Assembly (NCBI GenBank): GCA_950295325.1
Contig: OX485804.1
Coordinates: 53,010,001-53,074,000 of the forward strand
Source of the DNA: Polytrichum commune
Taxonomy: Eukaryota; Streptophyta; Polytrichopsida; Polytrichales; Polytrichaceae
Reading direction: 5' to 3'
Length of the DNA: 64,000 bases
This document shows, piece by piece, positions 1 through 64,000 of this stretch. Each line of letters begins with the position of its first letter. Position 1 is the first letter of the stretch. The notes under the pieces are model-generated. The model ran no database searches and had not been told where the DNA came from. It saw only the letters and a list, made by a program, of their open reading frames with translations. The position numbers were made by a program, and so were the translations under genes.

Positions 1-256
1 TTATAGTTTAAAATGAGCAGGTAGAAGGTGAGCAACATGGAGATAGTGAGATGACAAGGCTGCAAAAAAAAGTGAGCGGAGACTCGTGAGGGATAGTGCC
101 CCCTAAAATTTGTCCCCGATCCATGTCCCCCATCCAAGGAGAATTGAAAAAGCTTAATTGCATGACTGAAATGGACTAGGAAGGGGCGAACGGTATGCAT
201 GCAATCGATTTCGCTTGAATCTCATTTGGTTAGATCAATTTGTTGGGTTCCACCAG
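1..256. other. probable PLD intron and flank
   Basis: There is no recognisable coding sequence here. The stretch ends in a pyrimidine-containing run and AG just before PLD coding sequence begins at 257, so it is best read as the 3' part of an intron whose 5' exon lies outside the window. The frame downstream is open back to about 199, but those residues do not match the PLD family. Confidence 0.55.
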
Positions 257-2073
257 GTGCAGCATTTGGGTTTCCAAACGACCCCGCGGATGCAGCCAAG
301 CAAGGTCTCGTGAGCGGGAGGGACAATACCGTCGACCGGAGCATCCAAGACGCGTATATCCACGCGATCCGGCGAGCCAAGAACTTCATTTACATCGAGA
401 ACCAGTACTTCCTGGGCAGCAGTTACGGGTGGGAGTCCAAAAAGGATGCGGGCGCCAACCACCTGATACCGTTGGAACTCACGCGCAAGATTGTGAGCAA
501 GATCGAAGCCGGCCAGCCTTTTACGGTGTACGTCGTGGTGCCCATGTGGCCCGAGGGCATACCCGAGAGCGCATCGGTTCAAGCGATTCTGGACTGGCAA
601 ACGAGGACGTTGCGGATGATGTACAAGGAAATTGCGGTGGCGTTGGAGGCGAAGAAGATTTATGATAGACATCCCCGAGATTACCTTGCCTTCTTCTGTT
701 TGGGCAATCGGGAGACTGTGAGCCCCAGAGACTATGTGCCCACCAAGACGCCAACGGACAGCAACTACAAATCGGCACAAGAGCACCGCCGTTTCATGAT
801 CTATGTACACGCCAAGATGATGATCGGTAAGACTCTGCCGCCAAACTTTCACAGCATGAATTATCGCTACACTAAATAGTCCTCTTGGGCCACAATAAAT
901 TTCTACAGTCCAGCCTAATTGTCATAATGAGAATTATGTGAGCCACATTAATTGTTTCTTTTAGAAAATTGATGTGGGTAGCTATTTTACTTTATGCTAC
1001 TCTTGTCCTATAAGTTATGCTCAATTTGTTGGTTAGAAGTCTTCATGTAGATTTCGGGGAAGATTGGGGGTTTTGGGCCCACGTTGTTTCCAACTTGACT
1101 AAAAAATTAGTGTGGACCACATTAGATTGTTCTCATGTTAATTTTTTACCCACTTTGATAGGACTATTTAGTGTAGTGATTCTTTGCCATAAATTGGGTA
1201 ATTCAACTATGCATTGCTTAACTTCCTAGATTCAAAAGCCATCACCCTCCTTTCTTTCATCAGATTCACACATATAGCCATGTTACTAGCATCTATGCAC
1301 AAAACGTGATCACACACTCTCGAGTTCCTTGCAAGGGAGTGAGAATTTGTGCAATGTGCAAAACTTCACATTCAATTTGTTAGTAGAACCCATCACATTT
1401 TCATTTAAACCCCGACTTATCGTCCAAGTGAGACTCTTCATTTCATGGCAAAGTTTAATCATGTTGGTGGCAAGATCAAAGGTCTTCCAATTTTATGAGC
1501 TTCATATTGCAAGGGAGGAGGCCTTCAAAATTTATAAACCTGTGTGCAAAATTTGAGGTTTTGAGAGTTTTTTCAACCACGATGCATTTTGAATTTATTT
1601 TTACCAAGCCCACAACTGACATGTCCGTGTTGGCATCTGCAGTGGACGATGAGTACATATTACTCGGGTCAGCCAACATTAACCAAAGGTCCATGGACGG
1701 GGCCCGAGATTCGGAAATTGCAATGGGTGCTTACCAACCTAACTACCTTGTGGCAAAGAAGGGTGCGTTTGGCCAGATCCATGGTTTCCGAATGTCACTG
1801 TGGTATGAGCACACAGGCTTCTTAGACCAAGCCTACATGCAACCGTGGACTCCCGAATGCATGCGGAAAATTCAGCACCGAGGAGACCAACTGTGGAAAT
1901 TGTTTGTCCAGGAGGAAATTGTGAATTTACCAGGCCAGTTGCTGACCTACCCCATCTACGTAGGCCGTGATGGCTCCGTGTCAGAGCTCCAAGGATTCAC
2001 GTACTTTCCAGACACAAAAGCCAAAGTACTGGGCACTGTGTCCGACTTCCTTCCTGAGGTTCTCACAACATAG
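257..2073 (+). CDS. PLDA: phospholipase D alpha, C-terminal 332 residues (5' part outside window)
   Basis: Phospholipase D alpha hydrolyses phosphatidylcholine and related membrane lipids to phosphatidic acid, a signalling lipid in plant stress responses; it is a cytosolic and membrane-associated, calcium-dependent enzyme. Two exons are visible: 257-826 and 1643-2073. The frame starts at GAAFGFP, includes [20 protein letters not shown] and the ENQYFLGSS block, and runs to [11 protein letters not shown]. The second catalytic HKD motif is split by the intron (827-1642, GT-AG). Joining gives HAKMMIVDDEYI followed by the [19 protein letters not shown] block. The C-terminus is LPEVLTT and stop, the usual PLD alpha ending. 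The C2 domain and first HKD motif (about 470 residues) must lie left of the window, or are lost. The split-codon acceptor at 257 was chosen because GAAFGF homology starts exactly there. The gene converges with HCF173. Confidence 0.93.
827..1642 (+). other. PLD intron splitting the HKD motif
   Basis: This 816-bp GT-AG intron interrupts the codon for Val in the second HKD motif (ATC G|TG GAC). It is AT-rich and holds no convincing gene. Short frames within it (for example 1017-1229 and 1329-1556) have no recognisable content. Confidence 0.85.
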
Positions 2074-2204
2074 GTCCCAATAGTAGTATTGTTTCTGCCT
2101 CCTCCCTGCAGCTTAGAATCCACTCATAAGAGTTCTAATTTCCAACTTCAAACATTTTGAGATAAGGTTCTCTCTATGGAGTACAAAGTACAAACTTTGT
2201 GCCT

Positions 2205-2445
2205 TTATTCAGCCATGGACTTTGGAAAGCATGTGCAAAACTCAACACCGAGTAGACGAACTTTGGAAGGATGTGATATTGCCAACCCAGTTGCTGACCT
2301 ACCCCAATTTGTGTAGGCCGCAACAGCTATGTCAGAGCTCTAAGGATTTACTTGCTTTCCAAAGTATATGGAGAGTGGAATGTGATGATAAACAACACAG
2401 ACAAATAAGCCAAGGCATTTAACCGAATTCTTCAGGTTCATTTCA
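2205..2445 (+). pseudogene. degenerate tandem copy of the PLD last-exon tail
   Basis: Starting 130 bp after the PLD stop codon, this segment repeats the end of PLD exon 2 (roughly 1838-2065). The shared order is the CAGCCATGGACT/CAACCGTGGACT block, then CAACACCGAGTAGACGAACT against CAGCACCGAGGAGACCAACT, then the shared run CAGTTGCTGACCTACCCC, then GTCAGAGCTC-AAGGATT, and finally an AAGCCAA-rich end. In one frame it reads QHRVDELWK and QLLTYPNL, matching QHRGDQLWK and QLLTYPIY in the gene. Indels and frame shifts break it, including a stretch of about 40 bp that has no counterpart. It is a local partial duplication that is no longer coding. Confidence 0.85.
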
Positions 2446-3701
2446 TTTGAGAGATTCAACAAGCAGTAGAAGTTCCCATCACCTGAAAATTCAATTATAC
2501 AAAGACATCTGTTTATTTCAACTGAGTCCTGCAGGTTTGGAACTTCAGGATGCTGCAGTTGGAGAGTAGAGCTAGTGCTTCACTGACTGCAAACAAACCA
2601 CATAAGTTACAAGCTCTCTTAACTGTGGTACTGTGAGAAATGCTCTATATACTCAGCTCTAAGCAGAGTCTATAGTTGGATCGGCAAAAGATATGCACAT
2701 GCACAAATTACAAAACACTTTCATTTTTTAAAGGAGAGACCTAGAAGCATATGATAGAATCTTAATTGTACATACTTTGTGAACTTGTGTGATCAAAGTA
2801 CCATTCTAGACGTGTATTGGGCGTTTATTTTCATAAATAACACGATGTACATGCAACAATAACATGTTTGCAACAAAGAGATGTAGTTGCATCATCTAAG
2901 GCTGGATCTTTCACATGTTTGCATTTCTATCAGAAGACCTGCCAATAGAACCACACACTACTCTGTAAATGGATATGTTCAACAATCACATTCACACTAG
3001 TCCAAGGGTGAAAATACCACAGGCTAATATCCTCCCAATTTAGTGCCTGAAGCTTGCATGCTTATAGCAACTACAGTTATTCTGCTCATGGTCACAATCA
3101 ATGACCAAATTACACTGTCGTTTGTCAATTTGTGCTGCACCACACATTGTAACACTGAATTGACATAAATGGTCACAAGAATCAACTTAATATACCCCAA
3201 AGCTTGCACCGACCCACAACTATTTTTACATCAGATTTTCTTGGTGCCAGATATACACAATTTTGCCATGGCCACATGAGAAATATGAAGAAACCTGTTG
3301 GTCAAGTGTCCTACTGGCATTCTCCAACATCAGATTGAGTCAAGTTCTATGGACCTCACCAGCAGAACTTAAGAATCAAAATTATGAATTAAGTTGATGA
3401 TACATGGCTAAGTGATTGCCTGATTCTATTGCCCAAACAATTTTTTTGCTCAAAGTAATGTAGTTTCCTGGTTTCTAAAATTACATCAAGACACTAAACT
3501 GCGTGGAGGTTCACCTTGCGGGTACCTGAAAATATCTTACTGAGACATCTTACAAGAAATAATGAAAAATGAGTGGTTTCTGTGAGGGCAGATTGGTGGA
3601 CCAGTGTTGTAGGGTAGCTTAGCTATGCTGACAAAAAATCTCATGCAAACAGAGAAATCAAGAGGCATTGAGTATTAGAACTTGTATACAAAGATGTTCT
3701 A
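2446..3701. other. convergent intergenic region and likely HCF173 3' UTR
   Basis: There is no coding sequence. HCF173 stops at 3702 and is transcribed leftward into this stretch, so part of it should be HCF173 3' UTR. Minus-strand AATAAA-like signals (TTTATT on the plus strand) occur near 2511 and 2824, but the poly(A) site cannot be placed. Confidence 0.5.
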
Positions 3702-6700
3702 TCATGTGTTCCTTTCCAGGACAGCGAGTGCTGGCGTCAAGTAATTGTTCGACTTGTCGGGTAAATGCGCCACCTGTATGCCAACAACCATATAAAAAAA
3801 TGCGAACCAAGTTAAGTTCACATCCAATCTATGTCAATTAATTATGTGGAATCCCAACCTTACATCCCATCTTTAAGGAAATTCAAGCTAACAAATAAAA
3901 CATGTCAGCTACACATGACAAAACCAACATGAAAGTCTCCAAATTGACATTCTCTATAACAATTGGGGCATTAGATGATCTTACCAGCTCATACAAGCCT
4001 AGACCCTCTCCAGCTGTATATTCATAACATACCTGCAAGCAAAAGATTCAGGTATTTATATTCTCTCCCACCAGTTTAACTGAATTCCACAATTCTAACT
4101 AAGAGCAACGACATAACTTTGAGCTTAAAGAATCACCAATCCTCACAAGCATAATTACTCTAAAGTACTATTACCATTTGATGAGATACTTCAGGAAGGA
4201 GCAACTGAGCCAAAGGAAGAGGTTCAAACTTACATCAAAGCTTTTGTTGCGAGCCGTGGGGTTATGTAAGGCCTTCACACAAACATCTGCTACATCTGCA
4301 CAGCTTATGCTCTGCAAGGGAAAAAGTGGACCAGAGTCTCATTAGCTTTTCTTTCACTTGTAATAACTCTTAGGGAATAGTAAATAAATGTAGCAACAAA
4401 GAGGAAATATTTGAGAACTTTGGTCAATCAACTGAGAAAGCATTACAACATGCCACTTCTTTGCAATGTACAGTTGATAATAGCAACCTGTGAAATGCGG
4501 TCCCCTTGATCAAAAACCAAAGCTCGTTGGCCACCTGGCTCTTCCTGCACACACAACATCCAGAAATAACCTTTAACTTTAGCAAAGGGGGAGGTGAACG
4601 GCATTCCACTAAAAAACAAGGTGCAATAAAGGAGAGGTCCCATTTAATGTTCCAAAGTATAATCATCAAAACATCAAAAAAGAGTTAGGGCATTGAAGAT
4701 TCACTTAACGACTATGCTAGGTATTTTCCAGGAATATTCATCAAATATGCAGAATATCCCATGACTATGTGCATGACTTCATAGCCCCCCTAAAATACCC
4801 CTTTGTCTCAGGTGGTTCATATCTCCACAAGGGAGTGCCCCACCCCCGTGCTTTAGAGGAGCTCCCAAATGTCCTTGTTTAGTTCATGCACTTTATTGCA
4901 ATCACACAAATGAGATCATCACTTGTAACTTTTTGTCCGGAGCAACAAATGTAGAGATTATGGTGCACCTGCAGCAATCCCGGTCGCACAATTGTGTAGC
5001 CAACACCGGAGTTCCGCAAGGCTGCTTCCCCAGCCTAAACATAACAGCATTTGGTCATCAGTTAATAAAAGGCGTAAAGGCTTGCCCTTTTCCCTATCAA
5101 TGATAAGGGCCGCAATTGTGTTCTATGGTTACCCAAGATTTCATCAACTGGCAAAGTCTGTGCATTAGCTAGACCCAGAACATAATGAGGATCACGTTAA
5201 GAATATGTTAAAAACATAGATAGTAGTACACTGCTGCCTACTTGTCTCCCATTAAAACCGACATTCATGGGATGTGGAAATTCAAACAAGTTCATATCAC
5301 ACGTTACGCATGACTTGGTTTGTTAATCTTGCAAGAAGGATCAAGACTCTTAAGACTATCAAGACATGGACAAAGGCCTTAAATAACAACAAATAAAAGT
5401 GAAGCCCACGTTCACATGCCTTATACCCAAGCAAGTTGTAGACTTAAATTTGAGTATGTTGATACATACAGGGGCCCAGTAAACCTGGGGGTTTACCGAC
5501 ATTCCCCTAGAAAACACAGTTCAATAAAAGACAGATTCTCATTTGATATTCCAAAGTAAAAATTTAAAAGCATCATGCAGAATATCCCATGAATATGCAC
5601 ATTACTTTAAGCCAATATCTACTGTATTAGGTAGATTAAGAAGCACAAGGAGATACCTGCTTTGCTCTAACAACCTTCTCCCTATCTTCAGATGGAACTC
5701 CCGCCCCAGAACAAGAGACCAAGATAAAGTCAGTTTCATCACCTCCCTGCATTTAGAATCAACTGAAACCACGTTAGAAATGTGTGGGCATGCAATCAGA
5801 ATTTACAGCTGAGCTTCAGTGAGCCAGTGAAATGGGAAGAATTCGAGAAATTAAAGGAGAATGTGTCCTACTGTTACTTTATAAAAGTTTTACAGGGGAA
5901 AACAAGTGTCATCAACTTACTGGCAACGCCTTAATGTAATCAAGAATCAACTTGAAGTTGTTGTTCTGGCCTTCTGCAGCAGCTGTCAAGTTTCCATTAC
6001 TTCCTGGACGCCCTCCTGATGATTTCTGATGTAGGAGTGCAAGTTAGACACGGCAAGTCATGTTGTCTAAGTAGACTATTGCAACATTCAAAATCACAGA
6101 AGATGACATATTCACTGAAACAAATGCATTTTCAACGCCTAAAATTTAGAGGGGCTCAAGTATTAGTGGTACCTGCCGCCTGGGCTCAAATCGGATTGAA
6201 AGGGAATGCACCAGAAAAGGATCCAGAGGTGGATCTTCAGGATTTGAAGGTCGGAATGAAGAGAAAGGTATTCTAACCTGCTTGACAAACACAACACATG
6301 ATCAAAACGGACTTCTGATAATTGGATCCTCAAGTTCTCTCAAAGGTTTTTGGATTGAAAGAGGAGGTCCAAGAGTTTCACCCAACTTTCAAAACCCACC
6401 ACGGACATACACAGTAAGGTAAGTGGCCTAATTCGGTTACTTATCTTGATTGAACACCTATATTTGAGTTGTGGGTGGTTAAGTCCAGATCTAACAATGG
6501 AAACCAGAAAGACATGTGTTCAAAAGATATTGGACTACATGCTCAGCATTTGTTAACCATTTTAGGTTCATCAGTCAACATAATTGGAGGGACCTATGTT
6601 GCCTTCTTATAACTCACTGGCAGTGGACTTTGATAAATCATAACAATTCAAGATTAGCTCCAAAACTTTCTGGGATCAATCCTGGCTTCTTCAGATACAT

Positions 6701-9700
6701 CTGCAGATATAGAAATTTCAACCTCAAGAATCTGAGTAGTATAAGGAAATAGCAAAAAGTAACCAAATAAATCCCATCTACCTTAGAGTACATTTGAAAA
6801 ACCTTACCCGGCTGTATCCCAATCGTGTGGAGAAGCGTGCAGAGTACTGCCTAGATTTTGGATCGTCCTCAGAGGGATCCGTCTCTAGAAACAGGGTATA
6901 TGCTTTACCATCTCCACACACTGATAGCACCAATCCTTCATACCTTTGTTCAATCAAACACCAAATACCAAATTTTATAATTAGATATAAAAATCAGTTT
7001 ATATAAACATATATGCACATACATACAACAACTGTTTAGCTCCACTTTTGTCGTTTACATTCCACAATTCAGGATGACATCCTAGCAGATTGTAATTGGC
7101 AACTCCTAATTTCAAATACGCAGATGTATTGATGAACTCAAGTACTTGTTATTTCCTTCTTGGAGTTGCATATTTGTATCCTAAACTTTCGTTCTCGAGA
7201 TGTTGAGCATTACATTGCGTGGATGCAGCAGTCAATATTTAAAGAGCCAGAATATTGATTGCTACCTGTCCAGTGTCAAGCCTGGTGGTAAAGCCAGCCT
7301 CTTTGAGAGCTCCACATATCCACCTCGAGTGAACACATACCCTGTACATGACACCACATCTTCAAGTTAAGCTGCATATCTTCAATGAGACATAGCACTT
7401 AATAGTTCATGGGGGACAAGGATTTCCGTGCATTTTATTTTTTTGGCAGCAACCAAGAGCTCGAGTATGAGTTGTAACAGTAACAGAAAAACTTAGGGTA
7501 TTAGAATTCACTTTGAGAATATAGTACAAATATTCTGTGAATAAAAACAGTGATTTAAGTGATTGATTCGAAAATTCATTGATTAATCAATGATTTTAAA
7601 TGACACATCAGATTCTTAGATTGAAGAATAGATGAATTGATGAAACATTGAATATTCATTGATCAATTGATCAATCTTCTAACCTGAAAAAATGGCGTTG
7701 CCGTCCTCGGCAATCTCGAATTGCGCATCCATCCCACCATCATACTTTCCAGTGATTTCATCAGTGAAATAGGTGCCTTCTTTGAGCTCCCATCCTTCCA
7801 CAGAGTTTGCTTGGCTGAACTTTGCAAGAAGCAGCTTGCTTTTGCTGCTTCGTCCTGCCCTTGACTGAGCCAGCTTATGATTATAGTCCTACATTCTCAA
7901 ACACAACATTTGCTTAGAACTCCATGACATCCTCATAAATTAATTTTGAGGACTTTGGTTCTATATGTAAAAATTTGTCAACTCTCTGCCTTCCATAAGT
8001 AGCCTTCTAAATTGAAACTTATAAAGACTTATCCTTCGATTCAACAGGAGTTGGTTGTTATGCGAACAACACTGTCCATGTTTGGTAAGTTTTTGGTGCA
8101 TGCTTGGAGGTAGTGTGTGGGTTTGACCAAAGAATATCCTATTTCAATTCATTGAGGGCCAAACTCATTTAAGCACATCTTGGGATGCCCAGATGAATTT
8201 GACTCTCAGTGAACAAATATAGAGCATTCTTTGCTCACACCCCCACACCAACTCCAAACATACACCAAAAACTTACCAAACATGGAACATGTTGTCAACA
8301 AAACAACCACCTCCTGACCAAAAGTCCCGTTGAATTAAAGGACAACTCTAATGATCCGGATAAGTGTGAATACAAAGCTCGAACTGTGGATGGCACTCTT
8401 AAGCATGTGTAAGGACATTCTCTTTTATTCTAAAATCAAGAATAAATAAATTTTGACCCCAATGGAATCATTCTTAGGCTTTCCAGATTACCTGAGAATT
8501 ATTCTACTTGCATTGGAGCTTCCTAAATAGGCTACTTCAGAATGTGATGTGGGTAGTTGTAAATTTATACCTGGAATGCTTTCGACAGATTATAGACACC
8601 TTGGTGGGACACCCTAGTCAAATCTCCACTTATGGTAGACCTGGCTGTGGCACAAAAGATGATTTTGTTGCAGCCTTCCACAGCATCTTTCAACGTGGCG
8701 GGATCCCCAAGATCCCCAACAACAATTTCTACTGAGCGGGGAAGCAATTCCTTGGTTTCATCATCGTTTCTCCTCACCAGTGCCTGTTTGGAAATTCATA
8801 AAAACCTGTATGTTTAGAGCTCTCCCTTATTAATTGTGCGAGAAACCATGCAAAATTCGATGCCAATTTGACAAGAGGAAGGGCAACAGAAATGGTAAAT
8901 GGGCCAGCCAAAAAGTCCCCTAAAACATGTTGAACCTTTCATGATACCCAGGTTCATAATCTCAACCTTCTCAACTTCTTCAACATAGTATTCTTAAGCA
9001 TCCTGTGTAAGGACATTCTCATTCTATTCTAGATCCAAGCATCAAGGTCCTTGATAATATGCATAGATGCCAAGCATAGTCAAGTGGCTTTAAGGTAGAT
9101 GGGTCTTAAGTGGTTACTTTTCCTACTGGCCCAGTTCTCCTAGGATATGAATATGCGATTAGTACAAATCCAAATTGAAACCGTAGCCACTTTCCTCATA
9201 ATTTTTGGGGCTCGTATGAATATCTTATTCATGATCAAAATGAAGATCCTCGTGCTTGTTAAATGGTCATATTGGTCCCCCCAAATTATGTTAACTATTG
9301 AGCTTATATTGGTTATCATATTTTGAGCAGGTAGTCCAATCTCTTTTGAACACATGTCTTTTTTCTATCTGTTCTTGGAGCCACACCTAAGCTATGTTAA
9401 GTTCTATACGTCTACCTTAAGCTCTCATTAGTCAACAAGGATCGCATTGCACCTATCTTCGGACAAAGCCTTCTCCTATCTCTCAAGATACAATTTTAAG
9501 ACCTTGCCAGGAAAATCCTTACCATGTGTATACTCTCCAAGATGCTTACGTAGGGGGAACACCCACTAAATCACTTAAGAATGCTATGAAGATGAGAATG
9601 ATGTGGCTGCTAGACTTTAATTAATCTTTAAACGGGTAAGAGATGGATATTCCAGGGACGTATTCCATACAATTGATTATTGAATAACATTGTCATTATC

Positions 9701-12075
9701 AATCAAGCTGCTCTTTACACAAACGACACGTACATCCAGTCTCCTTTTGAAAAAAATTGCATCATCACTGGAGAGCGCAGCATAACAGAGCCATGTTAAA
9801 ATAACAAGATTTTCAAAAATCCACCGTTTGGAGGTAGTTCTTCAGAGAATATGTGACATATATCTTCGTTTATGTGAACATTGTGAAAATATTCAAAACT
9901 GCACAAACCTTGACTTTGTACCCTCGGAGCTGCAATTTTCGGACAAGAATACGGCCGACGCGCCCTGTGGCTCCAGCAACAAGCACAGTTGTGAGCTCTG
10001 CATTGGGTGTGGTGAAATCACACATGGGTCCTCCCACCACAACCTTTTCGTAGTCAAATTCATCACTCGGCCTGGTGGAGCTTGTCAACTGTCCAAGATC
10101 GGTCAGACGGCGCCACACATCATCAAAGAGTTGACGTGATCGTCGTCCAAGTCCAACAGGATTTACATCATCCAAACTCAACACCACCTACATTTGGCAC
10201 GCCCCTGCACTGTTAGTTATTGAGAAAAACACATTCACATTACAGCTCAAGTTGAGAGCTTGAACTTGCAATTTTCAGGTATTTGAGAGCTTCGCCAATC
10301 CTCTTCTAAGCTCTCTAAGATAGTTTGAGCAAGTGTAAATTAGCCATGCTCAAAATGCTCAAAGTGAGATGACCAGGGGGTACATGGTACTATACAAAGG
10401 AGAATTCATGACAAGCCAAAGAATGCTTGAAAGCCCATTGGTTTGGGAACCACAACAACAGAGCTAGCTCAAACTCTTGACATTCATAAGCGGCCTCCAT
10501 GATGTAGCTTACGATTTCGACCGAGAGCTGTGGAACCCATCGAGGCACCATCTAACCAGTGCAAGCCCGTCAAAAAAGTTGGTGCTCTCAAGTGTGAAGT
10601 GAACTTAAGTGAACAAGCTTCCACCTCTTTTTATATTCAACCTCTCAACCTCTCTGGTGTAATAACAAGGGCCTAAGTGTGTCCCGATTTCAAGTACTCA
10701 AAATTTTCCCAGTTCAAATTAGCTCGAATTTGTTAGAGATCTAGAGCTCAGGATTCTTCTATCATTGCATCTACACAGAAAGGACAGCAATCCTGGAGAA
10801 CAGGGACTCACATAACCTTAGCTGCTGCTACAATCCAGAAGCTAATTGCAAAGTGACCAAAATCCCGGAATTGTTCTCTCAATGCCATCTCACAAACACG
10901 GAGGTATAGAAAAGAGACACAATCTTCATGTGCATAGAGCTCCTCAATCCTTCCTCAGAAAAACACTATCTCGAATTCCTCACGGATCTTAAAACTCAGG
11001 ATTCTTCTGGCATGAAGTCTACACAGAAAATCTGGAGAAGCAGGCGATCACACAGCCTTAGCTGCTGCCTTAGCAGGCAATCACACAAGCCAGAAGGTAT
11101 TGTAGGATGACCATGAACCAAAACTATCTCGGAATTCTTCTTCATGTCATCTCGTAGACACGGAGGTTTGGAAGATAACACACAATCTTCATGTCAAAAC
11201 AGCACCTCAAACCTTTTCCACTTCAACATTAGCTCGGATTTACTACAAATCTACTACTGAGAAAAGTTTTCTGACATGAAATCTACACAGAAAACCTGGA
11301 GAAGTAGGCAATGACATAGCCTTAGTTCCTGCTGCAAGTGAGAAGAAACTGTAGAATGACCGTGAACCAAAAGCATCTTCTCCCATGTCACGGACGTTTA
11401 AAAAGAGACAAAAAATTTCACGTGAATACAGCTCGTCAAAGCTTTCCCAGTTCAGAATTAGCTCGAATTTACCAAAGATCTACTACTGAAAACTCTTCTT
11501 ACATGAAATGTGCACAGGAAACCTGGAGAAACAGGCAATCACAAAGCCTTAGCTGCTGCTGCAAGAAGTCAGAAGACATTGTAGAATGGCCGTGAACCAA
11601 AACCATTCCGGAATTCTTCTCTCAATGTGATGGAGGTTTAGGAAGATGCACACAAGCTTCATGTGAATTCCGGAACATAAAGGTATAGCTCCTCAAACCT
11701 CTTCAGCTCGCATTTCTCACAGATCTAAAATTAAGGATTGTTCTGCCACGAAATCTACACAGAAACCTGGAGAAGTAGGCAACCACGTAGCCTGAAGAAA
11801 TTTTACCAGAACCGTTTCCAGAATTCTTCTCTCAAGTGCGATGGAGGTTTAGGGGCAAAAGTACACACACAAACTCTTCATATACATAGAAATTGGTGCA
11901 CCTTGTCCTCATCCTTATCCTTGGTGCCCTTATCATCGGAGGTCGACTCGCAACGAACGGAAACCACCCCACGCTGGCACCCCACACTTCTTCTGTCTGC
12001 TTGGTTCACTGCCAATCTTAAAGAGGAGCAGCCACCAAGCGAGGGAGCACACGGCGTGCAACACAGGCTTGCCAT
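3702..12075 (-). CDS. HCF173: HCF173, chloroplast psbA translation initiation factor (14 exons, 567 aa)
   Basis: HCF173 is a thylakoid-associated chloroplast protein needed to start translation of psbA mRNA (the D1 protein of photosystem II). It is an atypical NAD(P)-binding SDR with a CIA30-like middle domain. Exons, in transcript order: 12075-11902, 10187-9909, 8783-8571, 7888-7684, 7341-7266, 6943-6808, 6277-6173, 6025-5921, 5746-5657, 5034-4969, 4544-4488, 4311-4234, 4032-3985, 3773-3702. All have GT-AG borders, and all phases fit. The first 58 residues begin MASLCCTPCAPSLGGCSSLR, a Ser/Arg-rich sequence typical of a transit peptide. DDVNPVGLGR opens the conserved part. The Rossmann motif GATGRVG is at about 130-136, and GDLGDP and YCATARS-like (FCATARS) blocks follow. 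The CIA30-like part includes KYDGGMDAQFE, YVFTRGGYVELSK and DPPLDPFLVHSL. The SDR fold then resumes with ETDFILVSCSGAGV, GYTIVRPG, EEPGGQRALVFDQGDRISQ and ISCADVADVCVKAL, ending LPDKSNNYLTPALAVLERNT. Length is close to the Arabidopsis protein (about 600 aa); the N-terminus is shorter. No disabling change was seen. Confidence 0.96.
5922..6024 (-). other. HCF173 exon 8, variable linker
   Basis: Exon 8 (6025-5921, 35 codons) encodes a Gly/Asn/Ala-rich linker (SSGGRPGSNGN, then AAAEGQNNNF) before the conserved LDYIKALP. The Arabidopsis counterpart is a different sequence of similar length, so this is a lineage-variable hinge between the CIA30-like domain and the second half of the SDR fold. Confidence 0.7.
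6500..6625 (-). repeat. dispersed repeat A, copy 1 (reverse orientation)
   Basis: This copy lies in HCF173 intron 6 (6278-6807). It reads GACATGTGTTCAAAAGATAT, then TTGGACTACATGCTCA, and later CATAATTGGAGGGACC. It matches the reverse complement of 9250-9356 in HCF173 intron 2 and a segment near 13.7 kb. No coding capacity or clear termini were seen. Confidence 0.65.
8030..8350. mobile_element. palindromic MITE-like element B, copy in HCF173 intron 3
   Basis: The arms are inverted repeats. The left arm (about 8034-8110) has CAACAGGAGTTGGTTGTTAT and TGTTTGGTAAGTTTTTGGTG. The right arm (about 8250-8335) has CACCAAAAACTTACCAAACA and AACAACCACCTCCT. There is no coding capacity. A related copy sits in a NUP205 intron at about 30,990-31,330. 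The structure suggests a small non-autonomous DNA transposon, although no target-site duplication was identified. Confidence 0.65.
9060..9385 (+). repeat. dispersed repeat A, copy 2 (HCF173 intron 2)
   Basis: This segment of HCF173 intron 2 (8784-9908) shares an ordered series of blocks with 13,505-13,800: TTCTCCTAGGATATGAA, GCTCGTATGAATATC against GCTCATATGAATATC, TTAAATGGTCATAT, GGTTATCATATT, and GAACACATGTC against AGCACATGTC. It is the most complete copy of the family in the window. Confidence 0.75.
10700..11895. repeat. five-unit degenerate tandem repeat in HCF173 intron 1
   Basis: Units of about 230-260 bp start near 10,705, 10,965, 11,222, 11,451 and 11,702. Each has the order AATTAGCTCGAATTT, AGATCTA, ATTCTTCT, CATGAAATCTACACAGAAA, CCTGGAGAAGTAGGCAA, CCTTAGCTGCTGC, TGTAGAATGACCGTGAACC, GGAATTCTTCTCTCAATG and GGAGGTTTAG, ending in ATCTTCATGTGAAT-like sequence. 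The array fills most of intron 1 (10,188-11,901), and the last, truncated unit ends at the exon 1 donor. Units have diverged too far for very recent amplification. Short plus-strand frames here (for example 10,928-11,110 and 11,338-11,595) are chance readings of the repeat. Confidence 0.85.
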
Positions 12076-12740
12076 CCCTCAAAGCAATCCCCCGCCAACC
12101 TTCCGCAATAAGGAAAAAACTCAAACTCCTGAGCAGACCTCAATCAATTTCTTTGTGACTCCGACCATCGCCTGTTGTGGTTGTTGCACCACCAAAAACC
12201 CAAAATCCCAAACACACGAAACTATACCCCGGCCACCATAGCCAATCCAATTGCCGTCTCAATTCCTGCTAATTCTCCAATTCCTGCAATTCCACGCAGC
12301 CTTATCCTTTACCACAGGCCGAATGTGGGAGAGAAGCCGAGTCCGAGGAGGGCCTGTGCGGAACGGATCGGTCACCAATCCAGCACCCGCTGAGCTCCAA
12401 TTGTTAGGAGAGATGATGAAGGGGGGCGGGGGATGAAGGTTCGGTTCATCCGCTGCCAACGCCACGGATTGAGAGTGAGCTTTGCGAATGATTTGGGTTT
12501 GGATTTGGATTCGGGTTTTGTTTGGTGTGGAAAGTGGAGGTGAGTGGGGTGCGAGAGTGTGACGATGCGAGAAGGAGCGAGTGGTGGGGCTGCTGCCAGG
12601 CGGATTCCGCATCGCGGGAGAGAGGAGGAATGTCGGCCTCTAGTTTCATTGGAATCGGCCATAGCCAGCGCCACCATTCACCATTCCACTTGGAATCCAC
12701 TAAGGCAGATGGGTCAGCGAAGTGGATCCACTACGGGTGA
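12076..12740 (-). promoter_or_regulatory. HCF173 leader and promoter region
   Basis: This GC-richer stretch lies directly upstream of the HCF173 start codon. Several overlapping frames on both strands are open, as expected in such composition, but none is recognisable. It should contain the 5' UTR and core promoter. No TATA box or transcription start could be assigned. The region stops at the end of an inverted-repeat element (12,741), so usable promoter DNA may be only about 660 bp unless the element contributes. Confidence 0.5.
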
Positions 12741-13478
12741 GTAGGCCGCTCGCCCACCAGATTCTAGTGTGCGTGACGACAAACCCACCCAAATGCAGCC
12801 AGAATCTGGTGGGGTGGGGTTCGTATGTGCCAACTACACTAAATATGATATTTAGAGTCATATGGCATTTACTGTCATTATGGCTATCAAATGATACTTC
12901 TTATGAACAAGTGAACAAACAATGTCATAAATGATGGATGAATTCATCCATCGGCCAAAACCCTACCTTCTCTTGTCAGCAACTTAGTGATGAAATATTG
13001 TCATGGATGGTCGAAATTTGGATGGAATATCACTTGGTAAGTGGCAGTAATTGCAACACTGTAAATCTATAATCCCCTAGAAAATTTACAAAGGAACGAC
13101 AAATACTGTTAGGTTATGATTTAGTGTTGGTGACACTATATTGCGTTTTACAATTAGTATTGAGCAAGACAATCATAATTGGTGACACTAAATAGCTTAG
13201 TGTAGATATTCCTATCTTCTCGCATGTGGGACAATCCACTAATCTCCTCCAGGTTAAAACCTCTTATTCTTTTCAAAACCAATCTTCAATCCGTCGATGA
13301 ATGACACTTGCATATTAAAGATTCTTTAGTGAACCCATGAAAGTCTAGCAGCCCATGTCCACAGTCCTTCACATTTTAGCGGACCGTCATAATGTGCTTG
13401 GATGGCAGCTTGTGTTTAACTACATGAGAACATCTCCAATCCACTATTTTCTAGAATCTAGTGGGCGAGCGGCCTAAA
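12741..13478. mobile_element. MITE-like element C, copy 1, with a nested insertion
   Basis: The termini are inverted repeats flanked by TA: TAGGCCGCTCGCCCACCAG followed by ATTCTAG on the left, and CTAGAATCTAGTGGGCGAGC followed by GGCCTA on the right. Read in reverse, it matches the element at 49,581-49,949 block by block: ATTCTAG, ATGTAG-TAA-CACAAGC, GCTGCTAGACTT, GATTGGTTTT, GAGGTTTTAAC, GTTGGCACATA, GCATTTGGG-GGGTTTGTC. The length difference is explained by a nested 366-bp insert at 12,837-13,202. There is no coding sequence. It sits at the upstream edge of the HCF173 promoter. Confidence 0.8.
12837..13202. mobile_element. 366-bp element nested in element C
   Basis: Comparison with the shorter copy at 49.6 kb defines this insert. 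Its ends are CACTAAATATGATATTTAG on the left and GGTGACACTAAATAGCTTAG then TG on the right, with short CACTAA/TTAGTG terminal inverted repeats. A related string, GTGACACTAAATACAATATT, occurs near 14,772. The ends resemble CACTA-type termini, but no clean 3-bp duplication was seen, so the class is uncertain. Confidence 0.5.
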
Positions 13479-13504
13479 TGAAAATTAATGGGTTGGCTAA
13501 GTGG

Positions 13505-13802
13505 ATCCACTAAGTTGCTTCTTCCAACTAGCATACTTCTCCTAGGATATGAAACACGCAATCGGTTCAAGATGGTTAGCAAATCCAAATCAAGGATGTA
13601 GCTCTTTCCTCAAAAATTTCAAAGCTCATATGAATATCCCACATTATTGCCAAAGTGGAGATTCTCATGCTCATTAAATGGTCATATGGACCCTTCCACT
13701 TATGTTGATTGTGTGAACTTAAAATGGTTATCATATTTGAAGTCCAATGTCTTTTAAGCACATGTCTGATTGGTATCCATTCTTGGAGGCACACCAAAGA
13801 AT
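13505..13802 (+). repeat. dispersed repeat A, copy 3
   Basis: This copy follows element C and shares the ordered blocks described for 9060-9385. Additional matching sequence is ATGGTTAGCAAATCCAAATC, which is also found at 18,239-18,258. Confidence 0.75.
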
Positions 13803-16800
13803 ATAGGTGTATAGTTACGATGAGTAACCAAATTAGGCATGTCTACCATACCCAACTAACCTAATTTTGCCTTGTCTCAATTCATATTACAAGGTTTTGG
13901 GGGAAGTGTTATTACATGTTAGAATAGTACCCCCGAAACAACATGTTCCCCACAATAAGATGAATCCCTAATGTGAGATGTGAATGGTATTTCGCCAAGG
14001 CAACACCAAACTTTTCAGTTCAAAACTCCCTCTTTTATACGACTATGACACTCGATAATGCGACATTTGGAATCTCCATTTTGTCATATTAAAGAGGTAG
14101 TTAATGCTAACATTTCTTTCATCTATGTTATGTACATCTAAAATACATCCATTTTCACTTGGGAACTACTTGGGAACTTCACTTATCATTGGGAACTTAA
14201 TGAGAACTAGGGTTACTAGTGTAGAATGGACATGGTTAGGGTTAGAGTGGCCTCCTGCCTAGTATGTTGCCTTGTATACGGGTGATATAGTATCACCAAC
14301 ATCTTGATGCTAAACGTCATGCATCATTTTTTATCCAGTTTCTTAATAAAGAACTCTTTATATTTTGGTGTTAATGAAATTATTAGTTTTTAAAAGTTAG
14401 TAGGGAATTTAGGTAAGATGACAGTTGCTAACTTGGGTAGGCAACACGAGAGATCTTTAGACTCCTATTTCAAGAGTTCTTGAGAATATTTTTGTTTGTT
14501 TGGAGTTAAAAACTATTATTTCATACCGTCTATATTGCTTAAACTCGTTGTACATATTTTTAAGCTCATATTACTTATGTTTTTGTATCCCCTCAATAAT
14601 ACGACAACTTTACACCGTTTTTCATATTAATGAGAAGACGACACCTCGATAATATGACTTTTTGTGTTTTCCAAACGTGTCATACTAAAGAGGGAGAACA
14701 GTAGAACATCAACATCTTTACTTTGTAAAAGATAGCAAAAGGATTCAACATTGTAGAACTCCAAAGAGTAAGTGACACTAAATACAATATTTAGGGTAGT
14801 GTTGTAGTTGTGTTGGAGGGGGATGAATACTAAGAGTGGGCTATATGGAAGTGTTATTTAGGGTTTGGATGATATGGGGGGTGCATGGTTTGGTGTTGGT
14901 TCATAGGGAGGATTCGTTTAGTTTTTTTGTTTGTTAGAGATTGGTGATTTATATTTGTCCACAACCCGTAGAATTCCATGGGGAGTTTTTGCACAAGGGG
15001 GCTTTAGTTGTTGGACTAGGTTGTTTATTATGCTTTTTGAGTATTGTTCCCATAGCCATATGCATCTTTCCATCTTGACAGTGATAATATATTTTCCATA
15101 TTGTTACAAATATGGACTAGCACGGGGTGAAATTGGAGCGTGTATAGTGGCTATGGTGTCTCTATTAGGGTTGCACTCTTGTGTTTGTAGTGTTAGTTGA
15201 GGTATGCCAATGGGAGGGCCAATGTCCCTTTGGTCCATGAATTGGGGGTTGAGGAATTGTTGGAGTATGTGTATTGTGTGTTTTCATGGTTGTTTTCCAT
15301 ATAGGTATTTTTGTAGGAGTGAGATGTTATGGTCATATGTGAGGTTGTCAGGCTTGAAGAAGTCATTAATTAGAACTCACTTATTGGTGGAAGGTTAGTT
15401 GTGGGTCTATTTGCACTGGAAGTGTTAGGTGTGTGAGTAGGTCCTTCATCTAGTCTTTCTTAATACATGTCGAGTTGTTGATTGTTTCTATAATGGGTGA
15501 TTTATTGGTTGCTAGAATTGTTTTTTGGGGTCCCCATGGGGTGTGATGTGTGGTGGCAGTTGCAGAGAGGTGAAAAATGTATGTTTGGGGGGGGGGGTAT
15601 GTGGATATTATTTGTAGGGTTGTTTTAGTTAGTCTTACGGGTTTTTGCTAGAATTGGGTTTGGAATTCATTGATGGTAATATATGGCAAATCCGTCATTA
15701 ATTTTTGAGTTGTTAAAGGGATGTGATCCTTATAGTTTAAGAGTTTTTCCATGGATTTGGGTGTTTGGAGTTTATGTATGTTTGGAAGGGTGTAGTAGTG
15801 TGGACTAGAGTACCATGAGGTTTGAAAGGGGGAGGGTGCCATTTCGGGGGAGGTTAGAGTTTATGGATATTGTGTGTATTTTGTATTGGACCACACTCTT
15901 CAATCAGTCCATTCTCGAGGGACTTTGGGAATAACTTTGATAGGTATGTACAAACAAACCGAAAGTTTGCAAACCAAAATTTAGATTCATAAACTAAAGG
16001 CACACCCACCTCAATGGCAAGAGCCAAATGCTCACTCACAACATTATAGTTTTGAGGTGCAAAATGCAAAGCAACTAATTCACCAACCACAAAGTCGATA
16101 GAGAGAGAGTTTTATGTCCCTTTGGGGGAGTTTTCTATTAATATCTCATTCAAGACTTCAAGTATACAATGTTAGAGTCTAACTATAAAAGTTGATAGAA
16201 ATTGCCATAACCTTATCCATGATATTACTCAATTGATGAGTTATGTTTAACTACTCTAACTTCAGATTTAGTTTGAAGCACTAGGATACCGGAGGCTTTA
16301 TTCTCGAATCTATTGTGGGGCCCATGAACACAACTCATTAACTGAGTAATGTTATGTCTCTTGAAGGAACTGAAAATTAAACCCCTATTGAACTCAGCCA
16401 GAGAGCCAACTAAATAAGTCTATAGAGCAAACATACCCAATTCCAATCCCCCCCCCTCCATCTTAATGGATAGAAACCCCTAAAGTCGGGAAGGTTCACA
16501 CATGTAGCTTTCATTTTCTAATATGATGAAAAAAGTCATGAAGAATCACACATGTAGCCGTCACATTTGGCGTGATGAAAAAAGTAAGTTAAAAGGGCAC
16601 AAATTTGGGTTCCTTGAAAAGGACATTCATTGTACTCAAGTTTCGGTCTCCCAATTATCAAAACAAGTCAACCTATGTTGTGAATATGGGTTGGGAGAGA
16701 ATCTTGCTTTCAAAAATTACAATGATTTCAAAATAATTGTGATTTTTTTGTTAACAATTTCAATAGCAATTTCCAAACCTGTGAAAGATCACCCAACATC

Positions 16801-16911
16801 ACACTTGTACTACACTTACACAAAAATGCTTAACTTGACGGAAATAGGTTTTTCTACTCTAGACTTTGCTTTGACATGTCAATTGATAATCAACCAACAA
16901 TTCAACTACAT
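13803..16911. other. intergenic DNA with a strong strand skew at 14.8-15.85 kb
   Basis: No gene is supported. From about 14,800 to 15,850 the plus strand is G- and T-rich and very poor in C, a local compositional asymmetry. Minus-strand frames here (15,648-15,842 and 15,854-16,090) read like fragments but match nothing I recognise. There is a G10 run near 15,588. Confidence 0.5.
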
Positions 16912-17279
16912 ATACTTAAGGGGATTGCTATTTCCACACCTTTTTTGGCTAGATTCACACCTTTTTGCCGGTTCGGTTGCCGTGTCACTGAGGCGCTATA
17001 TATGAGATTCTTCATGGTGCATCCGGACTGTTGATCCACCAAGGCCCATCCAAGAGCCTCAATGATCCTAGGTGGCGGTGGGGTGGGGGTGGTGCTTGCC
17101 ACCAAGGTGGGGTGGGGCCGTAGGCCTCATGTCTTTTTGGGAGAGGCCGGATTTAGGGTGGTGTCGGGCCTAGTGGCTAGGCGGGCCCAATGGCTAGGCC
17201 TACTTATTATATAACTAGTTGGTTACCCTTACTCTACTTACTAAATAACTAGTTGGTTAGGGCAAGGCCACTCACCCTG

Positions 17280-17335
17280 CATCCGCATCTGCATCTGCAC
17301 TTTTACATCCGCGATGCAGATGCGGATGTAGGGAA
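17280..17335. repeat. short hairpin of hexamer-like units
   Basis: CATCCGCATCTGCATCTGC is followed 15-20 bp later by its near reverse complement GATGCAGATGCGGATGTAG. A related pair, CTGCATCTGCATCCTGG and CGGATGCAGATGCAGATCC, lies at about 17,972-18,031. Both are inside the fold-back element. Confidence 0.6.
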
Positions 17336-17474
17336 GTGCCCCACTCAACCTGGCAAAACTGCATTCTGGATGAAGAAATTTGGGGGAGGTGCAGAACTCC
17401 CTGCATTTCCTCGATTTATGCAGGGAGCCTGCTATTAACTAAAGACAAACAAGTTCTTTGATGTTTAGGGTTTA

Positions 17475-17915
17475 ATTGGTGCAGGATTCACCGGAAAGTT
17501 TAACTGGAAAGTTTAACCGGATAGTTTCACCGGAGAGTTTCACCGGCTGAGGAGAGTTTCACTAGCTTGACACAGTAATTTCTTCTGCCACAATGATACT
17601 TACAGATGAGCAATGATACTTAAAGATGAGAAAATTCGAAATAAAACTGATACTTAGAAATAATTGGTGTTGGGTTCACCGGAGATCATTACCTTCAGGT
17701 TTCACCAGAGAGTTTCACCGGCTGAGGAGAGCTTCACTAGCTTGACACCGTAATTTCTTCTGCCACAATGATACTTAAAGATGAGCAAATTAGAAATGAA
17801 ACTGACACTTAGAAATAATTGGTGCAGGTTTCACCGGAGAGTTTAACCTGCAGGTTTCACCGGGGAGTTTCACCGGCTGAGCAGAGTTTCACTAGCTTGA
17901 CACCGTAATTTCTAG
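17475..17915 (+). repeat. three-unit tandem repeat inside the fold-back element
   Basis: Units of about 150-170 bp share GAGTTTCACCGGCTGAGGAG, AGTTTCACTAGCTTGACAC, CGTAATTTCTTCTGCCACAA, TGATACTTAAAGATGAG and AGAAATAATTGGTG. They start near 17,474, 17,660 and 17,815. CACCGGA-type strings also recur at finer scale. There is no coding capacity. Confidence 0.75.
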
Positions 17916-18054
17916 AAGAAATCCAAAAGTTAACACTAACACTGTGCAGGATGAGTGGGAGTTCTCCCTGGGTCTGCATCTGCATCCTGGAGGGAGGCCA
18001 CTTTTCAATCCCGGATGCAGATGCAGATCCAGGAATGACTGGCCTTGCTCTTAG

Positions 18055-18640
18055 CCTTACTCTACTTACTAAATGACTAGTTGGTTACCCTTACTCTACT
18101 TACTAAATAACTAGTTCGTTAGCCTTACTCTACTTACTAAATAACTAGTTGGTTAGCCTTACTCTACTTACTAAATGACTAGTTCGTTAGCCTTACTCTA
18201 CTTATGGCATGATATGAAACAAGTAGGTTAGTACGAGATGGTTAGCAAATCCAAATCAAAATTTAGGAGCTCATATGAATATCTTAGTCATTATCAAAGT
18301 GAAGATTATGGTGTCAATAATGATCATATAGGTGTCCATACCTAACTTCAAGACTTGTACATATACCACTCAAATATACATGTCCAATTAAGAAGAGTGA
18401 CCATAAGTAGAGTAAGGCTAACCAACTAGTTATTTAGTAAATAGAGTAAGGGTAACCAACTAGTTATGTAGTAAGTAGAGTAAGGGTAACCAACTAGTCA
18501 TTTAGTAAGTAGAGTAAGGGTAACCAACTAGTTATTTAGTAAGTAGAGTAAGGGTAACCAACTAGTCATTTAGTAAGTAGAGTAAGGCTAACCAACTAGT
18601 TATTTAGTAAGTAGAGTAAGGGTAACCAACTAGTTATATA
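18055..18640. repeat. 35-bp minisatellite in two opposed blocks
   Basis: The unit is TTACTCTACTTACTAAATGA then CTAGTTGGTTAGCC. It is repeated directly about four or five times at 18,056-18,205. The reverse complement (GTAAGTAGAGTAAGGGTAAC then CAACTAGTTATTTA) is repeated about seven times at 18,402-18,640. Single related units also occur at 17,222-17,260. The blocks adjoin the inner ends of the terminal inverted repeats, so the minisatellite appears to have grown out of the fold-back arms. Confidence 0.85.
18208..18350 (+). repeat. dispersed repeat A, copy 4, inside the fold-back element
   Basis: GATGGTTAGCAAATCCAAAT, GCTCATATGAATATCTTAG and TCAAAGTGAAGATTATGGTG match repeat A at 13.58 kb and 9.2 kb. 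It lies between the two opposed minisatellite blocks. Confidence 0.65.
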
Positions 18641-18905
18641 ATAAGTAGGCCTAGCCAATGGGCCCGACACCACCCTAAATCCGGCCTCCCCAAAAAAGAC
18701 ATGAGGCCCACGGCCCCACCCCGCCTTGGTGGCAAGCACCACCTCCGCCCCCCACCCCACCGCCACCTAGGATCATTGAGGCCCTTGGATGGGCCTTGGT
18801 GGATCAACGGTCCGGATGCACCATGAAGAATCTCATATATAGCGCCTCAGTGACACGGCAACCGAACCGGCAAAAAGGTGTGGAAATAGCAATCCCCATA
18901 CTTAA

Positions 18906-20841
18906 AAGCCTGTGACTTTCTGAATAATCTCAAGAGCTAGGGAACTCATGAAGTGTTCTACCTAATTGCTTCCAGATAACCTCACTCACTACCAACATCT
19001 GAGTCCTCAACAATCACCATGTGTCACTGGAAGATATATGCAAATCTACTCGGGGGGGGGGGGGGGTAGATCTGTACATTTCCAATGACACGACCTACAA
19101 TGTATATTCTTATTGTGATTACCAGCAGTCATTTTATCCTTCCAGAGAGAAAGTGGATCCCATGAGTGATGCATTCTCTTCTGGAATGAGAAACAGGAGG
19201 CAATGGTGATACAGCCATCATTTTGCAATTGAAATCTGACCAAGTTTGACAAAGGTGTAGTGAGTTGCAAGGCTTATTAACAACAAATTTGGTCAAGTTG
19301 GTGGAAGTGGCAAGCGATCGCAAAATACAGTTTACCTCAAAATGAAGATCATGAGTATCCATATACATATATATATATATATAAAAATATGAAATCCTCG
19401 ATATAGAAACCCAAATGGTTTTACAAAAAAAGACTTTAGCAGACCAACACTGGTCTCAACCTTACGCCCCAACACCGATTTGGGGATTGACCCTGTATAT
19501 ATGTGAACACATTGTGCCAAGGTCTTAGTTCAATCCTTGCTCAATGACCTTTGAACACTCTACCCTAGAACCAACACTAGCAATCATATCCTCACTTACT
19601 CCTACCAACACGCAAAGCACAACACACATTCAATGCAATTATTGCAGACACTGCAAATTCTGAAGAGATTGCTTCCAAAATGATTTTGTGGAGATCTATA
19701 AAGCTACAAGTTCTAACATATTACAAAGTGCATCTTCAATTTGATGCATCTAGGGGTTATGAATTTCCAACACAGAGATTTTGTACAACGTAGGATCAAG
19801 TTAAGTAGTTTCTTCAGGTTACTTATGTATCAATACATCTGGCCCTTAATTTTTCCCAAACCAACAACTGTCCCCTGTCCCATCTCTGCTCTGGAGTCCT
19901 CTGCATGATACAGAGTCCACAAAGTGATTGATAACGAATGATTTAATGGTTAGTAAATCACTGGCACGTATTCACGTTGCTCAAAAGACCGGCCAAGCCT
20001 GATGATGCAGGAGAGAAAGGACATTAGACCTTGTTGCCCTGCTTCTCCAAACTGCCAACATGATGCTTGAATTGAAAAAGAGAAACAAATGGTGTCACTA
20101 CAAAGACGTTTCAACTAATAGCAGTTCTGCAATGTACAAAATTTGTTGGCATTGTGATTCGCACTATTACTAGAGGTCATCGAGTACTAAACTACTGAGA
20201 CAAGAGTGCAAGAACTAGCCACTTTGAACACCCAGGGTAAACTCCTAATCAGGGTGCATTGGTTGACCCTCGCATTGAGAGCCATGTGTAGATTACCCCA
20301 CACAAACTAATCCAGGTGCAATAGTGAGCCGAAGAACTTACAAAGCTGAAACAAATGCCATTATCCTTGTGTGACATGAGTGGCCAAATCACTGCCATCA
20401 GTGCATGATTGGAGAGACCTCCATACTCCTCCACTTTCATAGTAGCTGGACATATCCATCATAATAGGCATGAATCTGCAGCCATAGTGGCAAAAGCTTA
20501 GTAACTGCAAGTTCAATGCTATCCAAACACCTATTTTGAGCTCCAATGGGTTAAGTCTCCATATCCCATCTGCCCACTGTCAATTACCACATTTCTAGTA
20601 GTTTGCCACGCACTAGTTTAGTCCTTAGCAGCAAAGTTACATAGTGAAGTGTGGAAGAAGCTTTTAAAAATTCCAAACAACCAAATTCATCATGACTCAT
20701 ATACAAGATTAGATGCTTACCAAGTAGAAGTACAAGAATGTTGCCTTATTGATAAAACAAGCTGGCTCCCCTGCATAAGTGGTCAGTAGCTCCTCAAGAG
20801 CCAATATAGATTCAAGCAGTCAGCTCTCACATGCCTCCACC
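18906..20841. other. intergenic region downstream of the 20.8-24.7 kb gene
   Basis: No gene is supported. It includes a G14 run near 19,053 and a short AT microsatellite near 19,365. The part next to 20,841 is probably 3' UTR of the minus-strand gene; its poly(A) site was not identified. Confidence 0.45.
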
Positions 20842-23800
20842 TCACGTACCATTTGTTGGTTGCCCTTCCTCTACAATCACTCTGACCTCAGGTTGCAATA
20901 ATATACCCCCCTGGAAGCCAGACTCGTTCCCTTCCACTTGACCTCCTCCTGCAATTGCGGGCCACACTGCTACTCTCGTTCCAATTCTTTGAGGTGGCAA
21001 GGGAACAGTTTTCCTACTTGCAGCACCTACAAGTGCCAGAGCAGCTGCGCTAGGTAAAGAGTAAAATCCAGGACAAAACAGGCTAGAATCCTGAAAGTTG
21101 CCCCTGTAGCTGGCTCCCAAGCTAGAATCCCCAATCTCTAGATCTTGAGGTCTGCACTGTGCTCGAAATGCTGGCCCTGTATGATTGAAGAACTCGCCTT
21201 GTACAGTGCTATCCTGACCAAGCTTGCGATTTTTAGCATGTGTTGGGGCCTGTTCACTGGAAAATCTACCAGCAAATACATTGTGAGTTGAAGTTGGAAG
21301 AGCCTTCGGTCTTGGAGAAGACATCCACCTTTGAAGCCAAGCCTGAGTTTGCGGTGGTGCTTGAGATGTGTCTCGTTTTGAGACATAATTAGGATCTACA
21401 CAAGAATTCTCTGGATTTTGAGCATGTGTTCCATATATCCTGGTACCTGCATCGTGACTACGTTTCCTGGAAGATCTTCCTGGTCTATCTCCTGGCGCAT
21501 CAGTCCACATCTGACAAGTGTCACATCTAATCTCCCCTTGATTCATACCTCGACCTAAAATTTCAGCTGCTCCTTCACCTGGAAGAGCCCCTGATCTATG
21601 CTCCATATGATCATGACCACCATCACCCCTCACTGGTTCTTGAGTAGAAGCTATAATCTCTCTTTCTCTCTCCTTACAATCAGGATCTTCTGTGGCCGTC
21701 TCCTTTCCACCTTTCACCCTACTACTAGAAGGAGCACAATTCTTGAACCTCCCCTGTGCTGAACTCCTCATGATCTGCTGCTTTCCAGGAAACATGGATG
21801 TTCTTGCTATAACAGATACGTGATTTTGTCCAGAAGATGATGGTGGCAAGGAAATAAGTTGATGACCATGAGGAACATGACCACTTGCCATAGGTGTGCT
21901 TGAGGCACTGCTGGCCTCACAAAAGGAGGGAGCATAGAGTCTTGAATTTTGTGGAGGGCATTCTTGGACTTTAAGATGCTGCTCCTGCAACCATGAAGCA
22001 AAGACAGAAACAGCATAAGAAAATCATATCTGTAAACAATAACGAATATAAATGAGCACCTTGTGCAAGTGACCAATCACTGACTTATAAATAACCGAAC
22101 ACATTTTAGAGAGCAAAACAACTCTGATAAAAGCCCTGAAAGTCGCCTGATATAATTATCTACGCTAAAACTCAACAAAGTCTTCATCACAATAGGGACA
22201 TGACCAAGTCACCATGATGAGCAGATCCAAATAGCAGCTGATTGCGCCTTCAGAAAGGTCCAATATCAAGGAATAAGTACACACATATCCACAATCCACT
22301 TCCCACTACACATACACTATACTAATCCCCCAATACATCGAGAAATTTATTATCATCGGTTAGTACACATTAGGTAATTACCTGCAAAGTACGATCAACC
22401 TTCGAAGGTTTCGTCGAGTTATGATTCTTACTACTTGGCTCTTGTTCCAATTCTATATCACCTGCTTCATCATGAAGGCTTGGTCTCCTGCTGCTTAACT
22501 CAATTGCCGATGTGTTGACTGTCTTGCAAGGAGTTTCTGCTTGTTGGTATCCTCCTCCATAAAAACCCGGTACAGGAATCTGTAAGGGTACTGCAGTTTG
22601 TGTGACCCTCTCTGGTACCAAAGAGCTGGTATGAACAGATGATATGTGTTTATTAGCAATTATATGATTGCTAGTCGAGCCTTGCTGGTCAGAAACTAGA
22701 TGGGCGTTTACTTCAAACCCGAAAAAAGTTTTAGTCCCAAGATGCTCTCGCCTTGTGTCTATGGCATTTCGGTCATCTACATCCATAAGATCAGCGGCAA
22801 CACTTTGTGGCTTTGATGGAGATGCAGAAGGTTTATGCTGCTCTTTAGCAGTTATAAGAGGAGCACAGGTAGGTGCCATGAATGAGGACCTTGACATGGA
22901 CTTTGCTGCATCAAGTAGTTTTAGAGTATCACTCCTGCTGGAAGAACTCACAGGATCAGGTGATGGCTTATATGGAGCAAAAATAGTAGCATCGAACTTA
23001 CCCTTTGGTATACTTCCATCAACTTCTTCATCATTATTTTCCACGTAGCCATGTGAAGGAAACAAAGGAGTCAACAGAGACTCCCCTGATACAGGAGGAT
23101 CAACCTTAGTCTTCCCTCCACATGCTAATCTTCGCGGTTCTTTATTATGCTTAAAAGGAGCAAACAATGATAAGGGCGGAAGAGAAGATGAGCTTAGGAG
23201 GCCATTGTCAATCACTTTTTTATCACTGCAATGGACTTGAAATCCAGAATTCTTCTGTAAATCCACGTGCTTATTCAACTCTTCTTCCTGTCCACCTGAT
23301 CGTTGACCATCTCCTGACCCTGGATAATCCACCTCAGGTGATATTCTAGCTCCAGGTAGTGCCAATGGCCTTTGATCTGTGGCAACTGAACCACTGCCAG
23401 GACCAAAAGCACCCAGAACAGGTTGTTGTTTTCTCCTGATAGTTTCTCTTAATCCTGGTCGGTGATTTTTAATCAAAGACGAGTCCTCAGTTGCGCTTTC
23501 TATGGGATGTTGCAAAGGGGACCTGTGTGAAAGAGCTGAAGAAATTTGCAACATCTTATTGCCCTCATGCTTCTGGTCCCTAGAATGAACATTATCCTTT
23601 ACCAGGGGTTGCAAGTCACATGGAGGAGACCTATTCACTTCTCCCGGCATACTTGGCTCTGACGTTCCTGCGGCAGCTGTATTCTCACCTTGGCCTGCAC
23701 GCCTGGAAACCTTTATCATGGAAGAACCTTCGTTGGGTTCCCAGACCATCATGTTGGGGATTGACTGGGGAGCCGGCAGCCATGACTGACCAGATGGTAG

Positions 23801-24700
23801 CTCTGATACACCCTGCATCTCCAATCTCTGCACCCCAGTATTTTGGTTCCATAGGGTACTAGGGTGTATGTTCCCTTGCAATTTTTCTCCATTCTTTGGT
23901 TGGTCTTTAAATCTAGGAGGCACTAGAGGAGGTATACCTGTCAATGAATGTTCAACCCCTTTGGATGCATTTAGCGACTGCTCCTCTGACAACAGAGCAG
24001 AATTGCCTTCATGATCACCTTCTAGCTTTAGATCTACAAACCCTTCTACATTGTCCTCAGCATGAGCAGTAAGAGCCACGCCTTCAACTGCATAGTAAAC
24101 TTTGGCTGTAAGCTCACGCTCTCCACCAGGTTGAATTCCTCTGCCTTCAAAAGCACAAGGTGGCCCCTTCCTGGCTATCGATGTTGATGGAATTTGTGAT
24201 CCATAATTGTGCTCCAAAACGCAATCCTCAACACTAATTTCTTGCATCACTCTGGGTCTTTTATCTATATCGCAACTATCCTGCCCTGATTGCCCCTCAA
24301 ATGAAGCTTGAACTTGATGTCCAGGATCCTCAGAACTTCTCTTGTCCTTCAGAAGAAGATGCACACCTTCTTCTTGAGGAGGGCCAGGTTGCTTCTCTTT
24401 CTCTTTACAGTGAGAAGGCATAGTCCCTTCGCCCAGAATTCCAAGAAAGAGTCGCTGTATCCATGAAGACCTGAGGGCACCCATGCTACGTCCAGTTGTT
24501 CTATCATTCTGTTTGGTAGTGCACCGAGTGGCCAAAGGAGTGGGATTTAGAAATCCTAAGACCTCTCTGCTGTTGCTGGCATTAGGTAGCTCTGCTGCTT
24601 CTGCCTCCCCAGGGTGACATGTTTGCAGCTCCAAGTCATATACTTCGGGGGATAGCGCAACTTCAGGAAAAACTGGGCTTTTCCCTTTGTCCATAAACAT
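20842..24700 (-). CDS. large disordered plant protein of unknown function (2 exons, 1,153 aa)
   Basis: I do not recognise this gene. Exon 1 is 24700-22382 (773 codons) and exon 2 is 21984-20842 (380 aa plus stop). The donor (VDRTLQ|GTAATT) and acceptor (TTGCAG|GAGCAG) join in phase 0. Such long open frames in this AT-rich DNA strongly suggest real coding. The protein is rich in Ser, Pro, Glu and Gln, has no membrane segment, and is mostly low complexity. Visible motifs are SSWIQRLF at about residue 79; repeated LFAPFK and IFAPYK motifs at about 520-590; a CDTCQMW motif and a basic RSSRKRSH stretch (possible nuclear signal) at about 927-950; AWLQRWM at about 988; and PSAAALALVGAASRK near the C-terminus. 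The start at 24700 is the first Met in frame; a TAG lies 27 bp upstream, and a second Met follows two codons later. It begins only 381 bp after the last identifiable NUP205 exon, on the same strand, so it may be a separate gene or the 3' part of a fused transcript. Confidence 0.75.
21985..22381 (-). other. intron of the 20.8-24.7 kb gene
   Basis: This 397-bp GT-AG intron lies between two long in-frame exons. It contains no open frame, in contrast to the flanking exons. Confidence 0.8.
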
Positions 24701-25081
24701 GCAGTTGCCAATTCCTAGTGTCCTCTATCCAACCAGTAAACAATGAGGCAGAATAAGACAAGCTGGAAGAGAGGATGTGTCTAGCCCCTACAAGCTCTTA
24801 GTGAATTAAGAAGACATCTTCAATTTAAGATGATTATAAAGAAGGTTCTGACACGTAAATTTAACAAAAGATGCTAGCTCTTCTATTTAGTGATCTGAAA
24901 TATAGGCAAAAGACCAAGAACTTTCAACCTTGAGTCACAAACTTGAAGGGCAAGACCTAACACACACTCAGATCAAAGAGCAAATTGTCAAGCAGGCTTT
25001 TACACAGTTGTAACATTGAAGGCAACCCATATCACAAGAAGGTTAATATGCTCAATGTATTGAAGGTAGATGGGGGCAAAC
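24701..25081 (-). other. junction between NUP205 exon 24 and the unrelated gene
   Basis: Read on the minus strand, this stretch starts with a donor (CTGAAG|GTTTGCC) and is T-rich and intron-like. Candidate acceptors are CCTCTCTTCCAG at about 24,767, which has the best pyrimidine tract, and GGTTGGATAG at about 24,728. The first would extend NUP205 by only 15 residues to a TAG; the second would join NUP205 in frame to the large downstream open frame. No sequence resembling the next part of NUP205 was found. Confidence 0.6.
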
Positions 25082-28000
25082 CTTCAGATTGGTATCATAT
25101 TTTTCCCCTCCAAGAAGTTCCAACATAGGACCACAAGTGACTGGATCCACACAAAGTTCATGTATCAACTGCAAGCCAGGTATCGTGGAAGAAAGAAATT
25201 AGCTTTTAAATGGCAAGACTTGCTTTAATCATTACAAGCCACAACTGATCAAAAGCAATACAGATATGTTGTGCAGATATAGGATCAAGAATTGCCCCTA
25301 TCTAATAAGTATTGCACACCTTAATTGATAGAAGGAAAACCAGACATGCATCTCTATAGCATTATATATACATTTGCTTATAATTTAATTATATTCCTCA
25401 ATCAATCTTGCACCTCACGAACCTGGTAGCCAAGTCCTTGCAATCCAGTATTCAATCCTGGCCTCGTAGGTGTGTCCAAAAAATCAAGTATCACCCAAAG
25501 GCAGCTGCAAAGACAACTAATCAACTATTTTTAGGCAGATGCAAAATATCATTTGATGTGAAAAACAAAACCACAATTTGCATTCAAGCAGAGCAACAAC
25601 TGAAGGAAAGGGACCTCAAGAGAATCTGATGTTTGCCTGAAGTGATGATCCGGCCGAAGCCTCGTCTTCTCTATAGGTTGATTGAGATCAAAACTTAAGA
25701 GAAGATGAGTGACATTTGGAGATGGCTGACCTAGATTAGCAAGGAGAAGCTGCATGAAGGCCACATCTTGTCAATGTCATCCACAAAAAAACCTCACTAC
25801 AAGTTCCCTGGAAGTACAAGACAAGCCCTGTGGTTGACAGGGAATGCATCTGCAATTAACAAGAAACATTGAAAACAGCTACCTCCCTCTCAAAAGAGGG
25901 CATACAAGTGTGCAAAGTTCGTTATACTACCATGATTATGCTAAGAGGTTCTACCTGCAACAAGTTGGCCGGTTCCTACAATCTTGAGCAGCTACATGAA
26001 CTAAATTAAAAAGGTATAAATGACCATACCCGCAAAATGAGAGCACCGATGTCACCAACAGGATTTTCCGGCACTTCAGTCTCCACAGTATGAGCCTGTA
26101 GGCAAGTAGCATAATCTTCTATAAATTTTGGGGCTGCTCCTGCCTCCAATATGACGGACACCAGCTTGGGCATCCGGGCACTGTCAAGCAAGATTAGTGG
26201 GTTGGCATAAAGAACTGTCCATTCAAACAGCAAGACCTGAATTGCAAACTAATCACCGTTTCTGCTTCATCTACTGGAAAAGTACCCTGTTTCTGGTCTG
26301 CTGGCAACATAATAACTTTACAAATTGTAATCTAGAAACCATATTATCTTCGAAGAGTACCTGAGCAGATTCATAATCTGGATAGAGTATTGTTGAATCA
26401 GAGGCAATTTATCATATCGTACATACTCCAAAAGTGTCACAATCAATTGAGAATCACGTGATAATACTATATGTATAGGCTGCAGAATTGGCCCACAGGA
26501 TAATCAGCCAAATTATTCACCAAAGTTGACAAGACATGCCCAGAAGGTACATTCGGAACACAACTTAGCAAATGAGCAACCATGCACTTGAAATCAGCAC
26601 ATCCACATTCTGTGTATCGCTAGTCAGAATAGAGTATAAAGTGGATAAGAGACATGCCTGGTATACAGGAGACCAAGCTTCTGCATATAAAGTATCTTTT
26701 GAGAAAGCAAGAATTAAAATCTTAAAAGAGAGGCAGATGGCCTCCTCCAAAACTGAGCCATGCAGTTGGCCTGTTCGTTGCTCCATCACAGAATTCACGC
26801 CTAGCATCAATATGCTCATCAAATTGTGGTAGATGACCTTGCCATTCATTAAATCCTGCACCTCAGTAACCACCCTAGCAACTGTGAATCGTAACGTACA
26901 AGGAGCTTTGCATGTTCTAGACAGTATAAGGCGATTCAAACTTATCATCAAACAATCTTCAGCAATACTAAGATCACCTCTTGTTGTATGGACACCAGAA
27001 TGCTGCTCATATGCCCAAAACCAAATAGACAGATATGGATTCTGGAGATGTGAAAACTAGACACCAAAACTTCTACAGCTGTTCTTATAGGAATCAACAA
27101 GCACACAGAGAGGTTGTATACCTTCATCACTTCCATCCCTGGAATTTGAGTTGTGACTCCCGTTGCTGAATATGGGGCTATCATTCCTAAAAGAGACTTC
27201 TCCGACGGAAGAATGTCAATTGTGCTGTTCTTAATTTCCTCATCTGTGAGCTTGTACACACTTAGCATCCTGCATAGTAATATGAATAAATTAATATTAT
27301 GCAAAAGAAGCAAACTTCAATTCAAAATCTAGCTAATTGAAACAGCTGCCATTACCCTGCCATCCATGCCCTCTTAAATATGAGGTGTTTGTTCATCTTA
27401 GGTTTTCATAGAATATTGTAGGTGACAGCCTTATGACGTAGTGGCAAAATGGATGTAATATGCACCCCACATTGCCTGTGTTCCACAGAACAGTGTCATA
27501 GAAATTAAACCTATGCTTGTACCACCAGACCCTCACCAAACCCACAACTTTGATGTTCTTATCTCTGTAAATCTAAGCCATCACATTCAAGACATATTGC
27601 ACGAATTCCATACTCTTTGCTTTTGGTGATGACCTACAAGATCAAGGACCACAGCAAAAGCTTCACAGGCCACTTCACTATGAATTTACTACACCTACAG
27701 TCTTTAAAATACTCAAGATTCAGCAAACTTATGTGATAATACTCCAGGAGTCTTTGGAGAAGAGAAAATTCTATGAACAAAAAAAAATTTCTCAGCTCTT
27801 TATTTTCTCACCCACATTGACTATCACTATTAGTGCAAGTTGACATTTCAATTTAAGATGGCACATACAATGCCATTACTTCAATTGCTACATAGAGCCA
27901 CTACATTGTTACATTTCTTTAATGATTCTGACTTCACCACATCCAGAGTCCAGAACTTCTCCTCTTTAAGATATTACACGAGGAGAAATGGTAGAATACT

Positions 28001-28957
28001 GACAGTTCAAAATGGTGGAGAGCTGCAGCTGCAAGTTCCCATTTTTCCACAAGATTTGCGAATGCTCTTTGGCTCTGTTTTGCAAATAACTGATCTCGAA
28101 CAAACCGAAAGAGGCCCATGTGCCTACACCATATTGAACATCAACCTGCTTAATCAAAGAAACCTGGAGAAGCTTACATAATGGCACCAAAGTCCATGTC
28201 AGAAGTACAACATAATGCAATGCTTTTCAGTTATCCTGGCGCACTTAAAAAGGCAAAATACATACCTGACACCTTTGTCAGATGTATCTGTCTCATTAGC
28301 AATGAAGACGTTGTGCAGCTTTAGGTAGGAGAGTGTGGAAGGATACTCCTCCACCCTAGCCTCTACCTCATTAAGCTCAAAGGATATGTCATAAACCTGC
28401 ACTTGGTAATAAGTGTTTGTGTTCAGTTAAAGAAAGATACATGTGCATCACTTATGCTCATTTATACACGTTATCTAACAATCAGATGAAATGTTATGAC
28501 CATCACCCAGCAAAAAGGCCAGCAAGAACAAAATGAATGTCAAAAACTAACTCATTTTTTGAAAGGAGTACCTGGGATGATGCTTGCATTAACGAGCCAT
28601 TGGTAGCCGGAGGTGTAGGTGGTACTGGCAAATCATATTGTTCCAGCAGACACCACACTTTATTCTTCATTTCGGGTGATACATAAACAAAATTTGTAAT
28701 TGCAGAGCGTAATGCCCCCTGCAACAATAGGCCATGAAGTGATGAGAATAATCCACTTTCCCTTTAATAATTTAAAAGCTCCACAAAGGAACAAGTTTGT
28801 AAAAACTAACCTTATTTATGCACCCTATTTATTCAAACTAACCTTCAAGTATGGAGGAACATTTTCATAGGGTAGCAGCTTGAAAAGTGGCTCGATGTCT
28901 GTAAACCATTCAGTTCGCTCCATCTCATTACCTGTCATCATCACCTGTTGCATGACG

Positions 28958-28990
<33 letters not shown>

Positions 28991-31900
28991 TGATGGTGAA
29001 CCTTAATCAACAAAGGCAAACTCCACATTAATGAAGGCTTAGATATTGACCCTAATTAGTTTATCGTATTAGTCCATCATACATAAGCAAACTCCACATT
29101 AATGAAGGCTTAGATATTAATACACATTATGAAAACTCCACATTAATACACATGCTTACTTCAGAGCAGCTACTATTATTACTTCTGTATCTACTGGAGT
29201 ATTTATTTCTTAGATGAAATGCTAGCATCTGGGGAAGGTTCAATTCAATATAAAACACACTACCTGGTTCTCCACAAGTTCATAAAAATGGCAATCTGTT
29301 TGATTCTAAAAAAACAGAATGCAAGAAAAGGAGGCCTGTCATACTCTTCTGAGAACTGCAAGATAGGCCTCCAATGCCCGTCCATCTCTTTCCTGGAAAA
29401 CTGGAAGCACGGCTCCTGGAATTTGCAAGAACTGCCTGAACCGTTGATCGTAGACAACTAAGGAGTTAAAAAGTGTCTGCCACCCAAGTGTTCGGATGCT
29501 TTTCTTTTGAAGTAAATGATACACTTTCCTTGCTCCTTCCTCACACACAGCCTGTGACCACTCAATGGAGACACACATTATGAGCTGATTAGACTATACA
29601 GCGCCAGATCTGGAGTAACCACTAGATGACAGGAAGACACTCAAGCATCATCACCCTGCAACTATTCTTCATTCCAAAAGCAACCTTCAAAGCTACATCC
29701 AAAGCAACATTCAGTAGTTTGCACCTAATTAGTGCAAACTAACAGTAATTTACGTGTGGATGTCCCTTACCAAAGCTGTGAGCATATTGAGAAAAGCCAC
29801 CAAAGTCCAATGGCTAGTTTGGTCCTCCCCAGCAAATTGAACAAAATTCCAGAGATCCTCATTGTCTAGAATGAGATTTGGCTGTCTCTGCATCAAACAA
29901 TCACATCAACTTATATGTCTGGGTATTCTTCAAGACCACAAATATCTTGTTGGCTACATGCAAGTATCATAGCTCCAAGTTAAAACTCGATTGCTAGTAG
30001 AATTAAGTGTGTTATTCTAACCTGTGTACTGCCCACGGTATATAATGGACTGTCACCTTGCTCTTGAATCATAACACCAATGAGGTCGAAGAAAAATCAA
30101 AGATTCACAACCTGGGTTGTACTTCTTCAAAGTCTTTGGCCATTTGGGCTGTTCCTGGACGTTGATGATTACTCAATTTAATTAAATATTGGATGATCCC
30201 AAAGATCCTGAGAACTATTTGTTCCAGCTTGATTGTTCCAAATTAAAGCTTTATTCTTTAAATCCCTATGATTCTTATTCTCAACTTGCCTTATTCAAAA
30301 GGCTATAATAATTCCAGTAAGTGCCATACTGCATGCCTGGAAAGAGAGGTCCTACACTAATAACTACTTACTTTAAACCTTCAACTATGAATAACAGTTC
30401 CATTTAAGTGAGCTGATCAATATTTTCTATTAGATGTACTCGAAATGTAGAGCGCCCTATCCCTTGGGTAAGGCTATCTACACATTTGAAGTGAAGAGGT
30501 GAAGGAGGATAAATCTTCAGGGGAAAGAAAGGGCTACCCTACTTATTGGTTGCATGCAAAGGCCTTTCTACTTACGACCAAACAACCACAAAAGGTATAA
30601 ACCCACAATTCCAGCAGACCCACTAAGCACTCACACACACACAAGTCCATTTTAGTGACTGGCAACATATGTCATCTCTATTGTATGCCCTAATTAGTTA
30701 ATCGTATTAGTCCATCATACTTAAGCAAATTTGCACAACCTTACCTGGTAGATTTCCCCAACCAGATTAAGAAGTGAAATAAAAGGCTTGGGTTGAATAT
30801 CCATTGCCTGTTGTTGGGCCCTCCCATCACCAACTGCAATTGTCTCCTTTCCATGTATCATGTGCTTGCCCACAGTATCCAGAGTTGCACGTTTCAACTC
30901 CATGATCTGCACATGATTCCAACATCTGTAAGTGTCTGGCAGACCAGAAATAACAATTAATCCATCCAAATAATAGAGATATCCTCTAACTCAACCTGAC
31001 TTATGGTCGGGAGTTGATTATTTTGCATACATACCTTCCACATTTGGTATGTTTTGGTGCATGCTTAGGTAATGTGCAGGTTTGAACAAAGAACATTCTA
31101 TATCGGTTCATTGAGTGCTAAACTCAATTTGACATGCCAAGAGGTGCCAAAATGAGTTTGGCTCTCAATGAACCACAAGGGGTTGCTCTTCATTCAAATC
31201 CAAACACTACCTCTGAGTGTGCACCACAAGTGGGAAAAAAAGTAATGATTTTGTATACAAAACAACCAATAAATATCATAAGGGACCAACTCCCGACAAA
31301 AAGTGCCATTGAGTTGGAAGATATTTATAATAACCCAACTTAAGTAAAACACCTGGAGTATACAATCTGGTAAGACTGTCAGAACATCCATAAAAAGACT
31401 GAAGCGACTGACCTTTTCACGACCAATGGAGAAGAACCTCGCCAGCAACTTGCACACGTAAGCATTGTACTTGGAAAGTGTGATGTAATCATCCTTCTGC
31501 TCACAATAGAAACAGGATGTAGAGGTTGGTCATGTTACTCCAGAAAACAGATGGGCCCTCACAATCTAGAGAGCTTCAAATGCATATGCGCCACCACCAA
31601 ATACCACATGTACTAGAACATACAACTACTTGCAGTGAGCACAAGATAGCAAACGGAAAAAAGACCTGGAAAGTAGCACTTTGCAGAACTCGAGCATTCA
31701 GAAACTTAAACACATCCTGTTCACATGCTCGGTCCAAGCACAGGCTTGAGCTTTCATCATCTAAAAAGGAGGACCCTGTTGAAGTGCCTTCAGTGCCATC
31801 CTCTGTGAGCATCAGGTACACTGCCCACACAAATTGGATCACCGCTGTGAAGCCCACTGCAATGGGACCAAGATCTGCTGCATCCATTACCTGCAGAGCA

Positions 31901-34900
31901 GTAATCACCACAATTTAGACGTTGTAGTTCTTCCAAAAATAGAGATCAGCAGCTACGAGTCTCTAGGTAAAATGTCCACTACATATCATATGATCTCCTT
32001 CATGATCTAAACAATATAGCCTTATAAGTTGATGATACTATAAGACGTGTATGCAAGTGCGAAACTGCTGAACTCCATGAGAATAAAAAATTTACTAGGA
32101 GTTGGAAGTCCCTGCGGAAGCCTGCATCAAGAGCCAGCCAATCTTGAGGCTGGCCTAGCACATTGGACACAAGTGAATTGGACAGCAAACACATGATTGT
32201 ACATGTTATCTGCAATTCAAATGCATGCAAAAAATTAGTCACAGAAAATAGATAACACTTTTGTGAAGTCTCACTGCAGGGAAAAAAAGCCAGAACTTCA
32301 AATCCAGAGTCGTCACCTGGAATTTAACATCATCATCAAGCAGACTCTCCTCTGTGGAGCAATCTCTGAGCAGATTATACAGGTCTTTGGCCTCTTCTGC
32401 ATCTGCGCATCAAGAAATGCAAATAAAACAGTTGAAAGGAGGCATTGTATTGTTTGGATAGCAGCAAAGCTCAAATTTGTCATACAATCAAGACCAACTC
32501 TATATAAATGCTAGATCGCCACCACAAGACCCTTGCAAAATAAAGAGCTATCTCTCAACAGAAGTGAAGGGTAGCAACAAACTTATTCTAAAGGCAGAAC
32601 ACATGAGGAGAAGGCAATGGCTGAGGCTGAGCCGCTCCTTGTGGACAACATTACAACGCAGCACTATTGCTCCACTAGAATCCACAACATATGGCTCCAC
32701 ACCATGACCTCCCAATCCAGACGGCCCTTCTTCATTTAATTCCTGTGTGTCAGGGACAGTTGAGTTATTCTTAAGCAAAAAATCAGCAATAGTGCTAGGA
32801 ATTGAGAATTACTTCATAGAGTCATTCACATAGACTTCTTGATTTAATTCCTGTGTATCCACACCAGTTGAGATATTCCTTCAAAAAAAGCCAGCATTCA
32901 TGCTAGGGGATGATAATTACTTCAAAGAGCCGTAAAACTCAGTCACTCTTTATTTGTCTAATATAACGTTGTGTCGGCACGCATCAGTTGTTGTTACTTG
33001 GGAAGTGGTGTTTCACATCACAGATCAAAAGTAGCTGCTGAAGTCACTTCATTCTTTCACTGTTCCACTCTCAGTGTCCAAAAGATTCATATGGAAATCT
33101 GTGCTAAGAATTGAGGTGAGTTTGATTATCCAGCCACAAAAGCCCATTTTCCATTTCTTTTGACGAAAATCTTAATATATCTCCCACCAATCTAATAAAC
33201 AAGCTATCCATCAACCTCGCATAAACTTTTAATTTCAATTTATGAAAATACAAATTTCCCCAGCTTTTGGTGTACACGTACGTGGACATGCAGTGAGACC
33301 TACACAGATCCCAGTATAGATAGGCCTCTGTTATATCGAACCCAATCTCAACTTGCAACATTGAAACCTGGTGTAGAGCTCTGCAACATTATACCTTATC
33401 TTGAATTCCAATTCAGTTTAAACTCTTGCCAATTTTCTACTCTTGGTACAAGCCTACACAACTCTGGAAGCCTCCCTAAGTTCAGAATAATCCATTACCA
33501 TCTGTATTTTCTATAAATTCACTTCACACCTATGCATTTAAGAGTGTTGATGACTATTTGAACCGTTAAGGCACTCCTGCCTTCACAATATCATTCAATT
33601 GATAAGAGTATGATATATTTATGAGATCCTCAAGGTACCTTAATCAGAGTTATCAGCCTTGTTCGAAGCCCTGCATTAAGTAACCTCTCAATGTACAAAT
33701 GGATCTCCACAGCAAGGTCAGGATCCCATTCATCATCCATAACTGCCTGAAGAAAGACCTTGTTCACTTCAGTTTTGCATATGACAAATAGTATCTATAC
33801 AAACAAGAAACAAAAGGCATGGCAAACTGGACAAATAACAACAGGTTCAAAGGAAAACCTAAATTTACAAGGTTAGGACAAAAATGCTGGATCTGTCATA
33901 TTGCTGCGCCATCATACAAGTCAGTTTAGTCGATATGTCTTCAAATTGGCAAGCATATGCCCAAAGTAGGACCTGACTAGCACACACATGCTGAAGAGAG
34001 AGCATACTTGAATCAGAAGTTCCAAAGAACTTATCAGAGCCCTTCGTTCTGTGAACCATAATCCTGCTGATAACCGTAAAATCTCCAAAGGTCCCCGGCC
34101 TTGCAGATTCCACTGCAATAACAGAGAAAACCAAAATGCATTCATATGAGAATATTCAAATCAATCAATATCTCGGAAGTGAATTGCATTGGACCAACAA
34201 GCCATAACAGATTCAATCAGGCATGTGCAGTTACAACATAGAAATCAAGATCACTTTCAGAACACAAATCTTGAAAATTTTCTGCGAAGACAAGTGCAAC
34301 AAATGAAATAGGACAATCCCAAGACCTTGCATCCATGGAAATAACCTGGGTCAACAATACCTTTGTCGAAGGACACCAATCTAAATTCATACTTACATAA
34401 GGATTTCCTAAAAAGCATCTACGTCCATTTTTCTGACCTGCCCCTCCAAAATATATTTTAGAACCACAAAAAGCAACAAGCCAATGTCTCTATCTGAACA
34501 GAAAACTTGGACACTCCATTGCCTGTGGAATTTATGGTTGAGGGGATGTCTGGTTATTGTTGTGTTCTCTGAGGTGTGTCTCTAAACCATGAAGTCCAGT
34601 TGAGGAACAAAACACCTTGCTGGGTAAGATGACAATACACAGGACTCCATCCCCATATAATACTGAGGAACATAAACATGATGAGGTATGTAACTCACTT
34701 CTTGACGAGCAGAATCAAACAAGCTCGCACAGTACAGCTCATTCAGGTTGAAGTCATCACTCAGTTTCAAGACCTGTTGTATTTAGCAGATCAGATTAAA
34801 GCACTGCACATATGAAAATGACACGTTCCTGAAAACATCCACTAGCACACAAGAGCAAAACTTCACTAAAAAGTGTCATTAGTGGGGACCACCTTCAGTT

Positions 34901-37334
34901 CAAAAGAATCCACCATGATTTCCCACTCAAATATAATGTGGACCACATCAAATGTCTATCCACAACAATTCATTTCTAAAGAGTTTGCTGTGAGCCCCTC
35001 TAAATATTTTATTTTTCAAAATTAGCCTGCATCATTCTGCCATTTATGATGGAACTATAGAAATATCATTTGTGATGCTTCACAGCACTGGATCTTGAAG
35101 AAGAGTAGAAACCGATCAAATTTATCAACTTCCCATCCATTTTGATTTCCATTGGAAATTTTTTTGATGAGGTCCACATTGTATTCCATCCACATTATTT
35201 TCTGGTCCCCACTAATAACACATTTTAAGTGTAGTGTTCATGTGGATTGGCTATAGTAAGTATGTATGTTAAATGGTATCAATCTAATGCACCACCACAA
35301 CCATGAAATTGGCAAGTGAATATATGGGTGACTAACAAAGAGAGACACAACATGACAGACAAAAACTCCTGTACCAAGAAAAGGAACTAGCTACATAAGC
35401 TGAAATCAAGCTTACAATCTGGGTATCCTGAGTGCTAAGTGCTGTTGACAGTGAATTGGGTAACCTCACATCCTCAGCTGAAACTTGTGCTCTATCATCT
35501 GGTTGAGGCCCCTGAAATAGAATGACAGACATATTTCAACATCAATAACATTGGTTACTACACATAGTCCCTCAAAGAAGCGTATCCAGAAGTGTGGCCC
35601 CACTGATGACACACCAAATTACTGTATTGACAACACAGTCACAGATAAACCCATGATAAAATAAACCCCCAAGAGCCTAAGGACCTTCATCCTTACAAAT
35701 TGCTCTAGCTTTACATGGAATTCATTCTACTGCTCCAGTGGAGGGTCCCAAAACACACATGGTTCAAATCCATGAGATAACCAAAATGTAGATATCATAA
35801 ATCTCTATCCAGGAAAGAATCTTAAGTTGCAGACATCCGTTTGGTCAATTTTTTTCGGATCCTCCCAAATCTTCCTACCAGACTAATAGTCACCTCCTTG
35901 ACCCAGATATTTTAGAAATTATATATTATCCAATGTGGATTTTGTGCACTACTTAGACAACGTCTCAGGTGCTCCTTTTATGACTCTGCCCTAACAACCA
36001 TAGGTTCTACTGCGAATTTCTATGAGCATCAGCAATGGCTGCTTGTCTAAACAGTGCTACACCCAAGGCAATTACCATTAATAAACTGCATACTTAGGTG
36101 ACCAGTAAGTGTTGAGATCTGCAATAGAGAGAATCCACAGACTGCAGTTCTATACTATTCTGCGCAATATACACTAGAACTTTACTGATCTTTCTGGTAG
36201 GTGGCCTTCACACATTGATCACTACTGCCAATCGTTGATGTTTCAGCAGCCTATCGCTGCAGACCTGATGAGAGAACTATGGTGGTTCACTGCCAATAAA
36301 ATGTGCAGAGTTTGTGAAATTGTACAATACAGAAGATCCAAAAGGACGCTTTCTATCTGCACACTGGCATCATCTTAATGAGCTGATGGGTTTTAGGGTT
36401 TACTACAAAGACGACAGAAACATTATCCAGGTCAATGGATGTACGAGGCATAGTCTAACGTGGCCAGTCTGGATGCAAAGGAACTACTGCAACGGTCAAT
36501 TTGAACTAAAACACACGAGGACAATGCAACCTAATCCTGTGACAACTTACTTTGCAGTATCTACCTCCACAATATTTGGTAAGCAGCTGCTTCCTTGGCA
36601 TTCATTTGAGTTCATGTTGCGTCACAAAGAGGATTAGATGGCAACATTGACCTACAGACTCAATGTCAAAAGGAAAAATAAATGTACTGTTTTGCTTAGA
36701 TTCAACCACCTTCAAATGAATTATCATAAAGCTAGAATATAACCGGGATCCGTTGATGCTCAAATTATAAGGCAGGGGAGAGATAAGGAATTATCCATCT
36801 GTACAGTACTTCCGCAAAATTCTACACATCGTGATTGCCCAATTGAGTCATTTGCTCTCAATTGCAGGAGCTCTTGACAGCAGGTAGGTCTGTAGGACAT
36901 CAATATTAACCCCCCGCAAGGCCTGCACTAAATGTGACCCTGAACAGTGACTCATGGACACAAAGTTCCTCATATGTGTTCTGCGCAGAATTGATGAGAG
37001 AACTACGGTGGCACACTACGATGTGTTCTGCGCTCCAATTGAGACAAATTAACCCCCCAATTTGACGCTTCAAGCTTAAGAGACAGGCAACTCTTCAGCA
37101 TTCGTAGTGGGTGAGTGATTTCCTTAAGGAAATAGAATGCTTGGAATGCAGCGTGGAATAGCGGTGACAATTTAGACTTACAGGAAACGTAAGAAAGGAT
37201 TGGAAGTGCGGGAAATAGACTTCCAAAGCGTTGAAGAGCTCAGTCCTCTTGTAGTTGGAGGGAGCTGCTGCTGTCTTCTTCGTCCCCAGCTGCTCTGCCT
37301 CCACTACAGCCAGCAGGCCCCGATATGACACCAT
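25082..37334 (-). CDS. NUP205: nucleoporin NUP205, N-terminal 1,028 residues (24 exons); C-terminal half not found
   Basis: NUP205 is a large alpha-solenoid scaffold of the nuclear pore inner ring (NUP93 subcomplex). Exons: 37334-37182, 35511-35416, 34773-34699, 34112-34008, 33746-33639, 32742-32583, 32396-32317, 32209-32096, 31890-31666, 31496-31413, 30906-30745, 29887-29771, 29551-29345, 28944-28843, 28718-28572, 28396-28266, 28123-28004, 27269-27122, 26855-26658, 26479-26361, 26180-26030, 25749-25637, 25504-25423, 25168-25082. Phases fit throughout. Conserved blocks in order: PDDRAQVSAEDVRLPNS, GPLEILRLSAGLWFTERR, the ERLLNAGLRTRL region, the VWAVYLMLTEDG region, WNFVQFAGEDQTSHWTLVAF, DIEPLFKLLPYENVPPYLK, LLEQYDLPVP, FELNEVEARVEEYPST, LVEKWELAAAALHHFEL, GKVIYHNLMSILMLGVNS, LLEYVRYDKLPLIQ, FIEDYATCLQA, THLLLSFDLNQPIE and LIHELCVDPVTCGP. 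Two introns use GC donors. Plant NUP205 is about 1,840 aa, so about 800 residues are missing after exon 24. The visible part has no premature stop. Confidence 0.93.
25505..25636 (-). other. GC-AG intron in NUP205 (intron 22)
   Basis: The donor is TTCAG|GCAAAC and the acceptor TTTGCAG|C. Using the GC donor gives HHFSCLWVILDFLD, which follows the family's HYSCLKVILEMLE. The next GT downstream (GAG|GTCCCT) leaves the frame wrong and hits a stop in exon 23. Confidence 0.8.
26480..26657 (-). other. GC-AG intron in NUP205 (intron 19)
   Basis: The donor is TACCAG|GCATGT and the acceptor TCTGCAG|CC. The join restores WSPVYQPIHIVLSRD, matching WRPLYQPLDIILSQD in Arabidopsis. The nearby GT (CCT|GTATAC) would drop three conserved residues (VYQ). 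Confidence 0.75.
28945..28995. repeat. (CAA)n microsatellite in NUP205 intron 13
   Basis: An uninterrupted ACAACAACA run of about 11 units lies next to the acceptor of exon 14 (28,944). On the transcript strand this is a GTT repeat a few bases upstream of the splice site. Length variation could affect recognition of the exon 14 acceptor. Confidence 0.85.
30990..31330. mobile_element. palindromic MITE-like element B, copy in NUP205 intron 10
   Basis: It shares GTTTTGGTGCATGCTTAGG, GTGCAGGTTTGAACAAAGAA, TTCATTGAGTGCTAAACTCA and the AACAACCA-to-ACTCC right arm with the 8.03-8.35 kb element. The outer arms (GTCGGGAGTTG and CAACTCCCGAC) are inverted. No coding sequence is present. Confidence 0.65.
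34864..35236. mobile_element. MITE-like element D in NUP205 intron 2
   Basis: The terminal inverted repeats are about 30 bp: CACTAAAAAGTGTCATTAGT then GGGGACC on the left, and GGTCCCCACTAATAACACAT then TTTAAGTGTAGTG on the right. Internal symmetry (ATGTGGACCACATC and GATGAGGTCCACAT) makes it nearly palindromic, and it is AT-rich and non-coding. Target-site duplications were not resolved. Confidence 0.7.
35512..37181 (-). other. NUP205 intron 1
   Basis: This is the longest NUP205 intron, with GT-AG borders. It carries a plus-strand frame of 107 codons (36,314-36,637) that I do not consider a gene. Around 36.25 and 36.98 kb a short repeated string (CTGATGAGAGAACTATGGTG and TTGATGAGAGAACTACGGTG) suggests a small duplication. 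Confidence 0.75.
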
Positions 37335-38565
37335 GCCGATGAATAATCAATCAATCAAGGCTCAAAAGAGCAGTGACATAATAATGAGGAGGAGGATCAT
37401 AATCACATAACCAAAGCTCTACTAGGAGGCGGAGGAGACAATAGTGAGTAGTAGTAACCGACGGTGCGGTGGTGTTGCTGCGAAGATGACGATGAAGAAT
37501 GTAGAGGAGACAACCACTTTACAGTGCGGCGTCGGAGAAGGAATTCCTTCCTTAAAGAAGAAGAAAAATAAGATGAAGAACTGTAAGCCAGGAATGGTAC
37601 AGATTGATCTTGGAGCATGAATGCTCTTTCCCACCCCATCTCTGCTCTCCTCCACCAAAACCAGCTCCTCCTGTCCAAATTCCACTCTTAGAATACGCTT
37701 ACACTTGACTCCCCTACTTCAAACACTCGAAACCTGCGAACCCCGGCGAATTGCAACAAGGAAACACTCCTTTGCTCATTCCTCACTCATCCTCGCTGGT
37801 CGTCGTCGTCGTCGTCATCGTGAGCCGTCATTGTTTCTCTGCAAGACTCGGTTGGCAGGGCAGATGATAAGCTGAAAGCCGCAAAAAACAAATGGTTCGT
37901 TTGCACAAAAAAGCCAGTTGCTACCGCTGCTGCTGCGTAGTCTATTATCTCGGATGGCAGCGGGGAGGCAAAAAACGTGACGTGACCGCGGAGCTCGCTT
38001 CATCCTCCTCCTCCCCTCCTGCCGCTCCTCCGACCGACTCATCGTCAGGACTGCCACTGCTGCTACTGCTACTACTAAACCTCCTTGTTGGCCAGGTAGG
38101 CAAGCGGCCAGTCGCTCAGTGCGAGGAGAAAGGGGAAAAGCAACGGAAGGCATTGGATCGTAATAAGTTAAAGCTAAAGTGCGCCTATGACCCTACAGCT
38201 CAGACGCTATGTCGTATCCTTTGGCCGTGCTTGAGTCGCGAGCTTCTTCTCCTTTACCCTAGCCATCATCACCTCATCACATCACCCTCAATTCCTTCAA
38301 CGCAATTGGAATAGAAACCATTTAATACGAATGGAAATGGCAGCAGTAGCTTATCATCCGACTCCGACTCCGACTCCACTGCCGCAGTAATAAGTTACTT
38401 GAGTCATCGTCCCGGATCGTCCTGCAATTTACTATTCGCAAACCCTCGTCGATCGCCAACCTCCACCTCCCCTGGCTTCCTGGGATAAGCCTCCCCGGGT
38501 TTAGGCCCTCGAACCCTAATTTAGCACCACCCTTTTCGGGCAGCGATGAAAAAGCTGCCCCTGTA
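37335..38565 (-). promoter_or_regulatory. NUP205 leader and promoter region
   Basis: This GC-richer stretch upstream of the NUP205 start has runs of short repeats (GTCGTCGTCGTC near 37,801 and CTCCGACTCCGACTCC near 38,361). Overlapping open frames on both strands (up to 140 codons at 37,892-38,314) reflect composition. It probably holds the 5' UTR and promoter. No TATA box or start site could be assigned. Confidence 0.5.
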
Positions 38566-38569
38566 CCGG

Positions 38570-39145
38570 CAGTTCCAGTTTAATCTTGCAGGTGTCCTTC
38601 ATAAAGATCCTACCTAAATAATGTGATGAAGCCCGGGCATCCTTCGGGTCCAAATTCACATTGGATGTAACCCATTCCTCCATGTAAAAATAAGCATAAC
38701 TTTTCTCTTGGACTTGAATCGTTTCATTTCACAACACCTTCTGAGGGGGAATAACAAGAATATGTCGTGCCTTTTATATGTTTGTTGGTGACTTATCTCA
38801 ATTTAAGCTCACTAGATTATGATGATGTCGCATACAAAGTTTTCAATTGCGCATGTTGTCAATGTTAATTATCAATAAGAGTGAGTAATGTAAGTATGAT
38901 AATATCACCTAGAATGATGAAAGAACAGCCCCCGTACTAATGAGTTCAGTTTAATCTTGCATGTGTCATTCATCAAGATAGGATCCAAATCGGGATTGGA
39001 TGTAAGAATCGCATACTAATGTTTCAACAACAATTCCCCATGTAAATAAGCATATCTTTCCTCATGGTGTCACCCAGGAGGAATTAGGAAAATGTCTTGA
39101 CAATTGCATGCTTGTTGTTGATTAATCCCAATTTAAGCTCACTGA
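38570..39145 (+). repeat. direct duplication of about 230 bp
   Basis: The block at 38,575-38,820 recurs at 38,925-39,145. Shared strings in order: CAGTTTAATCTTGCA, GTGTC-TTCAT-AAGAT, CATGTAAA-TAAGCATA, then an AATTTAAGCTCACT end (TCAATTTAAGCTCACTAGAT and CCAATTTAAGCTCACTGATA). Copies have diverged moderately; both are non-coding. Confidence 0.7.
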
Positions 39146-40195
39146 TAAACCAATTTGGAATTTATGACCCCAATTTGTGAGTTAACCCCCCCCCCCCCAC
39201 GCGCGCACGTTCACCCTCCCCATGTGTAGGTTGTTGTGAATGTTAACCCATTCCTCAACAAGGTGACCATGTTTGGTGGTCACAAGGTTTGCACCATATA
39301 TGCTTGAATCTCAACCATTTATTACAAACATTCACATAGGTTCAGTATGAATATGTGAACTCAAGATATGTGGAAAGAAATGCATGAAAGTTGAACATAT
39401 CCATAACTTTGGTGGATCCCAAATGTAATTCTAGAGAACTCCTTTTAGGTAGATTTTGGTAATAGAGAATCAAACAACTTTTCATTGTTGAAGAATGTTA
39501 TGAAGGGGATTTTATGGGGCATGATTTTTACTCTTATTTTCAACACAAAAATAGAAGTGGAGGAATATTTGTTTAATGATGTAGAGCATTGAGAAGGGAA
39601 CATCACTTGTAGGTGAACTTGAACTAACAAGTGAATAGTTACCTATAGGAATATGAGGGAAGATAAGACATGAGCAGTGAGCAATGAACAATGAGCGATA
39701 GTACGTGAGCAGTATAATCTGCCCAATTTAGTAAATAGTCACGGTTTTAGGGTACATATTCTAAAATTGGTACTTGTATTTTCCAAATTTTTCATTGTAA
39801 ATTAGTTGCATTTCTTATAACAAGAATGAATGGAGCTTATCACCATAGATACTTTCAAGGACTATCAATTTATTGTTGATATAACAATCCACACCAAGAC
39901 ATGTCACTTATGGAAATTCTCAAACATGTGGTTGAACATAACACTTGGAATATTACTCGACCTCTACCACACCTACAAGTTCAGGTAGCCATATGACCTC
40001 CTTATAGGGGTACGTTGGAGCGTAAATGAACTTGTCACTATTGTAATCCATGTTGCACAAATATCTAAACACATGTAAAGATGTTTGCAATATACTCATT
40101 TTTTTCCCTTCCCAAAGACTAAGATGACATTTTTATGAAGTATGACATATGCAAAGCGGTATGCCACCAATTGTGACAAGGCATGCAATGTCCTC
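39146..40195. other. AT-rich intergenic DNA
   Basis: There is no gene. A C12 run lies near 39,187. At 39,672-39,735 a GAGCAGTGAGCAATGA-rich segment matches, in reverse, the repeats at 47.2 and 63.7 kb. Confidence 0.5.
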
Positions 40196-43084
40196 CTAAG
40201 AAACAATGTTGATTAACACTCCAAATCTTGGATATGGAATGGCAGTTACTCCAACCACATAATTACCGCCCGTAAGCTCAACATTCTTCCATTTGTTTTT
40301 GTGATCTACCATCGGTGTTGCTAGATTACAGTGCATTATCTTTCCGAACATGAAAGTTGGATGGGCATCTAAGTTTTGTGGAGCATGGAATCTGCCCGGT
40401 AGATTGGGAGTGTTGTAATTGTGTGGAAAGCTTATGGTGAGGAGAGAGAACCTTCTTCTACTGCATTTGGAACCTAGCGTCTTCGAGCACCAATACCTCA
40501 TGCCTTGAGAGATTGGTATTTATCTTCATTGGCCATGTGTTGGATACTACAAACAAATCCAACACATACTTCTTCTTGCTGCAATTTACACAATGCTTGA
40601 CGTCGTGAAGGCAAAACCAAAACTTGTACTCCACATTGTTGGTGCAGCGATAATCATTTTTCAATCTTTTGTACATAGGAGTAGGGGTGCTGAATTTGCT
40701 AATTCTGACAATCTTGCAATCTGCCAATAGGTAGAAGGACAATAAGTCTCTAACACCAATGCGGTATGTGCCACATCATGCTTTGCAGAATTCAAGGACT
40801 CCTCTATACATGCCCTTTTAGCCCTAGTATTTGGGCAAAGATTTGAGTAGTTCGCTTTGTCAATTTGATGTGAATCGCAACCTACTCCTAGTGGTAGATC
40901 CAAAAAGCTTAGACCCCTCCAAAGCACAATCCCTAGTGTTGAGATCTTCCGCCCTAAGGTAGGATTTCATGGCATCTACCAGTACCTTCGGATCTCCACA
41001 CTTGGCAACAACCTTTAATTTCAAAGACGCAGAATCAAAGCCTTTACCAATAGAACCACCTCCCACCCATTATACGTAATTTGCAACCCACATGAATGCA
41101 CGGATCAAATCGTCCATTGTCGCATGAATGCACAGATCAAATCGTACATACAAATCATATTCTTTCCAAATTGTTAGAGCTATTTGTTGTGGATTGTCTT
41201 TGTAAGTTTACATGTTGATAATACTGCACGTTCATCCATAGTCATATCATGCAAAGAATATACAAATTATAGTAGATTGTACATATCGTGATTATTGCAA
41301 AATTAGAAAAATATTACAAAATACACAATTGGTGATGCACTTACAAAAATCATATGACCACCCTATTGCTTATAACAAAAGTGCCAAAAATCCAACCACT
41401 CATAAAGCTAAAAAATGTTTTCTTTTGTGGAAGTTCCAATTGACAACCACCATAAACAAACGATATGATAAGTAGTTCTAAATTCATCCACTTTTTAGTC
41501 TTTTTAGTCCTTGCATAGATGCTTGTGTTGAAACTACAAAGATGCCTTCACATGCGTATGTGTATCCCTTTCCAAAATTTATGACAAATGCATTCGCAAT
41601 CCACCATTGACATACTTGGATCACCTTTATCATAATATTTCTAGCCACAATCCAATTGTCTACCACAAAACCCTTGATATTTATGTTCAGAACTTCATTC
41701 TCCATTATGACAATATTCAAGTTTTTTTCAAAAGAGAGTATGAATTGTGTCATCTTCAAATTGCATCTCACAACACGCAATGGTTAGTACCTTATAAATA
41801 TTTGCTATCGTATACATGGCATGCTAGGGTGGTCCACTCCTTAGACATTTGATGTGGTCAAACATTTTTCATGAATTTTTCATACCTCTTCTAACATGCA
41901 TACACTCAACAAGATCCACAACACTCCCTAGAAGATCTATTGACATTTTAAAGACAAATACTTTATATTTGGACTACCTTGGGAATCTACTACCATAGAC
42001 ATATTCGAAGGCCGAATGGTCTTTAAGCGCCATGATGCTATCCATCGTGTCTATTCCACTACGAACAAAATTCTCAGAGCCCACTACAAAGTTACGACAA
42101 TCTAGAGAGGCAAAAATACTGAATTTATCCATAACGATCTCTAAGGATGAACATGCCAGTTGACGTCCTTCACTATTTGATGGAGATTTGAGGTGGTAAT
42201 CAACATGGAATTATTTGCTCGTTGCCATTATTATAGCAGAGTTTTTGGTGGTGGGTGTTTTCATGATCTCATTGACAACACATTGGTAAGTCATATCAAA
42301 TGATTCATAATATGGACCATTTGACACATGGTATTCATGAACACCAAGATGTATACAAGCCCTCAACATCTCAAAGCCTATATAGTGGTCATATATAATG
42401 AGAGTGTGGCACAACGCAATATACATTGGTGTGCAACAACATATCTTACATTTCAATCATGATTTTTTTTGGAGTAATATTTCTCACAAAAATGGTATAG
42501 GAGTTGATCCAATCTATTCAATACAGTTGAAAACACCTCCATTGCGATATATATAATCATGGTATTTCCTTATGCACTACAGATAATGGATACAGGAAGA
42601 ACATATGAAAGAGAGTCCAAAACCATTTTGAATATTTATTGTTTTTGTTCTGCACACAAAGATGGTTGTTACAAATTTTATCCATGACATCTATAGAATG
42701 GTCATACGCACTAGGAACATTCATAAATATTGGGGGCAACACAAACAAAACATCACCATCAAAAGAAGGTGGCAAATATTTGATTTCAAACACATTTACA
42801 CTACCAAAATTAATTGTGGTAAGATCCGATTTACTCCTAAACTTTGTCAACTTGAATGCATTGAGAGTACTCAAGCCTACATAAGATAAAGAATGATGAA
42901 GAGGTAGATGGGGAGGAGATCTATGGCGAGGCAGTTTCATGTGTAGCAGATTGCGAGGGGTTTTATAAACATCTGTAGAAATAAAAAATGAAGTGAGAGT
43001 TCCAGTTCTAAAAGGAAATGATGATGTGTTTAAAAAAAACAACATGACAAACATCATCATTTGAATCCGAGAGTAGAAGAACAA
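40196..43084 (-). pseudogene. decayed transposon-encoded gene
   Basis: Several minus-strand frames lie in a coherent order but are separated by stops and frame shifts: 43,084-42,557 (YLPPSFDGDVLFVLPP), 42,456-42,211 (CKICCCTPMYIALCH and CIHLGVHEYHVSNGP), 42,150-42,000 (VMDKFSIFASLDCRNFV), 41,960-41,484 (two alternating frames; NIKGFVVDN region), 41,066-40,860 (VVAKCGDPKVLVDAMKSYLR), 40,927-40,661, 40,742-40,458, and 40,501-40,196 (FGKIMHCNLATPMVDHKNKW). The fragments read as one protein of roughly 800-900 residues with a CxxC-type zinc motif near the N-terminus. They resemble multicopy transposon proteins of plant genomes as I remember them; the exact superfamily (perhaps MULE-like) is inference. 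41,067-41,483 may be an intron. It is clearly not functional. Confidence 0.55.
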
Positions 43085-44520
43085 TATAATTGATTGGTTT
43101 TATCTTGACATTAGCCATAATAGATAGTTGGACAGTGAATGTGCATAAATTGTTTGTTAATACAACAGTTGATGTTTGAACATGAGAATCAAAAAGACAT
43201 ATAATTTTAAATGACCATGGACCCAAACTTTTAAGAATGATCATCTTCACTTGTATTTTTCTACAATAAGATTGTTTCCAAGATATCACCATTCACAAAA
43301 TACATCCTTTGCTTTATGTATAAGGTTCCTATCCGGAGATTGAACATCAAATTAAGCAAATCCTTTGAGACACTCACATGACCATGATTCTCATTTATGT
43401 AGATAAAAATACAATCAAACTACATAAGATGTTGAACGTGGACATAATATGAGAAAAATAACACAAAAATAAAGAAACCCAAAATCTAATTGTAGAAATA
43501 ATATATATATATATATATTGTGAATCAATGTCATTATTAGAAGAATAAATCTTTAAAGGGTGAATGCGACAACCCACAAACCCAATAACACATGGTAAAA
43601 TCGCGGTAAAACAAAACATAAAAAGAATAGTGGTAATACATAGTAATCTTGTTGTGTGGAAGGAAATAGAAAATGATTATTATAGATGTACAAAACTAAA
43701 AAGCACATCCCCACCCCAACACTAACCCTAACCCTTTAATTTGATGTTTAAGTGATTGTTTGGGGCAAGGTTTGATCAACCAACCTCCCACACTTTGGCC
43801 CTTCATACTAGGATCTTCAAGCCGAAAAAATGGGATGTGTTATAGATCACTAAAATAATAATAAATTTGTATGTTGTCAAAGTAATTTGAAATAAATATT
43901 TTAATCAATATAGTACTTATACGTAGGAGTATGCATCAAACATCATATGAGTGTGATAAAATGCAGGTTGTGTAGCGTTTAGACTTTAGCATTACAAATG
44001 CAAGAGGAAAAACATCATGAGAATAATATTCATTTGAGTGATTGAAAAAGAAGAAGAAAATGGAAATGATTGTATATTCCAACAAGAATAGTTTGCAAGT
44101 AGCATAAGGAAGAAATCCCAAAACATAGTGCACAAATATATTGTTAATTTAAGAAAAAACATAAAAGAGTATAGAGATTTGTGAAATGAAACTAAACAAT
44201 GAGGAGGAAGAAGTAGACCTTGATGCAAATGTAGTCGATGATATCCCAAAAGAATTGCATATTTTAAATGAAGAAGAGGATGAAAATGATGAGAATAGGA
44301 GCTTTAAAGAAGCCAAAAACAACACCAATGACAAACACAAAGCAAATGAAGGCAAAGGATATTTGAAAAGCGTAAGAACACACCTTGAACTTATATCGTT
44401 TCGGCAAATCAAAGTGCTACAAAAATCAAAGTTCCAACAAATAGGCATTAACAACAATTTAAAAAGAAATTGATTGTCCTCGTATTATAAGAACATAATA
44501 AATGTATTATGAATAATAAT
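43085..44520. other. AT-rich intergenic DNA
   Basis: There is no convincing gene. It includes an AT microsatellite at about 43,500-43,520 and an acidic, low-complexity plus-strand frame (44,186-44,473) overlapped by minus-strand frames, which I do not accept. A short CCCTAACCCT string near 43,725 is too short to be telomeric. Confidence 0.5.
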
Positions 44521-44539
44521 AAAACGTGAAAGTACAAAG

Positions 44540-44965
44540 GAGTAATGATAGTGCCGCCAACACCTGGGAGGCGGAAAATTTAAATGGGTTTGGGTAGGAT
44601 TAGGGATTTTAGCAATGCCACTAGTATCCGGAAGAAAGAAAACCAAAATAGATTTGGGTAGGATTGGAGATATTGGCGGTGCCTCCAATACCCTGGGGAG
44701 AGAAAATGAAAATGGGTTTGAGTAGGACTTGGAAGACTGGTGGTAATGCCAATGCCCAGAGAAGGTAATGAATTTGGATTCCGGCAGGCTTGGCGGTATT
44801 GGCCGTAAAAATAGGTTTGGTGATGAAAATGGGTTTTGTCAAGTCTAGGTTATTGTCGGTGCCGCTAATACCCGGGAGAGAAACTGAAAATGGGTTTGGG
44901 TAGAATTGGGATATTAGCAGTGCCTTCAATACCTTGGAGAGTGAAAATGAAAATGGTTCTTTGTA
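44540..44965. repeat. degenerate tandem repeat, unit about 70-80 bp
   Basis: Six or so units share AAAATGGGTTTGGGTAGGAT, TGGGGATATT, GGCGGTGCC, AATACC and GGGAGAGAAAATG in that order (for example near 44,575, 44,650, 44,708, 44,825 and 44,885). Short minus-strand frames are readings of the repeat. Confidence 0.75.
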
Positions 44966-47939
44966 AGAATTTGCATCCAAAGAGACTTATTCATCCAACA
45001 AGTTCCATTCATTAATCACTTATAGTTTATGTATAAGAGGTATGAAATTCTAAACTCAAATGTTTCCTCTTTGGACCCTAAAAAAATGATATGATGAAGA
45101 GGAGAGGAGTGGAGGGATGAGGAGAGAGAAAAAGACCAACAGTAGAGGCGGTAGTGGAAAAACATTGCGAAGTTTTGGATGTTTAAACACTTTAGTATTC
45201 AAGGTGGAATACTTCTATGAAATTTTTAATGTGTGTATTGCTAAATGGTATTGTGTATGAGGATATTGGTGATGGCGCCCATACCTTGATAAGCATGCAT
45301 AATAGAATTAACAAAAAGATATAAATGCACTGAAGTTGTTTATAAAACATGTTCAAGGATATTGGTGGCCAATGCTTAAACTTCAATTGCCAATAGATTT
45401 CAAGGTATGTAATTTTGATACTCGCGGTACAAATAGACCATCAGTTTGGCATATTAATGTTGATACTCATGAATGATAAAGCTAATGATGAAGAATTATT
45501 TTATTTTATTTTTAATAGTCCGAAATTGATACATTTGCTTTTTGGAGGATGATGTTTTAAAACTATCCAATCAACTTGGTTTAGGTTCAAATATTTTGAG
45601 TGTATACATTTGAAACATATACATACACTTGATTTTTTTTTTGGAAGTTCAACGTCTAATATAAACTGAAAGAAAACTCTCAAAATGTATTATTTTTGTG
45701 GGGCCTTAGATTTGCAACCCAATGTATGCCCTCGGTAGATTCCAGGGTATTTTTAATCAATGCCTCTTATGGTTAAGAAATTTAAATATCCATAAAAATT
45801 CTAAAAATGTGGAAAGATATGGAATACATTGGACCACTTTTATTGTTGTTTATTCTACAATCATTCACATAATGCTTTTGCGTTGGATTTTATCTTCTAT
45901 GACCAAACAATTGTAAAAATTATGTATGTTATTAATTTTCTCTCATTTATTTATGTTTCTTATGTTGTAAGTTTAGTATCGTCTTTTGTTGCAAATGGAT
46001 AATATTGATTCTTTTGATCAGTTGGCTTTCAATTTTAAGCAATTAAATGGTTTATTGGAGTTTAATGTTGACTTCACTTCTTCGCGCTTGAAGTGAATCT
46101 AATTTTGACAAATCATATGTTTAATTCAAAGTCAATAATTCAAAAGCTTCAGTTTTAACCATCTTCAAAGCCAGGTTCCTTTAATCATTTGTGTTGTTTG
46201 TTATTTATGTGTTTGGTTTGGTCCACTTAGATATAAGATGTTCCGAGATTAAAGAAAATATTTTATTCATGGGTATAGACTTGGAGTGTAGTTTTCATTG
46301 AGCAACAATCATGTGGAAACCAAAGAGATTATCTGAAAGTGATAGATTCTTGTAATATTTACTAGAAAAAAATTAAGTGAATAATTTTATGATTTTTCAA
46401 AACAAGATGAGTAAGTTTCTTCTTTAAATGCTTCATATGGTTGGTTTGTAATTTTTTCTTGAAGCATATTGTGTATGTAATTTTTTTTTTAATTCTTATG
46501 GAGTAATCAATAATTATTAAGATAATTATATTGTCATGTGCCAACAATGTGATATCACAATGTCACCGACATTGGTCCAATATTTTTAGCAAGTCCATCA
46601 CCCATGCGAGGCTTCCCAATCTATGTTGAGACTATGGGCCCATTCTTGCTAATTAACCTTCCCCTTTTACATATAGAAAACTAGACAATATGTTAGGTGG
46701 GTTTTAGATTTCATAAAGTTAGAGGACGAATTATGTTTAGCATCCTTCACAACTAGTTATAATGACGATTATTTTTTTGTTAGCATGTTCAACTATCATT
46801 ACATAAGGTTTCATTATTGGCATCATTTTTGTAATATACTTTCAGTTATGCTATGCCTTGGAGCTACACATGTTTTGTGTCCAACTCTAGTATCTTCTTT
46901 GCACTCTCCATGTTTGTATTGTATAATTGACCTATTACAAAATTAAATATCATTTGCAATATATTTTGTTCCATTTTTTAGATTGTTCATGTGATGAATG
47001 TCAATGATAGTCATTATCAAGATGTTGTAGGGCATGCAATACAATTATGATATTTTGTATATGATAATAGATAGATCGATAAATAGATAGATACATAAAT
47101 GTTGTTCACTACTCAATGTTCATTTCTCACTACTCGAAATCTAGCATTCATGTTGTTTATCCTCCCCACCCTCCTTTTTATTGAACCCTAAAATACCACG
47201 GTTATAGGATACCAATGAGCCTATTATCAAATATTTTGCCTTCCTCACCGTTCACAAGTTAACGCTCATTGCTCACTGCTCACAAGATAACTCCCCATAA
47301 AAACAAGGACAATGGCTTTCAAGTAGATTAACGAATGCAACACATAGATGGTTAGATGCCCGAGAATAAACAACAACACAAGTAGGTCATAACATTATAA
47401 CTTCACAACAAATATAATTCCATTCATTGGCATGTAGTTCAAAATGGATTCCAATGTACTTACAATGTAAGTGAAGAATTGAACCCAACAACTACATATA
47501 CGAACTTGAGTCCAATTTCTTCGTGTTCTTTCATCAAGGCACGGTCTTCTTGTAACCTCTCTTCAATGTTCTCTCAAATCCATTTCCTCCGTTACTAAGT
47601 TATGTTATGTCGTTGATAATGCATTGACCTAAGCATCCATTTCACATGTAACAATCCCCGTTTAGGGTACTTTTAAACAGCCCATTTGCCTTGTCTTTTC
47701 AAATTTCATTTCTTGAGTAGCTTGTCGGATTTACTACTTTCAAATAACATTATATACACATTTATTTGGATGATATTATATGTCATTGTCATATACTGAA
47801 AATTCTATTTCATTTTCAAAATTACATGAAACTAAAAAATATTTGTTTCCTTATATTGATAATGCAGTCAATACACACTTTAGCAGCAACGTCACCAAGG
47901 GTCCAAATTACCACAAATGCTACACGTAAATAGGGGTTT
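44966..47939. other. AT-rich intergenic DNA
   Basis: No gene is supported. Around 47,200-47,297 lies a repeat (ATTTTGCCTTCCTCACCGTT, then CGCTCATTGCTCACTGCTCA) that recurs near 63,690-63,770 and, reversed, near 39,675. A short run of GATA-like units lies near 47,069-47,100. Confidence 0.5.
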
Positions 47940-48411
47940 AGGGCCACACATGAGACTGAGAGCCCGTGACCATTACACTTCAAGCACTCTCATTGGTGGA
48001 AAAGGCAGAGCCAGTCCAAGTTCGCTTCACACTACGCTTGAGGGACCAATGGAGCTATGTGGATGCAAGATGGATGTAAAGCCTATATGGATTCCTTCAT
48101 GGTTAGTTGGACTATTTTCAAAAATCACCTCTTGGGGTAGGCCTAACACAAAACCGGGAGACCATGGCACTCTGAACATTCACAATCATTGCTTCATTCT
48201 ATTTTATCATGTGTGAGGACCCGCATGAATAGAAATTCATTGAAAATACATTTGGTTGAGGGTCCGGTCACATATGATTTCACACTACACTTTAGGGTCC
48301 GTGCCACACTACATGATTTTGGAGGTGTCTTGGGATGGCCTTTGGACACTTTCTTTTGGGCTCTCACAATTTCATGGTCGTGGCTCTAGGCTTGTGTGTG
48401 AAGTGGCCCTT
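47940..48411 (+). mobile_element. inverted-repeat element E, left member of a head-to-head pair
   Basis: It begins AGGGCCACACATGAGACTG and ends TGTGTGAAGTGGCCCT, giving terminal inverted repeats of about 16 bp. Over its whole length it matches the reverse complement of 48,489-48,995, including GAGAGCCCGTGACCATTACA, AGGCCTAACACAAAACCG and TTGGACACTTTCTTTTGGG. It is non-coding. Confidence 0.85.
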
Positions 48412-48488
48412 AGTTCTTAGATCGTGCGATAACATTGCTCAACTTAAGAGTTGATCTCCCTTTCTTGGGGCTTGGAGTACAAGCTTCT

Positions 48489-48995
48489 AAGGGCCACTTC
48501 ACACATGAGCCAAGAGCCACAACCATGAAATTGTGAGAGCCCAAAAGAAAGTGTCCAAAGGCCGTCCCAACACACCTCCAAAATCATGTAGCATGGTCAC
48601 GGATCCTCAAGTGTAGTGTGAAGTCATATGTGACCGGTCCCTCAACCAAATGCTATTTCAATGAATTTCTATTCACGCGGGATCCTCACACATGATAAAA
48701 TAGAATAAATCAACGGTTGTGAGCATTCGGAGTGCCATGGTCTCTCGGTTTTGTGTTAGGCCTACCTCCAAGAGCTGGTTTTTGAAAATAATCCAAATGA
48801 CCATAAAACATGATCCATTTGATGCCATGTAGGAATCCATGTAGACTTTACATCCACCTTGCATTCACATACTCCGTTGGTCCCCCAAACGTAGTGTGAA
48901 GCATCAAACTTGGACCGGCTCCGCCTTTTCCACCAATGAGAGTGCCTGAAATGTAATGGTCACGGGCTCTCAGTCTCGTGTGTGAAGTGGCCCTA
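48489..48995 (-). mobile_element. inverted-repeat element E, right member
   Basis: It begins AAGGGCCACTTCACACATGA and ends CGTGTGTGAAGTGGCCCTA, so it has its own terminal inverted repeats. It is the mirror image of the 47,940-48,411 copy across a spacer of about 77 bp. It is slightly longer than its partner because of small indels. Confidence 0.85.
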
Positions 48996-49580
48996 ACACC
49001 AATCACCGACCCATCCTTGCAATATTGGTAGTGGGAAAACAGAACGACTGCAGTAGCTTCGTAATATTTCAAAGTAAATGTTACTAGTGGAGTCATGGTA
49101 AATGTAACTCCACATGTTGGTACATATAAAAAATAGCTCTCTTACACAAAGCTTAAAGGGGAATCAAGTTTCTCTTTTCTTCACAATGAAGGGGGGTATT
49201 ATTCGCCATGGATTGATGGCCCCACCAAAAAATTTAAGGGACCACATCGGCAAGAGCGGTCGGCTACCAATAAAATTAATGTGTCAACAAGGACTACAAG
49301 AACATCCAATAGAAGGTACCTAAAACTCGATTATCAAACCATAGTTTTGGTAGGCGAAGTGGTTGCTCTGGACATGATTTCTCTTAGTGAGAGTTCAATT
49401 GGAGTTTGGAGTAATGTTATAATCCGTGTGTACATTTTTTTTCTGTTCCAGCGTTGGCATCATATGAAACATTAAACTGCTATGACCATATGACATGTGA
49501 ATTGAATAGCACGTATGAGATGAAATTTGTGAAGCAAGGCAGGGAACATGTTTGACTAGGCATAGGGGTGCTTGTCCATG

Positions 49581-49949
49581 TAGCCGCTCGCCCACTAGAT
49601 TCTAGATAGTAGTGGGTTAAGGTATTTTCATGTAGATAAGCACAAGCCACCAACCAAGTACATTCTCGCGGCCTACTAAAATGTTTAGGGTTGTGGACAC
49701 AAGCTGCTAGACTTCCATGCTTTGACTAAAGCACTTTATAACCTACAGGTGCCGGTCACCAAAGAATTGGAGATTGGTTTTAGGAGGAGGAGGAGGTTTT
49801 AACTTGGGGGAGGAGGTTAGTAGGTGGGCCTGAATTTGAGAAGATGAGAGTAGCTAGTTGGCACATACTAATCATGTCCCATTAGATTCCATCTACATTT
49901 GGGCATGTTTGTCCTTATTCTCACTAGAATATGGCGGGCAAGTAGCCTA
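49581..49949 (+). mobile_element. MITE-like element C, copy 2 (369 bp)
   Basis: It begins TAGCCGCTCGCCCACTAGAT then TCTAG, and ends CTAGAATATGGCGGGCAAGT then AGCCTA. The terminal inverted repeats are about 25 bp and imperfect. It matches 12,741-13,478 in reverse except for the nested insert there. It is non-coding. Confidence 0.8.
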
Positions 49950-51482
49950 CATGGAAACTCACCCTAAGGGCCAAATTCCATGTACCGGTCCCGATCCGTT
50001 TTTAAAAAATAAATAAATGGGTGGGCCGGTGAAAAGAGGGTGGTGCCATGTATCCATCCCTCTCACCCAAGGACCGGTACCCCCCATGGATGGGTGTCCC
50101 ACATTATGTGTTGTGCAAGAACGGGTGCCAAAGGACCGGCGGTCCTAACGGTCACAAGAGGGACATGTGCCGGTTAGAAAGCTTTGGTGACCAGATCGGC
50201 CGGTCACCTAGGGTACACCCTTGGATACTAAAGGCCACTTTGTTCTTCTAGTCTTGTCTTTTGAGGAGTACTCCTAGAGAACGTGTATTTTATGATGTTT
50301 TTAGAATCTAGATCTTAACAATATATATATATATATAACCATATATAGCTATATATAGCTATATAGATATATAGGTATATCTATGTATCTATGTATAGAT
50401 ATAGATATATTTCACATAATTTGGAATTCATTTAATAAATATAGGGAAAATGATGTGCAAATCAAATACAAAAAGTTAAATGATGATAACCTTCATTGCC
50501 GGTGACGTTGATAAAGTGTCATGTCTTATCACTCACCAAGTAGGAAATCGAAAAAAACATGCGCCCCACATAGAAGTACCCCTCCATAAAATGGATGACA
50601 TCACCCATTTTTTGGATGATGTCACCCGTTTCTCACCCATTTAAAAAACGGACCAGGACCGGCACATGGAACTTGGCCCTTAGTCCCATTGGACTCTAGG
50701 AATCCACCCCTACCAGTCACAGAAGAAGAGGGATGAGTTTTCCCTATCAAAAGGGACTCCTCTTGTTGCCAAAGAGCAACAACTAGCCATAGTGTGGACA
50801 TATTCTAACTTACTTACCTATGCACCTACATCATGCATGAAGATAGACATGGCATGTAGTATCTACTATAGGTCAATTTCTTGAGTACATTCTTGAGTAC
50901 ATTTGAACTAGAGTCGTTGGTGCGCACTTAGTTGGTAGGTGTGTACTTTACATGTTATGTCGACCATAGAGGCTTTGCAAATTTCCATCGAACCAGAAGA
51001 AATGAGTTGTTTTTAAAATAGCGATGACGCAAACAACGAAGAATATTGCGTTGTTTTGTTGGAGGACGTTGATGAAGTTTTGGAAATGACGTGAATTGAA
51101 AAAGAACCACCTATCGATGACGAAATCTAGCCTATCGAGACATTTGCTGAATCTAAAAGTGCTACCGACTTCACATGCTTTGAAGCTCTACACAACAGTG
51201 TCCTCGACATTGACGACCAATTACTTTGCTCCGATGGTCAAACAAAAGCTACACATATGTATGATGAATTGCAACAATCGTTTGAGACGTTTCAACGAAA
51301 CGTCAACAAACTAACATTGAATGTCAAGCTTAAAAAAATCATGCATTTGTGGCAAATGACTTTGCATGACATGTTCAAGCAATAAAATATGAACCCTGAT
51401 TTTTGTCAAAAAAATTGCGCACTTAACCGAGATGCGTACTTAATCGGGAGGTTAATGTAGGTACTACATTACTGTATGCATG

Positions 51483-51522
<40 letters not shown>

Positions 51523-54500
51523 AGGGCTTTATAGCCTAAGTTACTCATGAGGTTAAAAATTAATGTCAAAGTCTTGGGGGGTTCACTGGCGAAAATCGTA
51601 GAACAACGTGCGATAAAAAATAGGGTCTAATATATTCATTGTAGATAAATTTTGTTAAAAAATTACATATAATATAGGGGGTTTTAAAATAGTGGAAAAT
51701 GACTACATATAAAATACCATCACATGTAAAATACCATCACACCTTTATTTTGAAAAATACCATACCTTATGATCTTTTTTGCAAGGTAAACAACCCCCAA
51801 TAAATAAATCCCGAACGCACGTGTATCCAAAATATAAGAGGGAGTGAACCCCCTCGGGGGGTGCACTGTACTAAACATGTACGAGTATACGTGAGTGCAC
51901 AAGAGGGGTATTGATTTGGACCTTGCCGTATTACGTATACATATGGTATACATGTTATAATTTATAATTACGTACATATATGGAAGGCCTTTAAAAAGTA
52001 TACAATAATTGTACTTGCATGGTACTGTTACTATACTACATATCATAAGTTTTCATATTGGATGAAATCGTTTGGAAATCGTTTGGTAATCGTTGGGTGG
52101 AGTATAGGGATCCAATTGACTTGATGGACCGTCCATCAAACGTGGAGGTTGGTTTATGTTGGTATCAAAAAGAGGCTAACAACAAGTGGACATATGATCT
52201 TACTGATCATTTGATGGTAGACTTAGAGACAATAATTGCATTGGCTACAATGACATATATTGGTGAATCAAATGTTTTTGAGTTACATCCGGGAGATGAA
52301 AAAGTTTTCAACGACTTTGCTGATGAAAGCTAGGATATTTTGTTATACATATTGTAGGGGTTGATTATTGTTCAAAAGTATATTTGTATACTTATGTTAA
52401 TGACTATATATGAATGGATGTTTTTTTTGTGTATACATATTGTCACTTGTATATTTATTGTTGCAATTGTATGTGTATTACTTCATTTTACAAAAAATAA
52501 CTTGTATATAGGGGGTTTCTAGAGTATGTAGTGAACGCACGTGATTCTAGGTTTTAATGAAAGGTGCATCCCCCGAGGTCAGAGTATGTGAGGGCTCCTT
52601 TTAAATCATCATTCTAGCCTCTTGGTTGAAGGGGGCATGTCTCGGAGGAGCTACCGTACATTTGGGCTCTTTTAAGGTGGTAAAGGTGGTGACGGCCATG
52701 ATGATGGATGTGAATGTGAAAGTGTGGTTATGTATTGTAATGTTATGTTTTCATATGTGTTGTGAAAGTGTTTCACATGACGAAGGTTATTATATAAGTG
52801 ATGTTCATTGTAGTAACTTTATTACCTAATGATGTGATCGTTCAATGAAAGTGGACAAGAGGGAGAGTGATTTGGCTTTTCACATAATGCATAAGGGAGT
52901 TCAAGGCGGTTCGTCATGCCATTCTACTATATTGCGAGATCTTACTTTTGCAACCTAATTAAGTAGCTACATGATGGTATGTTTTCAAAGAAAGAGGTCG
53001 TAATTTTTAAAACTATGATAATGTACAGTTGTTTGTCGAAAAGTTCATAATAAATAGCTTAAGTGTTCCATGTAAATAAAGGACCCTGGATTTAAAGGAC
53101 AATTATGCTCACATGATGCCCGGCCCCGCAGAACGCAACTAAGGAGTTTTGTAATGTTACGTTAGTTTTAGTACAATGATTATAGTTAATACTATGGGCC
53201 ATGATATTTAGTTAAGCATGGGCTTTTGGATGATGGTTGGCCATTAGGCCCCTCACATTAGTGCTATGCACCGATGTTCTTTTCTATCTTTTTCTCTTCA
53301 TCTAGATCAAATCATGAATTTAGTGAAGTATCATACGCATTCCGGAGTTTTTCAAAAAAATCTTGTCTTATTTCATTCCACATGTGAGAAATGCATTGGG
53401 TTATTGGTTTCATAAAATGTTACACATGTGATAGAACACTTAGGCCAATGCATTCCTCTAAGGTCGATGGGTCTAAAGTGGCTTGTCTTCCTTAATTGGA
53501 TCCCTATATTTGATTGGTATGTGGTTCAGTGAGGATCACAAAGCAAAAATCATAAAGACACTTGTTTAGAAGAGATTGGACTACATCTTCAAACATCAAT
53601 AAATACTCTACACTCAATAGTGAAAATGATTTGGAGGACCTATGTGTCCAACGTAGAAATCAACAAACATGCATTTCCAATAACCGTGACTAAATCAGGA
53701 GAGGTCCATATTCAATCCAATTTTTGCAAATGCTATATCATAGATTTGCTAGTGGAACATGAGTTTTGTTGTGTAAATCTAATTGGTAGAAGTTGGAGAA
53801 CATGAAAACAAACCAAAGAACACCCACACACCTTATACAAGAATGAAGACAACTGGTGGCACAACTTTGCAATATGCATGTAGGCTCAAGATGAAGAAGT
53901 TACATAGTCTTTAAGGGTCCAATTGGGATGAGTCAGCCACAAACCTATGACAGGGAACATGACCCTTCCTAGTCTTCTTACATGCTTGCCATGATTTTTT
54001 TTTCTTTTTTTGGGGGGGGGGGCACAAATTGAAAATTCAATTGCAAGAGAGTAAACAAACTACAACCAAACACAGGCAAACCAACGCAACGTGAGTGGAG
54101 ATCAAGAAATGCTTGCCACGACTCTTAAGTTACCTTCTATGTATATTTAGTGACTTTTAGCCTAATGTCTCACACGTAGTCAACCAATGATACACTCTAA
54201 ACTCTAGAATATCACGCTTGTGGCAACCAAAGTGCACATGATATTGAGGAGTTTTGTGGTGTTAACATGGATGCGTGATAAAATAGAATTAATGTAACAT
54301 GTGACATTACGGAATAACACAAAGTCAACATTGCAATAATGACAATAATTGCAATGATGACAACATGTTGCGTGCAAGCGTGTGGATCGGATTCTTTGAT
54401 GGTTTATAATAATGTCGAAACCCATGATATGTGGGAGGGAAGCGTGACAATAAGGAGTGAGATTTAAACTAGGAACATTCGTTCCCTAGGATTTCGGGGT

Positions 54501-55434
54501 ACAAGAGAAGGAGTGATGTTAAGGAGGTTGATATTATGGAGTTAAGAGTGTAGTTAAAAGGCCATTAATTTGTGATAGTCATGTAAATTTGACTCATGAA
54601 AATAAAATGTATATGTCCTAGTAGTAGCATGGAAATAGACCCGTATATTTATACTAAGTTGTTCAATTCAATGTGACAAATGCCTCCACTACATACACAA
54701 AACATAATTCATGAAATGAATAGGTATCTCTTATATATATAGTCCATTTTCTCTTTCCAATGAGAAAGCCATTGAACCATTTTTCATGCATCGGATATAC
54801 CTCATAATAATCAAACATTAAAACACATGACATTTGGATGAAATAAGGTAAATTGGATGAACATATCTACTGTCGATATTTTCTCTAAATCTTAGGGCCC
54901 CCTTTTGTACATCTACCTTTACTTCAAATTTTTAAATAACATTTTTAAATTACACAATAGAGAAGAAAAAATAACACCTTTCCCTCATGTATATTATGTA
55001 TGCTAATGCCTCAACTTATACCCCATTCTACACTCGTGTTAGTTGATATGTAATATGAAGAGCCACCCCTGGGCATGTAAATTGAAGGTGAAAACGTTGG
55101 GAACTTATTGTTACTTGGAAATTTTGTTCTTTAACTGATTTGACACCCTAACTAGCCTTAGAAAACCCGATTTTGTCAAGTGAGATAAACCCCTAGACAT
55201 TCAAATACTCATCCATCATTTTCAATGACCCCAATACAAGTGATGGTGTTTACAGCCTTTTAGTACTTAGCCTTTTATGAACTTTGATCCAATATTCAAC
55301 CATACGGGTATAAGCCACCTATTATGTGTACTTTTCGTCAAAACCTAACCTATTATGTTGGATTGATATATAAGGTAGATGAGGCTAATTCAACTAGCTT
55401 CCTTAAATGGACACTTATATTGGTTCCTAATTAA
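49950..55434. other. AT-rich intergenic DNA with weak coding remnants
   Basis: No gene is supported. A possible remnant at 51,010-51,385 (+) reads, with stops, as an acidic stretch (VVLLEDVDEVLEMT) followed by ATDFTCFEALHNSVLDIDDQ and a Lys-rich end; this loosely recalls the C-terminal tail of pogo/Tigger-like transposases, but the match is weak. A 91-codon plus-strand frame at 52,058-52,333 has natural-looking composition but no recognisable motif. Microsatellites: TA-rich at 50,320-50,410 and (AT)n at 51,488-51,518. A G9 run lies near 54,014. Confidence 0.4.
53445..53650 (-). repeat. dispersed repeat A, copy 5 (reverse orientation)
   Basis: GTCGATGGGTCTAAAGTGGC is followed by AGAAGAGATTGGACTACATC and GGAGGACCTATGTG. 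These match parts of the 6.5-kb copy and the flanks of the 9.1-kb copy. It is divergent. Confidence 0.45.
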
Positions 55435-55945
55435 CGATATAGTTGCTCTAATTCAGTGGGTGAGTAATACATGGTGATTTTAGCTGCCTCTGTGATGATA
55501 TTTGGGTTAGTCATCTTAGAAAAATCAAACTACATCCACCATCCTTCATAGTTACGAATGTTATCCACCAAGCTATGACACACTTGATTTTTGTGGCCAA
55601 GGTGGGCAAATTAGGAGGCGGCATGTGGGTGTGAGGTGCCGATGAACTTGTCTTGTGGGTATTCTATAATGAAAAGCTGACACAACACAACACAAAATTG
55701 GAATTAAACTTGGTTTCCATTGGCAAATGACATATGTGGAATCTACTAATGATGTCGTCCACTTACACAACATCGAACAATAACAAAGTTCCCCATACAA
55801 CACCATATTGGGAAGCAAACAATCTTTGATTCCAGAGCCTAGATCAACACCTTCCTCAACCCCGATTTCAGTGATTTCAATGGTCTTGATTCACAATTGT
55901 TAACATGCTCAAGCTTCTAATGCTCGAATCCCCGGGAAGGCACCT
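55435..55945 (-). repeat. left arm of a long inverted repeat
   Basis: This arm is the reverse complement of about 57,720-58,290. Paired strings: CTAGATCAACACCTTCCTCA with GAAAGGTGTTGATCTAG; GGAGGCGGCATGTGGGTG with ACCACATGCCGCCTCCTCC; AAAATCAAACTACA with TGTAGTTTGATTTT. The arms are about 500-570 bp and moderately diverged. Confidence 0.8.
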
Positions 55946-56861
55946 CCATAGAAGATTGGCATACGTGTGCAAGAACCAATCTTTTGTTTAGGTTCTACTT
56001 ATCTGAGTCTTTGAATTTTTTTGGTCTTTTGAATTATTTATAAGAAGTCCTACTTATCACCATATCCCTCCCCGATAAAGGTGATCATAAATTCCATGAT
56101 TGTGCAATAAATTGCACCCTACTTTATTTATAAGAAGTTGAGGTTCAATTTTTTCCTTGTGGTATCGGAGTGGAGTTCCTTGTTTGATGATGTTTGTCAC
56201 ATAAGTAAACATAGAAAAATGACAAAACCTCTCAACAATTTGAAAATCACATGATTATGCCAATGAGGGAGGTGTGGAAAATGACAAGGGAAAGAGAAAA
56301 TTAGCTCAACTTGCCCCTAACCTTAAATACAACTTTTTTCTTGCTTCATCCACACCAAACCAAATTTCATCCACAATGAATTGAATTCCATTCACAATGA
56401 TTGAAAATCCATTCACCTTTCCAACAAAACCCCTCTATTTCTTTAACATAACTTAACTTACCCTCTAAACGTACTCATTTTCCCAACAAATTTTATTCTT
56501 TCTAATTTTTGTTAGGCTAATTTACAAAAAAGTAAATTAACACAATACATAGTATGTATGTTATATATAAATTACTTATGGACATTTTATAGAGCCTAAT
56601 GTAGATCTAAAAATAAATAAATAATATCTTACAAATATATTCCACCTTGTCCTTTCTTGCACGTCATTTCTATGTAAATCACCAATGACTTCCCCTAGGC
56701 TCAAGTCCATCAGTTGGATGATTCCATATATAGAGCTCGAGGTGTTCACATTAGCCTCATCTACCTTGTATTTATTAAAACTCAAGGCATTTTCTCTCAA
56801 AGAAATGACCATTTGGGCTATGTTTGGATCAAATTTTGATGCTTGCACATACAAACCCTAT

Positions 56862-56910
56862 CCTACCAGATTCCATCTACAGTTGGGTGAGTTTGTCCTT
56901 ATGAAGTACA
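56862..56910 (+). repeat. fragment of element C
   Basis: ACCAGATTCCATCTACAGTT then GGGTGAGTTTGTCCTTAT matches the right part of element C (49,880-49,922). Only about 45 bp remain. It lies in the spacer of the 55.4-58.3 kb inverted repeat. Confidence 0.6.
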
Positions 56911-57719
56911 CTAAAAGGTAACATTCAAGATTTGTGCAACAAAGAGCACGGCGACATGTGCCCCTTGCCTTCTTTAGATGCGCTCCACCCACATCTCCTT
57001 GTTTAGGAAAGGCCCTACCAATCTTGCCTTACCTACTAATGACTTAGTAATATGTACATACATGCACGATAGAGTTAATTGTAATGCAAAGAGGATGAAA
57101 CCATGGGTTTAGACCCTAACCATGAGTTTAAGAGGATTAACACAAAGTCAACCAAGTTTTCTCAATGCTTAAATGATCATCCACAAAGAGTGGTGCTGGA
57201 CTATTACAAATTGGCTTTCTAGCTCATCCTACTAGGATGGGTGGACCAAGCTAGCCTTGCATAAGTCGATCTAGGACTTAGGACAACAATGTCCCATGTG
57301 CATACCCTTTTTTAGATCCTAAATATCTCTCAAAGTTTGAGAGGTGGGAAGAGGAAGTCCCAAAATGTTCACCCAACTTTCAAAATAGGCTCCGAAACAC
57401 AATGAGCTAGCGAGTTATTAATAGAAAGTTTGCTCAAAGAAGAATCAAACCCATAGTTTCATCCCTCTTTGAGAGGCTTTACGGATGACTCTAGTGTATG
57501 GGGAGAGTTTTGGGCATAATCGGTTGAAATTCTATTGATTCAAATGTCCCCCAGTTACATGTTGACATCTTTTAGTCTTTCGTTATAAAAATAAAGGAAT
57601 ATTTTGTAAATTCCTCTAGATCAATCGGTTGTTTTCCTGAAGTCTTGAATTTGAACCGGTTAGTTTTCAAACTTGACCAGTTCATCTGTAACTATGTAGT
57701 TGTCGGTTCTCCCCATTCA

Positions 57720-58290
57720 TTGTACATAAGGTAGGTGAGGCTACTGTGGACACCTCCATCCATGTGGAATCATCCAACATATGGATTTGAGCATCAGAAA
57801 CTTTAGCAAGTTTGCAATCGAGAATCAAGGCCAAAGAATATGAAATCGTTGAAATCGGAGTTGAGAAAGGTGTTGATCTAGGCTCCGGTATCAAAGATTC
57901 TTTGCTTCCCAATCCAATGAACTCTTCCATCGTTCAATGTTGCGTAAATCGATGACATCACTAGCAGACTCTACATGAGTCATTTACCAATGTTGATTGT
58001 GTCATGCCTCTAAAGTGATCACGGGTAAGATAAAATGTTTCCGGATTGGTTTTTTTATTATAGAATCCCCACAATACAAGTTGGTTGGCACCTCACAACC
58101 ACATGCCGCCTCCTCCTAATTTGCCCATCTCGCTCACCAAAACCAAGCATGTTTGGGCTCAGTGGGTAGCACTCCCATTTATGAAGGATGACGGGTGTAG
58201 TTTGATTTTTGCAAAGGTGACTAACCCAAATATAATCAAGGTGGCAACTAAATCAACATGTATGACCCATCCACTGAATTAGGTGACCGT
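57720..58290 (+). repeat. right arm of a long inverted repeat
   Basis: This pairs with 55,435-55,945 in opposite orientation across about 1.8 kb. Its right-hand part is the first unit of the tandem array that follows. The minus-strand frame 57,930-57,682 and the plus-strand frame 58,085-58,282 could be remnants of coding sequence, but neither is recognisable. Confidence 0.8.
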
Positions 58291-59455
58291 ACCGTATTAG
58301 AAGCCAAAAATAAGTGTCCAAGTAAAGAAATTAACTTATAAGACACCCACAATACAAGTTGGTTGGCACCTCACAGCCACATGCCGCCTCCTAATTCGCC
58401 CATCTTGCTCACAAAATTCAAGCTTGTTCAAGCTCAATGGGTAGCACTCCTATGTATGAAGGATGACGGGTGTAGTTTGATTTTTTTGCGAACGTGAATA
58501 ACCCAAATATCATCAAGGTGGCAACTAAATCAACATGTATGACTCATCCACTGAAATAGGCAACTATGTTGTATTAGGAGCCAAAAATAGGTGTCCAAGT
58601 AAGGAAGCTAACTTATAAAACACCCACAATACAAGTTGGTCGGCACCTCACAGCCACATGCCGCCTCCTAATTCGCCCATCTCGCTTACAAAATTCAAGC
58701 ATGTTTGGGCTCAGCTTGTAGCACTCCTATGTACGAAGGATGACGGGTGTAGTTTGATTATTTGCGAAGGTGACTAACCCAAATATTATCAAGGTGGCAA
58801 CTAAATCAACATGTATTACTCATCCACTGAATTAGACGACCGTACTATATCATGAGCCAAAAATAAGTGTCCAAGTAAAGAAACTAACTTACAAAACACC
58901 CACAATACAAGTTGATCGGCACCTCATAGCCACATGCCGCCTCCTAATTCGTCCATCTCGCTCACAAACTTCAAGCATGTTCGGGCTCAGTGTGTAGCAC
59001 TCCTATGTACGAAGGATGACGGGTGTAGTTTGATTATTTGCGAAGGTGACTAACCCAAATATCATCAAGATGGCAACTAAATCAACATGTATGACTCATC
59101 CACTGAATTAGACGACCGTACTGTATTAGGAGCCAAAAATAAGTGTCCAAGTAAAGAAACTAACTTACAAAACACCCACAATACAAGTTGATCGGCACCT
59201 CATAGCCACATGCCGCCTCCTAATTCGCCCATCTCGCTCACAAACTTCAAGCATGTTCGGGCTCAGTGTGTAGCACTCCTATGTACGAAGGATGACGGGT
59301 GTAGTTTGATTATTTGCGAAGGTGACTAACCCAAATATCATCAAAATGTCAACTAAATCATCATGTATGACTCATCCACTGAATTAGGTGACCGTGTTGT
59401 ATTTAGAGCCAGAAATAGGTGTCCAAATAAGGAAACTAACCGAATAAGCCTCATC
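58076..59455 (+). repeat. five-copy tandem array, unit 276-278 bp
   Basis: The start string ACAAGTTGGTTGGCACCTCA, or its variant with GATC, occurs at 58,076, 58,354, 58,631, 58,907 and 59,183, so the period is 278, 277, 276 and 276 bp. Each unit also has CACATGCCGCCTCCTAATT, GATGACGGGTGTAGTTTGAT and GGTGACTAACCCAAATAT-like blocks. The fourth and fifth units are almost identical, whereas the first is the most different, so growth was most recent at the right end. Confidence 0.92.
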
Positions 59456-60550
59456 TACCTTACACACTTTCATAGTACGCACACATTGTCTTTTGTTGCA
59501 CACCACCTAAACATGAACTGAAGCTAGTCCCGGGAATTCCCACTTTGCTGACAATTGTGAGGTGGGAGTTGAGCCCATACTGCATTCAGGTTGGGTCATG
59601 TGCTTTAGCCTTTCCCCATGAGAATTTTTTTTGCAAACAATGAAAAGGTCTTACAAAAGGGTTATTATTAAAAGGTCGGATAGATATAGGGTGAAGCGCA
59701 CAAGGGAAAAAATCTTGAGCCTCGTGGGCATTGTATTGTTGTATAGTTTGAGGACTAGAAGACAAAGAAGAACTCTAGTCTTTTGGGCGGGCCAAAGTGA
59801 TTGGAATGTATGTTTGGAAAACGTCCGTGGCCACAGATGTAGAACTACTTCATCATTTGAAAGGGAGTAGACATCACATTGTGACCATCTAACAATAACC
59901 GGTATCCAATAACTGTGTTTATTGGGTGTCGCCTGAGAGCAAAATGTCTCCAGGAGGTAGATTATGAGGGTATTATGTTGGTGATGAATGGATACCAAGC
60001 CATTAGCTCCATGTTGGTTGGGAGTGGGGGTGTGATTTCCACATTATTTGGTCTGAGTTTGATCTCTATGGAGCTCATTTGAGTGGATGTACTTGGAAAA
60101 TGGCCTAGTACTACTACGTTAGTATTAGCATGAAATGTAGCTTTAAGCAACAACCTATCCTTAAGCAATTGAGTTAAAACAGTGGTTTGTGCCACAACCT
60201 ATAATAACAAGAATAATGATAATGATAATGATAATAATCATATTTCAAATCATATTTATTTAATTTATTTGTTGTTTTGTTTTAATGGTAGGTCTAGAGG
60301 TTTGTGGTGAGTTGGTTGTTTGCAAGATGTGTCATATGTCTGCTAACATAGATTGTTGTTAATGCTTTAGGGCAAGTTGTGGAGGTTTGTGACAAATTGT
60401 TAGTTTTCTAGTCTTTGTTTATGGTCTAGTTTGGAGTGTGCATATTGCGTGTGATTGTGTTGATTTGGCTGAATGTACTTTTGATTTTTTTGTGATGGGG
60501 AGTTTAATTTAGTTTCCAAACTTCTCATTGATGGGATATGTGTAGTATCT
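59456..60550. other. intergenic DNA
   Basis: No gene is supported. Opposed frames at 59,631-59,870 (+), 59,998-59,651 (-) and 60,195-59,962 (-) are open, but they do not match anything I know. A short (AATGAT)n-like stretch lies near 60,212-60,240. Confidence 0.45.
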
Positions 60551-60554
60551 CTAG

Positions 60555-61720
60555 TGCCTGCAACTCTAATGATGGAATTATATGAAAAAAATTGTAACTT
60601 TTAAATTTTCTCACATTTTCTTTGATTCTTTCAAACGCTTTACGAATGTCCCTTGTAGCGCTTCCGAGGGGTTTGAGATGATCTTGATATTCTCCAAAAA
60701 TTTGAAATTTTATACCCTTGGATTCAGGGCTACAAATATCAACATTTTGGCAACTTTTAAATGTGCTCACAACTTCTTTTATTTTCTCAAATGCTTTACA
60801 AATGGCCCTCACAATGCTCCCCAAGATTGTTGAAGAAATGACTTTAAGAAATGTCCAAGAACTTGAAATTTGTACCCTTCGATCCCAATGTGAAAATATC
60901 AAGATTTTGATAACTTTTAAGTTTTTCTCATAATTTTTTTTTTTTTTTTCTCCAATCCTTTCCAAATGGCCCTTGTAACACTTCCCCATGCTTTCAAAAT
61001 GGATTTGAAAACTCTCCAAGAAATTGAAATGTGTACCCTCAGATCTAAGGATACAAATATCAAGATTTTGGTAACTTTTCATTTTGATGACATATTCCTT
61101 TTCCTCCTCCAATACTTTACAAATGGCCTTTGACTCATTTCCAAGTGCTTTTGAAGTGCTTTGACAAATCTCCAAGAAATTGAAGTTTGTGTCCATGGTG
61201 CTAAGGGTACAAATATCAAAACTTTGGTACCCACAATTGAGTTGCCTTGAACTTTCCTTTTTCTCTCTCTCAAATGCTTTATATGGCTCTCGCTCACATA
61301 GTGTTTGAGGGCTTGTAAAGCGACCTTGAAAAATCTCCGAAAATTTGTAATTGGTACGCTTCGTGCTAAGCTTACGAATATCAACATTTCGGTACCTTTA
61401 AGTGAACTCATAATTTCTTTTATATTTTTCAAATGTTTTGTAAATGGCATTGTCAACACTTTATAAGGCCTTGGAAGTTACTTTGAAAAATGACCAAAAA
61501 TCTGAGACTTGTACTTGGTGCTGAGAATACAAATACCAAGGTTTGGATCATTTGATTTGTTTTCAATTTTCATTATTTCCCCAAGGGTTGTGCGAATGAG
61601 CATTGTGTCACTCCCTAGGGCTTTGGAATTGAACTTGAAAAATGACCCAAAAATTGAAATTTGTATCCTCGGTGCTAATATTACAGATATCAAGATTATA
61701 TTATTTTAAATTTGGTGCAA
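60555..61720 (-). repeat. satellite-like tandem array, unit about 158 bp
   Basis: The string TTGAAATTTGTACCCT and variants recur at about 60,702, 60,863, 61,024, 61,180, 61,344, 61,502 and 61,654, so the mean spacing is near 158 bp. Each unit continues with ACAAATATCAAGATTTTGG, TAACTTTTAA, CAAATGCTTTACAAATGGCC and CCAAG at its end. Because some units are near 159-161 bp, a 223-codon minus-strand frame (61,196-60,525) stays open through four units. That frame reads as a repeat of about 52 residues and is not taken as a gene. Confidence 0.88.
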
Positions 61721-64000
61721 TGTTTCTTTTAATATTTTCAAATATTTTCCACAAGTATTGGATAGAGTTCATTCAAATAATTAATATGGTTTTTAATTTG
61801 GAAAAAAATTCAACGCTTCAGCATGGGCTCCTATGTCAAACAAGGGGTTGTGGTTCATCAAGTAGTTAGCCAAATGTAGAACTGGGTTCTTTTTGAGGAG
61901 GCAACCAATGACAACTACTGGTGAATGAGAAGATTTTTGGAGGATGAGTACTTGTAATCCTTAGATGACTGCATAAAAAGTGGTGGTTAGGATATGATAT
62001 GAAGATTTTTTAGGCCACAAATTCTAGTACCTACTTAGAAAGTGTAAAAGTGGGTGAGCAGTACAAGTGAGTGGTGGAGGTTGGCGGTGTACAACCTTGC
62101 TAATAAATGCAATAGTCTTGGTCCTTGGAATAATAGTATTGGGGTTTGAAGGGATTTTCAACTTGGTTGTGGTTATAGTATTGTTTGTCACTGCCAAGAA
62201 ATCTTGCAAAGATGAGACTTATTCATGTCTTTCCTTCACTTTTCCTAATAACAAGAAATATCTATTGCATTTAGGAATATTGGATAGTGTTGTTATCTTG
62301 GTCTTTATAAACTAATTTAGGAAGCTAGAACTAAATATGATAGATCAATAAGGGCATAAGTGCCTAATCATAGGTTTAAGGGTTTTCATGTTGCTAGTAT
62401 AAGAGGGATTATGTCAAAAGATATATTATATAACTAGTATACTAATATGGTTATAAGTAGGTCAAATTATGAGGAAGTACACGTAAGAGTCTTGACTAAT
62501 ATTAAAGGGTGGGCATATTTGGTACAACATTTAAGGATAATGTCACTATTAACAGGGTAAAAATAAGGCCTAGGTAGTAGGGTCAAGCAGATCAAAAGTG
62601 CTAGTTGTAGAGACACCCAACACGCATGGAGATCAACGGGAGCATGCGGGAGGAGTAGAGAGCTTGGTGAAGGAGAAACTGGAAAGGTATTGGGAGAGAG
62701 ACAAAGTTCCACCCTCCCAGGAAACAGAAGGGAACGCCTGTGAGACCATGGGAATGCAACTAAGCCATTGGGATAGCCTGTGAGACTGTGGGAATGTGAA
62801 CCATGCTTGGGAACCCACAAGGCATGGAAACAAGGACTAAAAGCCCTTATTTATAAGAACATGTGATTAGATGAAATTGGTGGATGGATGAGCTTTAAAT
62901 GAAAATTCAACCAGTAGATGAATTTTGATACCAAAATGTATGTAGATAGGAAGAACATTTTAAGCGATTTAGATTTAGAAAAATAGAATTAATCTTTTAA
63001 TCCAAGATACATTTAGATACAATGCTATTTTAAGCCACATTAAGCATTTCTCAATAAAATAAGAATAATACCTAGATGTCAAACACTATATAAGAAGGCC
63101 AAGTTAAGGGCCCTAATACACTTCATTTGGCCCCACAAATCTTACATGAGTGTCACTTTGTTACCTCTAAAATGTTACCTTGCTAACTTGGAAATTAGCA
63201 CTTGTGGTGTACTAACTTTGGTGGCACCTGAGGTGTATGAAGTTGGTATCAACAAAGGAGTTGAACGCCTGCACTCATCAAGGAAAATGAGCTCACATTT
63301 GAATTCACCTAGGATTTGAAGTTGATTAATTCAAGATCTACACGGGATTTTTACATAAGCTACGGCAAAGCAAAATAAGATCAATGTTTATAATTTCCGC
63401 CATGTCCTCATCAATTCATTTCTCAAACCTACATGAATTCTAGAAATATGGTCTAGAGCATACTCAATAAAGAATGTGCTTGCATTATTTTTTTTGAGGA
63501 ATGAATGTTGAATCTAACAACAATATTAAAAATAATTTCCATACCCTCATGCCAAGCTTGTGGTCGTTGATTTTAAAGTAAAGTCAGGAATTCATTAGGT
63601 TGATTGCACTTTGTGTGAACTCCTCACTCATATTATTATAACAAAGGTGTTATTATCTATGCCACATACCACGGTTAGACACTACTAGTGGGTGTATCTC
63701 CAAATGTTTTGCCTCCCTCATTGGTCACAAGTTACCGCTCATCGCTCAGTGCTCACATGATAGCACTCCCCTTCTGAAACATATGTGCTAGTATTCAACA
63801 ACCCAACATAGCATACACAAACTACATACACTACAATAGTAGCTAAGGTTCTTATTGAAAATTTGGCTTACAATGTATACATATTGGGGGTCGGGGGTGG
63901 GGGGTGGGAGGAGATTGTTTTACGTAATTTTGTACAAATCAATAGGGTGCTATGATTTTTTTTGGGAGGTAAGTATGCTCTTTGGACACCACAAATTAAG
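61721..64000. other. AT-rich intergenic DNA
   Basis: No gene is supported. At 63,690-63,770 is another copy of the repeat seen near 47,200-47,297 (TTTTGCCTCCCTCATTGGTC, then CGCTCATCGCTCAGTGCTCA). The G-rich stretch near 63,885-63,910 is simple sequence. Confidence 0.5.

Follow-up and report, generated by a model that had tools for sequence, protein, structure and literature searches.

A 3'-truncated, intron-bearing NUP205 gene in Polytrichum commune alongside a complete intronless copy

The genome of Polytrichum commune contains two unequal copies of the gene for the scaffold nucleoporin NUP205: an intron-bearing copy that is truncated at its 3' end and lies in the stretch of 64,000 nucleotides analysed here (the window), and a full-length, intron-free copy on another contig, C4, which is probably a retrogene. 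The reading that we favour, with a probability of roughly 0.6, is that an intron-rich parent gave rise to the C4 retrocopy and was truncated beside an unrelated downstream frame (gene B), that its exon 24 is now spliced to an acceptor at 24,894, and that gene B is a separate gene.

The window copy of NUP205

Splice-aware alignment of the C4 protein places the N-terminal half of NUP205 (NUP205N) on the minus strand of the window (Table 1), where it comprises 24 coding exons encoding 1,030 residues that begin with MVSYRGLL and end with GGEKYDTNLK. Although the aligner can introduce frameshifts and stops against a penalty, it placed none in these 1,030 codons. It permits only GT/GC-AG introns, so that the intron ends are partly given by construction; under this restriction 21 of the 23 introns between the exons are GT-AG and two have GC donors, namely those at 26,658 (after exon 19) and 25,637 (after exon 22). 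The usual marks of a pseudogene, that is stops, frameshifts and broken splice sites, are absent from NUP205N as seen by this GT/GC-AG-only alignment with its two GC introns out of 23, and the truncation is its only clear lesion.

The affinities of the predicted protein are clear across this half. Its residues 1-1026 align with residues 1-988 of the NUP205 chain of PDB 9sob (9sob_C16) at an E-value of 3.1e-261 in a phmmer search, and it passes the cut-off of the Pfam family PF11894 (Nup192) with 173 bits against 28.7. The 9sob chain, of 1,838 residues, is plant NUP205 according to the molecule name given by its depositor, and we take it to be the Arabidopsis protein. The homology that defines the NUP205/Nup192 family is thus present throughout the N-terminal half, and the C-terminal half that a full-length member possesses is found only on C4 and not at the window locus.

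A reading made earlier from the letters of the window, hereafter the sequence-only reading, had stated that the NUP205 match stops after exon 24 (at 25,082) and gives way to an unrelated long frame on the same strand, and both the alignment and a shuffle test bear this out. The N-half of the C4 protein scores 2,750 against positions 38,000-25,081, as against 157 for the C-half to the left of 25,080 (positions 25,080-9,001), a value inside the range of 134-202 given by six shuffles; hence the break between the matching and the non-matching half is not chance, and the earlier statement that no C-terminal counterpart lies toward the left edge of the window is borne out as far as position 9,001. 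The count of 24 exons is likewise retained, with the accompanying figure of 1,028 residues corrected to 1,030 by alignment, and the donor at 25,081-25,080 and the 381 bp from there to the ATG at 24,700 are as that reading described them, the 773 codons being counted from this ATG to a donor after 22,382. An initial alignment had continued past the break and produced spurious matches within gene B as far as C4 residue 1694, in a region where the shuffle test found no C-half signal.

Elsewhere in the window, open frames at 166-2073 on the plus strand presumably belong to part of a phospholipase D, judging by a motif in their translations. A foldback element at 16948-18890 has inner repeated units flanked by inverted outer arms, which measure 142 and 103 nt and are complementary at 96% and 92%. 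At least 39 further matches of arm length, at 96-98% identity, occur in the genome among the 40 of 459 candidates that were scored.

Table 1. Features of the NUP205 and gene B locus in the window (positions in the 64,000-nucleotide stretch)
Feature	Position	Strand	Evidence
NUP205N, ATG 37,334 to the end of exon 24	25082..37334	-	Splice-aware alignment; phmmer match to 9sob_C16; Pfam PF11894; splice sites
Predicted intron 24 (187 nt)	24895..25081	-	Donor score; length
Exon 25, likely last coding segment (ITK followed by TAG; 3' UTR would follow)	24883..24894	-	Acceptor score
First exon of gene B, starting at ATG 24,700 (773 codons; open frame 24,724-22,370)	22382..24700	-	Single copy; no Pfam family
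Second exon of gene B (1,153 aa when joined to the first)	20842..21984	-	Splice scores; single copy

A complete intronless copy on contig C4

A PF11894 profile search of the same genome (407.8 Mb in 64 contigs) returned two matches, both within a single frame on C4. This frame, between 32,509,910 and 32,514,727, is free of introns and stops and encodes 1,952 residues, of which 41-1942 align with 1-1831 of the 9sob chain; the whole protein scores 1,692 bits against that chain, and the stretch 1067-1952 (886 aa) taken alone reaches 676 bits against chain residues 993-1831. The profile search found C4 only and missed the window exons, and is therefore by itself silent on other intron-bearing copies, unlike the protein searches with the two halves described below, which do inform on them.

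The C4 gene has the features expected of a retrogene, in that the introns of its multi-exon paralogue are absent and its frame is intact, with one frame of 1,952 residues where the window copy takes 24 exons to encode the initial 1,030; this intron comparison covers the N-half, the C-half having no intron-bearing copy in the genome. We accordingly regard C4 as the full-length copy and probably a retrogene, the loss of its introns through an mRNA intermediate being the simplest direction of change. At a dS of about 2 (see below), target-site duplications or poly-A remnants would not be expected at C4. Since NUP205 is essential in Arabidopsis, where an excerpt of PMC4203139 lists nup205-1 as embryo lethal and states that nup205-2 homozygotes could not be isolated, the C4 gene should carry the essential role.

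Some further observations were made during the genome searches. A 417-bp stretch on contig C7 (8827878-8828327) shows 91% DNA identity to part of the C4 gene and 84% protein identity over 145 residues, and it is a later, partial and intronless duplicate of that gene. Contig C8 (146,561 bases), with its psaA- and psaB-like frames, resembles a plastid genome; its psaB gene scores best, at 1,701-1,705 bits, against PDB 8htu, 6l35 and 7ksq, which are Physcomitrium structures, in keeping with a moss. Short fragments of the psaA/psaB family with stops occur at C4:47707642 and C5:337267.

Divergence of the two copies and constraint on the window copy

The window and C4 copies differ with a dN of 0.26 and a dS of about 2 (pS 0.70; NG86, 1,023 codons). 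Of eight blocks of three exons, three show saturation of the synonymous positions and five give dN/dS values of 0.12-0.26, with exons 22-24 at 0.26. At fourfold sites of codons whose residue is unchanged, identity is 46% (280 sites), against 26% expected at saturation, and the synonymous sites are therefore not wholly randomised. In a three-way alignment of 912 columns (9sob residues 1-924), the window and C4 copies share 62% identity, whereas C4 and the window copy show 50% and 47%, respectively, to the 9sob chain, which suggests that the duplication is younger than the split from the 9sob lineage.

Over the same 912 columns, 92 sites have changed in the window copy alone and 63 in the C4 copy alone. 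The private changes of the window copy have a mean BLOSUM62 score of 0.15, as compared with -0.46 for random nonsynonymous changes and 0.44 for the private changes of C4. The window N-half has been under constraint for most of its life, as witnessed by the lack of any stop or frameshift despite the high dS, and this constraint was weaker than that on C4, given both the larger number of its private changes and their less mild nature. Moreover, 4.3% of single substitutions create a stop, and a neutral phase beyond about 2.2% divergence is unlikely; with neutral divergence at or below about 2.2%, the N-half is either still used or very recently dead.

The latter condition corresponds to the alternative that survives best, namely that the parent was full-length and functional until lately, when a single deletion removed its 3' half and left a pseudogene in which stops have yet to accumulate. 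Such a history would fit the coverage of the complete protein by C4, the faster change of the window copy (92 against 63), its two GC donors among 23 introns, which could be early decay, and the lack of any C-half remnant, which one clean deletion would produce. It would have to place the event very recently, since 1,030 codons free of stops and frameshifts hold the neutral phase to about 2.2% divergence or less, and the usable acceptor and stop situated just 3' of exon 24 also speak against it. We consider it on the whole unlikely, but with appreciable weight.

The predicted end of the transcript and gene B

The donor after exon 24 (GAAG/gtttgc, phase 0) scores 7.2, within the range of -0.4 to 11.6 of the other 23 donors. 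Acceptors were scored with a matrix from the 23 NUP205N acceptors, each scored with itself left out (range 2.6-11.9, or 2.7-11.9 under slightly different pseudocounts); with so few sites the matrix is noisy. In the list of AGs between 25,050 and 24,714, the one at 24,894 (ctatatttcag, followed by ATC ACT AAA TAG) is alone in reaching the range of the real acceptors. It scores 7.3 and 7.41 under the two settings and at 7.41 stands above 18 of the 23; 74 of 3,660 minus-strand decoy AGs in the window and 19 of 495 inside the NUP205N introns do at least as well. This ranking makes NLK-ITK-stop, three residues beyond exon 24, the most likely ending on the splice-site scores, with a predicted protein of 1,033 residues. 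The noise of the matrix is illustrated by two AGs farther on, a purine-rich one at 24,591 inside gene B, which scores 7.3, and one at 24,566, which scores 4.0; in the frame of exon 24 these meet a stop after 11 and 20 codons, respectively. Reading through the exon 24 donor is also a possible end of the protein, which by the sequence would then terminate nine residues later. Another ending, put forward in the sequence-only reading, in which an alternative acceptor (24,762) terminates NUP205 after 15 residues, was rejected, since this site scores 1.1, below all 23 real acceptors.

The downstream frame has several properties of a gene. An open frame of 784 codons has a chance of about 3e-21 at the local base composition, and the donor at 22,382 and the acceptor at 21,984 that join its two exons score 9.3 and 10.9 with the NUP205N matrices. 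Both exons are single copy in the genome, and exon 1 matches no Pfam family at E<=1. Codon usage trained on NUP205 did not single out the gene B frame and was partly against coding: the 784-codon frame scores 0.043 against 0.025 for the next frame, and the 393-codon frame -0.023 against 0.056 for another. The assignment as coding is based on frame length and good splice sites. The product is rich in S, P and G and, by this composition, probably disordered. Weak evidence for a promoter belonging to gene B comes from a TATA-like word at 24,838. Most probably gene B is no fusion partner but an independent gene with its own ATG, on the strand that also carries NUP205N; the 182 nt between the predicted NUP205N stop and this ATG are tight for two independent genes, which counts against this view.

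The closeness of the two frames on one strand, the phase 0 donor and the frame that is open after 24,724 are what would be expected if exon 24 were spliced in frame to 24,724, so as to attach a gene B tail of about 1,160 residues to the NUP205 head, and the sequence-only reading had raised a chimeric nucleoporin with a disordered tail. The acceptor scores offer no usable in-frame site for such a fusion: 24,724 scores -0.76, a value reached by 1,368 of 3,660 decoys, against at least 2.7 for the 23 real acceptors, and none of the six listed frame-keeping acceptors as far as 24,500 exceeds 2.0, which falls short of the real ones. Furthermore, 19 listed AGs precede 24,724, one of which is strong (24,894, leading to the early stop), and gene B has its own ATG. 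These observations make the fusion quite improbable.

The missing C-terminal half

When the C-half of the C4 protein (890 aa) was searched against the 64 contigs, as the sequence-only reading had proposed for the C-terminal half of NUP205, it matched C4 and one other place, the latter at an E-value of 3.2 with three stops inside; outside C4 this protein search thus gave no credible match for the C-half. As a control, the C4 N-half (1,022 aa) recovered C4, the C7 fragment and 21 matches on 21 of the 24 window exons at E<=10, with 16 of the 24 at E<=0.001 and exons 3, 10 and 23 missed. Conservation is somewhat lower in the C-half (676 bits over 886 aa, as against 1,692 for the whole) than in the N-half, which makes the C-half search slightly less sensitive than the control; assuming a similar exon number and divergence, many C-half exons should nevertheless have been detected. 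As C4 is full-length and nothing else in the genome credibly matches the C-half, the window copy is a 3'-truncated, intron-bearing duplicate and not a split gene.

Of the explanations left open by the sequence-only reading, the truncated duplicate is hence the one that is upheld, by a full-length second copy on C4 and a missing half that occurs nowhere else; the acceptor at 24,894 and the complete intronless gene had both been overlooked there. Its suggestion of an assembly mis-join at about 25 kb, with the true gene continuing in unassembled sequence, appears very doubtful: the window contains no N, the segment 24,500-25,200 occurs once in the genome, and a search of the 64 contigs turned up neither the C-half of the window copy nor any orphaned C-half. 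A split gene, with the C-half encoded elsewhere as a separate, complementing gene, is scarcely tenable: at the sensitivity of the N-half control it is contradicted, the continuous C4 frame being the sole place with a credible match to the C-half. More generally, a locus read exon by exon may look chimeric although its explanation sits on another chromosome.

A model for a retained NUP205 head

In the favoured reading, an ordinary intron-rich NUP205 gene would originally have been present, and its mRNA would have been copied back into the genome to give the full-length, intron-free C4 gene that now supplies the complete scaffold. The intron-rich window copy would later have lost all sequence 3' of exon 24, most simply through one deletion or rearrangement that put gene B within a few hundred bases. 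Exon 24 would then be spliced to the short exon at 24,894, producing a "head-only" NUP205 of 1,033 residues.

The possible role of such a protein may be approached by analogy with yeast Nup192. Excerpts of PMC9061825 describe the N-terminal corner of yeast Nup192 as clamped by the channel coiled coils and its N-terminal region as touching the neighbouring spoke; residues of about 1060-1432 contact Nup188, helices 58-61 contact Nup170, and the C-terminal helices contact a second Nup192. If expressed, the head-only protein might therefore keep the contacts with the channel coiled-coil nucleoporins and the neighbouring spoke and lack the tail that would contact Nup188, Nup170 and the second Nup192. 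It would thus be expected to modulate or compete with the C4 protein and not to replace it. According to an excerpt of PMC3679522, FG repeats are bound by full-length Nup192. That the head-only form was kept under selection after the retrogene took over the full role, so that two forms of NUP205 would exist in pores or soluble pools, is a tentative proposal to which we give somewhat less than even odds.

NUP205 is, on the evidence excerpted from PMC4203139, a nuclear-pore scaffold indispensable in Arabidopsis, and a genome with an intronless whole copy beside an N-half parent represents a natural experiment on the use of the head apart from the tail. No truncated or retro-copied plant NUP205 was found among the listed titles and opening lines of abstracts of open-licence papers.

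Comparison with known systems

The window protein resembles the NUP205/Nup192 inner-ring scaffold nucleoporins (PF11894; 9sob) in its alignment to residues 1-988 of 1,838, and differs from the full proteins of this family in that the last 46% is absent from its locus. The pair of copies also recalls the "orphan" retrogenes that replace their parental gene, described for Volvox and Chlamydomonas (PMC4972966) and reviewed in PMC5408686; as far as the excerpts of these sources go, the likeness lies in an intronless full-length copy that carries the protein while the multi-exon copy is incomplete, and the difference in the survival of the parent here as an N-half with open exons and a usable end. 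Finally, the excerpt of PMC3679522 includes comparable fragments made in the laboratory, namely MtNup188 1-1160 of 1,827, which was solved, and the construct MtNup192 1-1034 of 1,734. Compared by length only, the window gene ends at 56% of plant NUP205, as against 63% and 60% for these MtNup188 and MtNup192 fragments, which are laboratory constructs, unlike the natural gene of the window.
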